Of a DNA stretch of 64,000 nt, positions 1-64,000 are shown one piece after another. Origin of the DNA: Pseudoruegeria sp. HB172150 (lineage in GTDB: Bacteria; Pseudomonadota; Alphaproteobacteria; Rhodobacterales; Rhodobacteraceae). The position numbers and the translations under genes were made by a program. Where the stretch lies: the NCBI RefSeq assembly GCF_013184805.1, contig NZ_JAATNG010000003.1:124001-188000 (forward strand), given 5' to 3'. The notes below the pieces were generated by a model. It saw only the letters and a program-made list of their open reading frames with translations, had not been told where the DNA came from and ran no database searches. Each line of letters opens with the position of its first letter. The first letter of the stretch is position 1.

Positions 1-1496
1 GAAAACACCTGATCGCCGGCGACTGGGTGATGGGCGACACGATGTTCAGCAGCGCACCGGCCGAAGGCCCGGCGCACGAGTTCTCGGTCGGCACACCGGC
101 CCATGTCGAGGCTGCGTGTTCCGCCGCCGAGGAAGCGTTCTGGGAATACGGCTACTCCACCCGCGAAGCGCGGGCGAAGTTCCTGAATGCCATCGCCGAC
201 GAGATCGAGGCGCGCGGCGATGCGATCACCGAGATCGGCACGCAGGAAACCGGCCTGCCCGCGGCGCGGCTGCAGGGTGAACGTGGCCGTACCACCGGCC
301 AGCTCCGCCTGTTTGCCGATCACATTCTCAAGGGCGACTACCTCGACCGCCGCCATGACGAGGCATTGCCCGACCGGCAGCCCCTGCCGCGCCCGGACCT
401 CAAGATGGTGCAGCGCCCGATCGGCCCCGTCGCCGTCTTCGGCGCCTCCAACTTCCCCCTCGCCTTCTCCACCGCCGGCGGCGACACCGCCGCCGCGCTC
501 GCCGCCGGCTGCCCCGTCATCGTCAAGGGCCACTCCGCCCACCCCGGCACCGGCGAAATCGTCGCCCAGGCCATCGACGCCGCCATCAAGTCCTGCGGCC
601 TGCATCCCGGCGTCTTCTCCCTGATTCAGGGCGGCAAGCGCGATGTCGGCACCGCTCTGGTACAGCACCCGCTGATCAAGGCGGTCGGCTTCACCGGCTC
701 CCTCGGCGGCGGCCGCGCTCTGTTCGACCTCTGCGCCCAGCGCCCCGAACCGATCCCGTTCTTCGGCGAGCTTGGCTCGGTAAACCCGATGTTCATCCTG
801 CCAGAGGCAGTCAAGGCGCGCGGCCAGGCCATCGGCGAGGGCTGGGCCGGTTCCCTGACCATGGGCGCGGGCCAGTTCTGCACCAATCCCGGCATCGCCG
901 TCGTGCAGGAAGGCCCCGAGGGCGACGCCTTCGTCCAGGCCGCCGCCGAGGCGCTCAAGGGCATCGCCACCCAGTGCATGCTGACCGACGGCATCGCCGA
1001 CGCCTACCGCACCGGCAAATCCCGCTTCGACGACCGCAACGCGGTGGAACCCGTGCTCGTCACCGACAGCGACGGCCGCTACGCCAACCCGAACCTCTAC
1101 CAGACCCGCGCCGACGCCTACCTGCAGGACCACGCGCTGGGCGAAGAGGTGTTCGGCCCCCTCGGCCTCGTCGTCCGCGTCGATGGCACCGACGAGATGG
1201 AAACCCTCGCCCGCGGTTTCGAAGGCCAGCTGACCGCCACGATCCACATGGACAATGGCGACACCGATACCGCCAAGCGCCTGATGCCGATCCTCGAACG
1301 CAAGGCCGGGCGCCTGCTTGTCAACGGATTCCCCACCGGCGTCGAGGTCTGCGACGCGATGGTCCATGGCGGCCCCTACCCCGCCTCGACCAACTTCGGC
1401 GCCACCTCGGTCGGCACCCTTTCGATCCGCCGCTTCCTGCGTCCCGTCTGTTACCAGAACATGCCCGACGCGATCCTGCCCGGCGATCTGCAGTGA
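1..1496 (+). CDS. Alpha-ketoglutaric semialdehyde dehydrogenase (2,5-dioxovalerate dehydrogenase), 5' end outside window
   Basis: NAD(P)+-dependent aldehyde dehydrogenase that oxidises 2,5-dioxopentanoate to 2-oxoglutarate, the last step of oxidative uronate/aldarate or pentose degradation. The reading frame is open to the left edge and begins KHLIAGDWV, the usual N-terminus of this subfamily, so only a few residues are missing. The general-base Glu lies in FGELGSVNP (codon 768-770) and the catalytic Cys in GAGQFCTNPG (codon 879-881). The next gene, kdgD, makes its substrate, and the 66-bp gap suggests one operon. The family assignment is firm. Substrate preference within the ALDH superfamily is inferred from the neighbour. 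Confidence 0.9.
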   Translation, partial: KHLIAGDWVMGDTMFSSAPAEGPAHEFSVGTPAHVEAACSAAEEAFWEYGYSTREARAKFLNAIADEIEARGDAITEIGTQETGLPAARLQGERGRTTGQLRLFADHILKGDYLDRRHDEALPDRQPLPRPDLKMVQRPIGPVAVFGASNFPLAFSTAGGDTAAALAAGCPVIVKGHSAHPGTGEIVAQAIDAAIKSCGLHPGVFSLIQGGKRDVGTALVQHPLIKAVGFTGSLGGGRALFDLCAQRPEPIPFFGELGSVNPMFILPEAVKARGQAIGEGWAGSLTMGAGQFCTNPGIAVVQEGPEGDAFVQAAAEALKGIATQCMLTDGIADAYRTGKSRFDDRNAVEPVLVTDSDGRYANPNLYQTRADAYLQDHALGEEVFGPLGLVVRVDGTDEMETLARGFEGQLTATIHMDNGDTDTAKRLMPILERKAGRLLVNGFPTGVEVCDAMVHGGPYPASTNFGATSVGTLSIRRFLRPVCYQNMPDAILPGDLQ

Positions 1497-1562
1497 ACTC
1501 TCCCCGGCCCGTGGCAGCCCTGCCGCGGGTCGTTTTCAATCTCTAATAAAGGCAATCCCTCA

Positions 1563-2468
1563 ATGATCGCACCCACAGAGCTTCGCGATATCATCCGATC
1601 CGGGCTGCTCTCCTTCCCTGTCACGCCCTTCGACGCGCAGGACAACTTCAACGCCTCCGCCTTCAGCGCGCATCTGGAATGGCTGGCGGATTACCCCGTC
1701 GCCGGGCTGATCGTCGCCGGCGGCACGGGCGAGATGTTCTCGCTCACCCCCGGTGAAATTGTCGACGTGGTGAATACCGCCAAGGCCGCTCAGCCCAACG
1801 CCCCGATCCTCGCGGGCTGCGGCTACGGCACCAGACTCGCCTGCGAACTCGCGCAGGGGATCGAGGCGGCCGGCGGCGACGGCATCCTGCTCCTGCCGCA
1901 CTACCTGATCGGCGCCCCGCAGGATGGGATAGAGACGCATATCCGTACCGTCTGCCGCTCCACGAAGATGGGCGTCATCGTCTACAACCGCGGCCAGTCC
2001 GTCTGCTCCGCCGACACGCTCGCGCGGCTGACCGACGACTGCCCGAACTTGATCGGCTTCAAGGACGGCACCGGCGACATCGACACGGTCAAACGCATCA
2101 CGGTCGGCCTCGGCGAACGCCTCGCCTATATCGGCGGCATGCCGACGCACGAGCTGTTCGCCCAGGCCTATCGCGGCGCCGGCGTCGATACCTACAGCTC
2201 CGCCGTCTTCAACTTCGTCCCCGCCACCGCGCTGGAATTCCACGCGGCCTTCACCGCGGGCGACGATGCAAAGTGCAACCAGATGCTGCGCGACTTCTAC
2301 TATCCCTTCGCCAAGATCCGTGACCGCAAGACCGGCTATGCTGTCTCGGCGATCAAGGCCGGCGTGAAACTCCGCGGTTTCGACACCGGCCCGGTCCGCC
2401 CGCCGCTCACCTCGCTGACCGAGGAAGAATTCGCGCTGATGGAAAAGCTGATCGCCGACCGCAAATAG
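1563..2468 (+). CDS. kdgD: 5-dehydro-4-deoxyglucarate dehydratase
   Basis: Class I aldolase-fold (DapA superfamily) enzyme that dehydrates and decarboxylates 5-dehydro-4-deoxy-D-glucarate to 2,5-dioxopentanoate in glucarate/galactarate or oxidised uronate catabolism. It has 301 residues, the normal length. Visible motifs are GGTGE (53-57), the catalytic Tyr141 in VIVYNRG and the Schiff-base Lys167 in IGFKDGTGD. The ATG at 1563 was chosen because MIAPTELRDII is a natural N-terminus and a long overlap with the upstream gene is avoided. It sits just behind the dehydrogenase that consumes its product, so the two form a two-step module to 2-oxoglutarate. Upstream dehydratase and transport genes are probably left of the window. 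Confidence 0.93.
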   Translation: MIAPTELRDIIRSGLLSFPVTPFDAQDNFNASAFSAHLEWLADYPVAGLIVAGGTGEMFSLTPGEIVDVVNTAKAAQPNAPILAGCGYGTRLACELAQGIEAAGGDGILLLPHYLIGAPQDGIETHIRTVCRSTKMGVIVYNRGQSVCSADTLARLTDDCPNLIGFKDGTGDIDTVKRITVGLGERLAYIGGMPTHELFAQAYRGAGVDTYSSAVFNFVPATALEFHAAFTAGDDAKCNQMLRDFYYPFAKIRDRKTGYAVSAIKAGVKLRGFDTGPVRPPLTSLTEEEFALMEKLIADRK

Positions 2469-2485
2469 CGGCACGCAACGAATAT

Positions 2486-2563
2486 GCCCGCCGGAGTTAC
2501 TCCGGCGGGCGAGGGCTTCGGGCGGGGTACACGGTTGGAAAGGACGAGTACCCGAAGCCTTTT
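2486..2563. terminator. Double stem-loop between kdgD and the curli operon
   Basis: Two hairpins separate convergent genes. The first (2486-2510) is a perfect 11-bp stem with a TTA loop. The second pairs GGCTTC at 2514-2519 with GAAGCC at 2554-2559, with further GGGTAC/GTACCC pairing inside, and is followed by TTTT on the plus strand. On the minus strand, AAAAGGCTTC mirrors it, so the pair probably ends transcription from both sides. Confidence 0.65.
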
Positions 2564-2572
2564 CATCTGGCC

Positions 2573-2965
2573 TCAGAACCCGGCCTGAAAGATCAGGCAC
2601 GCTTCGCCGCCATTCTGGTTCACGTGCCCCGTGGCGCCATTGCCGAACTGGAACAGGCCGCAGGCATTGTTGTTGCCGTTCTGCGTGATCGTCCCATCAT
2701 GGTTCTTGCCGTCCTGGTGGATGATGCCTTTGTTGTTCTTGCCACCCTGGGCGATGCCCGCCGCATTGTTGATACCGTTCTGGGTAATGTGCCCGTTGGT
2801 ATCGATGTCCTTCACCAGGCTGTAGATCGCCAGCCCGGCGCGGATCGCGTTGGCCTCGTCCTGATTCTTGGCGTTGAAGCCGAATGTGATGGTGCCGCCG
2901 GCCATCGCAGGCACGGCAAAGGCGGTGGTCAGGGCCAGCGTCAGGGCGGTCAGAGTGCGTTTCAT
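2573..2965 (-). CDS. Curlin-repeat (CsgA/CsgB-like) secreted protein
   Basis: Small secreted protein with curlin-type repeats, expected to form or nucleate amyloid fibres outside the cell. A signal peptide ends in AVPAMAG. The mature part contains repeats of the pattern Q-x-G-x-x-N about every 20 residues (ITQNGINN, IAQGGKNN, IHQDGKNH, ITQNGNNN, FQFGNG, VNQNGG). Two Cys near the C-terminus (ACGLFQF, EACLIFQ) are unusual for a curlin and could form a disulfide. The ATG at 2965 is preferred over the TTG at 2971 because AAGGA lies at proper spacing before it. It is the last gene of a minus-strand operon: curlin (3932), csgH (3403), then this gene. Whether it is the major or minor subunit cannot be decided. 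Confidence 0.75.
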   Translation of the reverse strand: MKRTLTALTLALTTAFAVPAMAGGTITFGFNAKNQDEANAIRAGLAIYSLVKDIDTNGHITQNGINNAAGIAQGGKNNKGIIHQDGKNHDGTITQNGNNNACGLFQFGNGATGHVNQNGGEACLIFQAGF

Positions 2966-3016
2966 GATCAAATTCCTTTCAAGTAGAAGCGATTTATCGG
3001 GACGATGAGGTAAAGG

Positions 3017-3403
3017 TCAGAGCTCGGTCTGCGGCATGCAGCTATAGGTCTTGCCGTCGACGGTCAGGATCAGCTCGGCATCGACGCTGTCCGGCAGCCC
3101 GCCGAACGTCGCCTGTCCAAGGGTCGCCGTCTCGCCGGCCGCGATGTCCAGCAGGCCCGACTGGCGGATCTTGGTGCTACCGCCGCCAAGCTTGGTCAGG
3201 ACCAGCTCGAAACTGCCGCGCAGCGGCTCGTCTGCCTGTACCTTGCCGGTATAGGTATAGCCCATGCCGGACTTGGTGACGGAAATCTCGCATTTCATCG
3301 GTGCGTCGGCTCCGTTCTCTGCCGCGCTTCCGGCGGCCAGGCCGAAGCCGGTCAAAGCAGCCGCGGGCAGGACGAACTTGCCGAAAATGCTGTAAAGGGT
3401 CAT
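3017..3403 (-). CDS. csgH: CsgH-like curli assembly inhibitor
   Basis: 128-residue periplasmic protein resembling the alphaproteobacterial CsgH, a small beta-sandwich chaperone that stops curlin subunits from polymerising inside the cell. After a hydrophobic N-terminal export segment (about 1-27) the mature domain reads MKCEISVTKSG, then RGSFELVLTK, IRQSG and AAGETATLGQATFGG, which matches the CsgH pattern, and ends with a second Cys (YSCMPQ) able to pair with the first. AAGGAG precedes the ATG by about 8 bases. Its position between two curlin genes supports the role. No csgG, csgE or csgF is visible, so secretion must rely on genes elsewhere. Confidence 0.75.
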   Translation of the reverse strand: MTLYSIFGKFVLPAAALTGFGLAAGSAAENGADAPMKCEISVTKSGMGYTYTGKVQADEPLRGSFELVLTKLGGGSTKIRQSGLLDIAAGETATLGQATFGGLPDSVDAELILTVDGKTYSCMPQTEL

Positions 3404-3449
3404 GGCAGTGTCTCCTTTCTTGCCGCCGTGAAGCGGTGGTTGGGGTCAT

Positions 3450-3476
3450 GTGCCGGGCGGCCGCGCCACCCGGCAC
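3450..3476 (-). other. Intercistronic hairpin between curlin and csgH
   Basis: GTGCCGGG on the plus strand pairs with CCCGGCAC-type sequence at the far side, enclosing a second GCG/CGC stem. On the minus strand it lies directly after the stop of the first curlin gene and has no T tract. The likely effect is stabilising or partially terminating the curlin mRNA, so that the structural subunit is made in excess over CsgH. This is inferred from structure and position only. Confidence 0.45.
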
Positions 3477-3488
3477 CGGGGGTTGGGA

Positions 3489-3932
3489 TCAGTACTGGAT
3501 GACGACGGCGGTGTTGCCCTTGCCCTTGGTGCTGATCGAGGCGCTGTTGCCGTCGCCGACCTGGATCACGCCGGTGACGTTGTGCTTGCCGTACTGCTCG
3601 ACATTGGCGGTGTTGCCGTTGCCGATCTGCGCGACGCCCAGGGTGTTCTTCTTGCCGCCCTGATGCGTGGTGGAGCGGTTCCAGCCGCCGCTCTGGCCGA
3701 CGACGGTGGTATTCTTGGCGCCGTCCTGCGTGGCGACGATGCCGTTGTTCCAGCCATGCTGCTCAACCTCGACATGGTTGACCCAGCCATTCTGGCCGAC
3801 GCCGGTGGAGTTGCCCCAGCCGGTCATGTTGATGTTTGCGGAATTCCAGCCGCCGGCGAAGGAGGGCGCAGCGGCCATCAGGGCGGAAGCGGTAAGAAGC
3901 GAAAAAGCGGCTTTCTTGAAGGTGAAGGTCAT
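3489..3932 (-). CDS. Curlin-repeat (CsgA-like) secreted amyloid subunit
   Basis: 147-residue secreted protein starting MTFTFKKAAFSLL, with a signal peptide ending APSFAGG. The mature part is nearly all imperfect curlin repeats (GVGQNGWVN, VEQHGWNN, ATQDGAKN, VVGQSGGWN, VAQIGNGN, VEQYGKHN, VIQVGDGN, VVIQY): each unit carries the Q-x-G-x-x-N core that stacks as a beta-arch. Trp after Gly in the first repeats is atypical. The ATG at 3932 follows GGAG with suitable spacing; a longer frame to 4049 lacks a signal peptide at its start and is rejected. It is the first gene of the curli operon, expected to be the main fibre subunit. Fibre formation is inferred from family. Confidence 0.8.
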   Translation of the reverse strand: MTFTFKKAAFSLLTASALMAAAPSFAGGWNSANINMTGWGNSTGVGQNGWVNHVEVEQHGWNNGIVATQDGAKNTTVVGQSGGWNRSTTHQGGKKNTLGVAQIGNGNTANVEQYGKHNVTGVIQVGDGNSASISTKGKGNTAVVIQY

Positions 3933-4241
3933 TTGAAAGGTCTCCGTGTGGGTTGGTCGTCGTGTGTCAGGTTTCAGGTTCGTGTCCGGCGTGGCCCGTG
4001 GCGCTGTGCCGATGACCTCAAACTGGCTCCACCTGCCGACGTCAGGCAATTTCAGCGCCGGGTTATGCGATGACCCGGGCGCTGTTATCCGATGACACGA
4101 CGGAAAGCCGGTGCCAGAAATGCCTGTAAAACAAGGGGATGTACGCAGATCCGGTCAGACGCCGCAGCGCCTGCGCCGATCAGTCCGCGGACGGGAAGTT
4201 TTTTCAGGAAAGGCTTGGACGGTCAGCGCGACAGGGGCAAA
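3933..4241 (-). promoter_or_regulatory. Curli promoter region with three copies of a GGCGCTGTTATCCGATGAC-like motif
   Basis: This 309-bp gap holds no gene I can support. It contains three similar sites on the plus strand: 4078-4097 (GGCGCTGTTATCCGATGACA), 4055-4075 (with TTATGCGATGACC) and 4000-4017 (GGCGCTGTGCCGATGACC). The GATGAC cores of the first two are 22 bp apart, two helical turns; the third is 58 bp further toward the gene. All share one orientation. They lie about 70-165 bp upstream of the curlin start codon, the right distance for activator binding. No regulator gene is adjacent. Confidence 0.45.
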
Positions 4242-5165
4242 TCAGCCCTCGGCGTCATCCGATAGCAGCCCCAGATGCGCCTCTCCGCGCTCACGCGCGA
4301 GTCGGATCTGCCGTTCCCGCTCGCGAAACCGCGCCCGATCCGAATCGGAATACTCCCCGATGCACCGGTGACAGGACACGCCCGCCTCATAACCCGGCTT
4401 CGCCAGATCCGCCTCGGTCAGCGGCCGCCGGCAGGCGTGGCACAGCACGTGCCCGCCCTCGCGCAGCCCGTGCTCCAGGCTCACCCGCTTGTCGAAGACG
4501 AAACAGGCGCCGTGCCACAGGCTCTCCGCCTCCGGCACGTCTTCAAGGTATTTCAGGATCCCGCCCTTCAGGTGATAGACCTCGTCCACCCCCTGCTCCA
4601 CCAGCCAGCTCGTCGCCTTCTCGCAGCGGATGCCGCCGGTACAGAACATCGCGATCCGCTTGTTGTGAAACCGGTCCCTGTTCGCTTCCCACCATGCAGG
4701 GAACTCGCCAAAGCTCTTGGTCTCCGGATCGACCGCACCGTCGAATGTGCCGATCTCCACCTCGTAATCGTTACGCGTGTCGATCACCGCCACGTCGGGC
4801 GCAGAGATCAGCGCGTTCCACTCGCCGGGCTCCACGTACCGCCCGACAGAGGCGTTCGGATCCACATCCGGTTGCCCCATCGTGACGATCTCGCGTTTCA
4901 GCCGCACCTTCATCCGGCCAAACGGCATCTCGTCGGCGGTGCTTTCTTTCCATTCGAGGTCCGCGCATCCCGGCAGCCCCCGGATATGCGCCAGCACCGC
5001 GTCGATCCCCGCCCGCGTCCCGGCGATCGTCCCGTTGATCCCCTCGCGCGCCAGCAACAGCGTCCCGCGCACCCCGTTCGCGCAGGCAACCTTCGCCAGC
5101 CCCGGCTTGATCGCGGCGGGGTCGGGAAAGCTGGTGAACTTGTAGAGAGCGGCAACTGTGAACAT
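4242..5165 (-). CDS. trhO: tRNA uridine(34) hydroxylase, rhodanese-fold
   Basis: Oxygen-dependent hydroxylase that makes 5-hydroxyuridine at the wobble position of certain tRNAs (TrhO/YceA, formerly UPF0176). The N-terminal acylphosphatase-like domain begins [13 protein letters not shown] and carries REGINGT (40-46). A rhodanese domain follows, with catalytic Cys175 in [11 protein letters not shown], then a C-terminal Cys-rich stretch ([17 protein letters not shown]) that can bind zinc. The start at 5165 matches the family; a TTG ten codons upstream is less likely. The 307-residue length is normal. It is divergent from the following gene and downstream (on the minus strand) lies the curli promoter. 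Confidence 0.92.
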
Positions 5166-5276
5166 GGCCCGGCGGGATAGACCCGGAATCGGCAACCCGC
5201 AAGCCTGAGACAGTGTACCGCCTTGCCTCCGCCGCCCCGAACCGCAGAATTGACCGAGGGAAGAAGGGATACGCGC

Positions 5277-6938
5277 GTGAAACTCCTGATCCTCGGCGGC
5301 TACGGCGTCTTCGGCGGGCGCCTGGCCTACCTGATCCGCGACATGCCGGTCACCGCGCTGATCGCCGGCCGGTCAGAGGCAAAGGCCCGCGCCTTCTGCA
5401 AACAGGTCGGCGGCACCGCGACGTTCCAGCCGCTGGCCCTCGACCGCGACGCAATCGCCGATGCCCTCGCCAGCCACCAGCCTGACATCGTCATCGACGC
5501 CTCCGGCCCGTTCCAGCAATACACCGGCGACCGCTACGCCGTGATCCGCGCCTGCATCGCGGCCCGCGTGAACTATCTCGATTTCGCCGATGCCGCCGAT
5601 TTCGTCTTCGGCGTCCCGCAATTCGACGCGCAGGCCCGCGCCGTCAATGTCTTCGTCCTCTCCGGCGTCAGCAGCTTCCCGGTCCTCACAGCCGCCGTCC
5701 TGCGCGAGATCGCCCAGCGCATGGAAATCGAGGACGTCACCGGCGGCATCGCCCCCTCGCCATATGCCGGGATCGGCCTGAACGTGATGCGCGCCGTCAT
5801 CGGCTACGCGGGCGCCCCTGTCCAACTCCTCCGCGACGGCGCCGAAACCACCGCCCCCGGCCTCGCCGAGACCCGGTATTACACCGTCGCCCCGCCCGGC
5901 AGGCTCCCGCTCCGCCACCTGCGATTCTCTCTGGTCGACGTGCCCGACCTTCGCGTGATCCCGCCCGAGTATCCCACGATGCGCTCTATCTGGATGGGCG
6001 CCGGTCCTGTCCCCGACATCCTGCACCGCGCGCTCAACCTTCTCGCCCGCCTCCGCGCCCGCGGCTGGCTGCCCTCCCTCATCCCCGCGGCCCCCTCCTT
6101 CTACCGCGTCCTGAACCTGATGAAGTTCGGCGAGCATCGCGGCGGCATGTTTGTCGAGGCGAAGGGCCACGCAGACGGTCACCCCGTCACCATCTCCTGG
6201 CACCTCCTCGCCGAGGACGACGACGGCCCGATGATCCCCTCCATGGCGATAGAGGCGCTGCTGCGCAAAGCCGTCGCCGGCACCCTGCCCGCCCCCGGCG
6301 CCCGTGCCGCGACCCAGGCGCTGGACCTCGCCGACTACGAATCCCTTTTTGCCACCCGCACCATCACCACCGGTTTCCGCGACAGCCGAGACGAAACCGC
6401 CGCCGTCTACCCCGCGCTGCTCGGCAGTGCCTACAAAGACCTGCCACCGAAAATTCAGTCCCTGCACAAGGGAAAAACCATCCGCACATGGCAGGGCGAG
6501 GCAGAGGTCACACCCGGCGATAACGCCCTCGCCCGCGGCACGGCCCGCCTCTTCGGCTTCCCCACGCGCCCCGGCACCGTCCCCGTCAACGTGACCTTCA
6601 CGCCGGACGGCAAGGGCGAACTCTGGCGGCGCGACTTCGACGGACAGATCCTGAAAAGCCACCAGTCCCCCGGCACCGGCAGGAACCACCGCCTGCTCCT
6701 CGAACGTTTCGGCCCCTTCGCCGTCGCGCTCGCGCTGGTGTTCGACGACGGCAAGCTCCGCCTCGTCCCCCGCCGCTGGACCTTCCTCGGCCTGCCGCTG
6801 CCCAGGGCCATCCTCCCCGGCGGCGACAGCCACGAAACGGAACAGGACGGCCGCTTCCGCTTCCACGTCGATATCCGCGCGCCGCTGCTCGGCCGCATCG
6901 TGCGATACCGCGGCTGGCTGCAGCCCGGCGCAGGCTGA
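5277..6938 (+). CDS. Saccharopine dehydrogenase-like NAD(P)-binding protein with DUF4166 domain
   Basis: 553-residue two-domain protein. The first half is a saccharopine dehydrogenase-type Rossmann fold ([16 protein letters not shown], then [10 protein letters not shown] and the tract [13 protein letters not shown]). The second half, from roughly residue 375, matches DUF4166 ([35 protein letters not shown]). Proteins of this architecture are common in alphaproteobacteria and have no established reaction; they are unlikely to make lysine, because the substrate-binding half of saccharopine dehydrogenase is absent. The GTG at 5277 has GAAGGGA 7-8 bases upstream and starts right before the Rossmann strand, so it is preferred to an ATG at 5223. 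It stands alone, divergent from trhO. Confidence 0.7.
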
Positions 6939-7092
6939 TCCCCCGGCAAGCCCCTGACGAAGCGCCCAAATAGCGGGCAGGAATGTCACAGAACTGACGC
7001 AAACGGCACCCGCGCCGACGCTTTCCTTGCGTCATCCCGTCGCAGTCGAACTAGCCTATAAGTTGAAACAAAAACGAGGACAGGGGGCTGTC

Positions 7093-8523
7093 ATGGACTT
7101 CTTCAATTCCATCTTCAACGTCATCAACGACCTGACATGGGGCTTCGCGCTCGTGCCGTTTCTGGTCGTTCTCGGTGTCTTCTTCACCATCGCATCCGGC
7201 TTCGTCCAGTTCCGGTTCTTCCGCCGCATGTTCAACGTGCTCGGCAAGAGCGACGAAACCGACGACCCCACCAAGATTTCCGCGCGCGAGGCGCTGCTGG
7301 TCTCGGTCGGCGGCCGTGTCGGCGGCGGCAACATCGCCGGCGTCGCGGTGGCGATCACCGCCGGCGGCCCCGGTGCCGTGTTCTGGATGTGGGCCATCGC
7401 CCTCGTCGGCATGTGTTCCGCGCTGGTCGAGGCTACCCTCGCTCAGGTCTACAAGCGTACCGAAGCCAACGGCGACTATCGCGGCGGCCCCGCCCGCGCG
7501 ATCATCCACGGCCTCGGCGAAAACTACCGCTGGCTCGCGATCGTCTACGCGATCTGCCTGATCGCCTCCTTCTCCATCGGCTTCAACGCCTTCCAGGGCA
7601 ACACCGTCGCCGGCGCCGCGAAAGACAGCCTCGGCATCCCGCGCATCTACACCGGCATCTTCCTCGCCATCGCCACCGGCCTCATCGTTTACGGCGGGAT
7701 CCACCGGATCGCCAAGGCCGCCGACATCATCATCCCGATCATGGCCATCGGCTATCTCGGCATGGCGCTGCTGATCATCGTGCTGAACCTCACTTCGCTG
7801 CCCGGCGTGATCTGGGACATCGTCGCCAACGCCTTCGGCATTCGCGAAGCGGTCGCCGGCGGCATGGGCGCGGCCATCGCCAACGGCCTGCGACGCGGCC
7901 TGTTCTCGAACGAGGCCGGCCTCGGCTCCGCCCCCAACGTCGCCGCGACGGCCTATGTGCGGCACCCGGTCAGCCAGGGCATCACGCAAAGCTTCTCGGT
8001 CTTCATCGACACGATCATCATTTGCTCCTGTACCGCTTTCGTCATCCTTCTCGGCGACGTGTACGTTCCCGGGGCAGAGGGCATCGACGGCGTCGCGCTG
8101 ACCCAGCAAAGCATGGTCTCCCATGTCGGCGACTGGGCGCAGTACTTCCTGACAGCCGCGATCTTCCTCTTCAGTTTCTCGTCGATCATGTACAACTACT
8201 ACCTCGGTGAGAACGCGCTGACCTTCATGACGAACCAGTCCATCGCCCTGCACATCCTGCGCATCGCGATCATGGGCATCGTCCTTCTGGGTGCCACAGC
8301 ACCGGGCGCAACGGCGGTCTTCTCCTTCTCCGACCCGATGATGGGCATCCTTGCGCTGGTGAACCTGCTCGCCATCGCGATGATGTTCCCCATCGCCGTC
8401 CGCCTGATCCGCGACTTCCGGGATCAGGTGAACGCGGGCGTCAAGAAACCGGTCTTCGACCCGGCCAAGTTCCCGGATCTCGACACCGACCCGACAGCCT
8501 GGCCTGACGCGCCGAAGGCGTAG
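7093..8523 (+). CDS. Sodium:alanine/glycine symporter, AGCS family
   Basis: 476-residue inner-membrane transporter with about ten hydrophobic helices, of the alanine or glycine:cation symporter family, which takes up small amino acids with Na+ or H+. Family signatures visible are VGGRVGGGNIAGVAVAITAGGPGAVFWMW near the start (listed here in part), NGLRRGLFSNEAGLGSAPNVAATA in the middle (partly) and YNYYLGENAL later. The ATG at 7093 follows GAGGACAGGGGG; an upstream in-frame ATG at 7027 would add a hydrophilic stretch that is not typical. It is monocistronic, ending at a strong hairpin. Substrate is inferred from family. Confidence 0.9.
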   Translation: MDFFNSIFNVINDLTWGFALVPFLVVLGVFFTIASGFVQFRFFRRMFNVLGKSDETDDPTKISAREALLVSVGGRVGGGNIAGVAVAITAGGPGAVFWMWAIALVGMCSALVEATLAQVYKRTEANGDYRGGPARAIIHGLGENYRWLAIVYAICLIASFSIGFNAFQGNTVAGAAKDSLGIPRIYTGIFLAIATGLIVYGGIHRIAKAADIIIPIMAIGYLGMALLIIVLNLTSLPGVIWDIVANAFGIREAVAGGMGAAIANGLRRGLFSNEAGLGSAPNVAATAYVRHPVSQGITQSFSVFIDTIIICSCTAFVILLGDVYVPGAEGIDGVALTQQSMVSHVGDWAQYFLTAAIFLFSFSSIMYNYYLGENALTFMTNQSIALHILRIAIMGIVLLGATAPGATAVFSFSDPMMGILALVNLLAIAMMFPIAVRLIRDFRDQVNAGVKKPVFDPAKFPDLDTDPTAWPDAPKA

Positions 8524-8543
8524 GACCTTTAAGGCACAAACGA

Positions 8544-8577
8544 TCCACACCCTCGCCAGACTGTGCGAGGGTGTGGA
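8544..8577 (+). terminator. Stem-loop after the AGCS symporter gene
   Basis: A perfect 12-bp stem, TCCACACCCTCG with CGAGGGTGTGGA, encloses a 10-base loop 20 bp after the stop codon. There is no T tract, so it may act by pausing or as an mRNA 3' stabiliser rather than as a classical intrinsic terminator. Confidence 0.5.
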
Positions 8578-8654
8578 CTCTCCCAGCCATCGCCTGCACT
8601 GACACAAGGGGCGACAGCCACTAATCTGCCTGCGGCAGTCGAAAAGGCAGGCAC

Positions 8655-9404
8655 ATGACGATCACGAAACAGGACGAACTCGACGGGCTGAAGGAAATCG
8701 GCCGCATCGTCGCCAATACCATGCATGCCATGGCGCAGGCGATGGAGCCCGGCATGACCACGCGGGAACTCGACGGGATCGGACGCGACTTGCTGGACCG
8801 CGAAGGCGCCACCCCCGCACCGGAATCCACCTACGGGTTTCCGGGCGCCACCTGCATCAGCGTGAACGAGGAAATTGCCCACGGTATCCCCGGCGACCGC
8901 GCGGTCGCGCAGGGCGATCTCGTCAACATCGACGTCTCCGCATCAAAGAACGGCTATTTCGCCGATACCGGGGCGACCTTTCGCGTCGGCACGGTGCGTC
9001 CCCCGCTCGATCGTCTCTGCCGCGACGGGAAACGCGCGATGCAGATCGGAATCGGGCAGGTCGCCAGCAACCGTCCGCTGGCCGGCATCGGCAACGCCGT
9101 CGGGCGCTTTGCATCGGACCGCGGCTACACGCTGATCCGGAATCTTGCCAGCCACGGAGTCGGCCGGTCTCTGCACGAATATCCCGGCGAAATCGCCACC
9201 TGGCCCACGCGCAGCGACAGGCGGCGCATCAACAAGGGCCTCGTTCTGACGGTCGAGCCCTTCCTGTCCACCGGCGGCCTCTGGGCCAATGCCGGGAATG
9301 ACGGCTGGACGCTCTATAGCGAACCCTGCGCTCCCGTCGTGCAGTACGAGCACACCGTTGTCGCATCGGATCGCGGGGCAATCGTGGTGACTTTGCCGGG
9401 CTGA
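8655..9404 (+). CDS. map: Methionine aminopeptidase, type I
   Basis: Cytosolic dinuclear-metal peptidase that removes the initiator Met from new proteins. It has 249 residues in the pita-bread fold without N-terminal extension (type Ia). All five metal ligands are present: Asp93 and Asp104 (NIDVSASKNGYFADTG), His167 (ASHGVGRSLHE), Glu201 (TVEPFL) and Glu232 (QYEHTVV). The substrate-binding His76 sits in EIAHGIPGD. AGGCAGG lies before the ATG. Homologs occur in more than one copy in many Rhodobacteraceae, so this may be an accessory copy; the rest of the genome would decide. Confidence 0.92.
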   Translation: MTITKQDELDGLKEIGRIVANTMHAMAQAMEPGMTTRELDGIGRDLLDREGATPAPESTYGFPGATCISVNEEIAHGIPGDRAVAQGDLVNIDVSASKNGYFADTGATFRVGTVRPPLDRLCRDGKRAMQIGIGQVASNRPLAGIGNAVGRFASDRGYTLIRNLASHGVGRSLHEYPGEIATWPTRSDRRRINKGLVLTVEPFLSTGGLWANAGNDGWTLYSEPCAPVVQYEHTVVASDRGAIVVTLPG

Positions 9405-9475
9405 CACTTCGCCACCTTTGAAACCGTCCCGCGCGTGGCTACATCTACCCCGAACGCGCCGACCCGAGGCCCGAA

Positions 9476-10594
9476 ATGCCAATGACCCGCAGGAAATCCA
9501 TCGCCCTCATCGGGGGCGGTATTGTTCTGGCCGCGACAGCCGCCGCCGGTGTCCGCGTGATGCGCAAACCACAGACTGCAACCGATCCGTGGGAAACCGC
9601 CGGTACCGGCGATGATCCGCGCCTCACCGCCCTCTCCTACGCCATCCTCGCGCCCAGCGCCCACAACCTGCAGCCGTGGCTGGCAAAGCTCGAGGATGAC
9701 GGCAGCCTGACCATCCTGCAGAACCAAGACCTGCGTCTGCCACAGGTCGATCCCCTCGGCCGGCAGCATTTCATCGGCATGGGCTGTTTCATTGAACTCC
9801 TGTCCATGGCCTTCGCCGAACAGGGACTAAACAGTGAGATTCAGCTTTTCCCAGACGCCGAAACCAGCCCCGACAACCCCGTCGCGACGGTTACCCTGAC
9901 CGACGGCGCCACTGCCGATCCGCTCTTCGCCCATGTCCTCGACCGCCGCACCAACCGCGCAGCCTACGACATGGCGCTGGAGGTACCGCCAGACGCCATC
10001 CTCGGCATCGAAGGCAGCGCCGAAGGTGCGCAAACTGTGCACGAGCCGGAATTGCTCGATCTTCTGCGCGAACTGACCCTCGAAGCCATGCTGACAGAGG
10101 CCAACACCGAGGCCCCGGCGCTGGAGACCATCGAGAACATGCGCATCGGCGCCCGCCAGATCGACGCTTCGCCCGACGGTATTGCCCTGCGCGGCCCGGC
10201 CATCGAAGCAATGGCCGCCAGCGGACTGCTCAGCCAGGAAAGCCTGTCGAAACTCTCCGGCACAGCCCACGAGGCCTCGCTCAAAACCTACCGTGACGCA
10301 TTCCCCGCGACTCCAGCCTATCTCTGGTTCGCGACCGGGCAGAACGAGCGCGCCGACCAGATCGCCGCCGGCCGCGCCTGGGTCCGCATGCACCTCGCCG
10401 CTACCGCCTATGGCCTCTCGGTCCAGCCGGTCAGCCAGAGCCTGGAGGAGTACGAGGAAATGACACCCTACCGCGAACGCGTCCATGAACTGCTCGCGCC
10501 CGGCGGTGCCCGCATACAGATGCTCGGCCGCCTCGGCTTCGGCCCCGAAACGCCACCCTCGCCGCGCTGGCCGGTCGAGGCAAAGCTGATCTAG
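9476..10594 (+). CDS. Tat-signal nitroreductase-like flavoprotein (Acg/NADPH-nitroreductase type)
   Basis: 372-residue protein with a twin-arginine type export signal, TRRKSIALIGGGIVLAATAAAG, and a nitroreductase-like fold. The segment LSYAILAPSAHNLQPW is the FMN-binding start of the Acg-type nitroreductase family, and RRTNRAAYD and a C-terminal SPRWPVE also fit. These proteins are often annotated as Tat pathway signal proteins; their substrates are unknown. GAGG lies before the ATG at 9476, and a second in-frame ATG follows two codons later. It stands between map and a minus-strand gene with which its 3' end overlaps by four bases. Confidence 0.75.
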   Translation: MPMTRRKSIALIGGGIVLAATAAAGVRVMRKPQTATDPWETAGTGDDPRLTALSYAILAPSAHNLQPWLAKLEDDGSLTILQNQDLRLPQVDPLGRQHFIGMGCFIELLSMAFAEQGLNSEIQLFPDAETSPDNPVATVTLTDGATADPLFAHVLDRRTNRAAYDMALEVPPDAILGIEGSAEGAQTVHEPELLDLLRELTLEAMLTEANTEAPALETIENMRIGARQIDASPDGIALRGPAIEAMAASGLLSQESLSKLSGTAHEASLKTYRDAFPATPAYLWFATGQNERADQIAAGRAWVRMHLAATAYGLSVQPVSQSLEEYEEMTPYRERVHELLAPGGARIQMLGRLGFGPETPPSPRWPVEAKLI

Positions 10595-10965
10595 CCAGCC
10601 ACCGGCAACAGCCCCACCGTCCGCGCCTTCGGATCGGCCAGCCTTTCGGCATCGTACCCGGCGCTCCGCACCAGCTTCATCCCCAGATCGGTATGCAGCT
10701 CGACAAAGGTGACACTGTCCTCCTGTCCCATCCGCTCTGCGATCAGGGACAGAAACGCCAGCGTCAGGGTCGCATTGAACTTCTCCGGCACCCCCGCCCG
10801 CTCGGTCAGCGCCCGCAGCCCCGACGAATACCGCCACGCCGCCTCGAAGAACTCCCACCGGCACAGCGCCGCATGCGCCACCGCCACATGCTCCCTGTGC
10901 CCGAACCCTTCCGCCGCCAGCGTCCCCGCCAGCAATTCGTCCAGCATCGCACCCGGATCGCGCAT
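10591..10965 (-). CDS. Conserved protein of unknown function (124 residues)
   Basis: Mostly helical 124-residue protein with HREHVAVAHAALCRWEFFEAA, then LRALTERAGVPEKFNATLTLAFLSLIAER in pieces. The H-x-x-H-V-x-x-A and N-A-T-L-T pattern (usually YHeTiT in relatives) resembles a widespread uncharacterised bacterial family; no reaction can be assigned. GGAGGAAGGG gives a strong ribosome site before the ATG at 10965. The start codon overlaps the stop of the RHH gene in the form TGATG, so the two are translationally coupled. Its 3' end overlaps the convergent nitroreductase gene by four bases. The arrangement (small DNA-binding protein first, second gene coupled) resembles a toxin-antitoxin module, but no toxin fold is recognisable. 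Confidence 0.65.
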   Translation of the reverse strand: MRDPGAMLDELLAGTLAAEGFGHREHVAVAHAALCRWEFFEAAWRYSSGLRALTERAGVPEKFNATLTLAFLSLIAERMGQEDSVTFVELHTDLGMKLVRSAGYDAERLADPKARTVGLLPVAG

Positions 10966-11207
10966 CACCCTTCCTCCAGCCCGTGGCTGTCCTCCGCCGT
11001 CAGCTCCAGCCCGTAGACCTCCTTCAGCACGGCGATCTTCGCCCGCGTCTCCTCGGAAAACGGTGCCTTTCCCTCGAAGGCATGCAGCGCCATGCCCTCG
11101 ACCAGCTCGCTCATCGGCATGTCGAGGTACTCCGCCAATCCCTTCAGCACCTTCACCAGCCGCTTCTCCAGCCGCAGGCCCGTCTGCATTCGTTCGACTC
11201 GTTTCAT
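10965..11207 (-). CDS. Small ribbon-helix-helix-type putative regulator (80 residues)
   Basis: 80-residue protein beginning MKRVERMQTGLRLEKRLVKVLKGLAEYLDMPMSELVEG: a short strand with basic residues, then two helices, as in CopG/Arc-type DNA-binding proteins. A C-terminal helical extension (FSEETRAKIAVLKEVYGLE) could bind the partner protein. The upstream region carries two perfect inverted repeats (11211-11225 and 11227-11240) over the presumed promoter, which fits autorepression by a dimeric RHH protein. The stop codon overlaps the start of the following 124-residue gene. Function as regulator is inferred from the predicted fold and the operators. Confidence 0.65.
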   Translation of the reverse strand: MKRVERMQTGLRLEKRLVKVLKGLAEYLDMPMSELVEGMALHAFEGKAPFSEETRAKIAVLKEVYGLELTAEDSHGLEEG

Positions 11208-11210
11208 GGC

Positions 11211-11240
11211 CTCTGTCTAACAGAGCGTTGTCATGACAAC
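11211..11240 (-). promoter_or_regulatory. Twin palindromic operators at the RHH gene promoter
   Basis: CTCTGTCTAACAGAG (11211-11225) is an inverted repeat with 6-bp arms and ends 4 bp before the RHH start codon. GTTGTCATGACAAC (11227-11240) is a perfect 14-bp palindrome, and a third half-site GACAAC follows at once. On the minus strand a weak promoter can be drawn (TTGTTG, 17 bp, TAGACA) that these sites would cover. Confidence 0.5.
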
Positions 11241-11283
11241 AAGACAACTGAAACGCACGCAATTGACCCTCCCCCCGCCACTG

Positions 11284-11399
11284 CTAAAGCGTTCCGGGAA
11301 ACATCAGGCGCATGCCGCATCGCCAATGCCCCGAGAGCGCGAAGCGCGGCAGGGCATTGGCGATTCCACTTCTTCCCGAAACGCCTTAGGGTGCGTCGG
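11284..11399. repeat. 116-bp nested palindrome (MITE/REP-like element)
   Basis: The ends are near-perfect terminal inverted repeats of 17 bp: CTAAAGCGTTCCGGGAA on the left against CTAAGGCGTTTCGGGAA (reverse complement of the right end), 15 of 17 matching. Inside lies a perfect 13-bp arm pair, ATCGCCAATGCCC (11319-11331) with GGGCATTGGCGAT (11352-11364), and in its loop a GCGC-GAA-GCGC hairpin. The whole can fold into one long stem. It has no coding capacity and sits directly upstream of pncA. A target duplication is not evident. Confidence 0.6.
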
Positions 11400-11417
11400 A
11401 CCACAGCGGAGACCCCA

Positions 11418-12014
11418 ATGACCGAAGCCCTCCTCGTCATCGACATTCAGAACGATTTCTGCCCCGGCGGCGCGCTGGCCGTGGCGGCGGGCGACCAGAT
11501 CGTCCCCGGAATCAACGCGCTGATGAAGGAGTTCGAAGCCGTCATCCTGACGCAGGACTGGCACCCCGCCGGGCATTCCTCCTTCGCCTCGTCCTATGCC
11601 GGCGCCGATCCGATGTCGGTGATCGACATGTATTACGGCCCGCAGGTCCTGTGGCCCGATCACTGCGTCCAAGGCAGCCACGGCGCGGCCTTCCACAAGG
11701 ACCTCGACACGACCCGCGCCAACATGATCATCCGCAAGGGCTATAACCCCGCGATCGACAGCTATTCCGCCTTTTTCGAGAATGATCGCACCACGCCGAC
11801 CGGTCTCGAAGGGTACCTCCGCACCCGCGGCATCCAGAAGCTGACGCTCGCCGGTCTCGCCACCGATTTTTGTGTGAACTACTCGTCGGTGGACGCCGCC
11901 CGGCTCGGCTTCGACGTCACCGTCCGCGAGGACCTGTGCCGCGCCATCGACTTCCAGGGCTCGCTCGAGGATGCCCGCGAAACGATGCTCGCCGCTGGCG
12001 TCACCCTGGGCTGA
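11418..12014 (+). CDS. pncA: Nicotinamidase/pyrazinamidase
   Basis: Hydrolyses nicotinamide to nicotinate in NAD salvage. It has 198 residues in the isochorismatase fold. The catalytic triad is visible: Asp in VIDIQNDF, Lys in IIRKGYNP and the nucleophile Cys in LATDFCVNYSS. The metal site is DWHPAGHSSF. GGAG lies seven bases before the ATG at 11418. Nicotinate made here is the substrate of PncB, encoded at 16602. A palindromic repeat element directly precedes the gene, so its promoter lies within or before that element. The last 14 bases overlap the convergent araC-type gene. Confidence 0.93.
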   Translation: MTEALLVIDIQNDFCPGGALAVAAGDQIVPGINALMKEFEAVILTQDWHPAGHSSFASSYAGADPMSVIDMYYGPQVLWPDHCVQGSHGAAFHKDLDTTRANMIIRKGYNPAIDSYSAFFENDRTTPTGLEGYLRTRGIQKLTLAGLATDFCVNYSSVDAARLGFDVTVREDLCRAIDFQGSLEDARETMLAAGVTLG

Positions 12015-12972
12015 CGCTCAGCTCCGCCGCATCCGGTTCCACCGCACGCCGGCTGTTCCGGTATTCCGCCGGCGACATGCCGATGGTCCGCCGGAACGCC
12101 TTGGAAAACGACGCCGCGCTGTCGTACCCGAACCGGTCCGCGACCACGGCCAGCCCGTCGCGTCCCTCGGCCAGCACCTTCGCCGCCAGCGCCATGCGCC
12201 ACTGCTGCAGATAGGCCATCGGCGCCTCGCCGGTCGCCTCGCGGAACCGCCGCAGGAACGTCGCCCGCGACAGGCATGCGATGTCGGCCAGCGCGTCCAC
12301 AGTCCATCCGCGTCCCGGGTCCGTGTGGATCGCCGACAGAGCAGCCGCGATCCCCGGCTCTTTCATCGCCCGGAACCAGCCCGGCGCGGCCGGGCCCGAC
12401 AGCTCGAACCAGCGCCGGATCACATAGATCAGGACAGTGTCTAACAGGCGCGATTTGGCGATTTCCGTGCCATCCCCGCCCTGTTTCGCCTCTTCCGAAA
12501 ACAGCTCCAGCGCCGCCGACAGCCGCGAGTCCCCGGCCACCTGCGCGCCGGTCAGATGAATCAGCTCCGGCAGGGCCGCGAACAGCCGCGTCTGCCGCGG
12601 CATGTCCACCTCGAACTTGGCGCAAAGCATCGTCACCTGCGGCAGCTTGTCCGCCTGCGCCGATGCGGCGCGCAGCTTCATGACCTCCAGCACGTCGTCC
12701 ATCTCGCGCAGCTCGCGCCGGGGCGCATCGGAAATCCCATGCGCCGCGCCACTGGTCGCCAGGATCACGTCGCCCTCACCCAGGCGCAGCGGCGGGCCGG
12801 CCGCGTCCTGATGATACCAGCAGCTTCCCTTGCGGCTGGAATGCAGCACCATCGCCATCGACGGGCTGACCCGCACGCCCCAGTCGCCATACATCGTGGG
12901 ATGACCCATCAGCGTCTGGCCGACGCGCCCGATGCGCAGAAGTTCCGTCAATACATCCATGTCACCCATCAT
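12001..12972 (-). CDS. AraC-family transcriptional regulator with cupin N-domain
   Basis: 323-residue regulator. The N-terminal part (about 15-190) resembles the cupin_6/AraC-binding type (MVLHSSRKGSCWYH, LGEGDVILATSGAAHGI). The C-terminal double helix-turn-helix (about 210-312) contains WTVDALADIACLSRATFLRRFRE and FGYDSAASFSKAFRRTIGMSPAEYR, the classical AraC signature. GGAGGG precedes the ATG at 12972; ATGs at 12969 and 12960 are also possible. It is divergent from the GST gene at 13101, its most likely target, and its 3' end overlaps pncA. The effector is unknown. Confidence 0.88.
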   Translation of the reverse strand: MMGDMDVLTELLRIGRVGQTLMGHPTMYGDWGVRVSPSMAMVLHSSRKGSCWYHQDAAGPPLRLGEGDVILATSGAAHGISDAPRRELREMDDVLEVMKLRAASAQADKLPQVTMLCAKFEVDMPRQTRLFAALPELIHLTGAQVAGDSRLSAALELFSEEAKQGGDGTEIAKSRLLDTVLIYVIRRWFELSGPAAPGWFRAMKEPGIAAALSAIHTDPGRGWTVDALADIACLSRATFLRRFREATGEAPMAYLQQWRMALAAKVLAEGRDGLAVVADRFGYDSAASFSKAFRRTIGMSPAEYRNSRRAVEPDAAELSVSPG

Positions 12973-13100
12973 GCCCCCGCCCTCCGGACTGGTCCAGCAC
13001 CGTGATCCGATCGGACATGTATTTGCTCCATCCGCGCATTCAGCGGATCAGGCCCCAGAGCTTAGCTGTGGCCCATCACGGCGAATGAAAGGACATCCCC

Positions 13101-13736
13101 ATGATCATTCTCTACGGCCACGGCACCCCGAACGTGTTGAAAATCGCCATCGCGCTGGAAGAGCTGGAGCTGCCCTACCGGGCCGAAACCGTCAACTTCC
13201 TCGAAGGTGGAACCCAGACGCCCGACTTCCTGTCGATCAGCCCCGCCGGCAAGATCCCGGCGATCCGCGACGGCGACCTCACGGTCTGTGAATCGAACGT
13301 CATCCTGACCTACCTCGCCGACAAGACCGGCAAACTTGCCCCCACCGATCCCGCAGACCGCCTGCGCATGCAGGAACGGCTCTTCATCCAGGGGTCTCTG
13401 CAGGGCCCGATGTTCGGCCAGCGCGCCTTCTACACGCGGTTCTCCCCCGACACGGTGCCGCTCGCCATCGACCGGTACGAGGAACAGGGAAAGCTGATCG
13501 ACATGACGGCGGAACGCCTGCTGGGCGACCGCGACTACATGCTGGGCGACGACTTCTCCATCGTCGATATCTCCTGGTTCGGCTGGTACTACGCCGCCTG
13601 GCGCATGGGATATATCGAGCACGCGCCGAATACCGTCGCCGCCTGGTACGACCGCATCGCCGCCCGTCCGGGGGTGCAGCGCGGCCTCTCGGTCTACCCG
13701 ACTGCGCCGCTGCCAGCGGACAAGCGCGCTGCTTAA
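13101..13736 (+). CDS. Glutathione S-transferase family protein
   Basis: 211-residue cytosolic GST. The thioredoxin-like N-domain begins MIILYGHGTPNVLKIAIALEE and contains the cis-Pro and glutathione-binding loop SPAGKIPAI followed by CESNVILTYLAD. The all-helical C-domain carries GDDFSIVDIS, the N-capping box of the family. AAAGGA precedes the ATG. It is divergent from the AraC regulator and ends in a strong hairpin, so it is a single-gene unit. The subclass resembles bacterial Ure2p/YfcG-like GSTs more than maleylacetoacetate isomerase, so it is unlikely to fill the missing isomerase step at 41-48 kb. Confidence 0.85.
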   Translation: MIILYGHGTPNVLKIAIALEELELPYRAETVNFLEGGTQTPDFLSISPAGKIPAIRDGDLTVCESNVILTYLADKTGKLAPTDPADRLRMQERLFIQGSLQGPMFGQRAFYTRFSPDTVPLAIDRYEEQGKLIDMTAERLLGDRDYMLGDDFSIVDISWFGWYYAAWRMGYIEHAPNTVAAWYDRIAARPGVQRGLSVYPTAPLPADKRAA

Positions 13737-13751
13737 CCTGACAAGTCAATG

Positions 13752-13784
13752 CTGGTTCCCCGGACTGGACAGTCGGGGAACCAG
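13752..13784 (+). terminator. Stem-loop after the GST gene
   Basis: CTGGTTCCCC pairs perfectly with GGGGAACCAG and a GACT/AGTC pair extends the stem inward. It begins 15 bp after the GST stop and separates it from the sigma-factor operon. The T tract is minimal. Confidence 0.5.
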
Positions 13785-13852
13785 TTGCGATACGTTGCGG
13801 CAAGGACCATTTCAGACAGCCCATGCCGCAATTTCCATTAGAGATGTGAGAG

Positions 13853-14404
13853 ATGGACGCGCACGCCCAGCTTCTCACCCAGGTCGCCCATGGCGACAAG
13901 CAGGCACTGGCCGCGCTTTATCGTGCGCTGGAAAAGCCCGTCTACAGATTCATCCACTCCAGATTGAACGATCCCTTCGAGTCATCCGACGTACTCCATG
14001 ACGTGTTCATGGAAGTCTGGCGCAGTGCGTCCAGATTCGAAGGGAGATCGAAAGTGCAGACCTGGATATTCGGTATCGCTTACCGAAAGGTCATCGACCT
14101 GCACCGCAAGCGCGTGCAGCAGGACGTGACCGATGACATACCCGAGCAGGAAGACGACAGCCCCGACGCTGCTACCTGTCTGGCCGCCGGCCAGGAGGCA
14201 GAGCATGTGCGCCATTGCCTTGGCACCCTCAAGGACGACCACCGCAGCGCCATCAGCCTCGCCTTCTACGAAGACATGACCTATGCCGAGATCGCCGAGG
14301 TTCAGGGCGTGCCCGAGGGCACGATCAAGACCCGCGTCTTTCATGCGAAAAAGCTGCTGCTGCGCTGTCTTTCCGGCCGCATCGACCGGAGGGTTCCGGC
14401 ATGA
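13853..14404 (+). CDS. ECF-type RNA polymerase sigma factor
   Basis: 183-residue sigma-70 family protein with only regions 2 and 4. Region 2 (about 20-88) contains SSDVLHDVFMEVWRSASRFEG and VQTWIFGIAYRKVIDLHRKR; region 4 (about 120-172) contains AISLAFYEDMTYAEIAEVQGVPEGTIKTRVFHAKKLL, in both cases the typical sequences. It overlaps the next gene, a membrane anti-sigma factor, by ATGA, the usual sigma/anti-sigma arrangement, and a secreted subtilase follows. The signal is unknown; extracellular or envelope protein stress is a reasonable guess. Confidence 0.9.
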   Translation: MDAHAQLLTQVAHGDKQALAALYRALEKPVYRFIHSRLNDPFESSDVLHDVFMEVWRSASRFEGRSKVQTWIFGIAYRKVIDLHRKRVQQDVTDDIPEQEDDSPDAATCLAAGQEAEHVRHCLGTLKDDHRSAISLAFYEDMTYAEIAEVQGVPEGTIKTRVFHAKKLLLRCLSGRIDRRVPA

Positions 14405-14985
14405 ACAGGCAACAGATAGAGACGCTTCTGCCGCTGCTGGCCAACGGCACCCTCGAAGGCGCGGAGCGTGACGAGGTAGAAGCGGCGGTGGCAGAGGACG
14501 CGGATCTGCGCGCCGAGCTGGAAGCACTGCGCGCCATCCGCACGACGATGCAATCGGAGGAAACCTACAGCCCCGGTGAAATGGGCCTCGCCCGCCTGAT
14601 GCGCGATGTCGGCGAGCAGCCGGCGAGCGCGGAACCGGCCATGAAGACCGTCATCCGCACCCGCATCTGGCAGGCCGTCGCCGCCGTCCTGCTGGTCATG
14701 GTCGTCGGCCAGTATGCGTTCCAGATGCCCGGTGACACGACCGAGGACGGCTACAGCCTCGCTTCGGGCGACGAGGCGGGACGGGTCTCCATCGCCTTCG
14801 TGCCCGATGCGACAGAAGAACAGATCCGGTCGCTTCTGCTTCAGGCCGGCGTGGAAATCGTGGCCGGTCCATCCGCGATTGGGTTCTACGACCTGCAGCT
14901 GCTCGAAGGCGTGACTCCAGAGCAAGTATATGGTATTCTTGATAATTCCGAGATTGTTGATACATTGAATTTTCCAGAGGATTGA
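14401..14985 (+). CDS. Membrane anti-sigma factor with periplasmic propeptide-like domain
   Basis: 194-residue single-pass protein. Residues 1-75 form a helical cytoplasmic domain (ETLLPLLANGTLEGAERDEVEAAV) typical of anti-sigma factors and without the zinc HCC motif. Residues 89-107 (IWQAVAAVLLVMVVGQYAF) are a membrane helix. Residues 128-190 are periplasmic: SIAFVPDATEEQIRSLLLQAG, then IGFYDLQL and TPEQVYGILDNSEIVDTL, an alpha/beta pattern like subtilisin propeptides (inhibitor I9 type). A similar pattern stands before the catalytic domain of the protease in the next gene. The ATG overlaps the sigma stop codon. The anti-sigma role follows from operon position and topology. Confidence 0.75.
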   Translation: MNRQQIETLLPLLANGTLEGAERDEVEAAVAEDADLRAELEALRAIRTTMQSEETYSPGEMGLARLMRDVGEQPASAEPAMKTVIRTRIWQAVAAVLLVMVVGQYAFQMPGDTTEDGYSLASGDEAGRVSIAFVPDATEEQIRSLLLQAGVEIVAGPSAIGFYDLQLLEGVTPEQVYGILDNSEIVDTLNFPED

Positions 14986-14994
14986 TACCCGCCG

Positions 14995-16350
14995 ATGATA
15001 TTGCGGCCGCTTTTCTTGTTGCTCGTCGTCTCCCTGGCCGCGCCTGTCGCGGCACAAACCGTTCCGGTCGATCCCGATACAGGCGCACCGGTCGACCCGC
15101 AGAACCCGGCCGATCCGGCTGACCCTCAGGATGCGGGCGACCCGGCTGATCCGACCGACGCGGGCGATCCGACCCCGGACCCGGTCGCAGATCCCGCGAC
15201 CCCCAGCGATCCGGCCGATCCCGTGACGGCCGAAGACACCCCGGGTTTCGAGAATGACGATCGCGACAGCAACGACCGCCCGCTCGGCCAGACAGCAGAA
15301 CGCAGGACCCGCCCGGGAAGAACCGAGTTTCTGACGGTCGGCCCCCCGGAACAGGCGCAGGCCGTCGCAAACGCGCTGGCCCAGGCCAATGCCCGCCCGA
15401 TCCGCACCCGCGAATTCCCGGCGCTCGGTCTCTACGCGGTATTTTACGACCTGAACGGCCTGTCGCCCTCCACCGCACAGCAGATCGTGCGCGCCATCGC
15501 GCCGCAGACCGCCTTCGACATCCACGCGATCTATCGGCTGGTGCAGGGCAAACCGCGTCTCTACGCGGCATCCATGATCAACGCACAAGGCCAGGCCTGC
15601 GCGCTTGGCGGGCTGCGCATCGGCCTGATCGACGGCGCCGTCGACCCGACCCATCCGGCCCTGTCCGGCGCGCGGGTGTTTACCCATTCCGTTCTCGAAG
15701 GCGCCGCGACCAATCCCGGCCACGGCACCGCCGTCGCGGCCCTGATCGCCGGGCGCGATCCCGCCGGCGCGCTCTCCGGCTTCGCTTCCGGCGCCGATCT
15801 CTACTCCGTCACCGCGTTCGGCAGCGACCGCGGCGGACCGGCGGCTGATGTGGAACGGCTCGGCATCGCGCTCGACTGGCTGATCGCGCATGACGTGCGG
15901 CTCATCAACATGTCCTTCGCCGGCCCGCGCAACATGGGGCTCGAGGTGCTGCTGCGCGCTGCCGCCGCCCGTGGCGCCGTGATGATCGCCGCCGCCGGCA
16001 ATGACGGCAGCTCCGTCGCCGCCTATCCCGCCGGCTCCGACTCGGTGATCGCGGTCACCGCCGTGGACGCCGCCGGCCGCCGCTATGTCGCCGCCAATAC
16101 CGGCCCGCATATCGAATTCGCGGCGCCGGGCGTGGATCTCTACGTCGCCGGGCGCCGGGGCGGCAGCTATGCCTCCGGCACCTCCTACGCCGCGCCGATC
16201 ATCACCGCGCTCGCCGCCCGCCTGATGGCGCGCGGCGTCCGCTCGGTGGACGGCATCCGCGCGCGCCTGCGCGAGCAGAGCTCCGACCTGGGAACGCCCG
16301 GCCGCGACACCTCCTTCGGCTGGGGCCTCGTCCGCGACCCCGGCTGCTGA
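14995..16350 (+). CDS. Secreted S8 (subtilisin-like) serine protease
   Basis: 451-residue exported protease. A signal peptide (1-21, ending PVAAQ) is followed by an acidic Asp-Pro-rich linker (24-78), then a propeptide-like region (about 112-180) and the S8 domain. The catalytic triad is Asp213 (GLIDGAVDPTHPAL), His243 (GHGTAVAALIAG) and Ser397 (SGTSYAAP), with oxyanion Asn336 (AAAGND). No membrane anchor or autotransporter domain is seen at the C-terminus. It lies 9 bp after the anti-sigma gene, so it is probably co-transcribed and under the ECF factor. Substrate unknown. Confidence 0.88.
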   Translation: MILRPLFLLLVVSLAAPVAAQTVPVDPDTGAPVDPQNPADPADPQDAGDPADPTDAGDPTPDPVADPATPSDPADPVTAEDTPGFENDDRDSNDRPLGQTAERRTRPGRTEFLTVGPPEQAQAVANALAQANARPIRTREFPALGLYAVFYDLNGLSPSTAQQIVRAIAPQTAFDIHAIYRLVQGKPRLYAASMINAQGQACALGGLRIGLIDGAVDPTHPALSGARVFTHSVLEGAATNPGHGTAVAALIAGRDPAGALSGFASGADLYSVTAFGSDRGGPAADVERLGIALDWLIAHDVRLINMSFAGPRNMGLEVLLRAAAARGAVMIAAAGNDGSSVAAYPAGSDSVIAVTAVDAAGRRYVAANTGPHIEFAAPGVDLYVAGRRGGSYASGTSYAAPIITALAARLMARGVRSVDGIRARLREQSSDLGTPGRDTSFGWGLVRDPGC

Positions 16351-16374
16351 CCTTCCCGAACCCCTGATCTTTTT

Positions 16375-16512
16375 TTGAACCGGTCACGGCCCCGGCACGT
16401 CCTACATGTGCAACGTCGAGACTGTCCCCTCGTCCCGTTGCTAGCCTCGCTGGTGGGGGAACCCCCTTCTCCCCGCCATCCAACTGCCCCCGCCACTGGC
16501 GGGGGCTTTTTT
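16375..16512 (+). ncRNA. Candidate small RNA with C-rich loop, between the protease and pncB genes
   Basis: The 251-bp gap ends in a textbook terminator although the protease stop is 135 bp earlier. Before it a second hairpin can form (GGTGGGG with CCCCGCC) whose loop exposes CCCCCTTCT, a C-rich loop like those of many alphaproteobacterial sRNAs that pair with ribosome binding sites. A weak -35-like TTGAAC is at 16375-16380; no convincing -10 is seen. It could also be simply the 3' UTR of the protease mRNA. Confidence 0.3.
16486..16512 (+). terminator. Intrinsic terminator before pncB
   Basis: GCCCCCGCC (16486-16494) pairs perfectly with GGCGGGGGC (16498-16506) around an ACT loop, followed by six T. 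It ends the sigma/anti-sigma/protease operon or a small RNA. Confidence 0.85.
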
Positions 16513-16601
16513 CTGACATCGGGCCAAACCCGGGGCCTGCCCATAGGTTTTGACATCCACCGCCCCGCTTGCTCTAACGAACTGCCCGCAGGAGGAGCGT
16601 C

Positions 16602-17894
16602 ATGGTCGACATCGCCACCCGTGTCTACAATCACAAATGGAAGATCGACCCGATCGTCCGTTCGCTGATCGACACCGACTTCTACAAGCTCCTGATGTGC
16701 CAGTCGGTGTTCCGCAACCGCCGCGACACCACGGTCAAGTTCTCGCTGATCAACCGCACGAAAGAGGTCCGCCTCGCCGAGCTGATCGACGAAAAGGAAC
16801 TGCGCCAGCAGCTCGACCACATCCGCTCCCTGCGCTTGACCCGCGGCGAATCCACGTGGCTGCGCGGCAATACCTTCTACGGCAAGCGCCAGATGTTCCG
16901 CTCCGACTTCATGGAATGGTTCGAGAACCTGACGCTCCCCGACTATCGCCTGGACGTGAAGGACGGCCAGTACGAGCTGACCTTCGAAGGCGCCTGGCCC
17001 GAGGTGATGCTGTGGGAAATCCCCGCCCTCGCCGTGCTCATGGAACTGCGCGGCCGCGCCGTGCTGGAAAAGATGAAGCGCTTTGAGCTGGAGGTCCTTT
17101 ACGCCCGCGGCATGACCAAGCTCTGGGAAAAGATCGAGCGCCTGCACGATCTCCCGAACCTGCGCATCGCCGATTTCGGCACCCGTCGCCGGCATTCCTT
17201 CCTCTGGCAGGACTGGGCCGTGCAGGCGATGATGGAAGGGCTGGGCGAAAAGTTCACCGGCACCTCCAACTGCCTGATCGCCATGCGCCGCGATATCGAG
17301 GCGATCGGCACCAACGCCCACGAACTCCCGATGGTCTATTCCGCCCTCGCGAATACCGACGAGGAACTGCGCGCCGCCCCCTACAGGGTGCTGGAGGACT
17401 GGCAGGAGGAACACGAGGGCAACCTGCTGATCATCCTGCCCGACACCTACGGCACCAAGGGCTTCCTCGAGAACGCCCCCGACTGGCTGACGAAGTGGAC
17501 AGGCATCCGCATCGATTCCGGCGATCCGGCGGCCGGGGCGGAAATCGCCATCGACTGGTGGAAATCGCGCGGAGAGGATCCGCGCAAGAAGCTCGTCATC
17601 TTCTCCGACGGGCTGGACGTCGACCGGATAGAGGAGCTCTATCACCAGTTCGACGGTCGGGTCCGCGTCTCCTTCGGCTGGGGCACCCTGCTCACCAACG
17701 ACTTCCGCGGCCTCGTCCCCGGCGACGAACTCGCCCCCTTCTCGCTGGTCTGCAAGGCGACCGAGGCAGAAGGCCGCCCCACGGTCAAACTCTCCGACAA
17801 CCCGAACAAGGCGATGGGCCCGGCGTCAGAGGTGGAACGCTACAAACGCATTTTCCACGTCGGTAACCAAATGGCGCTAGATGTTGTCGTTTAA
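16602..17894 (+). CDS. pncB: Nicotinate phosphoribosyltransferase
   Basis: Joins nicotinate and PRPP (with ATP hydrolysis) to nicotinate mononucleotide in the Preiss-Handler NAD salvage route. It has 430 residues, a normal length. Motifs include the N-terminal [17 protein letters not shown], the phosphorylatable-His region FGTRRRHSF and the phosphate-binding segment [15 protein letters not shown] followed by [18 protein letters not shown] precedes the ATG. It is functionally linked with pncA 4.6 kb upstream. Its 3' end directly borders the AT-rich island, so it marks the conserved edge of that insertion. Confidence 0.94.
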
Positions 17895-17907
17895 AGTCAC
17901 TTCGCCA

Positions 17908-17936
17908 TTGCCAGCGAATCGGCGCCGTGGCATAAT
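17908..17936 (+). promoter_or_regulatory. Near-consensus sigma-70 promoter of the AT-rich island
   Basis: TTGCCA (17908-17913), a 17-bp spacer and CATAAT (17931-17936) each match five of six consensus positions. It starts 14 bp after the pncB stop and lies about 78 bp before the first island gene. A small CGCGC-TTA-GCGCG hairpin lies in the leader. This is a much better match to the enteric consensus than neighbouring promoters show. Confidence 0.6.
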
Positions 17937-18013
17937 ATTATTTAGGCAAAGAGTCAATGATGAAACTGTTTCGCGCTTAGCGCGTTACCTAATCGATGGG
18001 CTGGGAGACTCAA

Positions 18014-18514
18014 ATGCTCGACAAGTGCGATAGCGATTTGGTGCAGATCGATTTTCTGGAGGCTCAGAAAGCTCAGCATGAGCATGACCTACGAAACCAT
18101 TTCGATATTTTGTCCCTCCACAAGGTTGACCGTCTGAAGCACTACGGGTTGCACTTCGCCAAGTATGTGGGGCGGCTCGCTCGTGGCAACTTGGAGGAGA
18201 AGCCATATTCCGTAACACTGACTGACGCTTATCTTGTCTGCTTGAGTGCAGCAAATACTCTGCATCAGCGTCTAGAACACAATTCTTCGCTTGATCAAAA
18301 GGAGTTTTTGGACTTCGCTTCCAGTGCAGGTCGTTTCTGTGATGCGTGCGAGAAGGTCGATCACCTCGAAGAATTCGTTCAGCTTGCACGCACATCGAAT
18401 CAAGAAGTGATGGAGTATTTGATTTCGGCATCGTCCTGCGCGGGCATTGATGTTAACGAACTTGCAAAAAATCGGCGTTTAGAACTTCGAGATCGCCACT
18501 TCTATATAAGGTGA
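18014..18514 (+). CDS. Uncharacterised helical protein, possibly MazG-like (first gene of AT-rich island)
   Basis: 166-residue, probably all-helical cytosolic protein without signal or membrane segments. The most characteristic part is HFDILSLHKVDRLKHYGLHFAKYVGRL (given in part), rich in conserved-looking His, Asp and Lys, followed by a helix LTDAYLVCLSAANTL that resembles the second acidic helix of all-alpha NTP pyrophosphohydrolases (MazG type). The full EExxE...ExxD metal motif is not clear, so the enzyme assignment is tentative. GGGAG six bases before 18014 favours this ATG over one at 17996. It ends 4 bp before the start of the dCTP-deaminase-like gene; the two are co-transcribed. Codon use is visibly AT-richer than the neighbours, suggesting transfer. 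Confidence 0.65.
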   Translation: MLDKCDSDLVQIDFLEAQKAQHEHDLRNHFDILSLHKVDRLKHYGLHFAKYVGRLARGNLEEKPYSVTLTDAYLVCLSAANTLHQRLEHNSSLDQKEFLDFASSAGRFCDACEKVDHLEEFVQLARTSNQEVMEYLISASSCAGIDVNELAKNRRLELRDRHFYIR

Positions 18515-18518
18515 TCGG

Positions 18519-19268
18519 TTGGCATTTTGGGGTAAATCTTCCTGGGAGGATCGGGGGAAAACCGAAAGTGTGGTTGTACCCTGGAACCCATTCGCCGTTG
18601 AGGAAGCAGGTTACCGACTTCGAGTCGGCAACGAGATCTTTACAAATGACAAAGAAGAAAAGTCGGCAAGGAAATTGGTAGATGGTGAACCATTCGTCGT
18701 AGGTCCAGGTCAATTCTTATATGTATTAACTGAAGAAACAGTGCACATACCTAGAACGTGCATTGGATTCATCTCGGCACGTGCTTCAACAAAATTTCAA
18801 GGCTTAGTAAACGTCTCTGGATTTCAGGTTGATCCTGGATACCATGGAAAGCTTATATTTGCATTGTTCAACGCTGGTCCTCGACACATCCACCTAAAGA
18901 GAGGTGATGACATATTCTCAATTTGGATATCTGACTTATCTGAGCCTGTACCTGTAGATTTCGAAGGAACGGATCAAATACCTAACGGCTTGAACGCAAT
19001 TCCGTCGAATATACTCAACAGAATTTCCGGAAAAGCTTTGACCGCATACCAAGTCAATGAGGCAGTTGAGAAGCTTGAGAACGAAATCAAAGATCTAAGA
19101 GAGCTCCTTGGAAAAATTAAGGACCGGTTAATATACACAGGTACAATTGCGGGCATACTCTTGGCAATAGGCTTGTTACTTTTCGGGCCAAGACTTAGAG
19201 AGCTTCTAGTTGAGAGTCCTGAGACTAATGTTTTCCAGCCGAGTTCTTCCGAAAACTCTGGGAATTAG
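18519..19268 (+). CDS. Membrane-anchored dCTP deaminase/dUTPase-like protein
   Basis: 249-residue protein. Residues about 20-155 match the trimeric Dcd/Dut fold: FAVEEAGYRLRVGNEIF corresponds to the Dcd N-terminal strand, GFISARASTKFQGLVNVSG to the R-S-S-loop region and FQVDPGYHGKLIFALFNAG to the catalytic loop. The Asp of VDPGY is kept, but the Glu that serves as general base in Dcd (LEFYN-type) is Ala here (IFALFN). A coiled coil (VNEAVEKLENEIKDLRELL) and a membrane helix (IAGILLAIGLLLFGP) follow, with a short polar tail. The TTG at 18519 is chosen: it has AAGGTGAT before it and MAFW is a usual start of such relatives. AT-rich codon use like the preceding gene. It may be a dUTPase, or a nucleotide sensor. 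Confidence 0.75.
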   Translation: MAFWGKSSWEDRGKTESVVVPWNPFAVEEAGYRLRVGNEIFTNDKEEKSARKLVDGEPFVVGPGQFLYVLTEETVHIPRTCIGFISARASTKFQGLVNVSGFQVDPGYHGKLIFALFNAGPRHIHLKRGDDIFSIWISDLSEPVPVDFEGTDQIPNGLNAIPSNILNRISGKALTAYQVNEAVEKLENEIKDLRELLGKIKDRLIYTGTIAGILLAIGLLLFGPRLRELLVESPETNVFQPSSSENSGN

Positions 19269-19326
19269 GCTGCAGCATCAGAAATACTTACTGCAAGTCG
19301 GGCGGATGCATCCTACCTAAATTAGA

Positions 19327-20460
19327 TCACTTAAAACTCGGTTTCCGAGAAAAATAATCCTCGCACTCCCCCTCCCGCAGCACATCCGCCGTGCAGCAGT
19401 GCAGCCCGCCACCGAACGCATAGGCGTCGCGCAGGTCCACTTCAACGACCTCCATCCCCAGTTTATCCATCTGCTCCGCCTGGTAGACTTCGGACTTCTC
19501 GACACAGACAGTCTTGGGGTCCAGCACCAGCACGTTCATCGACAGCCAGACCGACGAATAGCACAGCGGCGGCGGCGCGTTATGCGCGGGCTGCGCCGAA
19601 TCCACGATCTCCCAGCCGTTCCGCTCGAACATCTCGCGCTGGTCCTGCGGCAACCGGCGCTGCGGGTTGTTCAGGATCAGCCCCGGGCGCAGCGGCGTGA
19701 AAGTCGCGTCGATATGGATCGGGTAGGGATCGCCCGGGAAATTCACCGCGTGCACCCGGTGATCCGGAAAATGCCGCCGCAGCCACTCGATGCCCTTCAG
19801 GTTCGTGGTGAACCCGTGCTGCACCACAAGGTCGCGCCCGAACCGCAGCACGTCGGCGGCGTCGAACAGCGGCTCCTCCTCGGTGGTGACAAAGAACTTT
19901 TCGGCGGTCCATTTCAGTCTCTGTTCCACGCCGATCCGCTCTGACAGGTAATCGTCGCGGTAATCCGCGCCGGTCAGCCGCGGCTTCGGCGCCGCCTCGT
20001 GACGGAAATTCGGGTCTTCCTCCCAGTACCGCTGCAGCAGGGGCCGGTAGTTCAGGTATTCGAACCAGCGGCAGCGATAGGACATCGTCGCCTCAAGGAT
20101 CTCCGACCCGACCGTCAGCAGCACGTCGCGCGGCGGCATACAGCCGAACTGACTGCCAGTGTGGAAATCCGGCGTCGTCACCGGCTGCGAATGGTCGATC
20201 GGCACCGGCCGGTCCACCCGGATCCCGCGCGCCTCCAGTTGTGCCGCGAACCGGTCCAGCAACTCGTTCGCCCGGTCGATGGTCTCCTGCGGCCGCCGGC
20301 CCCATTGCCCGCGCATGTCGCTGTCCTCGGGCACTTTGGCGTCCAGCGCCGGTTCCTCGGGCGGGATGTGGCAGTCGTCGGCCCGGCCGACGATCACATG
20401 GCGCAGCGGGTCCCATTCGTTCCAGCTGCTGACGACGGTCTTCTGTACGGTATCTTTCAT
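19327..20460 (-). CDS. Amidinotransferase, glycine (arginine:glycine) amidinotransferase-like
   Basis: 377-residue enzyme of the guanidino-group-modifying superfamily that would move an amidino group from arginine to an amine acceptor such as glycine. It shows the full catalytic set of the transferase branch: Asp in the tract before GDPYPIHIDATF, His in HIDATF and the nucleophile Cys in GGGLHCCTADV. The beginning SSWNEWDPLRHVIVGRAD is also typical. The ATG at 20460 is preferred to an upstream start at 20496 because the family starts there. It lies right beside the AT-rich island and downstream of a 71-bp repeated element. The acceptor (glycine, scyllo-inosamine or another amine) cannot be told. 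Confidence 0.85.
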   Translation of the reverse strand: MKDTVQKTVVSSWNEWDPLRHVIVGRADDCHIPPEEPALDAKVPEDSDMRGQWGRRPQETIDRANELLDRFAAQLEARGIRVDRPVPIDHSQPVTTPDFHTGSQFGCMPPRDVLLTVGSEILEATMSYRCRWFEYLNYRPLLQRYWEEDPNFRHEAAPKPRLTGADYRDDYLSERIGVEQRLKWTAEKFFVTTEEEPLFDAADVLRFGRDLVVQHGFTTNLKGIEWLRRHFPDHRVHAVNFPGDPYPIHIDATFTPLRPGLILNNPQRRLPQDQREMFERNGWEIVDSAQPAHNAPPPLCYSSVWLSMNVLVLDPKTVCVEKSEVYQAEQMDKLGMEVVEVDLRDAYAFGGGLHCCTADVLREGECEDYFSRKPSFK

Positions 20461-20523
20461 GAAATCCGGATTAGAGCCGGGGCGCCGTTCCGGCAAGCGC
20501 CATAAACCCGATTACGGCGAAGC

Positions 20524-20594
20524 GTCCGCAATCGTACGTTTGCGCTAACACGCCTGAAATCAACCACTTGACCCCCCGTCCCCATGGGGACGCC
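20524..20594. repeat. 71-bp repeated intergenic element, copy 1
   Basis: Shares with 39542-39612, in the same orientation: GTCCGCAA, a 4-bp gap, ACGTTTGCGCTAACA, about 25 unmatched bases, then the palindrome CGTCCCCATGGGGACG (20577-20592). The first part contains an imperfect inverted repeat (TTGCG/CGCAA). It lies between the stop of the DUF3137 gene and the start of the amidinotransferase gene. Confidence 0.6.
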
Positions 20595-20601
20595 CCGAAA
20601 A

Positions 20602-21585
20602 TCACCCCCCGTGCAGCCGGTCGATGATCCGCCGCACCAGCCCGATATCGTCGAAGATCTCGTGCAGATCCTCCTCCATATCCGCCACCGGCGTGGTCAG
20701 CGATCCCATCTGCAGGAAGTCCCCGCCCCGCGACAGGGCCAGGTAGAACGACCGCCCCTCGAACCCCGCCACCATCGAGCCCGTCCCCCGCTTGCCGCCT
20801 TCGCCCGTGCCGATGGCCATCAGGCTGTCCAGAAACGCCACCGGCATGAATTTCTTCGCCGCCACCGGATCGCCGGCATAGACCTCGAACGCCTTCTCGA
20901 AGCCCGAATGCCCCATCTCCACCCGCACCATCCCCCGGCTGCGGTCCCCCGCAAACAGCGACCCCAGCTTCTTGCTGACCGCCCCGTAGTCCCGCCCGAT
21001 CAGGATCCGCCCCGGCGCCTCCACCGGCACCTCGATATGAAACAGCAGCCCGCGAAACACCGTCTTGGTCCGTGACCCCCCGTCCGAGCTTCGCGACTGC
21101 CGCGTCAGCCGCGCCTCGACCATCTCGAACCCTGTGTCCCGATAGCGCCCCTTCAATTCGTCGCTGACATAGGAGTCCTGAAACGACCCCACCACGCCCA
21201 GCTTCGCCAGCGCCTCCAGCGGAAAGTCATCTCCCGCGAACCCGTCATAGCTCAGGTCGCCGATATGCTCGCAGATCGCAGGCATCACCGCGCCCTCGAC
21301 CGCCTCGTTCCACATCATCGCCTGAGCCTGCCACACCATGTAGCCGATCATCCCGCCCACCAGCGCCAGGAAGGCCCCGACGAAATAGGGCCACTCGCCA
21401 GTCCCGGCCCATATCAGGAACGCGACCACCGCCACGGTCACGGCGGCCACCACAGCCACCCACATCCACGCCTTGCGCAGCCGCGCGATCCGCCGCTCTT
21501 CCAAAACAGCCAGCGCGGGGCGAACCCGGTCCCGGTAGACCGCCGCAAACCCGCGCTCCAGCTCGCTCCGTTCCGTGAATTCCAT
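20602..21585 (-). CDS. DUF3137 domain-containing membrane protein
   Basis: 327-residue inner-membrane protein with two adjacent membrane helices near the N-terminus (WMWVAVVAAVTVAVVAFLIW and YFVGAFLALVGGMIGYMVW) and a large cytosolic domain typical of DUF3137 (VVGSFQDSYVSDELKGRY, VFRGLLFHIEVP, VYAGDPVAAKKFM). No catalytic motif is visible; the family has no established function. It lies 40 bp downstream of arfB on the same strand and may share its transcript. The palindrome of the 71-bp repeat just behind it can act as a weak terminator. Confidence 0.8.
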   Translation of the reverse strand: MEFTERSELERGFAAVYRDRVRPALAVLEERRIARLRKAWMWVAVVAAVTVAVVAFLIWAGTGEWPYFVGAFLALVGGMIGYMVWQAQAMMWNEAVEGAVMPAICEHIGDLSYDGFAGDDFPLEALAKLGVVGSFQDSYVSDELKGRYRDTGFEMVEARLTRQSRSSDGGSRTKTVFRGLLFHIEVPVEAPGRILIGRDYGAVSKKLGSLFAGDRSRGMVRVEMGHSGFEKAFEVYAGDPVAAKKFMPVAFLDSLMAIGTGEGGKRGTGSMVAGFEGRSFYLALSRGGDFLQMGSLTTPVADMEEDLHEIFDDIGLVRRIIDRLHGG

Positions 21586-21625
21586 GGCGTCCCTCCCGCG
21601 AACCCGCCCGAAGCTGGCCGAACGC

Positions 21626-22048
21626 CTACCCCTCGCCGTCCACCTTCCCGCGCAGCGCCTTCACCTCGCCGCGCGCTTTCTTCCCCTCAAGCCGCCGCCG
21701 CTTCGAGGCCAGCGTCGGCCGCGTCGGGATCCGCCGCTTCGGCCGCTCCAACGCCGCGCGCACCAGTTCCGCCAGCCGCTCCCGCGCGATCTCGCGGTTT
21801 CGCGCCTGGTGCCGCGTCTCGTCCACCCGGATCAGAACCGCGCCGTCATTCGTCCAACGCCGCCCTGCAAGCCGCCGCAGCCGCGTTTTCACAGCCCCCG
21901 GCAGGTTCGGCGAGCGCTCCGCCTCGAACCGCAATTCGACCGCCGTGGACACCTTGTTCACGTTCTGCCCGCCCGGGCCGCCGGACCGGGTGAACTGTTC
22001 GGTCAGCTCCCAGTCCTCGATGGCAATGGTGTCGTTGATGCTCAGCAT
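21626..22048 (-). CDS. arfB: Alternative ribosome-rescue factor / peptidyl-tRNA hydrolase ArfB
   Basis: 140-residue release-factor-like protein that enters the empty A site of stalled ribosomes and frees the peptide. It has the catalytic GGQ in RSGGPGGQNVNKVST (residues 19-33) and a basic C-terminal tail (RKRRIPTRPTLASKRRRLEGKKARG-like, shown in part in the sequence) that binds the mRNA channel. The ATG at 22048 gives the family-typical MLSIND start; the frame stays open upstream to 22222 through a terminator hairpin, which I do not regard as coding. A structured small transcript with its own terminator lies just upstream and may attenuate expression. Confidence 0.88.
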   Translation of the reverse strand: MLSINDTIAIEDWELTEQFTRSGGPGGQNVNKVSTAVELRFEAERSPNLPGAVKTRLRRLAGRRWTNDGAVLIRVDETRHQARNREIARERLAELVRAALERPKRRIPTRPTLASKRRRLEGKKARGEVKALRGKVDGEG

Positions 22049-22080
22049 CCCGCACCCACAATTAGCCTCCCCCCTCAAAT

Positions 22081-22111
22081 CGAAAAGGGCCGCCCCAGCT
22101 AGGCGACCCTT
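22081..22111 (-). terminator. Intrinsic terminator upstream of arfB
   Basis: On the minus strand AAGGGTCGCC pairs with GGCGGCCCTT (one G-U) around TAGCTGG, followed by TTTT. It lies 33 bp before the arfB start, so it ends the small upstream transcript or attenuates arfB. Confidence 0.7.
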
Positions 22112-22190
22112 CGAGTTCTTTCGGAGATTGGTTCCGGTTAGAACGATTGATTGCGTCCAATCGAAAGGAAGTCCCCCGTCGGGGCTGCCC

Positions 22191-22247
22191 TCAGGAGGAT
22201 TCACCTCCGACTGTTCCGACACCTCTCTCCAACATCACTCTAGACAC
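22191..22247 (-). CDS. Possible 18-codon leader peptide with perfect Shine-Dalgarno sequence
   Basis: GTG at 22247, seven bases after GGAGG of a perfect ribosome binding site, opens an 18-codon frame (MSRVMLERGVGTVGGESS) ending in TGA at 22191. An internal in-frame ATG is codon 5. The final codons lie in the GGAGG/CCTCC hairpin, so translation would open it. It may be a real small protein, or a leader whose translation controls the RNA. No homology is claimed. Confidence 0.35.
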   Translation of the reverse strand: MSRVMLERGVGTVGGESS

Positions 22248-22317
22248 TGGATCACCTCCTTTCGCTTGGTTGCTGTTATCCCCAGCGTGGCACAGATTTT
22301 GTGTCTGTCAAATATTT

Positions 22318-22950
22318 TCACGCAACCCGTGGCAACATTCTTCCAACAATTAGGCGGAACGGCACCAATGCGATCAAAGCGAGGGCAAGTTTCACACACC
22401 AGTCGGCGAATGCGAGCGACATCCAGTAGGGCAGCACCGGTCCGACACCCAGCAGCGGCGTCGGTTCGTTGGCCCAGCTGACGTCGTTCATCGGTTCAAG
22501 GAAGACGAATACAGAGGAGAAGGCGATCGAAAAGAAGATCACCGTATCAAGGAACGACCCGACCAGGGTCGAGGCCAGAGGCGCGCGCCACCAGCTGCCC
22601 TCGCGCAGGCGGTCGAAGATGGCGACGTCGACCAGCTGCGCAGTCAGGAACGCCAGGCCCGAGCCGATGGCGATCCGCAGCGTCACCGCCGGGAAGGTAT
22701 AGCCGTCGCCCTGCAGCATGATCTGTGTGCCGATCAGCGAACAGGCGACGCCGGTCAGGAAACCGGCGAACACGACCTTGCGCGCCGTGGCGGGGCCGTA
22801 GACCCGGTTCATCACGTCGGTCACGAGGAAGGCGAAGGGATAGGTAAAGGCACCCCAGGTCAGCCAGTTCCCGAACAGGAACTGCACCAGGATGTTCGAG
22901 GCCACCACGACGATGGCCATGGCAATAATGCCGGGAAGAAGTCGGGTCAT
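22318..22950 (-). CDS. Queuosine precursor transporter (YhhQ/VUT family)
   Basis: 210-residue inner-membrane protein with six hydrophobic segments, of the family that imports queuosine precursors (preQ0/preQ1). Typical stretches are NWLTWGAFTYPFAFLVTDVMNRVYG (in part), ARKVVFAGF, AFLTAQLVDVAIFDRLR and FLDTVIFFSIAF. The ATG at 22950 begins MTRLLPGII; longer frames upstream encode Arg/Pro-rich sequence and are rejected. It follows the phytase-like gene by 61 bp on the same strand. The family function is established in E. coli; the precise base imported here is inferred. Confidence 0.88.
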   Translation of the reverse strand: MTRLLPGIIAMAIVVVASNILVQFLFGNWLTWGAFTYPFAFLVTDVMNRVYGPATARKVVFAGFLTGVACSLIGTQIMLQGDGYTFPAVTLRIAIGSGLAFLTAQLVDVAIFDRLREGSWWRAPLASTLVGSFLDTVIFFSIAFSSVFVFLEPMNDVSWANEPTPLLGVGPVLPYWMSLAFADWCVKLALALIALVPFRLIVGRMLPRVA

Positions 22951-23011
22951 GGATCTGGTCCGTTTTGACAAGGTAGCGGAGACTTGGCCCCCACTGCGGG
23001 GACGCGGCGCC

Positions 23012-23929
23012 CTACCGCCCTGCGCGCCTGCCGTCAAGAGACGCCGGCACGCGATATTCCACGAACTCCGTCACCTGAAACGGCCGGTAATTATCGTCCG
23101 AGATCATCGTCAGCCGGATGTACCCGTCGTCATCGCGCCACGCGGCGATGCCTTCCAAGTTGTCGTGGGTCCCGGCATAGGTCTCTAACAAGGTGATTTC
23201 ATCCGTCACACCCGTCGCTCCGATCTCGAAACTGCGGACGCGGCTGCGAAACCCGAAGATGCCGGTAAAGTCCCGCTCCAGCAGATAGAAACGTCCGTCG
23301 GGCCCGAAATCTGCACCGACGGGAAGAAACTCGCCACGGCGAGGGATCGAGAAGGGCTGTGTCCACGCGCCATCGGCAAAGCGGTAGACCGGAAACGGCC
23401 GCTCCATCTTTCCGGACCGTTCGGGCAGGGTGTAAAGCGCACCGTCCGCATCGATGGCCAGCGCCTCGAGCGAGGAGTTGTCCTGCATGAACTGGAAATC
23501 CGGATGCCGCGTCAGCCATTCGGCCTGCGCTTGCGGATCGCGATAGGTCCAGACCCTGTGGAAGCCCTCGAAGGAAATGAAGATGCGCCCGTCCGGGGCC
23601 ACGGCCAGCCCCTCGGAATCGCTCATGAACGGCGTGATCCGCTCGTTCTTGCTGTTCTTCAGCCGCTTGATCTTGCCGGCCTCGACGCCGGTGATCCGCC
23701 CGTCCTGGCGCTGCAGGATGCCCTGAACGATGGTGCCTCTGTCGCCGATCGCCATGAAATGCCGCCCGTCGTCGGACAGCTCCAGCCCGGAAAACCCGCC
23801 GAACCCGCGGCCCTTCTTGGGCCAGGTGTAATCGCCTACATGCTCCGCGACATTGCCGGACCCGGCATGCCCGGGACCCAGCGCCGCGAAACCAAGCAGG
23901 ATTACTGCGACGACAGGACGGAAGCGCAT
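23012..23929 (-). CDS. Exported esterase-like / phytase-like beta-propeller protein
   Basis: 305-residue protein with a signal peptide (to about residue 22, GPGHAG) and the domain called esterase-like activity of phytase. Visible blocks are [56 protein letters not shown] and [15 protein letters not shown] (each a propeller blade with acidic metal-binding residues). Likely periplasmic phosphoesterase-like; the substrate is unknown. Its first 28 bases overlap the 3' end of mepA, so the two are translated in a coupled manner. Confidence 0.8.
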
Positions 23930-24828
23930 TGAGCAGGCAGGTCGGCCAGCACGTATTCACGCTTGGGCGTGGGCGGCGGGGCGTTCGGGTCGGGCGGCGG
24001 CGGGTTCAGGATGTTGTTCACCCATTGCTGCGCCTCGGCACAGCCGTCCCCGGCCGGCGGCGGCGCCTGGTTCACACAGCCGCTGGCGCCTTTCGGGCAA
24101 TTCAACCGGACGTGGAAATGATAGTGATGCCCGTACCAGGGCCGGATCTTGCGCAGCCAGCTCCGATCCCCCGTGGCATCCTTGCACATCTGCACCTTCG
24201 CCCCGGCAAAGATAAAGATACGGGCGACGGCCGGGTCGCTGGCAGCCGCCTTCAGGATCGCCATGTGCTGCGGCGACCATGAACTGTTCACATAGGCGCC
24301 CCCGGCCGTCTGCATGGTGATCGACGATATGCTCTCGCGCTGTGCCGGGCTCAGCTTCAGGCTTTTCGGCGGAAGCATCCAGATATCGGCATCCATACCG
24401 ATCTGGTGGCTGGTGTGGCCGGTCAGCATCGGACCGCCGCGCGGCTGCGACATGTCCCCGACATACAGACCTTCCCACCCGGGTTGCGTCGCCGCGAATG
24501 CGGACAGCCGCTTGACGAATGCCACCGTTTCCGGATGCGCCCAGTTGCGATTCCGGGACAGGCGCATCGCCTGCCAGGTCGGCCCGGTTTCGGGCAGTTG
24601 CGCGGCTCCGGCTATGCAGCCCTTGGCATAGCTGCCATAGGGCGCCGGGCTCTGGTCGGATGCGGCATCGACGGCGCCGAACAGCCGCTTGGCGATGGCA
24701 TTCGGATCAAGATTGGCAGCGGCAAAGGTCAGAGCGGCGCTGGCTGCGCTGTCCTTGTTGGCGTCGCTGCCTCCGCCACAGGCGGCAAGCGAAACGATCA
24801 GGCCAAGGATTGCGAACTTTCGGACCAA
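23902..24828 (-). CDS. mepA: Penicillin-insensitive murein endopeptidase, lipoprotein form
   Basis: LAS-type zinc peptidase that cuts D-Ala-mDAP cross-links in peptidoglycan. The metal and catalytic residues are visible in [15 protein letters not shown] and [10 protein letters not shown]. The N-terminus is a lipoprotein signal, [16 protein letters not shown], with the lipobox LAAC; E. coli MepA has a plain signal peptide instead. The TTG at 24828 is chosen because GGAG lies six bases before it and the signal peptide begins there; an ATG at 24855 without ribosome site is the alternative. It overlaps the UMF1 transporter gene upstream by about 30 bases and the phytase-like gene downstream. A Pro-rich segment ([13 protein letters not shown]) precedes the C-terminus. 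Confidence 0.86.
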
Positions 24829-26192
24829 ACGTGGTCTCCATCGGGTTTGACCCATGCTAACAGGATCAGCCCGACGAGAAAAAGGACAATCAGCGGAGTG
24901 ACGCCAAGGCGCTGACTGCCGCTTATGTCAGAGACCACCGCGATTGCCGCGGGCGCGATAAAGGTCGTGGCCTTGCCCGCCAGCGCATACAGCCCGAAGG
25001 CTTCGGTCATCCGCTCGGGGTTCGCCTGTCGAACCATCATCGTCCGGCTCGCCGATTGCAGCGCCCCGCCCGCCGCGCCGATCAGCGCGCCGGCGAGGTA
25101 AAATGCCATGTCGGGCAGCGAAGACCCTTCGCCAACCGAAATGCCCAGAACCGAGGTCGGAGAAATCGAGGCGATCAGCACCGCGACGAACAGCAGGATG
25201 ACGATACAGGTCCGGATCACCGGCATCGGACCAAAGGCGCGGTCCGCCTTGCCGCCGATCCACGCAAAGACGGCGCCGGTGATCGCGGCAAGGATCCCGA
25301 ACACCCCGATATCCACGACAGTCCAGCCCAGCACGCCCAGCGCGTAGACGCCGCCGAACGTGTACATCCCGTTCAGCGCATCGCGGTAGAACATGGAAGA
25401 GCCCAGATAGGCCGTCATAGAGACGTTTTTCGGCAGGCTGGCCAGCGTGCGCCCCAGTTCTCGCAGCCCCTCCATTGCCGGAGAGCCGCGCACGACCCCG
25501 TCCGCCGGTTCACGGACCCACAGGAAGAACGGGATCATGAAGACGGCGTACCAGATCGCCGTGAATGGCCCGACGAACCGGGTCCCTTCCCGCGCGGCCG
25601 GATCCAGCCCCAGCGCAGGCTCGCGGCCGATGAATGTCACGCCCTGCGCGTTCTCGGCAAACAGCGCCAGCATCAGAACCAGCGAGATCACGCCGCCGAC
25701 ATAGCCCCAGGCCCAGCCATTGCCCGAGATCGCACCGATCTCGCGCCGGTCGCCCAGCGACGGCAGCATCGCATTGGTAAAGATTGTCGCGAACTCCATG
25801 CCGATCAGGCCGATCCCGAAGAAAGCCAGCAGCGTCCCGACGCTGAACGTCTCCGGGTTCGACAGCCACAGCCCCGCCGCACCCACGACGTACAGGATCG
25901 AGAAACCCCAGACGTACGGCAACCGCCGTCCCCGGCTGTCCGCGATTGCCCCGAGGATTGGCGCCAGCACCGCGATCAGCACCCCCGCCAGCGTCAGCCC
26001 GTAGCCCCACCATGCCTGCGCCTGCGCGCTCGCCGCCTCGCGGCTCATGCCCTCGCCGGTCAGCCGACCGATGACGATCTCGGCAAAGAACGGTCCGAAT
26101 ATGAATGTAAGCAGCAGGGTGTTGTACGGCTGGCTGGCCCAGTCGAACATCATCCAGCCCCAGATACGCTTGCGCGCGCTGACCTCCGCCAT
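24798..26192 (-). CDS. MFS transporter, UMF1 (Atg22-like) family
   Basis: 464-residue inner-membrane transporter with twelve predicted helices. The start RIWGWMMFDWASQPYNTLLLTFIFGPFF and the second-half QSASRTMMVRQANPERMTEAFGLYALAGKATTF (both in part) are the signatures of the UMF1/Atg22 branch, which in fungi exports amino acids from the vacuole. The bacterial substrate is unknown. It is the first gene of a minus-strand run with mepA and the phytase-like gene, all overlapping. Confidence 0.88.
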   Translation of the reverse strand: MAEVSARKRIWGWMMFDWASQPYNTLLLTFIFGPFFAEIVIGRLTGEGMSREAASAQAQAWWGYGLTLAGVLIAVLAPILGAIADSRGRRLPYVWGFSILYVVGAAGLWLSNPETFSVGTLLAFFGIGLIGMEFATIFTNAMLPSLGDRREIGAISGNGWAWGYVGGVISLVLMLALFAENAQGVTFIGREPALGLDPAAREGTRFVGPFTAIWYAVFMIPFFLWVREPADGVVRGSPAMEGLRELGRTLASLPKNVSMTAYLGSSMFYRDALNGMYTFGGVYALGVLGWTVVDIGVFGILAAITGAVFAWIGGKADRAFGPMPVIRTCIVILLFVAVLIASISPTSVLGISVGEGSSLPDMAFYLAGALIGAAGGALQSASRTMMVRQANPERMTEAFGLYALAGKATTFIAPAAIAVVSDISGSQRLGVTPLIVLFLVGLILLAWVKPDGDHVWSESSQSLA

Positions 26193-26321
26193 AGCGGTGA
26201 CTCCCCATCTGCCGCTGCGTTATGGCCCGCAAATTAACCCGACCGCAATAGTTGTGTGGCCCCTGCTTGTCAGCGCGCGCAGGAGGCCTTAACTAGCCAC
26301 CGATCCAAAAAAGGGCCGGAA

Positions 26322-26612
26322 ATGATCACGATCCTGAAAATCATCTCGCTTCTGCTCGACGTGGCGTTCTTCATCATGCTGGTCCACATCATCATGAGCT
26401 GGCTGATCAACTTCCAGGTCCTGAACCTGCGCCAGCCCATCGTCGCCCAGATCTGGGAAGGGCTGAACCGGCTGCTCGAGCCGATCTACGCCCCGATCCG
26501 CCGCATCCTGCCCGACACGCGCCCGCTGGACCTCGCGCCGCTGGTCGTCTTCATCGGCATCATCATCCTGCGCGACATCCTGATTCCCGACCTCGCCCGC
26601 TCGTTCTACTGA
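26322..26612 (+). CDS. YggT family membrane protein
   Basis: 96-residue protein with two membrane helices (ISLLLDVAFFIMLVHIIMSWLI and LAPLVVFIGIIILRDIL) joined by a cytoplasmic loop with NRLLEPIYAPIRRILP, the YggT signature. Relatives are linked to cell division and osmotic tolerance but have no defined reaction. The ATG at 26322 follows GCCGGA; an upstream frame from 26256 is rejected. It stands 73 bp before recQ. Confidence 0.88.
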   Translation: MITILKIISLLLDVAFFIMLVHIIMSWLINFQVLNLRQPIVAQIWEGLNRLLEPIYAPIRRILPDTRPLDLAPLVVFIGIIILRDILIPDLARSFY

Positions 26613-26685
26613 CGGGCTTGTTAAGCGATTCTTCATCTGCGATGGTTCCCCTAATCAGAGCAGTTTGAAGTAAATCGCAGGCAAC

Positions 26686-28725
26686 ATGGACCGCGCAGCG
26701 CAGCTCCTCGGCACCGTTTTCGGATTCGACGAATTCCGCCCCGGACAGGCGGAAATCGTGCAGGCGGTCACCGAGGGCCGCAACGTCCTCGCCATCATGC
26801 CAACCGGCGGCGGCAAGTCGCTCTGCTACCAGCTTCCCGCGCTCGTGCGCGACGGGGTGACCGTCGTCATCTCCCCCCTCATCGCCCTGATGCGCGATCA
26901 GGTCCGCTCCCTGCGCGAAGCAGGGGTCGAGGCTGGCGCGCTCACCTCCGGCAACACGCAGGAGGAAACCGACGAGGTATTCCGCGCCCTCGACGAGGGC
27001 CGGCTGAAACTCCTCTACATGGCGCCCGAACGCCTCGCCTCCGGCGGAACTCAGTCTCTGTTAAGGCGGATCGGCGCGTCCCTGATCGCCGTGGACGAGG
27101 CGCATTGCGTCAGCCAGTGGGGCCACGACTTCCGCCCGGACTACCTGGCCATCGGTGAACTACGCCGCAGCCTGAACGTCCCCCTCGCCGCCTTTACCGC
27201 CACCGCGGACGAGGAAACTCGCACCGAAATGGTCACGCGCCTCTTCGATGGCACCGACCCGCAGACCTTCCTGCGCGGCTTCGACCGGCCGAACATCCAC
27301 CTCGCCTTCGAGGCCAAGAATTCCCCGCGCAAGCAGATCCTCGACTTCGCCGACGCCCGACGCGGGCAGTCCGGCATCGTCTATTGTGGCACCCGAGCCA
27401 AGACAGAGACCGTGGCGCAGGCATTGCGAGAGGCGGGGCACACCGCCTGCCATTACCACGGCGGCATGGACCCGTCCGACCGCCGCGACGTCGAAGCCCG
27501 CTTTTCCCGCGAGGACGGGCTGATCGTCGTCGCCACCGTCGCCTTTGGCATGGGCATCGACAAGCCGGACATTCGCTGGGTCGCGCACGCCGACCTGCCA
27601 AAATCCATCGAGGCCTATTATCAGGAAATCGGCCGTGCCGGCCGCGACGGCGCCCCCGCTGAAACCCTCACACTCTACGGCGCCGACGATATCCGTCTGC
27701 GCCGTACCCAGATCGACGAAAGCCTCGCGCCCGACGACCGCAAATCTGCCGATCACGCCCGCCTCAACGCGCTGCTCGGTCTGGCCGAGGCGCTGCGGTG
27801 CCGCCGCCAGACCCTTCTGAAATATTTTGGCGAAGATCCCGAGCCCTGCGGCCATTGCGACCTGTGCGACAGCCCGCCAGAAGTCTTCGACGGCACCGAA
27901 GCGGTGCGCAAGGCACTCTCCGCCATGCTGCGCACCGGCGAATCCTTCGGCGCGGGCCACCTGATCGATATCCTCACCGGCAACGTCACCGACAAGGTCC
28001 GCGCTCGAAGCCACGATCAGCTTCCGACCTTCGGCGTAGGCAAGGACCTCAGCCGCGCGCAATGGCAGGCCGTCTATCGCCAGATGATGGGTCGCGACCT
28101 AGTCCGCCCCGATGCCGCCCGTCACGGCGCCTTCCGCATGACCGCGGCCGCACGCCCGATCCTGCGCGGAGAGGAAAGCATCGAGTTGCGGCGCGATACG
28201 ATCCAGACCGCGAAATCCCGCCCCGCCGTGAAGACGCTCGTCAGCGAGGAAGACGCGCCGCTGCTGTCCGCCCTGAAGGCCAAGCGCCGCGCGCTGGCCG
28301 AAGCGGCACGCGTCCCGGCTTATGTGATCTTCACCGACCGTACCCTGATCGAAATGGCAGAGACCAAGCCGGAAACGCTGGACGATATGGCACGGATCAG
28401 TGGCGTCGGCGCCAAAAAGCTGGACCGCTACGGTGCCGAATTTCTCGCGGTGATCGCCGGACAGACGCCGGACCCGGTTCATCCGGCGCGAATGAAACTG
28501 GCCGGCCGCGAATCCGGGGACCTATATGACCGGCTGCTGCAGGCACAGGCCGATCTCGCTCGGGGCGAAGAAGGCACCGAGAAGCCTATGAGTTGTTCCG
28601 CCTCGCTCCTCGCCCGTGTCGCCTCGATGCAGCCGCGCGATCTCGGCTCACTTGCGGGCATCCTCGGCGAGCGCCGCGCGGAACGGTTCGGCCCCGCCTT
28701 CCTGACGATCCTGCAAGAGGCGTGA
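26686..28725 (+). CDS. recQ: ATP-dependent DNA helicase RecQ
   Basis: 679-residue 3'-5' DNA helicase of the RecF pathway. The helicase core has Walker A (MPTGGGKSLCYQLPAL), the DEAH-type box VDEAHCVSQWGHDFRPDY (aromatic-rich loop), SAT-like FTATAD and the motif VI region QEIGRAGRDG. The zinc-binding RQC part has CRRQTLLKYFGE followed by CGHCDLC. An HRDC domain follows (LSALKAKRRALAEAARVPAYVIFTDRTL, in part). An extra C-terminal 90 residues extend beyond the E. coli protein, as in other alphaproteobacteria. Confidence 0.95.
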   Translation: MDRAAQLLGTVFGFDEFRPGQAEIVQAVTEGRNVLAIMPTGGGKSLCYQLPALVRDGVTVVISPLIALMRDQVRSLREAGVEAGALTSGNTQEETDEVFRALDEGRLKLLYMAPERLASGGTQSLLRRIGASLIAVDEAHCVSQWGHDFRPDYLAIGELRRSLNVPLAAFTATADEETRTEMVTRLFDGTDPQTFLRGFDRPNIHLAFEAKNSPRKQILDFADARRGQSGIVYCGTRAKTETVAQALREAGHTACHYHGGMDPSDRRDVEARFSREDGLIVVATVAFGMGIDKPDIRWVAHADLPKSIEAYYQEIGRAGRDGAPAETLTLYGADDIRLRRTQIDESLAPDDRKSADHARLNALLGLAEALRCRRQTLLKYFGEDPEPCGHCDLCDSPPEVFDGTEAVRKALSAMLRTGESFGAGHLIDILTGNVTDKVRARSHDQLPTFGVGKDLSRAQWQAVYRQMMGRDLVRPDAARHGAFRMTAAARPILRGEESIELRRDTIQTAKSRPAVKTLVSEEDAPLLSALKAKRRALAEAARVPAYVIFTDRTLIEMAETKPETLDDMARISGVGAKKLDRYGAEFLAVIAGQTPDPVHPARMKLAGRESGDLYDRLLQAQADLARGEEGTEKPMSCSASLLARVASMQPRDLGSLAGILGERRAERFGPAFLTILQEA

Positions 28726-28789
28726 TCGCGTTGCGACGGTCGATATCAGTGACTAATCAGGGCAATTCAGACAAGATGGGGGATGCGCA

Positions 28790-29602
28790 ATGCTGGTGGT
28801 AGTCTCGCCTGCCAAACGGTTGGATCTGACGCCGATGCCGGGGGTGAAAACGTCCACGCCGGATTTCCTGCCCGAGGCAAACCGCCTTGCCGGGCACGCG
28901 CGCCAGCTTAGCCAGGCGCGGCTCAAGGCGCTGATGGGCCTGTCGGACAGTCTCGCCAGGCTGAACCGCGACCGCTTCCGCGACTTCCGCGACTTCCGGG
29001 ACGATCCGGAACCAAAGGCAACCCGACCCGCCGTTTTTGCCTTCGCGGGCGATACCTATCTTGGCCTCGAAGCGGCCTCGCTGGAACCGGAAACGCTTAA
29101 CTATGCCCAGCGCCACCTTCGCATCCTGTCGGGCCTCTATGGCATCCTCCGCCCGATGGACGCGATTCAGCCCTATCGCCTTGAAATGGGCAGCCGCCTG
29201 AAGACCCGGCGCGGCAATACGCTGTACGATTTCTGGCGCGACCTGCCGGCGAAGGCGCTGAACGCCGCCGCGGAAGAGGCCGGAACCAATATCCTCTTGA
29301 ACTGCGCGAGTCAGGAATATTTCGGCGCGGTGGACCAGCGCGCGCTTGGCCTCCGCATCGTCACCCCCGGTTTCTACGAGGTGAAAGACGGCGAACCGAA
29401 AATCGTCAGTTTCTATGCCAAGCGTGCGCGTGGCGCGATGGCGCGTTTCATCCTCGAACGGCGCCTGACCGATCCGGCCGGTCTCCGGGATTTCGATACG
29501 GGCGGTTACCGCTTCGACGAAACGCGCAGCACGTCCGATCAACCGGTCTTCCTGCGTCCGGCCGAGGTTGCGCAGGAACAGGACGCCCTCGCAAGCGCCT
29601 GA
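28790..29602 (+). CDS. yaaA: Peroxide stress protein YaaA (DUF328)
   Basis: 270-residue cytosolic protein of the YaaA/UPF0246 family, which limits free iron and DNA damage during peroxide stress in E. coli. It begins MLVVVSPAKRLDL and carries the family blocks FAFAGDTYLGL, LRILSGLYGILRPMDAIQPYRLEMG and NCASQEYF. A short in-frame repeat RFRDFRDFRDD (codons encoding three RDF units) sits at about residues 62-72. It lies 64 bp behind recQ and convergent with the hybrid kinase gene. Confidence 0.93.
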   Translation: MLVVVSPAKRLDLTPMPGVKTSTPDFLPEANRLAGHARQLSQARLKALMGLSDSLARLNRDRFRDFRDFRDDPEPKATRPAVFAFAGDTYLGLEAASLEPETLNYAQRHLRILSGLYGILRPMDAIQPYRLEMGSRLKTRRGNTLYDFWRDLPAKALNAAAEEAGTNILLNCASQEYFGAVDQRALGLRIVTPGFYEVKDGEPKIVSFYAKRARGAMARFILERRLTDPAGLRDFDTGGYRFDETRSTSDQPVFLRPAEVAQEQDALASA

Positions 29603-29614
29603 CCCAATCTCGCC

Positions 29615-31801
29615 TCAGGCCCGCGCGGCCTGCGCTTCCTCCAGCTCCGGCAGGGGCGGCGCGCAGTCTGGCGGGCAGGCATCGGCGATATGCGCTAGCA
29701 GGTCCGCCTTCTTCAGCGGCTTGCTCAGGTAGTGGTCCAGCCCGGCCGCCAGAATTTCATCCCTGTCGCCAGTCAGCGCGTGCGCGGTCATCGCCACGAT
29801 CGGCACCCGCCGCAGCCGCCCGTCCCGCTCGATCGCACGAATCCGGCGCGTCGCTTCGCGACCGTCGACCTCCGGCATCGAGATGTCCATGAAGATCAGA
29901 TCGGGCGGCTGCGCCTCATAGGCATTCACCGCCTCCAGCCCGTTCTCTGCGAATTGCAGCTCGATATCCGCTGATTTCACCAGTTTAGAGAAGACCAGCC
30001 GGTTGGTCCGGTTATCCTCCGCAGCCAGAATCCGCATCCGGCGCCGCTCCGTCCGCGCGAGCGGGGTCGGCGCCGGCAAATCCGGCGTTTCTGGTTCCGG
30101 CGACGTCGACAGGGCCCGCAACACATCGTGGCGACGCAGCGGTTTCTGCAGGATGCCGGTAAACACCCCGTCCGGGTTGGTTGGCGCCCCCGACAGCAGG
30201 TAAAGCGGCCCGTCGAATCCGCCATCGCGCAGCTCGTTGCCCAGCGCATCCGCCGCCGCATCCTCCAGCCCGCAGTCCAGCAGCACGACGTCGCCAAGGG
30301 TCGGCCTCGCATCGCGCAGATCCCCGGCGTTTGAAAACGCATGCGCGGGCAGCCGCTGCGACACCAGCTGCCGCCGCAGGATGTCCCGTTCCGGAAAATG
30401 TGCCCCCGCGATCAGGATGCGCCGGATCCACGGCGGGATCTCCGGCGGTTCGGCCCACTGCTCCTCCGCAACCTCCAGTGTCAGGTAAAAGCCAAAGCTC
30501 GACCCCTGCCCGACAACGCTGTCGGCCCAGATCTCCCCATCCATCATCTCCACCAGCCGCCGGGTGATCGCCAGCCCCAGCCCGGTGCCTTCGTATTTCC
30601 GGTTCCGCTCCCCATCCACCTGGTTGAACTCGCCGAAAATGTGGTCGATCTGCCCCGACCCGATCCCGATGCCGGTATCCTCCACCGAGATGTGCACCCG
30701 ATGCCGCGCGCCCTCCGCATCCGGAAGCGACGACACCCGGATCAGCACATGCCCCTCCTCGGTGAACTTCACCGCGTTGCCGACGAGGTTGGTCAGGATC
30801 TGCCGCACCCGCCCCGGATCGCCGACATAACAGGCCGGCATGAAGATGTCATAGTCGACCAGCAGCTCCAACTTCTTGGTCCCGACAGACGGCCGCAGCA
30901 GCCGCGTCACCTCGTAAACCGCCTGCTCCAGGTCGAACGCTTCCGGGTGCAGCTCCAGCTTGTCCGCCTCGATCTTCGAGTAGTCCAGCACGTCGTTTAT
31001 CAGCACCAGCAGCGACTCGCCCGACGACCGGATCGTCTCTACATATAGCGATTGCTCCTCCGTCAGCCCCGTTTCCGCCAGCAGCTGCGCCATCCCGACG
31101 ACGCCGTTCATCGGCGTCCGGATCTCGTGGCTCATGTTCGCAAGGAACGCCGATTTTGCCCGGTTCGCCGCCTCCGCCCTGCGCCGCGCCGCCTTCAGCT
31201 TCGCCTGGTTCCGGATCTCCGCCGTGATGTTCAGCGCCAGCGAAACCGTGTCGCCGTCGTCCGACCGCCGGTCCACCAGCTTCGCGAACCCGCCGTTCCA
31301 GAACCGGATCGTCCGCGGCGGAATCGCCGGCGTCCGCCAGCGCCACAGCATCTCCTCGACCCAGTCGTCGCGGCTGGCCCCCTCGGTGTCGATGACCCCT
31401 TCCTCCGCCGCGATCCGCAGCAGCGCCTCGTACCCGACGCCGGGCCCCACCGCATCGATCCCGTCGAACGGCGCAAGGTAGGCGGCATTGGCCGCCACCA
31501 TTACCCCGGAGTGATCAAAAATCGCGAACCCGTCCTGCACCGTCTCGATGGATGTCCAAAGCCGCCGCTCGGCGATCATGATCTTGCCGCGCGCGGTCTC
31601 CAGCTGCGTCAGCGCCTCCGTCGTCTGGTGACGCAGCGCCTGCGTCTCCTCGCGCTTCTCGATGATTTCCTCGGTCAGGTCGCGGGCATGGGCGGAAAGC
31701 TTGCGGTTCGCCTCGTGCAACTCCGCCTGCTTCAGGTCCAACAGCCGCTCTGCCGCCAGCCGGGCGCGCCGCTCCCTGGCCAGCTCTTCCGCGTTGCCCA
31801 T
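29615..31801 (-). CDS. Hybrid sensor histidine kinase with PAS domain and C-terminal receiver
   Basis: 728-residue cytosolic hybrid kinase without membrane segments. A coiled coil (about 5-85) leads into a PAS-like domain (about 85-200, WTSIETVQDGFAIFDHSG). The kinase core has the phospho-His in FLANMSHEIRTPMNGVVGMAQ, the N box NLVGNAVKFTEEG and G boxes DTGIGIG and GTGLGLAITRRLVEMM. A degenerate receiver-like stretch (about 480-575, VVLLDCG) is followed by a true receiver domain with Asp in LIFMDISMPEVDG. The ATG at 31801 begins MGNAEELARERR; the longer frame is less likely. The architecture resembles Roseobacter PAS-hybrid kinases; the input signal and output regulator are unknown. Confidence 0.88.
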   Translation of the reverse strand: MGNAEELARERRARLAAERLLDLKQAELHEANRKLSAHARDLTEEIIEKREETQALRHQTTEALTQLETARGKIMIAERRLWTSIETVQDGFAIFDHSGVMVAANAAYLAPFDGIDAVGPGVGYEALLRIAAEEGVIDTEGASRDDWVEEMLWRWRTPAIPPRTIRFWNGGFAKLVDRRSDDGDTVSLALNITAEIRNQAKLKAARRRAEAANRAKSAFLANMSHEIRTPMNGVVGMAQLLAETGLTEEQSLYVETIRSSGESLLVLINDVLDYSKIEADKLELHPEAFDLEQAVYEVTRLLRPSVGTKKLELLVDYDIFMPACYVGDPGRVRQILTNLVGNAVKFTEEGHVLIRVSSLPDAEGARHRVHISVEDTGIGIGSGQIDHIFGEFNQVDGERNRKYEGTGLGLAITRRLVEMMDGEIWADSVVGQGSSFGFYLTLEVAEEQWAEPPEIPPWIRRILIAGAHFPERDILRRQLVSQRLPAHAFSNAGDLRDARPTLGDVVLLDCGLEDAAADALGNELRDGGFDGPLYLLSGAPTNPDGVFTGILQKPLRRHDVLRALSTSPEPETPDLPAPTPLARTERRRMRILAAEDNRTNRLVFSKLVKSADIELQFAENGLEAVNAYEAQPPDLIFMDISMPEVDGREATRRIRAIERDGRLRRVPIVAMTAHALTGDRDEILAAGLDHYLSKPLKKADLLAHIADACPPDCAPPLPELEEAQAARA

Positions 31802-31949
31802 ACCGGTCCGCTTCTGCCCCCCGATCGCTCTCTCGCAATATTGACTGAATGTTGATGAAAAGGGTCTTAACAACCCTCGGAATCCGTTGCGCCAATCACG
31901 GACCGCATGCGACGATGGGCGCGATTTATCCTACCCCCGAGGTAACCCC

Positions 31950-34900
31950 ATGCGTTTCAATGTCCTGCTGGTTCTCGTTTTTTCCCTTTTCGCAACGGCC
32001 GCAAGCGCGCAAAGCCCGGTTCCCGAACGGCGCCTCGCACTGATCCGGAACACCGATTTCCCCGGCGGCGACATCCAGACGATTCTCGACACCACACTGG
32101 AGGCTTGCGAAACAGCCTGCCTTTCCAACGCGGCCTGTGTCGCGTTCACCTACAACACCCGTTCGCGCGCCTGTTTTCCGAAAAGCACGCTGGGCGACGC
32201 CTCCATTTACGAGGGCGCGTTTTCCGGTCGTGTACTGGTCACCGCGCCCGGGGTGCTGACGCAGGCTGAAACGCGCAAGGCGGAACTCGACTTCCTGCAG
32301 GACCACGATTTCGAATCTGCCCGAACCATGGCGCTCGACCTCACGAACCAGCACGTGCCGAACGACACCGCCGTCGCGGATTTCCTGAATTCGGCGGCGG
32401 ATGCGCAGTCAAACGGCAATATCGTCTCGGCGTTCCGGCTTACCGCTGCAGCGGTCGTGCTTAGCGATGCGCCCGACCAGTGGACAGAACTTGCACGGCT
32501 CGGCCTCGCCATCGAATCAGACAAGAGTTCGGAAACCAGGGAATATCGGCGGCAGGCCCTGTCGGCGGCGATCAACGCCTACCTGCGCGCAGACAGCGCA
32601 CCGGTTCAGCATAACGCGCTGGCCGTCATGGCCGAGGCGCTGGAAGCGAACGGTCGCGGACGTGACATGATCCCCGCCCTGCGTCTGGCACAATCCGTCT
32701 CACCCCGCACCGATACCGAGGAGATGCTGGACGACGCCATTGGCAAATACGGCTTCCGCATCGTCGAACACACCGTTGACAGCGACTCGGTCACACCCCG
32801 CGTCTGCGCCGAGTTCTCCGAAAACCTCGTCCGCGCCGGCATCGACTACACGCCCTATGTCCAGCTTCCCGAAGGCGGGATGACGGTGGAACCGGATCAG
32901 CGGCAGCTTTGCATCGGCGGCGTGCAGCACGGCGAACGCTATCGCGTGACTTTCCGCGAAGGTCTCCCCGCCGCCTCCGGCGAGGAACTCGCGAAATCCG
33001 TCACCCTGAACCTTTACGTCCGCGACCGTTCGCCCGCCGTCCGCTTCCCGGGCCGCGCCTACGTTTTGCCCGCGACCGGAGAGGTGAACATACCCGTCGA
33101 GACGGTGAACCTGACCGAGATCGAACTCACCCTGCGCAGGATCAGCGACCGCTCGATCATCCGCGCCGTGCAGGACGGCTATTTCGGCCGCCCGCTCGAT
33201 CCGTGGGAAGAAAACCAGTTTAGCGACTCCATCGCCTCCACCGTCTGGGAAGGCACCGGTGAGGTCGGGCAGGAACTGAACAAGGATATCACCACGCGCC
33301 TGCCGTTGACCGATGTCGTGGGCGGGCTGGAGCCGGGCATTTATGCGCTTCAGGCCAGGATCCCCGATGCCGATCCCTATGACGAACCGGCGGCGACGCA
33401 ATGGTTCGTTGTCAGCGATCTGGGCCTTGCAACGATGAGCGGTACAGACGGGCTGCACGTCTTCACCCGATCCCTCGCCTCGGCGGATCCGGTCGAGGGC
33501 GTGGAACTCACGCTCCTGTCCCGCGCCAACGCGATTCTTGGCGAAAGTGAGACTGACACAGAAGGTTATTCTCGTTTCGAACCGGGTCTGATGAACGGCA
33601 CCGGCGGCGCCTCGCCTGCGATGGTGCTGGCGAAGCAGGGCGACGACCTGACGTTCCTGTCGCTCACCGATCCGGAATTCGACCTCTCTGACCGGGGCGT
33701 CGAGGGCCGCGCGCCCGCCGGCCCTATCGACACCTTCCTCACCACCGACCGCGGCGCCTATCGCGCAGGCGAGACGATCAACGCGACCGTCCTGACCCGC
33801 GACGGCGAAGCAGAGGCGATCGAGGGGCTGCCGCTGGTGGCGATCCTGACCCGGCCCGATGGTGTCGAATATGCCCACGCCATGAGCGTCGATTCCGTCG
33901 CGGGCGGTCATGTCTTTTCCTTCTCTACCTCCGGCGAGGCACCGCGCGGTGCCTGGCGGCTGGAAATCCACGCCGATCCCGACGCGCCCGCCATCGCCTC
34001 TGCCAATGTGCTGGTTGAAGACTTCCTGCCGGAACGTATCGACTTCGACCTGTCGCTGCCTGACGGGCCGATTCAGCCCGGCGACACTCCGCCTCTGACC
34101 ATCGACGCCAGCTATCTCTTCGGCGCGCCCGCAGGCGACCTGCCGGTCGAAGGCGACGTCCGGCTCAGCGCTGTCCGCACGCTGGAGGATTGGCCCGGCT
34201 ACGTCTTCGGGCGTTACGACAGCGACGTGCAGCCTGCCTTCTGGTACCTGCCGCCGGATATCCGCACCGGCGAGGACGGTACCGTGACCGTAGGTCTCGA
34301 AATGCCTGAGTTAGAGACGACATTCCGCCCGATGGAGGCGCGCGCCACCATCCGTGTCTCCGAAGGGTCGGGCCGCCCGGTGGAACGCTCCATCACCCAT
34401 CCCGTCGCGCCGATGAACGCTGTCATCGGCATCAGGCCGAACTTCGACGGCACGCTCGCCGAGAACACCGAGGCTTCCTTCGGCCTCATCGCGCTCGACG
34501 AGGATCAGGCCGTCACCGACATGGACGTGCACTGGACGATCAGTCGGGTGCAGACCCGATACCAGTGGTACAGCTACGACGGTTACTGGGACTGGGAACC
34601 GGTCACCACGCGCTCTGTCGTGGCAGAGGGCGACGCCACGCTTGGCGAAACGCCCGCCACCGTCACCGCCCCGGTCGAATGGGGACGCTACGAGATCAAG
34701 GTCGAGGCGACCGGAGCCGATTACGTCGCCGCGTCCGAGGATTTCTATGCCGGCTGGTACGGTGGCGCCGATGCCTCCGCCACGCCCGACTTCCTCGAAA
34801 TGTCGCTCGACGCCGAAAGCTACAGGCCCGGCGATACCGCAAAGGTCCGCATCGTGCCGCGCAATGCCGGCAAGGGCCTGATCACCGTCGTCTCCAATCG

Positions 34901-37388
34901 CCTGATCGACATGAAAGCGGTCGATCTCGTCGAGGGCGAGAACATCGTCGAACTGCCCGTGACCGATGACTGGGGTGCGGGCGCTTATGTCACCGCCACC
35001 GCGATCCGCCCGATGGACGTGGATGGCGGCCACAACCCCGCCCGTTCACTCGGCCTCGCCCACGCCGCCATCGACCCCGGCGCGCACAAGCTGTCCGTCG
35101 CGTTCGAGGTGCCGGATCAGGTCGATCCCCGCGGCCCGATGCCCGTCGCGCTCAAGGTCGGCGGCGTGACAGAGGGCGAAACCGCCTGGGCCACCATCGC
35201 CGCGGTGGATGTCGGCATCCTGAACCTCACCGGCTTCGACGCGCCCGACCCGAGCAGTCACTATTTCGCGCAAAGAAAGCTCGGAATGGGCCTCCGCGAC
35301 GTCTATGGCCGCCTCATCGACGGCATGTCCGGCGCCATCGGCAACGTCCGTTCCGGCGGCGACTTCACCCCGATGTCCCGCAACGACACCCCGCCACCCA
35401 CCGAAGAACTCGTCGCCTATTTCTCCGGCCCCGTCGAGGTCGGCGCCGACGGCTACGCCCGGACCGAATTCCAGCTCCCCTCCTTCAACGGCACCGTGCG
35501 CCTGATGGCCGTCGCCTGGTCGAAGACCGGCGTCGGGCAGGCCGACACCGACGTGCTGGTCCGCGACCCCGTCGTCGTCACCGCCAGCCTGCCGCGGTTC
35601 CTCGCTCCCGGCGACACCTCCCGCCTGCTGCTCGAAATCGTCCACGCCTCCGGCCCCGCCGGCCGCGTCGGCATGGACGTCGCCGCGCAGGGCGTGACAC
35701 TGAACCGCGCCGTCCCCTCCGGCTTCGACCTCGCCGAGAACGGCAAGCAGACCTACGTCCTGCCGATCACCGCGACCGACACCGGCCTCGCCGAGGTCGA
35801 CGTCACCCTCACCACCCCCGGCGGCAAGGTCCTGACCAAGACCCTGAAGCTGCCCGTCGAGGTCAACGACCCCGTCACCACAAGAACCACCCGCTTCGAC
35901 CTCGCCGCGGGCGACACCTTCACCTTCGACAGTGACGTCTTCACCGGCTTCCGCGCAGGCACCGCCTCCGCCACCCTCGCCGCCGGTCCCATCGCAAAGC
36001 TCGACGCCCCCGGCCTCCTGCAGGCGCTCGACCGGTACCCCTACGGCTGTACCGAGCAGACGACGAGCCGCGCGCTGCCGCTGCTCTACCTCGACGAGGT
36101 CGCGCGCGCGGTGGGCCTCGCCAGGCGCGACGACCTTGCGATGCGCATCGATCAGGCCATCGACCGCGTCCTCACCCGGCAGGCCCCGAATGGCGCTTTC
36201 GGTCTCTGGCAGGCGCAATCCGGCGATTTCTGGCTCGACGCCTACGTCACCGACTTCCTGTCACGCGCAAAGGCCACCGGCCACGATGTCCCCGACATCG
36301 CCTTCCGCAACGCGCTCGACAACCTGCGCAACCGCGTCAACTACGCCCCCGACTTCGACGAGGGGGGCGAGGATATCGCCTACGCGCTCTATGTCCTCGC
36401 GCGTGAAGGCGCGGCATCCATCGGCGACCTGCGCTACTATGCCGACGTCAAGGCAGACGCCTTCGCCACGCCGCTTGCCCGCGCCCAGATCGGCGCCGCG
36501 CTGGCGGCCTATGGCGATCCGACCCGCGCCGACCGCATGTTCGGATCCGCCGCGCGCCTGATCGCCGGACAGCAAAGGGTTGAACCCCACCTCTGGCGCG
36601 CCGATTACGGCACCCGCCTCAGGGACCGCGCCGCCGTCCTGACCCTCGCGGTCGAGGCGGGCAGCAATGTCGTCAACCAGGACGCCCTGCTCGACAGCAT
36701 CGCGCCCGTCGACACGCGCCGTTACCTTTCCACGCAGGAACAGGTCTGGTCGCTGCTCGCCACCCACGCGATGCTGGAAAACGACGCGTTCGGCACGCTC
36801 ACCATGAACGGCGAGTCGCTTGAGGGCCCGCTAGTCAAGGTGGTCGAGGATGACACTGCCTTCAATCCGCTGGCGATCCGCAACGAGGGCGACAGCGACA
36901 CCACGATCACGCTGACCACCTTCGGCGTCTCAGAGGTGCCGGAACCCGCCGGCGGCAAGGGCTACGGCATCTCGCGCCGCTACTTCGATATGGAAGGCAA
37001 CCCGGTCGAACTGTCAGAGGTCGAACAGGGCATGCGCCTTGTCGCGGTCATCACCGTTCAGCCCTTCGAGAAGTCAGAGGCGCGGCTGATCGTCGACGAT
37101 CCGCTGCCCGCCGGGTTCGAGATCGACAATCCGAACCTTATGCGCGGCGGCGACATCCGCGCGCTCGACTGGCTGGAGCTGGAGACCGACGTTCGCACCA
37201 CCGAGTTCCGGCAGGACCGCTTCATCGCAGCGGTCGACTGGCGCTCGGGCGATGCGTTCCGCCTGGGCTATATCGTCCGCGCCGTTTCGCCCGGCGACTA
37301 CCACCATCCCTCCGCCTCGGTAGAGGATATGTACCGGCCAGAATTCCGCGCCCACAGCGACGCGGGCCGCGTGACCGTAGTGGAATGA
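31950..37388 (+). CDS. Bacterial alpha-2-macroglobulin with N-terminal PAN/Apple domain
   Basis: 1812-residue exported protease trap. A signal peptide ends in TAASAQ with no lipobox Cys, so it is likely soluble in the periplasm, unlike E. coli YfhM. A PAN/Apple-like domain (about 30-100) with paired Cys (CETACLSNAACVAFTYN) follows, then macroglobulin (MG) and bait regions and the thioester domain with Cys1367 and Gln1370 in YPYGCTEQTTS, the intact CxEQ motif. GAGG precedes the ATG at 31950. The stop overlaps the pbpC start by ATGA, the widely conserved pair in which the trap protects, and PbpC repairs, the cell wall after breach. Confidence 0.92.
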   Translation: MRFNVLLVLVFSLFATAASAQSPVPERRLALIRNTDFPGGDIQTILDTTLEACETACLSNAACVAFTYNTRSRACFPKSTLGDASIYEGAFSGRVLVTAPGVLTQAETRKAELDFLQDHDFESARTMALDLTNQHVPNDTAVADFLNSAADAQSNGNIVSAFRLTAAAVVLSDAPDQWTELARLGLAIESDKSSETREYRRQALSAAINAYLRADSAPVQHNALAVMAEALEANGRGRDMIPALRLAQSVSPRTDTEEMLDDAIGKYGFRIVEHTVDSDSVTPRVCAEFSENLVRAGIDYTPYVQLPEGGMTVEPDQRQLCIGGVQHGERYRVTFREGLPAASGEELAKSVTLNLYVRDRSPAVRFPGRAYVLPATGEVNIPVETVNLTEIELTLRRISDRSIIRAVQDGYFGRPLDPWEENQFSDSIASTVWEGTGEVGQELNKDITTRLPLTDVVGGLEPGIYALQARIPDADPYDEPAATQWFVVSDLGLATMSGTDGLHVFTRSLASADPVEGVELTLLSRANAILGESETDTEGYSRFEPGLMNGTGGASPAMVLAKQGDDLTFLSLTDPEFDLSDRGVEGRAPAGPIDTFLTTDRGAYRAGETINATVLTRDGEAEAIEGLPLVAILTRPDGVEYAHAMSVDSVAGGHVFSFSTSGEAPRGAWRLEIHADPDAPAIASANVLVEDFLPERIDFDLSLPDGPIQPGDTPPLTIDASYLFGAPAGDLPVEGDVRLSAVRTLEDWPGYVFGRYDSDVQPAFWYLPPDIRTGEDGTVTVGLEMPELETTFRPMEARATIRVSEGSGRPVERSITHPVAPMNAVIGIRPNFDGTLAENTEASFGLIALDEDQAVTDMDVHWTISRVQTRYQWYSYDGYWDWEPVTTRSVVAEGDATLGETPATVTAPVEWGRYEIKVEATGADYVAASEDFYAGWYGGADASATPDFLEMSLDAESYRPGDTAKVRIVPRNAGKGLITVVSNRLIDMKAVDLVEGENIVELPVTDDWGAGAYVTATAIRPMDVDGGHNPARSLGLAHAAIDPGAHKLSVAFEVPDQVDPRGPMPVALKVGGVTEGETAWATIAAVDVGILNLTGFDAPDPSSHYFAQRKLGMGLRDVYGRLIDGMSGAIGNVRSGGDFTPMSRNDTPPPTEELVAYFSGPVEVGADGYARTEFQLPSFNGTVRLMAVAWSKTGVGQADTDVLVRDPVVVTASLPRFLAPGDTSRLLLEIVHASGPAGRVGMDVAAQGVTLNRAVPSGFDLAENGKQTYVLPITATDTGLAEVDVTLTTPGGKVLTKTLKLPVEVNDPVTTRTTRFDLAAGDTFTFDSDVFTGFRAGTASATLAAGPIAKLDAPGLLQALDRYPYGCTEQTTSRALPLLYLDEVARAVGLARRDDLAMRIDQAIDRVLTRQAPNGAFGLWQAQSGDFWLDAYVTDFLSRAKATGHDVPDIAFRNALDNLRNRVNYAPDFDEGGEDIAYALYVLAREGAASIGDLRYYADVKADAFATPLARAQIGAALAAYGDPTRADRMFGSAARLIAGQQRVEPHLWRADYGTRLRDRAAVLTLAVEAGSNVVNQDALLDSIAPVDTRRYLSTQEQVWSLLATHAMLENDAFGTLTMNGESLEGPLVKVVEDDTAFNPLAIRNEGDSDTTITLTTFGVSEVPEPAGGKGYGISRRYFDMEGNPVELSEVEQGMRLVAVITVQPFEKSEARLIVDDPLPAGFEIDNPNLMRGGDIRALDWLELETDVRTTEFRQDRFIAAVDWRSGDAFRLGYIVRAVSPGDYHHPSASVEDMYRPEFRAHSDAGRVTVVE

Positions 37389-39427
37389 GCTGGTATAGTC
37401 TCTGGTTTCTCGCCCTGGCGCTGTTCCTCGCGGCGCTTGGGCGGGACCGGTTCGACCAGTGGGTCGATGCCACGGAATTGCCGCCGCTGGCTGTCGAAAC
37501 CTCCGTCGAGATGCTTGACCGTAACGGCGTGCTGCTGCGCGCCTATACCGTTGCGGACGGGCGCTGGCGGCTGGCCGTTTCGCTGGACGGAGTCGATCCC
37601 GACTACCTGAAAATGCTGATCGCCTACGAAGACAAGCGCTTCTATGACCATCACGGCGTCGACACGGTGGCGATGATGCGCGCCGTGGGTCAGGCCGTCT
37701 GGCACCGCGAATTCGTATCCGGCGCCTCCACCCTGACGATGCAGGTGGCGCGCCTGCTGGAAAACGGCACCACCGGCCTCTGGCCGGGCAAGTTCCGGCA
37801 GATCCGCGTCGCGCTGGCGCTGGAACGTCGGCTCACCAAGGACGAGATCCTTGCACTTTACGTCAACCGCGCGCCATTCGGCGGAAACCTCGAAGGCGTC
37901 CGCGCCGCGACCTTCGCCTATTTCGGCAAGGAACCCCGGCGTCTGACCGTGGCGCAGGCGGCCCTTCTGGTGGCGCTGCCGCAGTCGCCGGAATACCGCC
38001 GGCCGGACCGTTTCAACGGTGCCGCGCACGATGCCCGCTCGCGGGTACTCGCCCGGGCAGAGGGCGCCGGAGTGATCGGCGAAGGCGCGCGGATCGCAGC
38101 TGAAACAGAGACTGTTCCGGCGAAAAGGCAACCGTTCCCTGCCCTCGCCCCGCATCTGACGGATCGCATGCGCGCCGATGAACCGGCGACGCAGGTGCAT
38201 CGGCTGACCCTCGATTCCGCTCTGCAGGCGCGGCTTCAGGTACTGGCCGAACGTGCCGCGCGCGAGGCTGGCCAGCGTCAGTCCATCGCGCTGATGGTCG
38301 CCAATCACCGCACCGGTGAAATCCTCGCCTCCGTCGGCTCCGCAGGCTACGAGCCTGGCGCGCGCGAGGGCTTCGTCGACATGACACAGGCGGTGCGGTC
38401 GCCCGGCTCGACGCTGAAACCGCTGATCTACGGCCTCGCCTTCGACCAGGGGCTGGCGCATCCCGAAACGCTGATCGAGGATCGACCGGTCGCTTTCGGC
38501 ACCTACGCGCCGCAGAATTTCGACGGAGAGTTCCGCGGCACCGTGCGGGTGCGCGAAGCCCTCGAAATGTCGCTGAACATCCCGGTGGTAAAGCTGCTCA
38601 ACGCGCTCGGCCCGGCACGGCTGATGGCCCATCTGCGCCGCGCCGGAACCGAGGCCGAGCTGCCCGGCGACCAGCCCGGCCTTGCCGTCGCGCTGGGCGG
38701 TGTCGGTGTCAGTCTCGAGGGGCTCATGCGTCTCTATTCCGGGCTTTCCAATGGCGGTAAGGCTGTCGTGCTGTCTGCGCGGCAGGGCGTAAGACAGCCC
38801 GAAGTGCCGCAGGTTGTGCTGTCATCGGAAAGCGCGTGGATGATCGGCGATATCCTGTCCGACATCCCGCCGCCGCGTGGTGCCGCACGTACCGGGCTGG
38901 CCTACAAGACCGGCACCTCCTACGGCCACCGCGACGCATGGGCGATCGGCTACGACGGCACCCATGTGGCAGGCGTCTGGATGGGCCGGCCCGATGGCAC
39001 GCCCGTACCCGGCGCTTTCGGTGGCGAGGTTGCAGCTCCCATCCTGTTCGAGGCATTTGCGCTGCTCAAACCCTCGCTCGACCGCCTGCCGCCCCCGCCG
39101 CCCTCCACCCTGATCGTCGGCAATGCAGGCCTGCCGCAGCCGTTGAAACGGTTCCGCCCCCGTGACGCCGCTTTCTCCGACGCGCCGGACGCCCCGGCGG
39201 TGGCCTTTCCACCGGATGGCGCAAGGGTGGATACCGGCGGCGGTATGCTGTCGGTGAAGGTACGCGACGGCCGCCCGCCCTTCACCTGGCTGGCGGATGG
39301 GCGGCCCGTCCTTTTGCGAAGCCACGACCGCAGCGCAATGATCCCGCTGCCGGGGCCGGGCTATGTCACCCTGTCGGTCATCGATTCCGAGGGGCGCTCG
39401 GCCCACAGCGCCGTCTGGCTGGACTAG
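37385..39427 (+). CDS. pbpC: Penicillin-binding protein 1C
   Basis: 680-residue bifunctional peptidoglycan synthase anchored by an N-terminal helix (SLWFLALALFLAALG). The glycosyltransferase domain has the catalytic Glu82 in AYEDKRFYDHHGVD and GASTLTMQVARLL. The transpeptidase domain has SxxK at S342-K345 (SPGSTLKP), SxN in MSLNIP and KTG in YKTGTSYGHRDAW. The C-terminal 80 residues form the BiPBP_C domain typical of class 1C enzymes. It is translationally coupled to the macroglobulin gene (ATGA). Confidence 0.94.
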   Translation: MSWYSLWFLALALFLAALGRDRFDQWVDATELPPLAVETSVEMLDRNGVLLRAYTVADGRWRLAVSLDGVDPDYLKMLIAYEDKRFYDHHGVDTVAMMRAVGQAVWHREFVSGASTLTMQVARLLENGTTGLWPGKFRQIRVALALERRLTKDEILALYVNRAPFGGNLEGVRAATFAYFGKEPRRLTVAQAALLVALPQSPEYRRPDRFNGAAHDARSRVLARAEGAGVIGEGARIAAETETVPAKRQPFPALAPHLTDRMRADEPATQVHRLTLDSALQARLQVLAERAAREAGQRQSIALMVANHRTGEILASVGSAGYEPGAREGFVDMTQAVRSPGSTLKPLIYGLAFDQGLAHPETLIEDRPVAFGTYAPQNFDGEFRGTVRVREALEMSLNIPVVKLLNALGPARLMAHLRRAGTEAELPGDQPGLAVALGGVGVSLEGLMRLYSGLSNGGKAVVLSARQGVRQPEVPQVVLSSESAWMIGDILSDIPPPRGAARTGLAYKTGTSYGHRDAWAIGYDGTHVAGVWMGRPDGTPVPGAFGGEVAAPILFEAFALLKPSLDRLPPPPPSTLIVGNAGLPQPLKRFRPRDAAFSDAPDAPAVAFPPDGARVDTGGGMLSVKVRDGRPPFTWLADGRPVLLRSHDRSAMIPLPGPGYVTLSVIDSEGRSAHSAVWLD

Positions 39428-39541
39428 AGCATCTCGATCTGGGCCGGACACGAACCGCATCACGCACAGCGCTGAAATCTCCGATCTCAGGCAGGGCAGC
39501 GTGACCTTGTTCCGTTCGGCAATGCTCCGGGTTTCACAGGA

Positions 39542-39612
39542 GTCCGCAAACAGACGTTTGCGCTAACATCAATAAAAACAGCGCCTTAAAAGGCGTCCCC
39601 ATGGGGACGCCT
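39542..39612. repeat. 71-bp repeated intergenic element, copy 2
   Basis: Same organisation as copy 1 (20524-20594): GTCCGCAA, 4 bp, ACGTTTGCGCTAACA, 25 bp, then the CGTCCCCATGGGGACG palindrome. Here the palindrome is extended to 22 bp (39591-39612) and includes bases of the thiolase stop codon. CGCAAAC-GTCT-GTTTGCG (minus strand) is a perfect inverted repeat that copy 1 has only partly. Confidence 0.6.
39587..39612 (-). terminator. Terminator of the thiolase gene
   Basis: The perfect 22-bp palindrome starts in the stop codon of the thiolase gene and is followed on the minus strand by TTTAAGG. The tight 4-6 base centre and short T run make it a plausible intrinsic terminator. It is also part of the 71-bp repeat. 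Confidence 0.6.
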
Positions 39613-40786
39613 AGATTCTTTCTATCGCCAGGGCGATCCCCTGACCCCCTCCGATACACATCGTCACCAGCGCCCGGCGCCCCCCGATCCGCTCCAGCTC
39701 ATAGAGCGCCTTCACCGTGATGATCGCCCCCGTGGCCCCCACTGGATGGCCCAGCGCGATGGCACCCCCGTTCGGATTGACCTTCTCCGGATCCAGCCCC
39801 AGCTCCTTGTTCACCGCAAGCGCCTGGGCGGCGAAGGCCTCGTTCGATTCGATCACATCGAAGTCGTCCGCCGTCAGCCCGGTCCTCTCCAGAAGCTTCT
39901 GAACGGCTGGCACTGGCCCGATCCCCATCACCTCCGGTCGGACCCCCGCATGCGCATAGCCAAGCACCCTGGCCCGCGCCTTCAGACCCGCTTTCTCGGC
40001 AGCCTCCGCCCGCGCCAGAACAATCGCCGCCGCCCCATCATTGATCCCCGAAGCGTTCCCGGCTGTCACCGTCCCGTCCTTCTGGAACGCCGGCCTCAGA
40101 CCCGCGAGTTTCTCAAGGCTCGTCGACTTCGGATGCTCGTCCGTATCGAAGGCCACGACGTCCCGTTTCACTTTCACCTCGACCGGCACGATCTGATCCT
40201 TGAATCGGCCTCCCGAGATCGCCGCCGCCGCCCGCGTCTGGCTCTCCATCGCGAAGGCATCCTGCGCCTCGCGGGTGATCTGGTGCTCGGCCGCGACGTT
40301 CTCTGCCGTGACACCCATATGCCCCGTCCCGAATGGACAGTTCAGCGCCCCTAGCATCATGTCCTGAGCACTGAAGTCGCCCATCTTCTGGCCCCACCGC
40401 GCCTGCGGAATGATGTAGGGCGACCTGCTCATGCTCTCCGCTCCGCCGGCGATCCCGAACTCCGCGTCGCCCATTGCCAGCGACTGCACCACCGACACGA
40501 TCGCCTGCGCCCCCGACCCGCAAAGACGGTTCACGTTCATCGCCGGCGTCGTATCCGGAACTCCCGCCTCCATCGCCGCCGCCCGCGACAGGTACATGTC
40601 CCGCGGCTCGGTATTGATCACATGCCCGTAAGCCACGTGTCCAACCTGCCCCGGCTCCACCCCGGCCCGCGCCATAGCCTCTTTCGCGACGGTCGCGCCC
40701 AGCTGGATCGGAGGCGTTGCAGCCAGCGCGCCGCCAAAGGTGCCGATGGCCGTCCGCGCACCGCTCAGAATGACGATGTCTTCCAT
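39611..40786 (-). CDS. Acetyl-CoA acetyltransferase / beta-ketothiolase
   Basis: 391-residue thiolase that condenses or cleaves acyl-CoA units. The nucleophile Cys89 is in [12 protein letters not shown], the His in [15 protein letters not shown] and the second Cys in [16 protein letters not shown] lies right before the ATG at 40786. It is on the strand opposite to hmgA and just downstream of the marR-type gene, so acetoacetate formed by fumarylacetoacetase could be fed to it after activation. Whether it works in polyhydroxybutyrate synthesis, ketone use or aromatic degradation cannot be told. Confidence 0.9.
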
Positions 40787-40819
40787 GATCTCCTCCATTT
40801 CCCTGCCGTATTTTAATCC

Positions 40820-41254
40820 TTAGACGACGGACCTGTCCTGCGACAATTTCTGCACTGCAGCAAGAAAAGCCGCGGCATCATCACCGAGACGCGAGAGAAC
40901 CCGAGCCTCGTATTCCCGTGCCAGCGGCGTCATCTCTTCCATCAGCGCCGTCCCTTTTTCCGTCAGCGCCAGCGAGATCAACCGCCGGTCGCTCTCGTTC
41001 AATTTCTTGGTGATATAGCCCGCCGCCTCAAGCCGACTGGCGGCGCGGCTGATCTTGGATTTGTCGAGCTCCACCTGAACGTGGATGTCACGCACAGACA
41101 CCGAATCGGCCTGGCTGAGATGCGCCAGAACCCGCCATTCCGCGCGGCTAATCCCGAAGCGTTCCCGATAGAGTGTCGCAAAATCCTTCGAGACGCGTTC
41201 GGACAGTACTGCGAGCTGATATGGCAGGAACTGGCTGAGATCAAAGTCGAGCAT
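40820..41254 (-). CDS. MarR-family regulator, probable repressor of the homogentisate cluster
   Basis: 144-residue winged-helix regulator. The core is FGISRAEWRVLAHLSQADSVSVRDIHVQ, then LDKSKISRAASRLEAAGYI and the wing NESDRRLISLALTEKG (MarR signature D-R-R). It is divergent from hmgA. Two related sites in the 146-bp gap (41268-41283 next to its own start codon and 41326-41345 in the hmgA promoter) fit autorepression plus control of hmgA. By analogy with other MarR regulators near hmgA the effector could be homogentisate or a related aromatic acid; this is inferred. The ATG at 41254 is chosen over a longer frame because it starts the helical N-terminus. Confidence 0.87.
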   Translation of the reverse strand: MLDFDLSQFLPYQLAVLSERVSKDFATLYRERFGISRAEWRVLAHLSQADSVSVRDIHVQVELDKSKISRAASRLEAAGYITKKLNESDRRLISLALTEKGTALMEEMTPLAREYEARVLSRLGDDAAAFLAAVQKLSQDRSVV

Positions 41255-41267
41255 GGGACATCCCGGT

Positions 41268-41283
41268 CGTTGCAGGTGCAATG
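41268..41283 (-). promoter_or_regulatory. Probable autoregulatory operator of the MarR gene
   Basis: CGTTGCAGGTGCAATG matches the hmgA operator core CGTTGCAATTGCAACG in 13 of 16 positions. It ends 14 bp before the regulator start codon, where a bound repressor would block transcription or its first steps. Confidence 0.6.
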
Positions 41284-41320
41284 AAGGCACGAATCCGCCC
41301 GGCGGGCAACCGGCCAGCCC

Positions 41321-41351
41321 TTGACATCGTTGCAATTGCAACGATAGGGTT
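41321..41351 (+). promoter_or_regulatory. hmgA promoter with palindromic MarR operator in the spacer
   Basis: TTGACA (41321-41326) is a perfect -35 hexamer. The perfect 20-bp palindrome ATCGTTGCAATTGCAACGAT (41326-41345) fills the spacer, and a -10-like ATAGGG starts at 41344. Repressor bound here would cover the promoter. The hmgA start is about 50 bp further on, after GGAGG. Confidence 0.75.
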
Positions 41352-41399
41352 CGCGCACGGTGCGGCTGCCCGCCCAAACGCACCGTTCAGGAGGATCAA

Positions 41400-42761
41400 A
41401 TGAACAAGCAGGCCACTTTGCGCGACATGGTGCGCGATGCGTCGACCGTCGGCACGCTTGACGGTTACATGCCCGGCTTCGGCAATGATTTCGAAACCGA
41501 GGCGCTTCCCGGTGCGCTACCGCAGGGCATGAACTCTCCGCAGAAATGCAATTATGGCCTTTATGGCGAACAGCTTTCCGGCACCGCCTTTACCGCGCCG
41601 TCGCATCAGAACGAGCGGACATGGTGCTATCGCATTCGCCCCTCTGTGAAGCATTCACACCGCTACGAAAAGATCGACGTTCCCTTCTGGAAATCCGCGC
41701 CGAACATAGACCCGGACGTGACCTCACTGGGCCAGTACCGCTGGGACCCGGTGCCGATGACCGAAGAGTCGCTGACCTGGATTACCGGCATGCGCACGAT
41801 GACCACCGCGGGCGACGTGAACACCCAAGTGGGCATGGCGGCGCATATCTATCTGGTCACCGAATCGATGGTGGACGAGTACTTCTATTCCGCCGATTCC
41901 GAGCTGCTCGTTGTCCCGCAGGACGGCAAGCTGCGGTTTTACACCGAACTGGGGATCATCGACCTTGAGCCGAAGGAGATCGCCGTGATCCCGCGCGGCC
42001 TGCTCTACCGGGTTGAACTGGTGGATGGCCCGGCGCGGGGTTTCGTCTGCGAGAATTACGGTCAGAAATTCGAACTGCCGGGCAGGGGGCCGATTGGCGC
42101 GAACTGCCTTGCCAACCGGCGCGACTTCAAGACGCCTGTCGCGGCCTTCGAGGATCGCGAAACCCCTTCTACAGTGACGATCAAGTGGTGCGGACAGTTT
42201 CATGAAACGCATATCGACCACTCGCCGCTGGACGTGGTCGCGTGGCACGGCAACTACGCTCCGGTGAAGTACGATCTGCGCACCTACTGCCCGGTCGGCG
42301 CGATCCTTTTCGACCACCCGGACCCATCAATCTTCACCGTTCTCACCGCGCCCTCTGGCACGCCCGGTACAGCCAATATCGACTTCGTCCTGTTCCGCGA
42401 GCGCTGGATGGTGGCGGAGGATACGTTCCGCCCGCCCTGGTACCACAAGAACGTCATGTCCGAGCTGATGGGAAACATCTATGGCCAGTACGATGCCAAG
42501 CCGCAGGGATTCGTCCCGGGTGGCATGAGTCTGCACAACATGATGCTGCCGCACGGACCGGACCGGAACGCCTTTGAAGGCGCGTCCAATGCGGACCTGA
42601 AGGCCGAGAAGCTCGACAACACCATGTCCTTCATGTTCGAGACGCGGTTCCCGCAGCACCTGACGGCATTTGCCGGCAAGGAGGCACCGCTTCAGGACGA
42701 CTACATAGACTGCTGGACGTCACTGGAGAAAAAGTTCGACGGGACGCCGGGCAAGAAGTGA
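41400..42761 (+). CDS. hmgA: Homogentisate 1,2-dioxygenase
   Basis: Iron enzyme that opens the ring of homogentisate to maleylacetoacetate in tyrosine and phenylacetate-type degradation. It has 453 residues in the double cupin-like fold. Recognisable parts are [20 protein letters not shown] near the N-terminus, and the metal-binding region with [20 protein letters not shown] and [21 protein letters not shown] lies before the ATG. It heads a cluster (small membrane peptide, fahA, then after a DUF2585 gene on the other strand, MBL, DinB and FAD-hydroxylase genes). Its promoter carries the MarR operator. Confidence 0.95.
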
Positions 42762-42874
42762 AGACCGCCATCGTCCTCGCGCTTGGCATCCTGATTGCCG
42801 GGATGATCGTCTACGGGGTGTTGCTTTACCGCGACGCCCCGTGGGACGAAGCGGGCGACGAAAGTGCTGACTGA
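42758..42874 (+). CDS. 38-residue single-pass membrane peptide between hmgA and fahA
   Basis: GTG at 42758 overlaps the hmgA stop codon (GTGA) and opens a 38-codon frame, [38 protein letters not shown], ending 12 bp before fahA. The first 22 residues form a good membrane helix and the tail is acidic. Translational coupling, close spacing and clean membrane-peptide character support it as a real gene. It is too small for family assignment. Confidence 0.55.
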
Positions 42875-42886
42875 CAGGGAATCGCG

Positions 42887-44158
42887 ATGCTTCTGAAATC
42901 CTGGATCGCCTCGGCGAATTCGGCCGAAACCGAATTTCCGCTGAACAACCTGCCTTACGGCGTATTTTCCGTAGGCGACGGCGACCTGCGCTGCGGTGTG
43001 GCTATCGGGGACCGGATCCTCGACGTCACCGGGCTGGAAGAATCCGGCACGCTTCGCTCCGACCCGGACGTTGACGTGCTGGACGTACCCTTCTGGAACG
43101 ACTTCATGGAAATGGGCCCGAAGGTCTGGACGGAGTATCGCGCCAAGCTTCAGGCGTTGCTGGCCGTGGGAGCGGAAGAACAGACCCAGGAAACCTGTAC
43201 CTTCTATTCCGTCCCGATGTCCGAGGCGACGCTCCACATGCCATTCCGGGTTGCGGAATACACCGATTTCTATGCCGGCAGGAACCACGCCTTCAACGTC
43301 GGCACCATGTTCCGCGGGCCGGAGAATGCATTGCCGCCGAACTGGCTGCATATTCCCATCGGCTATAATGGGCGTGCTTCGTCTGTTACGGTCTCGGGAA
43401 CCGATGTGCGGCGGCCATGGGGGCAACTGAAAGCGCCGGATCAGGAGATGCCGGTTTTCGGACCGTGCAAGCGGTTCGATATCGAACTGGAGATGGGCGC
43501 CATAGTCGGCCAGCCCTCCGACGCACCGGTCACGGTGCAGGAAGCCGACGATATGATCTTTGGCTACGTCCTGCTCAACGACTGGTCGGCGCGCGATATC
43601 CAGGCTTGGGAATACCAGCCACTGGGTCCGTTCCAGGCGAAAGCAACGGCGACGTCGATCAGCCCGTGGATTGTGACCAAAGCAGCGCTGGAGCCGTTCC
43701 GCTGTTCCACGCCGGAACGTGAGAAGGAGTTGCTGCCTTACCTGAGCGAACCCGGGCCAATGCTGTACGACATCCCCCTTTCAGTCTCTATCAAGACGGA
43801 AAAGGCCGAGGTGCCGGAGGTTCTGTCGCGGACGAACTATCGCGAGATGTACTATTCCGCGGCCCAGCAGCTGGCGCATCACACCACGGCGGGGTCGCCG
43901 ATGAATGTGGGCGATCTGCTGGGATCCGGAACGATTTCCGGCGCCACGAAGACGGAGCGCGGCTCGCTGCTGGAGCTTAGCTGGGGCGGCAAGGAACCGA
44001 TTGAACTGGCATCGGGCGAGACCCGCAGCTTCATCGAGGATGGAGATATGCTTACGCTTTCGGGCGCCGCGCAGGGTGACGGTTACAGGGTTGGTTTCGG
44101 CGATTGCACCGGGAGAGTGATCCCGGCGCTGGACGATCCCTACGCGAGGGGCAAATGA
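42887..44158 (+). CDS. fahA: Fumarylacetoacetase
   Basis: 423-residue hydrolase that splits fumarylacetoacetate into fumarate and acetoacetate, last step of the homogentisate route. The N-domain starts LKSWIASANSAETEFPLNNLPYGVF. The catalytic His is in DFYAGRNHAFNVGTMFRG and the metal-binding acids in FDIELEMGAIVG and LLNDWSARDIQAWEYQPLGPF. It lies 12 bp after the small membrane peptide gene in the hmgA operon. Its 3' end almost touches (2-bp gap) the convergent DUF2585 gene. Confidence 0.95.
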   Translation: MLLKSWIASANSAETEFPLNNLPYGVFSVGDGDLRCGVAIGDRILDVTGLEESGTLRSDPDVDVLDVPFWNDFMEMGPKVWTEYRAKLQALLAVGAEEQTQETCTFYSVPMSEATLHMPFRVAEYTDFYAGRNHAFNVGTMFRGPENALPPNWLHIPIGYNGRASSVTVSGTDVRRPWGQLKAPDQEMPVFGPCKRFDIELEMGAIVGQPSDAPVTVQEADDMIFGYVLLNDWSARDIQAWEYQPLGPFQAKATATSISPWIVTKAALEPFRCSTPEREKELLPYLSEPGPMLYDIPLSVSIKTEKAEVPEVLSRTNYREMYYSAAQQLAHHTTAGSPMNVGDLLGSGTISGATKTERGSLLELSWGGKEPIELASGETRSFIEDGDMLTLSGAAQGDGYRVGFGDCTGRVIPALDDPYARGK

Positions 44159-44160
44159 CC

Positions 44161-44721
44161 CTAGCCGCCCTGCTGCCATTGCAAGACGCTGTCGAGCGGC
44201 CAGACCAGCATAAGGATGTTGAGCGCCAGCCCGTCGCGGATCAGGTACATCGTCAGCACCTCGAAGCCGATCACGATAGCGACGCTGGCCCAGACCGGAA
44301 TGCGGCTTGCAAGGAAGAAGCCGAGCACCATCGCCAGAACATCGACCAACGAATTGATGATGCTGTCACCGTTGTAATCGAACGACACCGTGTGTGTGCG
44401 ATAGCGCTCGATCACCCAGGCGGAATTCTCGACGATTTCCCAGGCGACCTCGACCGCAACAGCGATGGCGAGACGCGTGCCGAAGGGCAGGCGGCGGGCA
44501 AAAAGCCAGAGAATTCCGTAGAACAGGATGCCGTGCAGCAGGTGGCTGGGTGTGTACCAGTCAATCAGATGCTGGCTGCTCTGTTCGGTCGGGACATTCC
44601 CGCCCCAGAGCTGCACGTATCCGCAGGGGCAGATCAGGTTGCGGCCGTTCAGGTACAGAATGACAACCATGGCCATCAGGATGGCCAACGATATCCAGTA
44701 GGGCAGCGCGCGTTTCGTCAT
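44161..44721 (-). CDS. DUF2585 family membrane protein (UPF0314 type)
   Basis: 186-residue inner-membrane protein with four or five hydrophobic segments. The core IDWYTPSHLLHGILFYGILWL and VAVEVAWEIVENSAWVIERYR, followed by YNGDSIINSLVDVLAMVLGFFLA, is the DUF2585 signature with conserved His, Glu and Asp residues inside membrane helices. Function is unknown. The ATG at 44721 (MTKRALPYW) gives the usual length. It interrupts the homogentisate cluster on the opposite strand, being divergent from the MBL gene with a 58-bp gap. Confidence 0.8.
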   Translation of the reverse strand: MTKRALPYWISLAILMAMVVILYLNGRNLICPCGYVQLWGGNVPTEQSSQHLIDWYTPSHLLHGILFYGILWLFARRLPFGTRLAIAVAVEVAWEIVENSAWVIERYRTHTVSFDYNGDSIINSLVDVLAMVLGFFLASRIPVWASVAIVIGFEVLTMYLIRDGLALNILMLVWPLDSVLQWQQGG

Positions 44722-44779
44722 TCGCGCGAGGCAAGCATATGGGCGCAGCGGCGTCCAGAGAGTTGAAAGGACCACAGGC

Positions 44780-45730
44780 ATGGCCAAGGCATTCGCGTCG
44801 CAAGGCGACATGGCGGAGAAGGACATCAGCTTTACCGAGATCGGTGACGGGCTTTATGCCTTTACCGCGCAGGGCGATCCCAACTCCGGCGTGATCATCG
44901 GCGACGAGTCGGTGATGATCGTCGAAGCGCAGGCGACCCCGCGGCTGGCACGGAAGGTGATCGAGTGCGTGCGGACCGTGACGGACAAGCCGATCTCTCA
45001 CCTCGTTCTGACCCACTACCACGCCGTCCGGGTACTCGGTGCCTCCGCCTTCATGGCGCCTCAGGTCATCATGTCGGAAAACGCCCGCGCGCAGGTAGTC
45101 GAACGAGGGCAGGAGGATTGGGACAGCGAATTCGCCCGGTTCCCGCGGCTTTTCCAGGGGCACGAGGAGATCCCCGGCCTGACCTGGCCGACGACCACGT
45201 TCAACGGGCGAATGAGTGTCTATCTCGGGCAAAGGCGCATCGACATCATGCAGGTGGGTCGCGCGCATACTGCCGGGGATTCGGTAATCTATGTACCGGA
45301 TCAGAACGTGATGTTTACCGGCGATATCGTCGAATACAAATCGGCCTGCTATTGCGGCGACGGGCATTTCCACGACTGGCCCGGTACCGTTGAGAACATC
45401 CGGGCCTGGGATCTGGACGCCATCGCACCGGGCCGCGGCGATGCTCTGGTCGGGCGCGACATGGTCAACGCGGCGCTCGATTCCACGACCGATTTCGTTC
45501 GCTCCACCTATCGCCCCGCCGCGAAGGTCGCGCTTGCGGGCGGGTCATTGAAAGACGCATGGGACGCGGTGCGCGCGGAATGCGATCCGAAGTTCAGCGA
45601 CTATGCAATCTATGAACATTGCCTGCCGTTCAATGTTGCCCGTGCCTACGACGAAGCCCGTGACATCGACACGCCGCGCATCTGGACCGCCGAGCGCGAC
45701 AAGGAGATGTGGGACGCATTGCAGGGATAG
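44780..45730 (+). CDS. MBL-fold hydrolase-like protein with altered metal motif
   Basis: 316-residue metallo-beta-lactamase fold protein. The usual HxHxDH motif reads HYHAVR (in VLTHYHAVRVLGASAF), so the Asp and last His of the second metal site are replaced by Val and Arg. A further His-Asp pair is kept (GRAHTAGDSVIYV), and the later Asp is in MFTGDIVEYK. I have the impression that HYHAVRVLG is typical for relatives in aromatic-degradation clusters, so it is likely functional with one metal or as a non-hydrolase. GAAAGGA precedes the ATG. It is followed at 6 bp by the DinB-like gene. Confidence 0.8.
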   Translation: MAKAFASQGDMAEKDISFTEIGDGLYAFTAQGDPNSGVIIGDESVMIVEAQATPRLARKVIECVRTVTDKPISHLVLTHYHAVRVLGASAFMAPQVIMSENARAQVVERGQEDWDSEFARFPRLFQGHEEIPGLTWPTTTFNGRMSVYLGQRRIDIMQVGRAHTAGDSVIYVPDQNVMFTGDIVEYKSACYCGDGHFHDWPGTVENIRAWDLDAIAPGRGDALVGRDMVNAALDSTTDFVRSTYRPAAKVALAGGSLKDAWDAVRAECDPKFSDYAIYEHCLPFNVARAYDEARDIDTPRIWTAERDKEMWDALQG

Positions 45731-45736
45731 GGATGC

Positions 45737-46252
45737 ATGGAACCGTACCGGACAATGGCGCTGAACAACGCCTGGGCGAATTCGACATTTTACAGTGCGA
45801 TGGCGGGACTGTCGGAGGCCGAGTTCACGGCACCGCGTCCGGGGTTCTTTCCGTCGATCTGCAAGACGATGAACCATATCTATGAGGTCGATCTCTTCTA
45901 CGTCGACGCCTTGGTCGAGGGCGGTCTGGGCCGGTCGGTCTATGACCGCGACCCGGTCACGGAAATCGGCTTGCTTGGAGAGCTTCAGGCAGATGTCGAC
46001 ATGCGCCTCGCCGTGTTCTGCTCAGGGCTAAACGAAGATGACCTTTCACGGCGTGTACTGACGGAGCGGGGCCACGACCCGAACGTGACCGAAGAGATTG
46101 GCGCACTCCTGCTGCATCTGTTCCAGCATCAGATCCACCATCGTGGCCAAGCGCATGTGCAGCTTCAGGACGCGGGGGTCGCGCCACCGCAGCTGGACGA
46201 TTTTCATCTGGAGGACGGACGCGTGCCGTCGGCAATGGCGTACTTCGGTTAA
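45737..46252 (+). CDS. DinB-family (YfiT-like fold) putative thiol-dependent isomerase or transferase
   Basis: 171-residue four-helix bundle protein of the DinB superfamily. The three metal-binding His are visible: one in MNHIYEVDLFY and two in LLHLFQHQIHHRGQAH. The superfamily contains thiol-dependent S-transferases and mycothiol-dependent maleylpyruvate isomerase. In this cluster, HmgA and FahA are present but no GST-type maleylacetoacetate isomerase is, so this protein may perform that cis-trans isomerisation; this is inference. It is 6 bp behind the MBL gene. Confidence 0.8.
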   Translation: MEPYRTMALNNAWANSTFYSAMAGLSEAEFTAPRPGFFPSICKTMNHIYEVDLFYVDALVEGGLGRSVYDRDPVTEIGLLGELQADVDMRLAVFCSGLNEDDLSRRVLTERGHDPNVTEEIGALLLHLFQHQIHHRGQAHVQLQDAGVAPPQLDDFHLEDGRVPSAMAYFG

Positions 46253-46331
46253 ATTAGGGACTGTCGGAGAGGGGTAGGTGCCGTGCATCGGGCGTTGACC
46301 CTAATGATCCGAAATCTTGGGAGGACCATCG

Positions 46332-47882
46332 ATGCCCTACGACTACCAACCCTTTCCCTATGTCGCTCCACCGGGTTTGAGCCGCCCGGAACCGCGGCAT
46401 CGTGTCGTGATTGTCGGCGCTGGTCCTATCGGACTCGCCATGGCACTTGAGTTGGCGAACCACGGCGTGGAGAGTGTCATCATCGATGACAATGACGTCG
46501 TCTCCGTTGGCAGCCGCGCGATTTGCTGGTCGAAGCGCAGCCTCGAGATTCTCGACAGGCTGGGTGTCGGAGAGCGTGCCGTCGAAAAAGGAGTTACCTG
46601 GAAGGTCGGCCGGACATTCCATCGGGATGCGGAAGTCTTCAATTTCGACCTGTTGCCGGAAGAGGGCCACAAGATGCCGGCCTTCGTGAATCTGCAGCAG
46701 TATTACGTCGAGCAGTATCTGGTGGAGGCGGTGCAAGCCAATGATCTGATCGACCTGCGCTTCAAAAACAAGGTTACGGGTATCGAGCAAAATGCCGACT
46801 TCGCGCGCGTAGAGGTCGAGACACCGGATGGCACCTATTCGCTGGAGGCCGAATACCTGATCGCATGCGACGGTGCGCGCTCTCCCGTCCGCGGAATGAT
46901 GGGGTTGGAATTCGATGGCGAGTTGTTCGAAGAACGGTTCCTGATCGCGGATATCGAGATGAAAGCCGACACGCCCCCGGAACGCTGGTTCTGGTTCGAA
47001 CCGACATTTCATACGGGTCAGTCGGCTCTGCTGCACAAGCAGCCGGACAACATCTATCGCATCGACCTGCAGCTTGGATGGGATGCCGATCCGGAAGAAG
47101 AGCGGAAGCCCGAGCACGTGATCCCGAGGATCGAAAAAGTCGTCGGACATTCCGATTTCAAGCTCGACTGGGTCAGCGTCTACACGTTCCAGTGCCGTCG
47201 GCTGCAGCGTTTCGTGCATGACCGAGTGATCTTTGTCGGCGACAGTGCTCATGTCGTCTCCCCCTTCGGGGCGCGGGGCGGCAATGGAGGCCTGCAGGAT
47301 GTCGACAACCTGGGCTGGAAGCTGGCGGCTGTGCTGGAGGGGAGTGCCGAAACAGTTTTGTTAGAGACTTATGACACCGAGCGCATTCATGGCACTGACG
47401 AGAACATCATGAATTCGTCGCGGTCGACCAAATTCATGACTCCCGCGGACGGTGCGGAGCGGCTGTTTCGTGATCAGGTGCTCGCGCTGGCGGCCAAAGC
47501 GCCCTTTGCCCGGAGTTGGGTCAACTCCGGCCGCCTGTCGATTCCCTGCGTCTACCCCAGCCACGGAAATGACGATCCCGCAATGCCAAGAGCCTCACGA
47601 CCGGGCACTGTGGCGCCAGATGCGCCGTTGGGCAACGACTGGCTGCTCAGCCAGTTGGGCGGCCGGCTGGTATTGCTGGTCCTCGGCGCCGAACTCGACA
47701 ACATCGATGGTGCGGAGATCATTCGCCCCGAAGTCACCGACACGATCCGCAGACGCTACCTTGGTAGCGAACAGCGTGCCATCTACCTGATCCGCCCGGA
47801 TCAGGTCGTGGCTGCACGCTGGCCCTATACCGACAAGACGGCGATTGAGCGCGCCATTGCAGATATCTGGAGAGGCGCATGA
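46332..47882 (+). CDS. FAD-dependent aromatic hydroxylase (MhpA-like)
   Basis: 516-residue class A flavoprotein monooxygenase. The FAD-binding motifs are GAGPIGLAMALELA near the N-terminus, the DG motif in ACDGARSPVRGMMG and the GD motif in IFVGDSAHVVSPFGARGGNGG. A thioredoxin-like C-domain is suggested by the extra 130 residues after the helix, as in 3-(3-hydroxyphenyl)propionate hydroxylase. In this cluster it may form homogentisate from a hydroxyphenylacetate-type substrate; the substrate is inferred. GGGAGGACC precedes the ATG at 46332. The last four bases overlap the DUF2783 gene. Confidence 0.87.
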   Translation: MPYDYQPFPYVAPPGLSRPEPRHRVVIVGAGPIGLAMALELANHGVESVIIDDNDVVSVGSRAICWSKRSLEILDRLGVGERAVEKGVTWKVGRTFHRDAEVFNFDLLPEEGHKMPAFVNLQQYYVEQYLVEAVQANDLIDLRFKNKVTGIEQNADFARVEVETPDGTYSLEAEYLIACDGARSPVRGMMGLEFDGELFEERFLIADIEMKADTPPERWFWFEPTFHTGQSALLHKQPDNIYRIDLQLGWDADPEEERKPEHVIPRIEKVVGHSDFKLDWVSVYTFQCRRLQRFVHDRVIFVGDSAHVVSPFGARGGNGGLQDVDNLGWKLAAVLEGSAETVLLETYDTERIHGTDENIMNSSRSTKFMTPADGAERLFRDQVLALAAKAPFARSWVNSGRLSIPCVYPSHGNDDPAMPRASRPGTVAPDAPLGNDWLLSQLGGRLVLLVLGAELDNIDGAEIIRPEVTDTIRRRYLGSEQRAIYLIRPDQVVAARWPYTDKTAIERAIADIWRGA

Positions 47883-48070
47883 GCCATCTGCTCGATACAC
47901 CAAACCTCACCGATCATGACGGGTTCTACGCCGAGTTGCTCGCGGCGCATAAGGGGCTGAGCGAACCTGAAAGCCACGCATTGAATGCACAGCTTGTGCT
48001 GATCCTTGCCAACCATATTGGCGACCGTCAAGTATTGAGCGAGGCCCTGGTGCTGGCCAGAAAGGTCTAA
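47879..48070 (+). CDS. DUF2783 domain-containing small protein
   Basis: 63-residue helical protein with the DUF2783 pattern LYAEL(L)xAHxGLSExES, seen here as FYAELLAAHKGLSEPESHALNAQLVLILANHIGD (in part). It starts at ATG overlapping the stop of the hydroxylase gene and is probably a partner of that enzyme. Function unknown. Its 3' end overlaps the convergent phosphatase gene by four bases. Confidence 0.85.
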   Translation: MSHLLDTPNLTDHDGFYAELLAAHKGLSEPESHALNAQLVLILANHIGDRQVLSEALVLARKV

Positions 48071-48795
48071 AGGACCACGCGGCCCGAGTTCGTCAGCACC
48101 CAGGCATCGCGGCCCTCGAAAACCGCGGCTGTCATCGGCCGGCCGTATCCCGCACCAGTGTCGAGATTCACGCGATTCCCGTGATGCTCTGGCTGTTCCG
48201 CCGGGGTGTGACCGTGGATGATCAGCTTTCCGTGGTCGCGGCTGTCGTCGAGAAACTCGTACCGAATCCAGATCAGATCATCCTTTGCCTGCTCATGAAG
48301 CGGTACACCGGGGCGAATGCCGGCGTGGACACAGAACAGGTCCTCGGTCTCGTAGTACAATGGCAGGCTGTTCAGGAACGAGATGTGCTCTCCGGGGATA
48401 GCCTTCAGCGCCTCTTCCTGAACAGCCTTCGGATCGGCGTTATCGCCCATCTCCACGCCGTAGGACGCAAGCGTCGCGGGACCGCCAAGGTTAGGGCGAA
48501 GCCAGAACTCTGCCATGTCGAAGAGCGGGTCGTCATGGTCTTCGAAATTCAGGAAGTCGAGAAACATCTGGTCGTGATTGCCGCGGATCACCTCCCACGG
48601 TTCGCCTCGTTCGACACCTGCTATCAGGTCGGTGATGACACCCGCCGAGTCGGGCCCGCGATCAGTCAGATCGCCCAAATGGACCAGCGGCGCATCCATA
48701 TCGCCGAGCACATCACGATCCGCCGCAACGCGGGCATGGGCAGCGCGAAGCATTTCTCGCTGCCCATGAATGTCGCCAATGGCATATAGCCGCAT
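48067..48795 (-). CDS. Metallophosphoesterase, Ser/Thr protein phosphatase-like
   Basis: 242-residue calcineurin-type phosphatase. The metal motifs are all visible: YAIGDIHGQ, HLGDLTDRGPDS, RGNHDQM, and later CVHAGIRPG and IIHGHTPAEQPEH. It is of the PrpA/diadenosine tetraphosphatase-like bacterial group, but the substrate cannot be decided. It lies 18 bp behind serA on the same strand and may be read through from serA. Confidence 0.88.
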   Translation of the reverse strand: MRLYAIGDIHGQREMLRAAHARVAADRDVLGDMDAPLVHLGDLTDRGPDSAGVITDLIAGVERGEPWEVIRGNHDQMFLDFLNFEDHDDPLFDMAEFWLRPNLGGPATLASYGVEMGDNADPKAVQEEALKAIPGEHISFLNSLPLYYETEDLFCVHAGIRPGVPLHEQAKDDLIWIRYEFLDDSRDHGKLIIHGHTPAEQPEHHGNRVNLDTGAGYGRPMTAAVFEGRDAWVLTNSGRVVL

Positions 48796-48813
48796 TCGGT
48801 GTCCTCTCAGGGT

Positions 48814-50409
48814 CTAGTCGACATCGAACCGCAACGGACGAACCTGCTGGAACAGCCCGGTTTCATTGAGCGCCTTGATCGCCTGCTCCGACGGTTGCTC
48901 GTCAAGATAGAGCAGCGCGATGGCATTCTTACCGCGCTCGGACCGGCCCAGAGTGAAGTTCGCGATATTCACACCGTTGGTTCCGAGGGTCCCGCCCAGC
49001 GTACCGATTATTCCCGGAACGTCCTTGTTCGTGGTGTAGAGCATATGCTCACCGACTTCGGCATCGATATTGATACCCTTGATCTGGATGAAGCGTGGCT
49101 TGTGATCTGAGAACACGGTGCCTGCGATGGAGCGTTCGCGCGTGGGGGTGACCACCGTCAACTTCATGTAGCCGTCAAAAACACCGGATTTTGTCTGCGT
49201 GGTCGTGGCGATGTCGATGCCGCGTTCTTTGGCGACGACGGGGGCCGAGACCATGTTCGCATCCGGGTTGGTGGCCTTCATGATCCCCGCCAGCGCGGCC
49301 GAGGTCAGTGCGGCGACGTTCATGTCGGCCGCGTGGCCGTCGTAGAGGATGTTGATAGCCTCGATCGGTTCATCGGTCAGCTGTCCGGCGAAGCCGCCAA
49401 GGTGACCCGCAAGCTTGATCCACGGCCCCATCACCTTGGCCTCTTCGGCGGTGACGGAGGGCATGTTCAGCGCGTTCTGAACCGCACCGGTCAGCAGGTA
49501 ATCCGACATCTGCTCGGCGATCTGCAGGGCGACGTTTTCCTGCGCCTCGGTTGTGGACGCACCGAGGTGCGGAGTGCAGACGACATTCGGCAGGTCGAAC
49601 AGCGGGTTCTCGACGGCGGGTTCCTCCGCGAAAACATCGAACGCTGCGCCAGCGACATGGCCGGATTTCAGCAGTTCAGCCATCGCCTCCTCATCCACCA
49701 ATCCGCCACGAGCGCAGTTGATGATGCGCACACCTTTCTTGGTTTTCGCCAAGTTCTCGCGCGAAAGGATGTTCCGGGTCGAGTCTGTCAGCGGCACATG
49801 TAGCGTTATGAAATCGGCGCGCTTCAGAAGCTCGTCGAGTTCCACCTTCTCGACGCCCATGTTGTCGGCCTTCTCCTGACCGAGATAGGGGTCATACGCG
49901 ACGACCTTCATTTTCAGGCCCAGCGCCCGGGCGCAGACGATGCCGCCGATGTTCCCGGCGCCGATCACGCCAAGGGTCTTGCCGGTCAGCTCGACTCCCA
50001 TGAACTTCGACTTTTCCCATTTGCCGGCATGGGTCGATGCGGATGCCTCGGGGATCTGCCGGGCCACCGCAAACATCAGTGCGATGGCGTGTTCCGCCGT
50101 GGTGATCATGTTCCCGAAAGGCGTGTTCATGACGATCACGCCTTTTTTAGAAGCTGCTTCCTTGTCGATGTTGTCCGTGCCGATCCCGGCACGGCCCACG
50201 ACCTTCAGCTTGTCCGCCTTTTCCAGGATGGTCGGCGTGACTTTGGTGGCCGAGCGGATCGCGAGGCCATCATACTGCCCGATGATTTCGGCCAGTTTTT
50301 CTTTGTCCTTACCCACGTCGGGCAGGAAATCCACGTCAATCCCGCGGTCGCGGAAGATCTGAACGGCGGTTTCCGACAGCTTGTCGGAGACGAGTACTTT
50401 GGGAGCCAT
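48814..50409 (-). CDS. serA: D-3-phosphoglycerate dehydrogenase
   Basis: 531-residue NAD+-dependent enzyme for the first step of serine synthesis. The Rossmann motif is GKTLGVIGAGNIGGIVCARA; catalytic Arg and Glu are in NCARGGLVDEEA and EEPAVEN and His in CTPHLGASTTEAQENVA. The C-terminal ACT-type domain follows (NKDVPGIIGTLGGTLGTNGVNIANFTLGR, in part), so serine feedback control is possible. AAAGGA precedes the ATG. It is transcribed after serC; a hairpin lies between the two genes. It is of the long type with an intervening domain. Confidence 0.94.
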   Translation of the reverse strand: MAPKVLVSDKLSETAVQIFRDRGIDVDFLPDVGKDKEKLAEIIGQYDGLAIRSATKVTPTILEKADKLKVVGRAGIGTDNIDKEAASKKGVIVMNTPFGNMITTAEHAIALMFAVARQIPEASASTHAGKWEKSKFMGVELTGKTLGVIGAGNIGGIVCARALGLKMKVVAYDPYLGQEKADNMGVEKVELDELLKRADFITLHVPLTDSTRNILSRENLAKTKKGVRIINCARGGLVDEEAMAELLKSGHVAGAAFDVFAEEPAVENPLFDLPNVVCTPHLGASTTEAQENVALQIAEQMSDYLLTGAVQNALNMPSVTAEEAKVMGPWIKLAGHLGGFAGQLTDEPIEAINILYDGHAADMNVAALTSAALAGIMKATNPDANMVSAPVVAKERGIDIATTTQTKSGVFDGYMKLTVVTPTRERSIAGTVFSDHKPRFIQIKGINIDAEVGEHMLYTTNKDVPGIIGTLGGTLGTNGVNIANFTLGRSERGKNAIALLYLDEQPSEQAIKALNETGLFQQVRPLRFDVD

Positions 50410-50446
50410 ATTCGATGGTCCTTTGAAACAATTATCCGGGGGAGGA

Positions 50447-50469
50447 AGGTGCGCCGGTCCGGCGCACCT
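50447..50469 (-). other. Intercistronic hairpin between serC and serA
   Basis: AGGTGCGCCG pairs perfectly with CGGCGCACCT around a 3-base loop, 28 bp behind the serC stop. No T tract follows, so partial termination or mRNA processing between serC and serA is more likely than full termination. Confidence 0.5.
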
Positions 50470-50496
50470 GAATTTGTAAGTTGGAATACTGACGCG

Positions 50497-51651
50497 TCAG
50501 GCCGACGCTGTCTGATCCTCGAGCACCTGTTCGAAGGCCCATTTGAGCCAGAGCGTCAGCTTCTCGATATCCGCCGATTCGATCGTGCCGCCGCACCAGA
50601 TCCGCAGGCCCGGAGGCGCATCGCGGTAGGCGCCGATGTCGTAGGCGGCGTTGTAGTCGTCCAGCTTCTTGGCGACCGCCTTGGCGAAAGCCGCCCCGTC
50701 CTTGATCCGGTCGTCAGTGAACTTGAGGCAGACACTTGTGTTCGACCGCGTTGCAGGATCGACGGCGAGGTTCGAGAGCCAATCGTTCCGGTCGCAGAAA
50801 TCCCAAAGCACTTTGGCGTTGGTATCTGCACGTTCGATCAGCTTCGGAAGGCCGCCAATCGATTTCGCCCAATCCAGAGACTGCAAATAGTCTTCAACAG
50901 CCAGCATCGACGGTGTGTTGATCGTCTCTCCGACGAACACTCCTTCGATCAGCTTACCGCCCTTGGTCAGGCGGAAAATCTTCGGCAGCGGCCAGGCGGG
51001 TGTATAGCTTTCCAGCCGCTCTACGGCACGCGGGCTGAGGATCAGCATGCCATGCGCCGCCTCACCACCCAGCACCTTCTGCCAAGAGAAGGTAACGACA
51101 TCCAGCTTTTCCCACGGCAGGTCCTGCGCGAAAGCAGCCGAGGTCGCGTCGCAGATCGTCAGACCGGCACGGTCGGCCGGGATCCCATCGCCGTTCGGAA
51201 CGCGCACGCCAGAGGTGGTTCCATTCCAGGTAAAGACGACATCGGTATCGAAATCGACGGTAGCGAGGTCGACGATCTCGCCATAGTCGGCGGTCTTGAC
51301 CTCGGCATCCAGCTTCAGCTGCTTGACCACGTCGGTCACCCAGCCGGCGCCGAAGCTCTCCCAGGCCAGCATCGTGGCCTTGCGCTCGCCCAGCAGCGAC
51401 CACATCGCCATTTCCATCGCGCCAGTATCGGAAGCAGGAACGATGCCGACGCGGTAGTCATCCGGTATACCAAGGATTTCGCGCGTACCGTCGATGGCAG
51501 CCTTCAGCTTGGCCTTGCCGACTGCGGCGCGATGCGAACGGCCAAGTGCGGCGTCCGACAGCTTATCCAGGGAAAAATGCGGGGGTTTGGCACAGGGGCC
51601 AGAGGAGAACCGCGGATTTGCCGGCCGCGATGCCGGTTTTCTCGTATCCAT
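50497..51651 (-). CDS. serC: Phosphoserine aminotransferase
   Basis: 384-residue PLP enzyme for the second step of serine synthesis. The start with [13 protein letters not shown] and later [14 protein letters not shown] belongs to the alphaproteobacterial/archaeal-like subgroup. The PLP Lys is in [16 protein letters not shown]. It lies upstream of serA on the same transcript. A hairpin leader overlaps its ribosome site. The gene is divergent from serB, so all three serine genes are together. Confidence 0.94.
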
Positions 51652-51657
51652 CTATGG

Positions 51658-51694
51658 ATATCCTTCCAGATATACGCCCCTCGTTGGGGAGGGG
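51658..51694 (-). promoter_or_regulatory. serC leader with two hairpins, Shine-Dalgarno in the second (serC-motif-like)
   Basis: On the minus strand a first stem CCCCTC/GAGGGG (51694-51677) is followed by ATATC-TGGAAG-GATAT (51673-51658). The Shine-Dalgarno GGAAGGA lies in the loop and second strand of the latter, nine bases before the serC ATG. The position and the two-hairpin layout fit the serC RNA motif described for alphaproteobacteria; I cannot align it to confirm. It suggests translational control. Confidence 0.5.
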
Positions 51695-52053
51695 TGTCCC
51701 GCCGCCGCACATACGCCCGCGACACGTGTCTGGCAAGATGGCTCGTGCTGTCGCGTTTCGGAAAAGTTTTCACGATCATCATTAGGCGCAACAATTATGC
51801 CCCGGCTGCAGACGGGACAGGCGCTCGACTGCCAATGCGTTGGCCATGGCGGGAAACCGGAAAAACCACCATGTTCGCCTTACCGTCGTGTCCGGTTGAC
51901 ATGCCGCCAGGGGCTTGGTGATGAAACGTACGAAGCAAGAGACGCGTTCCGAGCGCGTTTACCAGTAAGGACCGGACCCACTTTTACCCTTTGTTAATCG
52001 CGGCTATAGGCCGTGCGGTCTTCTGCAGCAGCTACACCTACGGCAAACCGCGT
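51695..52053. other. Divergent serC/serB intergenic region
   Basis: About 360 bp without a gene I can support. It must hold the promoters of serC (minus) and serB (plus). On the minus strand CATAAT near 51797-51792 is a candidate -10 for serC without a good -35. The plus-strand open frame at 51799-51997 has no ribosome site or recognisable sequence. A weak TTGTTA is seen at 51992 ahead of serB. Confidence 0.4.
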
Positions 52054-52932
52054 ATGTTCATCGTTTCCCTGATATCCGGCACCAACAGTCCCGGCCTCGA
52101 CCCCGCACTTTGCAGTTCGCTTCGCAATGCGTGGGGCGGTGGCGATCTTGTCTGGCTTTCGCGCGGCGAGGCGGCCGAGTTTCCGGTAGAAGAAGTGCCG
52201 GAGAACCGCTGGGATGTCTGGAAAGATTGCCAGGCGCTGGGCGTGGACCTGAACGTCCTGCCGGCGGTTGGTCGGCGCAAGAAAATGCTGCTGGCAGATA
52301 TGGATTCGACACTGATACAGCAGGAATGCGTCGATGAACTCGCCGAGGAGGCCGGTGTCGGCGAGCGCGTGGCGGATATCACCGCGCGAGCCATGAACGG
52401 CGAACTGGAATTCGAGGCGGCGTTACGCGAGCGTGTGGGCCTTTTGAAGGATCTGCCAGTCGCCGTCATTGGCAAGGTTCTGGCCGAGAGGATCACTTAT
52501 ACGCCCGGCGGCAAGGCGCTGGTCGCGACGATGAAAGCGAACGGCGCATTCGCGATTCTGGTCTCTGGCGGTTTCACCGCGTTCACCGAGGACGTCGCAG
52601 CAACCCTGGGATTCGACAAGCACCGCGCTAACACACTGCTTGTCGAGAACGGCAAACTGACCGGCGAAGTGGCGGAGCCAATCCTTGGCCGTGACGCGAA
52701 GATAGCATCACTCCGGGAGCAGGCGCAGAGGCTGCAAATGGCGGAAACCGACGTGGTCGCGGTGGGCGATGGAGCGAACGATCTGGGGATGCTGGGCCTC
52801 GCCGGACTGGGGGTTGCGCTTCACGCGAAGCCGTCCGTGCAGGAGCAGTGCGACATTCGGGTCAACCACGGTGACTTGTCTGCGCTGCTCTACCTGCAGG
52901 GCTATTCCAAGGACGAATTCGTCACTGACTAA
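52054..52932 (+). CDS. serB: Phosphoserine phosphatase
   Basis: 292-residue HAD-fold phosphatase for the last step of serine synthesis. Motif I is LADMDSTLIQQECVDELAEEAG (catalytic Asp pair), motif II the SGGFTAF tract and motif III VGDGANDLGMLGLAG. The N-terminal 75 residues are ACT-like in position. The ATG at 52054 begins MFIVSLIS; no good ribosome site is seen and a frame from 51991 is rejected. It is divergent from serC and converges with the asparaginase gene (stop codons 2 bp apart). Confidence 0.92.
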   Translation: MFIVSLISGTNSPGLDPALCSSLRNAWGGGDLVWLSRGEAAEFPVEEVPENRWDVWKDCQALGVDLNVLPAVGRRKKMLLADMDSTLIQQECVDELAEEAGVGERVADITARAMNGELEFEAALRERVGLLKDLPVAVIGKVLAERITYTPGGKALVATMKANGAFAILVSGGFTAFTEDVAATLGFDKHRANTLLVENGKLTGEVAEPILGRDAKIASLREQAQRLQMAETDVVAVGDGANDLGMLGLAGLGVALHAKPSVQEQCDIRVNHGDLSALLYLQGYSKDEFVTD

Positions 52933-52934
52933 GG

Positions 52935-53930
52935 TCAGAATAGTCCCGAAACTGGCCGGATCTCTCCAACAGAAAGACCACGCCGGTTCGGAATCGGTGG
53001 GTTGCGCCGCGCAATTGTTGCTGGATGGTTTGGATCCAGTACCCCAAGGCGCACGAGAATCGCGGCGATCACACATTCACTCGCACGCGTCGTGCCGTCC
53101 GAAATCTTCACCGCGACGCCCATCTTCCGTTCTGGGATGATCGCGATAAAGACCGCTTCAGCACCGGTCTTGATTGGAACCCGGCCACCCATCGCACGCA
53201 TCAGTTCCGTGCAGGCCCTGCCTTCGCCGGCCACGAGACTTGGATGCAGACCCATTGCGTCGCGAAGCCGTACAGCGGCCCTTTCTCGCACCGAGCCATC
53301 GGGATTTGCCGATGCAAAGAAGGCCATCGCCCGCGCCATTCCGTGGACCGTGGTCGCAAAGTTGGGGGCAGAACAGCCGTCAATTCCATATCCCGGCGAG
53401 GCTGCCCCGGTCACATCCTCGAACGCTTCCCGCACGGCGAGCTGTACCGGATGCTCGGGGAACGTGTACTCCGGGCCGGCCCCAAGGTGCTGCGTCAGCG
53501 TCAGAAAGCCGGTGTGTTTTCCCGAGCAGTTATTGTGCCACTGGCATGCGCTGCCGTAGGCGCGGATCATCTGGTTCGCGGTTTCCGTATCGCGCGGAAA
53601 CTCCGGGCCGCAGCGCAGCGCGTCATCGTTCAATCCGAGGTCTGACAGCCATGTCTGCACGCGTTCCGTATGTTCCGCGGCCCCATTGTGCGAAGCACAG
53701 GCCAAAGCCAGATGCTCTGTGACAAGTCCCCGTGCATCGGCCGCACCGCTCTCTATCAACGGCAGAGCTTGTATCATCTTGGCGGACGAGCGCGGCAAAA
53801 TGACCTGATCGGGATCGCCCCAGGATTCAACGATATCTCCACGTGAATCACATACAACGGCATGTCCCGTATGAATCGATTCAAGGAACTGTCCGCGCCA
53901 AACCTCTACCAACGGCACCGCGTTACTCAT
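52935..53930 (-). CDS. L-asparaginase II-type (Rhizobium etli AnsA-like) protein
   Basis: 331-residue enzyme of the asparaginase II family (PF06089 type) that hydrolyses asparagine to aspartate in the cytosol; it differs from E. coli AnsA/AnsB. Characteristic parts are PLVEVWRGQFLESIHTGHAVV, LPRSSAKMIQALPLIESGAA, ACASHNGAAEHTERV with catalytic Ser and Lys, and CSGKHTGFL. GAGAATTC after AGGAG precedes the ATG at 53930, a strong ribosome site. A long upstream open frame is rejected. Confidence 0.88.
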   Translation of the reverse strand: MSNAVPLVEVWRGQFLESIHTGHAVVCDSRGDIVESWGDPDQVILPRSSAKMIQALPLIESGAADARGLVTEHLALACASHNGAAEHTERVQTWLSDLGLNDDALRCGPEFPRDTETANQMIRAYGSACQWHNNCSGKHTGFLTLTQHLGAGPEYTFPEHPVQLAVREAFEDVTGAASPGYGIDGCSAPNFATTVHGMARAMAFFASANPDGSVRERAAVRLRDAMGLHPSLVAGEGRACTELMRAMGGRVPIKTGAEAVFIAIIPERKMGVAVKISDGTTRASECVIAAILVRLGVLDPNHPATIARRNPPIPNRRGLSVGEIRPVSGLF

Positions 53931-54104
53931 GAATTCTCCTTCAACCCTGCGCGATTTTTCGCTGCCAGCCCTTTTAAATATCAGCAACAATCCGTTAAAG
54001 TCTGGCCAGATGAGGAAAAACATCGCATGTCCGCTCGGGAAGGTCACGAAAGATAGATCGCCGAGGGCAGCGAGAGGCAGAATTGGCTGGAGGCTGTGAG
54101 ACGA

Positions 54105-54689
54105 ATGCATTCACGTCTTGTCCGCGGTTTAATGTACGCCGCCGTGGTGGCATTGCCCGCGATGGCGGGCGCACAGGAGGAGTCGCGCAATCGTGTCGCG
54201 GCGCATACCGACTGGAGCGTATTCGAAAAGCCCGAGAGCTGCAGCACGGACGTCGGTGATGGCGGCGAATGCCCCGCGGATTCGGTGCTGCCGCATCAGT
54301 GCTGGAGCGTAAGCGCGCCTGAAGAGACGGTGAACACTCGCGATGGCCGCGTCGTGGCAGTTCGTCGCGGCGATATCCTGCTGTTCGTGTCGTTCGTGCC
54401 GAATTCCAACGTGGCCGGGCAAATTTCCTTTACCGGCGGGTATCCTTTCGACGACGGATCCACAGTGACGCTGACTGTTGGCGACAACAGTTTTGACCTG
54501 TTCACTCAAGGCGAGATGGCCTGGGCGCAGGACGAATCGGACGATGCGCGCATCATCGAAGCCATGAAGGCCGGTGCGGAAGCGGTGCTGGTCGGTGAGT
54601 CGTCTCGCGGGACGAAAACCGAGGACACGTTCTCGCTGTTCGGCTTCACGGCCGCGGTGGACGAGGCTGCCGAGCGCTGCAGCAGTTAG
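54105..54689 (+). CDS. Exported IalB-like protein (invasion-associated locus B family)
   Basis: 194-residue secreted protein. A signal peptide ends PAMAGAQ. The mature domain has the IalB pattern with DWSVFEKPESCST, then CWSVSAPEE and a C-terminal DTFSLFGFTAAVDEAAERC; three or four Cys could form two disulfides. The role in free-living bacteria is unknown (in Bartonella the family is linked to host-cell entry). The ATG at 54105 is preferred to GTG at 54096 because GGAGG is at better spacing. It stands 36 bp before tsaE. Confidence 0.7.
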   Translation: MHSRLVRGLMYAAVVALPAMAGAQEESRNRVAAHTDWSVFEKPESCSTDVGDGGECPADSVLPHQCWSVSAPEETVNTRDGRVVAVRRGDILLFVSFVPNSNVAGQISFTGGYPFDDGSTVTLTVGDNSFDLFTQGEMAWAQDESDDARIIEAMKAGAEAVLVGESSRGTKTEDTFSLFGFTAAVDEAAERCSS

Positions 54690-54725
54690 GTTGCGCGGAT
54701 TGCCGCGCTTGGCCAGACTGCGGCC

Positions 54726-55214
54726 ATGAACGCTTCGTTGACATTCCAGTCTCCTGAAGAGACCGCCGCATTCGCGGCGGCCCTCGCGCCTCTACTGAAG
54801 CCAGGAGACGCGATCTTGCTTCAAGGCGGTCTGGGTAGCGGCAAGACGCATTTCGCGAGGTCTTTGATCCAGGCTCGACTGTCGGCAGCCGGGTTGGCCG
54901 AGGATGTTCCGTCGCCAACTTACACGCTTGTACAGGTCTACGATGACGGCCTGTCCGAGATCTGGCATTGCGATCTCTACCGACTGAGCGGGCCGCATGA
55001 TGTCGTGGAACTGGGACTGGAAGAAGCGTTCTCTTCGGCGATCTGTCTCATCGAGTGGCCTGACAGGCTGGACGATTTTGCGCCCAGGAGCGCGTTGACC
55101 CTGGAACTGTCGATGACTGACGCGCCGGGCAAACGTACCTCTCACTTCACATCGGACTCGCCGAGATGGCGGGAGTTAATGACCCGAGTTTTACCGGACA
55201 CCGTCAATGGCTGA
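54726..55214 (+). CDS. tsaE: tRNA threonylcarbamoyladenosine biosynthesis ATPase
   Basis: 162-residue P-loop ATPase that supports TsaB/TsaD in making t6A at position 37 of ANN-decoding tRNAs. Walker A is in LQGGLGSGKTHFARSL, followed by the family's VPSPTYTLVQVYDDG and IWHCDLYRLSGPHDVVELGLEE and the later LIEWPDRL. It starts the run tsaE-amgK-murU-addB-addA, all genes overlapping; the next gene starts 8 bases before its stop. Confidence 0.93.
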   Translation: MNASLTFQSPEETAAFAAALAPLLKPGDAILLQGGLGSGKTHFARSLIQARLSAAGLAEDVPSPTYTLVQVYDDGLSEIWHCDLYRLSGPHDVVELGLEEAFSSAICLIEWPDRLDDFAPRSALTLELSMTDAPGKRTSHFTSDSPRWRELMTRVLPDTVNG

Positions 55215-56217
55215 CCGCATGTTCCTGATTCTGGATTTTTTGACGCGCGAGGGATGGAGGGACGCGTTGCGAACGCCGTTGGCCGGAGATGCATCTGCGC
55301 GCCGTTACGAACGGCTGCAAGGGGCGAAAGGTCCCGCGATCCTGATGGACGCGCCGCCGGATAACGGGCAGGACGTGAGCCTATTCATCAGGGTTGCCAC
55401 GCATTTGCGCCGCTCCGGTTTCAGTGCCCCGGAGATCTATGCCGCCGACGAGGAAGCCGGCCTGATACTGCTTGAGGATCTGGGCAACGAGGTTTTTGCC
55501 AAACTTGTCGCCGACGACCCCTCGCGGGAGGCCGATTTGTATCGGGCCGCGACCGACATGCTCCTGTCGGTACGCAATGTCGAGATCCTGCCGGAGCTAC
55601 ACGTGTTCACGCCAGCCCGGCTTTCCGAGATGCTCGACCCGTTCTTCGACTGGTATGTGGATCCACAGGGTTGCAATGTCTCCGTTGCCGCGCGAAGCGA
55701 CATCACCGGCATGTTAGAGAAGCTTTTTTCCGAATTCCTCTCTGATGAGGTCGTCTTCTGCCTGCGCGATTGCCATGCCGAAAACCTTATGTGGCTTGGC
55801 GATCGGGCAGGGTTGGCTCGCGTCGGACTGCTCGACTTTCAGGATGCTGTGGCGGCCCATCCTGCCTATGATGTCGTGTCAATGCTTCAGGACGCACGGC
55901 GGGACGTTTCGCCGAACGTGAGCGAGGCGGTCCTTGATCGTTTCATCCGGGAAAGCGGTGCGGACGCAGAACGGTTTCGGACCGCATTCGCACTGCTCGG
56001 CCTGCAGCGGAACCTCCGAATACTCGGCATATTTGGCCGGCTTTCCTTGCAACTTGGCAAACCGGGATATGTCCGGCTGATCCCGCGAGTCTGGAACCAT
56101 GTACAGACAAATCTTGCGCATCCAGTCTTGTTGCAGCTCGCCGATCGACTGGCCGGGGCGCTTTCAGAACCGACAGACACCAGTCTGCAAAGGTTAACGC
56201 CTCATGTCCCGGCCTGA
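55207..56217 (+). CDS. amgK: Cell-wall sugar kinase (N-acetylmuramate/N-acetylglucosamine 1-kinase, AmgK type)
   Basis: 336-residue phosphotransferase of the aminoglycoside-kinase fold. The catalytic loop is LRDCHAENLMW (Asp as base) and the Mg-binding Asp in GLLDFQDAVAAHPAYD. In Pseudomonas and other bacteria AmgK phosphorylates MurNAc and GlcNAc at C1 in the recycling route that bypasses MurA. The following murU, overlapping by 14 bases, is the next enzyme of that route, which supports the identification. Confidence 0.88.
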   Translation: MADRMFLILDFLTREGWRDALRTPLAGDASARRYERLQGAKGPAILMDAPPDNGQDVSLFIRVATHLRRSGFSAPEIYAADEEAGLILLEDLGNEVFAKLVADDPSREADLYRAATDMLLSVRNVEILPELHVFTPARLSEMLDPFFDWYVDPQGCNVSVAARSDITGMLEKLFSEFLSDEVVFCLRDCHAENLMWLGDRAGLARVGLLDFQDAVAAHPAYDVVSMLQDARRDVSPNVSEAVLDRFIRESGADAERFRTAFALLGLQRNLRILGIFGRLSLQLGKPGYVRLIPRVWNHVQTNLAHPVLLQLADRLAGALSEPTDTSLQRLTPHVPA

Positions 56218-56890
56218 CGCCGCGTTGCTTTTTGCCGCAGGTCTCGGCACACGAATGGCGCCCCTGACCGACCGTTTGCCCAAACCTCTGGTAAAGGTGG
56301 CCGGACTGGCGCTGTTTGATCACGCACTGACGCTTCTGCAACAGGCAGGTATCTCCCGCATCGCTGCGAATACACATTATCTCGCCGACCAGATGTCTGC
56401 TCACCTGCGCGCAAAAAGTATCGTGGAAAGCCATGAGCCAGACCTGCTGGATACTGGTGGCGGTCTGAAAGCGGCAATGCCCCTGCTCGGAGGCGACTCT
56501 GTCATTACCTTGAACACCGATGCGATCTGGACCGGGCCGAATCCTGTGCCGGCGTTGCTGGATGCCTGGGATCCGGACGAGATGGACGGGCTTTTGGTAA
56601 TAGTTCCCAGAAACAACGCGACGGCGCATCCGGGTAAGGGCGATTTTCTGATCGCGGATGACGGGCGCCTGACGCCCGGGCCGGGGCCTGTTTACACCGG
56701 TTTGCAGATCATCAAGACGAAGCCGTTTGCCGATGCTACGGCAGCCGCATTCGGCATGTACAGTGTCTGGACTGACATGCTGGCAGCAGGACGTCTGTAC
56801 GGCGTCGTCCACACCGGCGGCTGGTGCGATGTAGGGCGGCCGGAAAATATCCCGATGGCCGAAGCACTTTTGGAACAGGCGCATGTTTGA
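56204..56890 (+). CDS. murU: N-acetylmuramate 1-phosphate uridylyltransferase
   Basis: 228-residue nucleotidyltransferase that makes UDP-MurNAc from MurNAc 1-phosphate. The N-terminal signature is LLFAAGLGTRMAPLTDRLPKPLVKV (in part), with Asp in LNTDAIW for metal binding. Its length and overlap with amgK identify it in the cell-wall sugar recycling route. The stop overlaps addB by eight bases. Confidence 0.9.
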   Translation: MSRPDAALLFAAGLGTRMAPLTDRLPKPLVKVAGLALFDHALTLLQQAGISRIAANTHYLADQMSAHLRAKSIVESHEPDLLDTGGGLKAAMPLLGGDSVITLNTDAIWTGPNPVPALLDAWDPDEMDGLLVIVPRNNATAHPGKGDFLIADDGRLTPGPGPVYTGLQIIKTKPFADATAAAFGMYSVWTDMLAAGRLYGVVHTGGWCDVGRPENIPMAEALLEQAHV

Positions 56891-59822
56891 ACCCGGGGAC
56901 AGCCCGCGTTTGTTCGGCCTGCCCCCCGGCGCCGACTTTCCAAAAGCTGTCGTCAATGGCGTCCTGCGCCGGATGGAGGGCAAGCCGCCAGACGCGCTCG
57001 CCCGTATCGAGATCTTCGTAAACACCCGCCGGATGCAGCGCAGGATGAAGGCGCTGTTCGACGCGGGACCTGCCCGGCTCTTGCCCCGCATCCGACTTGT
57101 CACCGACCTCGCGACCGAAGCCGCGTTGGCCGAGATTCCGCCACCGGTTTCGCCGCTACGTCGTCGGTTGGAATTGACCCAGCTCGTCGCGAAGCTGCTA
57201 GAGAGACAGCCGGACCTTGCCCCGCGTTCTGCGCTTTTCGATCTGGCCGACAGCCTCGCCGACCTGATGGCGGAAATGCAGGGCGAGGGCGTGCCGCCGG
57301 GAACGCTTGCTAATCTGGATTTGACCGACCAGTCCGGACACTGGCAGCGCAGCCTGCAATTCGTCACACTGGTCGAAGCCTTTCTTGATCGTTCGCATGA
57401 TGCTCCTGATAGTGAAGCCAGGCAACGCATGGTGGTCGAGCAGCTATCGGACCGCTGGCGCAGCGATCCACTGCAGCATCCCGTGATTGTCGCCGGCTCC
57501 ACAGGTTCCCGCGGAACCACCGCAGCGTTCATGCGGGCCGTGGCAAGGCTACCACAGGGCGCGCTGATCCTGCCGGGATACGACTTCGATCTGCCACGCG
57601 ATGTCTGGGAACGGCTGGACGATGCGATGAGTTTCGAAGATCATCCGCAATTCCGTTTTGCGCGGCTGGCGCACGATTTAGAGACCGATTTTCGGGTCGA
57701 CCGGTGGGATACTGCACTGCCCGAGCCAAGCCCCGCGCGCAATCGGCTGGTTTCTCTGGCGCTGCGACCGGCCCCGGTCACCGACCAGTGGATGGAAGAG
57801 GGATCCGCGCTGACCGGCTTAGCCGACGCGACCAGCGACATGACGCTGATCGAAGCGCCATCGTCCCGCGAGGAAGCTGGTGCAATCGCATTGGTCCTCC
57901 GCGAAGCGGCAGAGCGGGGCAAGATAGCTGCGCTGATCACGCCCGACCGGACGCTGACCCGCCAGGTCGCCGCTGCACTGGACCGATGGGGCATCGTGCC
58001 AGATGACAGCGCGGGGCGCCCACTTCCGCTGACGGCACCGGGACGGTTCCTGCGCCATGTCGCCGGGCTGTTCGGGGAAAAGCTGACGGCTGAAGCGCTG
58101 CTGACCCTGCTAAAACACCCGCTCACCAATACCGGATCTGCTGAACGCGGGCCGCACCTGCTGCACACCCGGGAGCTGGAACTGTCGCTTCGCCGAAACG
58201 GGCCGCCATTCCCTTCGCCGGCGGACCTATTGAATTGGGCCGGGGCCGATAACCCGGCGAGGCAGGCCTGGGCGGCATGGCTGGCCGGATTGATGGTCGG
58301 ATTACAGGATATTGGCGCGCAACCACTTACGAAGCATCTGGAGCAGCACATCCGGCTTGCTGAAAGACTTGCCGGTGGTCCGGAAACGGACGGCAGCGGT
58401 GAGTTATGGGAAAAGGAGGCCGGCCGCGAGGCCTTGCGATGGGTGGAAGCCTTGAGTCGTGAGGCGGAGCACGGCAGTGTCCTCGACGTTTCCGACTATC
58501 GGTCTCTGTTCCAGTCGGTTTTGCAGCGCGGTGAAGTGCGTGAAGCGGTTGGCACACATCCCGGCGTCATGATCTGGGGCACGCTAGAAGCGCGTGTGCA
58601 GGGGGCCGACCTCATAGTTCTGGGCGGGCTGAACGAAGGCGTCTGGCCCGAAGCCGCCAAGGCCGATCCATGGCTCAATCGCCGGATGCGGCATGATGCC
58701 GGGCTCTTGCTGCCGGAGCGGCGCATTGGTCTGTCAGCGCATGACTTTCAGCAGGCGATTGCAGCGGCGGAGGTCGTCCTGAGCCGGTCCGTCCGCGATG
58801 CCGAGGCACAGACGGTTCCGTCGCGCTGGCTGAACCGACTGACCAACCTGCTGGATGGCCTGTCGGATGAGAGCCGTGTGTCGCTTGGCGAAATGCGAGC
58901 GCGAGGCAACACGTGGCTCACGCTGGCTAACCGGCTCCAAGCGCCGGCCGTCATCGAAGCTCCCGCCCCGCGGCCTTCGCCGCGGCCGCCACTTGCAGCA
59001 CGTCCGAAGTCGCTGTCGATCACCGAGATCCAGACACTTATCCGCGATCCCTATGCGATCTATGCCCGGCATGTACTTCGCCTGCGCCCGCTCGATCCCC
59101 TGCGTCAGACGCCCGATGCGCCGTTGCGTGGCACGATCCTTCACAAGATTTTGGAACGGTTCGTCAAAGATGCCGAGTTTGATGACGCCGACACCGCAAT
59201 GGCAAGACTGCGTGCAATAACTGACACGGTGCTCGCCGAGGATGCTCCCTGGCCTGCAGCACGGCGGATGTGGCGGGCAAGGCTGATGCGGGTGGCCGAC
59301 TGGTTTGTAGCTGGTGAAATTGCGCGTCAGGCGGACCGCGATGTGCTGGCACTGGAACGGCGTGGTCAGCTGGAATTCCCCGAACTGAAGATGGAACTGC
59401 GAGGCAAGATCGACCGGATCGACCGCCTGCCAGACGGACGCGTGGCAATTTACGACTACAAGACCGGTAATCCGCCCAGCAAAGATCAGCAGGAACATTT
59501 CGACAAGCAACTCGGGCTTGCCGCGTTGATGGCGGAACGCGGCGCACTTTTGGATCTGGATCCCGCACAGGTGGCCGAGACTGTCTATATCGGGCTCGGT
59601 TCCTCGCCAAAAGTCGAATCCAAGCTGTGGGACGCGGCAGAAACGGCTGCCGTTGCCGATGGGTTCATCCAACTCATCGCCGCATATCGCGATCCGGCGC
59701 GCGGATACACGTCGCGCCGCGCGGTCGACCTGCAAAGCTTCGGCGGCGATTACGATCACCTTGCCCGTTATGGCGAGTGGGACGAAAGCTGCGACCCCGA
59801 GGGTGAGGCGGTCGGCGAATGA
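56883..59822 (+). CDS. addB: Double-strand break repair protein AddB
   Basis: 979-residue subunit of the AddAB helicase-nuclease, which processes DNA ends for RecA. The N-terminal part is helicase-like and degenerate; the C-terminal RecB-type nuclease has the catalytic block RGKIDRIDRLPDGRVAIYDYKTGNPP (Asp...Lys; in part). No Fe-S Cys cluster around the nuclease is seen, unlike Bacillus AddB. The start overlaps murU by eight bases, and the stop overlaps addA by ATGA. Confidence 0.94.
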   Translation: MFEPGDSPRLFGLPPGADFPKAVVNGVLRRMEGKPPDALARIEIFVNTRRMQRRMKALFDAGPARLLPRIRLVTDLATEAALAEIPPPVSPLRRRLELTQLVAKLLERQPDLAPRSALFDLADSLADLMAEMQGEGVPPGTLANLDLTDQSGHWQRSLQFVTLVEAFLDRSHDAPDSEARQRMVVEQLSDRWRSDPLQHPVIVAGSTGSRGTTAAFMRAVARLPQGALILPGYDFDLPRDVWERLDDAMSFEDHPQFRFARLAHDLETDFRVDRWDTALPEPSPARNRLVSLALRPAPVTDQWMEEGSALTGLADATSDMTLIEAPSSREEAGAIALVLREAAERGKIAALITPDRTLTRQVAAALDRWGIVPDDSAGRPLPLTAPGRFLRHVAGLFGEKLTAEALLTLLKHPLTNTGSAERGPHLLHTRELELSLRRNGPPFPSPADLLNWAGADNPARQAWAAWLAGLMVGLQDIGAQPLTKHLEQHIRLAERLAGGPETDGSGELWEKEAGREALRWVEALSREAEHGSVLDVSDYRSLFQSVLQRGEVREAVGTHPGVMIWGTLEARVQGADLIVLGGLNEGVWPEAAKADPWLNRRMRHDAGLLLPERRIGLSAHDFQQAIAAAEVVLSRSVRDAEAQTVPSRWLNRLTNLLDGLSDESRVSLGEMRARGNTWLTLANRLQAPAVIEAPAPRPSPRPPLAARPKSLSITEIQTLIRDPYAIYARHVLRLRPLDPLRQTPDAPLRGTILHKILERFVKDAEFDDADTAMARLRAITDTVLAEDAPWPAARRMWRARLMRVADWFVAGEIARQADRDVLALERRGQLEFPELKMELRGKIDRIDRLPDGRVAIYDYKTGNPPSKDQQEHFDKQLGLAALMAERGALLDLDPAQVAETVYIGLGSSPKVESKLWDAAETAAVADGFIQLIAAYRDPARGYTSRRAVDLQSFGGDYDHLARYGEWDESCDPEGEAVGE

Positions 59823-62800
59823 AGCTCGACGCCGCCACGATCAGCCAGAACCGCGCCGCGGAGCCGGGAAACTCGACCTGGCTATCGGCCAACGCCGGCT
59901 CCGGCAAGACCCGGGTTCTGACGGATCGTGTGGCGCGGCTTTTGCTCGACAAGGTGCCGCCGCAGAACATCCTGTGCCTGACCTATACCAAAGCCGCCGC
60001 GTCCGAGATGCAGAACCGCCTGTTCCGCCGCCTCGGTGACTGGGCCATGAAGCCCGACGGCGCGCTGGCCGAAGAACTCCAGCGCATGGGCGAAACAGAG
60101 GTCTTCGCGCCGGAGCGGCTTGCCGAGGCGCGGCGGCTTTTCGCCCGCGCAATAGAAACGCCCGGCGGTCTGCGGATACAGACGATCCATTCATTCTGTT
60201 CCTCGCTGCTGCGGCGCTTTCCGCTCGAGGCCCGGGTGTCGCCAGCATTCGTGGAAATGGACGACCGCGCCGCTGACCGGCTGAGAGAACAGGTCGTCGA
60301 AGACCTCGCGAGTGGTCCTCATGTGGCGGCCATCGACGCCGTGGCGGCGCAATTCACAGGGGAAGACCTTGGCGCTCTGAGCGCCGCGGTAGTCGGTGCG
60401 AGGGCACAGTTCGCCGGAGAAATCGAGGTGGCGGAGGTGCTCGGCTGGTTTGGGCAGCCAGCGGAACTTTCTCTGTCGCGCATTCTCGCAGAAGCGTTCG
60501 ATGGATCCGAGGCGGCGCTGGTGAAGATGCTGGTGCCTGTGCTCCAGCAAAGCAGCAAAGTTACGGACGCACGCACTGCGGAAAAGCTGGAGGGGCTGAA
60601 CTGGTCCGATCCGGGTATTGCTGAATTAGAGACCGCAATCTCCACATTCCTCACCGGTGCCGGCGCTAATGAACCATTCTCGGCAAAAACCGGGAAGTTG
60701 CCAACAAAAGACTGCCGTCAGGCCCTTGGCGCCCTGGCTGATGAGCTCGACGACCTGATGCTGCGAGTGGCCGATGCAAGGCCAAAACTGGTTGCACTGC
60801 GCGCTGCGGAAAAGACGGCGGCACTGCACCAGTTCGCCGAGGCTTTCCTGCCCGCATACGAAAGAAGGAAGCAACTCCACGGTTGGCTCGATTTCGACGA
60901 CCTGATCCTCAAGACTCTGGAACTGCTCTCCGATCCCGCCGTCGCCGACTGGGTTCTTTATAGGCTGGATGGTGGCCTAGACCACATCCTGGTGGATGAG
61001 GCGCAGGATACCAGCCCGGTGCAGTGGCAGGTAATCCAGCGTCTGGCGCAGGAATTCACATCTGGTCGCGGCGCGCGGGACGACAGGGTGCGAACAATCT
61101 TTGTCGTCGGCGACAAGAAGCAGTCGATCTATTCCTTTCAGGGGGCAGACCCGGAAGAGTTCGACCGTATGCGCGACCATTTCCGTGAGCGACTCGAGTG
61201 GGTCGGGCAGGCACTGCAACGACGCGAGCTGGAGTATTCGTTCCGCTCGTCCGACGCGATCCTGCGTCTGGTCGATACGATCTTTGGCGATATCCCTGAG
61301 GCCCGTCTGGACATGGATACGTGGCACCGGGCCTTTCGCGATGAACTGCCGGGGCGCGTTGATTTGTGGCCAGTCGTGGCGCCGGCCGAAAAGCAGGACA
61401 AGCTTCCCTGGTACGAACCAATGGACCGCATGGGCGAAGACCATCACGAGGTCCGGCTGGCCCGGGAGATCGCCGGTCACATCGCTCGAACCATTGGAAC
61501 AGAGACAATTCCAACCCCGGATGGCACGCGACGGAAGGTGCGTGCCGGGGATTTCCTGATCCTTGTGCGCCGACGCTCCGGACTGTTCGCCGAGATCATT
61601 CGGGCCTGCAAGGCCGCAGGAATGCCGGTCGCCGGCGCCGACCGCCTGAAACTGGGCGGGGAACTGGCGGTTAAGGACCTTGCCGCCGTTCTGAGTTTCC
61701 TCGCCACGCCGGAGGATGACCTTTCGCTCGCCGCAGCGCTGCGTTCACCGCTCTTTGGCTGGACAGAGGCACAGCTCTACCAACTCGCGGCGGGCCGGGA
61801 AGAAACCTATCTCTGGACTGCGCTTCGCAAGCGCACCGACTGCCCGGAAACACTGGCGATCCTGGACGATCTGCGAAAACAGGCGGATTTTCTGCGGCCC
61901 TACGACCTGATCGAACGCATATTGTCGCGTCACGATGGACGCCGGCGACTGCTGGCCCAGCTGGGAGCCGAGGCCGAGGACGGAATCGACTCGCTGCTGA
62001 ACCAGGCGCTTTCCTACGAGCGGATGGACGTACCAAGTCTCACCGGCTTCCTCACCTGGCTCGAAACTGACGATGTCGAGGTGAAACGGCAGATGGACAA
62101 TGCCGGTGACCAGATCCGGGTGATGACAGTACACGGCGCCAAGGGCCTGGAATCGCCCATCGTGATCCTGCCCGATACCGCCAAGCGACAGCTTCGGATG
62201 CGTGACGAGATCGTCATCGGCGAAGACGGCGCACCGATGTGGAAGACGCCTTCGGGCTGGCAACCGGACGAGATGGTGCGCGCGCTTGATAGCCAGCGAG
62301 CCGCGCAGGAAGCGGAGGCGTTGCGTCTCTATTACGTGGCAATTACGCGCGCGGAGACATGGCTGATCGTCGCTGCAGCGGGAGACACAGGCAATTCCGG
62401 CGAAAGCTGGCACGATCTGGCACGGCAAGGGCTGGAGCGGCTGGGGGCCTTGCCGCTGGACACTCCGGTGGGTGAGGGGCTGCGTTATGCCCATCTCGAT
62501 TGGGATGCAGGCCCGCTGGAAGACGTTCATTTCACGGAGCCGCCCGACGTCGAGCTTCCGGAGTGGATTACCACGCATTTGTCGCTGCCGCCCAAGCTCC
62601 AGATTCTCAGCCCAAGCGATCTTGGTGGCGCGAAGGCACTCGGGATGGAAGGTGAGGAGTTCGACCTTGACGCATCGCTCCGCCGCGGCCGGCAGGTTCA
62701 TCTGTTGCTGGAACATCTTCCCGGTGTGCCCGCAGAGCGTTGGAACAGCGTCGCCGCATCTCTTCTGGCCCAGGGCAAAGACGCGGCCGAGGGATCAGAG

Positions 62801-63187
62801 CTTGAGTCGCTGATCGCCGAGGCCCGGGGTGTTTTAATCGCCCCGGATCTCGACTGGCTCTTCGCTCCGGACGTCCTTTCCGAAGTCGATGTTTCCGCCG
62901 CCCTCACGGAAACAGGTCTGCGGATCCACGGCACGATCGATAAGCTGATTGTTTCCGATACCCAAGTTCTGGCCGTGGACTTCAAGACCAACCGCATCGT
63001 ACCGAACCGGGCAGAGGACGTCCCAGACGGCATCCTCCGGCAGATGGCGGCCTATGAGGACGCGCTGCGGCAAATATTTCCGGACCGGGCTGTTGAGTCG
63101 GCCATTTTATGGACAAACGTCCCACGACTGATGCGATTGCCCCACGAGATCGTGAGGGCAGCGATGCATATGACGACCACATCTTGA
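59819..63187 (+). CDS. addA: Double-strand break repair helicase AddA
   Basis: 1122-residue UvrD-type helicase/nuclease subunit of AddAB. Walker A is in [17 protein letters not shown], Walker B/motif II in [16 protein letters not shown], motif III near [18 protein letters not shown] and motif VI in [17 protein letters not shown]. The C-terminal nuclease is INGTIDKL-like ([12 protein letters not shown] and [10 protein letters not shown]). The start overlaps addB (ATGA). It ends 61 bp before trxA. Confidence 0.95.
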
Positions 63188-63248
63188 CGGTATGGCAGTG
63201 CCTGCCTACCTTCCCAACCCGACTCATATGGCGCAGAGGAGAACTCGC

Positions 63249-63569
63249 ATGGCCACCGTCGCAGTCACAGACGACACCTTCGAATCAGAGGTGGTGAATT
63301 CCGAGGTCCCCGTCGTGGTGGACTTCTGGGCCGAATGGTGCGGCCCCTGTAAGCAGATCGGCCCGGCGCTCGAAGAGCTGGCGGTCGAGTATGATGGCAA
63401 GATCAAGATCGCCAAGGTGAACGTGGACGAAAACCCGTCGATGCCGGCCCAGCTGGGCGTTCGCGGCATTCCGGCGCTGTTCCTGTTCAAGGGCGGTCAG
63501 GTTGTTTCGAACAAGACCGGCGCCGCGCCGAAGGCCGCTCTGAAAGGCTGGATCGACGAAGCCGTCTGA
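63249..63569 (+). CDS. trxA: Thioredoxin 1
   Basis: 106-residue thioredoxin, the general disulfide reductant. The active site [13 protein letters not shown] has Cys31 and Cys34, and cis-Pro is in [18 protein letters not shown] before the ATG at 63249 decides the start; a frame from 63192 is not needed. It ends in a bidirectional terminator. Confidence 0.96.
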
Positions 63570-63591
63570 TCCACCACCGGATTTGCAAAAG

Positions 63592-63617
63592 GGGCGTCCT
63601 TCTCGGGCGCCCTTTTT
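63592..63617. terminator. Bidirectional terminator between trxA and the kinase-like gene
   Basis: GGGCGTCC (63592-63599) pairs with GGGCGCCC (63605-63612, one G-U) around TTCTC and is followed by five T. AAAA precedes it, so it also works on the minus strand, where the kinase-like gene ends at 63618. Confidence 0.8.
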
Positions 63618-64000
63618 CTATTCGTCAAAGACCCGGTCGATCAGCGGCTTCAGCCCCTGCATCCGCCGCTTCTGCGCCGGGCGCCTGTCCTGCGGTCGCG
63701 CGGGCAGGGCGATCCAATCGGTCAGAATACGCATCGGTATCAGGAACCCTACGCTTGGGTCGTCGGGCCCGACCAGGTCATAACCTTCGAAGAACCCCGC
63801 ATTCGTATCAGCCGACAGGATCACACCCTTGGGCGCGTCTGCACCGAACAAGGTGGCATAGTCGACCAGCAGGCGCGAAAGATCGTGGCCCACCGGCGCG
63901 CTGTTTCCGCCTGCAAAGTCGATGCCGGATACCGAGCCGGGCGCAATCACTATATTGCGCAGATGAAGGTCGCCGTGGGTCATCGACGAGACGGTCTCTC
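63618..64000 (-). CDS. Aminoglycoside phosphotransferase-fold kinase-like protein, 5' part outside window
   Basis: The last about 128 codons of a minus-strand gene whose reading frame stays open to the right edge. The visible part has the catalytic loop MTHGDLHLRN and the Mg-binding Asp in SGIDFAGG, as in small-molecule kinases of the APH family. The N-terminal lobe is missing, so substrate cannot be judged. The ATG at 63983 is inside the catalytic domain and cannot be the true start. Confidence 0.75.
   Translation of the reverse strand, partial: ETVSSMTHGDLHLRNIVIAPGSVSGIDFAGGNSAPVGHDLSRLLVDYATLFGADAPKGVILSADTNAGFFEGYDLVGPDDPSVGFLIPMRILTDWIALPARPQDRRPAQKRRMQGLKPLIDRVFDE

Follow-up and report, generated by a model that had tools for sequence, protein, structure and literature searches.

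Which function could join two short, AT-rich genes that lie between pncB and an amidinotransferase gene in Pseudoruegeria sp. HB172150? In the reading of open reading frames across the window (the whole 64 kb stretch of DNA analysed), pncB ends at 17894, the two genes follow, and the amidinotransferase gene (19327-20496) lies on the opposite strand. A first-pass annotation of the sequence had proposed a mobile defence or stress module, in which a small helical and perhaps MazG-like protein is paired with a membrane-anchored protein of the dCTP deaminase/dUTPase type. We take up here where the pair comes from, how it is conserved, what the two proteins resemble and which role fits them best.

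The island and its site

Gene A (17996-18514, + strand) encodes a small protein of 172 residues, predicted to be all-helical with a probable all-alpha NTP-PPase-like fold. The likelier start is an in-frame ATG at 18014, which gives 166 residues and has GGGAG 6 nt upstream (by eye). Gene B (18519-19268, + strand) has a TTG start and encodes 249 residues, with a Dcd/dUTPase-fold domain, a coiled coil and a C-terminal membrane helix predicted. The spacing between the two genes is 4 nt, as the first-pass annotation had it.

Both genes are AT-richer than the DNA on either side, which agrees with the original observation. The GC content is 0.484 for gene A and 0.436 for gene B, while the three neighbouring genes that were measured lie at 0.627-0.669 and the window mean is 64%; GC3 is 0.53 and 0.40, against 0.84-0.88 in adjacent genes. 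The five lowest-GC 500-bp windows of the whole 64 kb start at 18001-19001. The same bias is seen in other genomes: in 39 of the 42 loci where A and B occur together, their GC content is below that of the distal flanks (the exceptions are L024, L034 and L047).

The pair is accessory and foreign to the genus. Neither gene has a match in the other same-genus genomes searched (4 of 4), and gene B is matched in 4 of 147 relatives including its own genome, the other three at 25-32% identity over partial length. In the relative G003, pncB is followed about 40 bp on by a homologue of the window gene at 20602-21585, so that the window site has three additional genes, namely A, B and the one for the amidinotransferase. 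A different gene follows pncB in G002 and G004, and in G001 the contig ends there. The amidinotransferase gene occupies the same variable site as the pair, yet it has normal GC. No flanking repeats that would mark a transposon, and no transposon ends, were found around the island. The accessory character of the island is borne out by the absence from the genus, and the contrary case, core genes of the genus with normal composition, fails on this absence and on a GC content of 44-48%.

Upstream of gene A, the string TTGCCA-17-CATAAT with an extended -10 (17908-17936, + strand) agrees with the consensus at 10 of 12 positions. The near-consensus promoter described earlier is present as a string, but it is not beyond chance, since the 64 kb stretch has three promoter-like sites against 1.7 +/- 1.4 in shuffles. 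Between this site and gene A there is a perfect palindrome, CGCGCTTAGCGCG (17972-17984), with the arms CGCGCT and AGCGCG around a single T. As a special signal it was rejected, because shuffled sequences contain at least one match in 77 of 100 cases, which is chance level.

Conservation of the pair and its neighbours

Single-sequence scans gave no relatives for gene B in genome contigs and none for either gene in viral contigs. An alignment search of genome contigs with gene A found 48 loci. The hosts are mostly Alphaproteobacteria, and also include Halomonadaceae, Methylococcaceae, Pseudomonas and Marinobacter of the Gammaproteobacteria, Nitrosomonas, one Nitrospinaceae bin, three haloarchaea and one contig labelled Arthrobacter. 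In this last one (L050), gene A is nearly identical to Sphingomonas copies, which may point to a mislabelled or contaminant contig. Gene B is the adjacent next gene in 42 of the 48 loci, with a gap of -91 to +112 nt when the longest-ORF starts are used. Failure to co-occur elsewhere had been named in advance as a ground for dropping the idea of a pair, and the neighbourhood search found the opposite. Core genes precede compact pairs in other genomes too; judged by eye, these are a guaB-guaA-like pair (L031) and a large gene resembling carB (L032).

Distances between A proteins track those between B proteins (Mantel r 0.61, 0 of 2000 permutations) over 48 of 49 pairs, with L023 omitted for its truncated gene B ORF. 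In the tree, Halomonadaceae copies fall within the alphaproteobacterial group on starred forks, a placement to be taken with caution given the long branches. By tree path the nearest gene A to that of the window is in Albimonas (L027; join 94/85, not starred), where the order is A-B-UDG, followed by Nmad2 and a Thoeris-type TIR gene on the opposite strand. Plasmids searched by tblastn contain gene B in 29 records, the first nine of which (H1-H9) cover 60-82% of B, and gene A in eight; A and B are neighbours in six plasmids. Three plasmids have gene B with no gene A found, but with MazG and UDG genes present. In an even sample of 385 genomes of the class, gene A occurs in three and gene B has matches in 19, four of them above 200 bits. 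A and B are adjacent in all three of the genomes with A, and one high-scoring B was found without A. In sum, A and B are conserved as a pair, co-vary and have spread horizontally.

The pair is also the core of a larger modular cassette. Plasmid annotation, together with mapping by blast and HMM, places A and B with a holo-ACP synthase, an acyl-carrier-like protein, an XRE regulator, an ImmA/IrrE protease, a papain-like C1 peptidase, a weakly thymidylate-synthase-like protein, UDG, MazG with MazG_C, and HMUDK_hel. The small acyl-carrier-like protein has a DSL motif by eye and no Pfam match, and the ImmA/IrrE protease has a chagasin-type inhibitor domain in the copy scanned. On one plasmid (L005:2287-5965) the holo-ACP synthase, the acyl-carrier-like protein, the XRE regulator, an ImmA-chagasin fusion and the papain-like C1 peptidase stand together with Shedu adjoining; this cassette is a possible proteolytic switch.

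Three partner families, all linked to base or nucleotide modification, occur within about 7 kb of gene A, HMUDK_hel in 29 of 48 loci, DUF1643 in 8 and Nmad2 in 6, and never two together. Exactly one of the three is present in 43 loci. None is present in L023, L032, L036, L042 and L048, nor in the window; the flanks are short in L023 (1.7 kb on the right) and L042 (6.5 kb on the left, 3.9 kb on the right), so a partner may be missed there. The naive probability of such lack of overlap by chance is about 8e-9, a figure that kinship among the loci makes too small. HMUDK_hel and Nmad2 were not found in the window's own genome, and the control genomes gave no match either. A DUF1643 gene does reside elsewhere in this genome. 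A special role for it is not supported, as 22 of 41 genomes, its own included, carry one, and so do 5 of 5 in the genus.

The slot after gene A is filled differently in the six loci without gene B, three haloarchaeal ones with SLATT (DUF4231) and a ThsB-like TIR protein and three with a metallophosphatase fusion. The latter (L028:10484-12643, L033:10492-12660 and L035:10500-12653) are calcineurin-like phosphoesterase proteins of about 720 residues in place of B, and the two scanned weakly resemble thymidylate synthase (E 0.003-0.014). In haloarchaea, relatives of gene A (L014, L015, L039, L041 and L043) all have HMUDK_hel nearby. In L015, L039, L041 and L043, where gene B is missing, SLATT (DUF4231) and TIR genes and one for a zinc-ribbon protein occur as well; in L014 their place is taken by the ACP/ImmA/C1 cassette.

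These neighbourhoods bear on a first rival account of the island, ordinary horizontally acquired metabolic cargo whose two genes have no joint function. The window copy would suit it, having no partner-family neighbour and sharing its site with an amidinotransferase gene, which in G003 is not adjacent to pncB. This account is already strained by the adjacency of A and B in 42 of 48 loci and by their co-variation over many families, and we regard it as highly improbable.

Gene A is found in phages as well. With the L051 member as query, nine phage records were matched; eight of them belong to four Acinetobacter phages (GenBank/RefSeq duplicates) and one is a weak jumbo-phage match. The window gene A as query gave no match among phage records, and alignment-based scans of viral contigs gave 0 loci for gene A and two for gene B. 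None of the nine records is among the phages matched by gene B. The three regions viewed are of Straboviridae. In T4-like Acinetobacter phages (L101:6004-6597, L102:5992-6582 and L103:4992-5576) the homologue of gene A lies in the early region beside endolysin and topoisomerase genes.

Folds and conserved residues

The Dcd/dUTPase-like jelly-roll domain of gene B covers residues about 16-145 (18564-18953, + strand), as placed by sequence profiles and a structure model. Gene B scores 55.6 bits against the Pfam DCD family PF22769 (cut-off 27, E 8.6e-15), 69.2 bits against the dCTP deaminase family TIGR02274, below its curated cut-off of 92.8, and 19.2 bits against the trimeric dUTPase family PF00692, below its cut-off of 22. 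The model has a Dcd-type jelly roll (Foldseek E about 1e-12) and then one continuous helix over residues 176-231. Within this helix the coiled-coil-like part (19044-19130, + strand, residues about 176-204) was split by eye from the predicted membrane segment (19134-19199, + strand, residues about 206-227), whose limits were set by eye on hydropathy. By hydropathy a C-terminal hydrophobic membrane segment is found in 51 of 56 gene B rows. Profile, model and hydropathy together agree with the architecture first proposed, a Dcd/Dut-like domain joined to a coiled coil and a membrane helix.

The identity of gene B as a dCTP deaminase enzyme, in contrast, has to be given up. The catalytic Glu of the deaminase is, we take it, E138 of E. 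coli Dcd, and E138 mutants are named in PDB titles among the structure matches of gene B. The aligned residue is A115 in the window (codon 18861-18863, + strand), and in the 49 copies linked to gene A it is Ser in 31, Ala in 17 and Thr in one. Among all 56 gene B rows, Glu is found at this position only in L003, which is not linked to gene A. With the catalytic Glu absent from 49 of 49 linked copies, gene B should not be a dCTP deaminase; alignment and model describe it as a Dcd/dUTPase fold that has lost the deaminase Glu and gained a predicted coiled coil and membrane helix.

Other positions of the domain are changed or kept. Position 89, aligned with a Ser of Dcd that presumably serves the phosphate site, is Ala in 37 of 56 rows. 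Position 93, aligned with an Arg that we take to be R115 of Dcd, is Phe in 34 and Arg in two of 56 rows, and never Arg in A-linked copies. Lys92 and Asn98 are present in all 49 A-linked copies. Asp105, presumably the catalytic Asp of the dUTPase I/VDxxY-G motif, is kept in 47 of the 49 linked copies and in 54 of 56 overall, so gene B might still hydrolyse dUTP. The closest solved structure, archaeal 8y1w from T. pacificus, is titled dUTPase and is also without the Glu, which leaves room for a dUTPase activity of gene B.

The model of gene A is all-helical (pLDDT 91.6), in line with the small helical protein first described. None of the 46 members examined has a Pfam match better than E 0.003, and all 46 match phrog_19333, a family of unknown function. 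The best PDB structure matches are the dUTPase 5myf and 5mil (E 0.06 and 0.2, prob 0.99 and 0.95, TM 0.45 and 0.48). Trypanosoma and Leishmania dUTPases come further down the PDB list, in which no match has E < 0.001. We take 5mil to be a dUTPase, and 5myf, 5mil and the Trypanosoma and Leishmania dUTPases to be of the dimeric, all-alpha type. Among the predicted viral structures of BFVD, three matches have E < 0.001, and these include the homologue from Acinetobacter phage Acj9; many of the later matches are named MazG, NTP-PPase-like or dUTPase (TM 0.42-0.62, prob up to 1.00, E 0.03 and worse). The sole PDB profile match is the nucleotide pyrophosphohydrolase 5ie9 (E 0.042), the ELGD helix of which aligns on T74-x-x-D77. 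Against such a fold, the gene A profile reaches 3% probability when compared with the cassette's own MazG proteins. The dimeric-dUTPase family PF08761 has no match in 115 genomes of the class. The earlier guess that gene A is MazG-like is supported by this fold comparison, in which the individual matches are weak.

Seventeen residues of gene A are invariant in 57 rows, a count that excludes L001 because it duplicates the window: Q24, Q27, H30, D31, H35, H49, L52, H53, K56, Y57, D77, N87, E119, D122, H123, E125 and R160. When five cellular and four phage proteins are aligned, 16 columns are invariant, and L52, E125 and R160 are not included. The metal-binding acids of MazG and the all-alpha NTP-PPases are arranged as ExxE ... 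ExxD. Gene A has no invariant ExxE in the 57 rows, the aligned ExxD reads T74xxD77, and an invariant E119xxD122 stands in a later helix and may be a relocated metal motif. The modelled structure indicates that gene A probably has an all-alpha NTP-pyrophosphatase fold (MazG/dimeric-dUTPase-like) with a different active site and invariant residues of its own. It is not a typical MazG despite the probably related fold.

The invariant residues weigh on a second account, a toxin-antitoxin-like addiction or abortive module, in which B would be a membrane toxin silenced by A, and A alone in a phage would be an antidote. Two small genes with A first and mostly tight coupling, the C-terminal membrane segment of most B proteins and phages that have A without B all speak for it. 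However, 17 residues invariant over 57 rows fit an enzyme better than an antidote, six of 48 loci have A but no B, and the three plasmid loci with B have MazG and UDG with no A found. We consider such a module unlikely.

A third account makes the pair an accessory of the nucleotide pool or of base modification. Gene A would be a specialised NTP pyrophosphohydrolase and gene B a membrane-anchored dUTPase, and together they would hold down the level of dUTP or a modified dNTP, or produce the latter, on behalf of mobile elements with HMUDK, UDG, MazG and thymidylate-synthase-like genes. The title of 8y1w, the retained Asp105, the many linked genes for nucleotide or DNA-base enzymes and the T4-like phages with A and no B are consistent with it. 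The substitutions at positions 89 and 93 of gene B argue against it, membrane anchoring is odd for a pool enzyme, and in three of 48 loci A is followed instead by SLATT and TIR, which are effector-type domains. This account is possible, and we hold it with low confidence.

Defence context, proposed role and known systems

Neither the A nor the B protein matches any model of PADLOC-DB 2.0.0 at E <= 1. From 169 neighbour ORFs of gene A loci, 150 were drawn at random and six of the longest left out; in the resulting 144, a set with no matched control, PADLOC names HamA, HamB, LmuA, KwaB, GajB and AbiEii at least once each among the best 25 of 78 families. As a control, 44 of 45 window ORFs were scanned, one being left out as a likely false antisense ORF. 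The names obtained, among the best 25 of 50 families, are mostly those of helicase models, DpdF and GajB included, together with an unchecked PsyrT, and no defence gene was identified among these 44. A Dpd system in the window was rejected, the DpdF match being a helicase gene (26686-28725, RecQ-type by eye). This model matches 14 of 14 ordinary control genomes, and since DpdF and GajB also turn up in the control, the helicase names are not trusted. At individual loci, a caspase gene is present in the plasmid A+B locus L006, and Shedu lies near the plasmid locus L005, which has B without A, and near the A-only match L105, which has no annotated B.

The explanation we favour, with about even confidence, is that a mobile conflict module centred on nucleotides, most likely directed against phages, has its minimal form in A and B, with B as a putative membrane-bound nucleotide sensor or effector. 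Mobility, linkage to base modification, the effector-type SLATT and TIR domains where B would otherwise stand and the defence genes close to some loci point to this explanation; the solitary window copy with no partner-family neighbour, and the blindness of PADLOC to the pair, count against defence. The mobile, nucleotide-linked defence or stress module of the first-pass annotation is thereby kept as a hypothesis in its mobility, its pairing and its nucleotide linkage, but the deaminase name was wrong, as the residue is gone.

For the mechanism of such a conflict module we infer the following from anatomy and gene order, with B as sensor or effector and A as the enzyme that sets the ligand. 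Gene B would form a Dcd-like trimer at the membrane and bind a pyrimidine nucleotide without deaminating it. Gene A would hydrolyse or modify this nucleotide and so set or clear the ligand of B. Should a phage alter the dNTP pool, as modified pyrimidines would, B would switch its membrane part upon binding the ligand, and growth would be slowed or the infection stopped. Specificity of recognition would come from the HMUDK_hel, DUF1643 or Nmad2 proteins; the copy in the window would act alone or with the DUF1643 gene elsewhere in the genome. Put in its most specific form, which we offer as speculative, a Dcd-type trimer deprived of deaminase activity would have become a nucleotide-gated membrane immune device; a protein built on a repurposed MazG/dimeric-dUTPase fold would set the ligand, the mutually exclusive HMUDK_hel, DUF1643 and Nmad2 partners would tune the device to phage-modified pyrimidines, and the B-less form in haloarchaea would use SLATT and TIR. 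Relatives of both unrelated dUTPase folds would then be joined in one two-gene system spread across bacteria. If the conflict-module reading holds, the pair is a compact two-gene addition to nucleotide-centred immunity and gives a deaminase-less dCTP deaminase fold a role at the membrane, and the HMUDK_hel, DUF1643 and Nmad2 genes find a common setting as partners that exclude one another around a single core. Because no locus has two of the three partners, the question of recognition is directly testable by exchange of partners and phages.

No description of the A+B pair was found in the openly licensed PMC literature searched. The nearest published material is that of DefensePredictor, in which 5-hydroxymethyluracil kinase, thymidylate synthase and metallophosphatase domains were validated in defence linked to nucleotide modification (PMC13092281). 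The predicted list of that paper has MazG, MazG-C, dUTPase and nucleotide-modification-associated domains, and UDG appears in the legend of the figure concerned; the pair was not found in the passages covered, and overlap with its figures or supplements is possible (PMC13092281).

At the level of single proteins, gene B shares with Dcd and Dcd:dUTPase (PF22769, TIGR02274) and with 8y1w the fold, most of the DCD profile and a VDPG-Y/F/W-x-G motif with its conserved Asp. It differs from Dcd and Dcd:dUTPase in lacking the deaminase Glu (0 of 49 linked copies), in the invariant Lys92 and Asn98, in the added coiled coil and membrane helix and in scoring below the TIGR02274 cut-off. Gene A resembles MazG and dimeric dUTPase in its predicted fold, and its D77...N87 helix aligns with the ELGD...N helix of the MazG 5ie9; it differs in having T74xxD77 and no invariant ExxE, and in the invariant H30, D31, H35, H49, H53, K56, Y57, H123 and E125. 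Anti-phage dCTP deaminase systems exist, and the A+B pair is like them in its Dcd-type fold and its accessory genes. It is unlike them in matching no PADLOC model, in the missing deaminase residue, in the membrane anchor of B and in having gene A as a partner.
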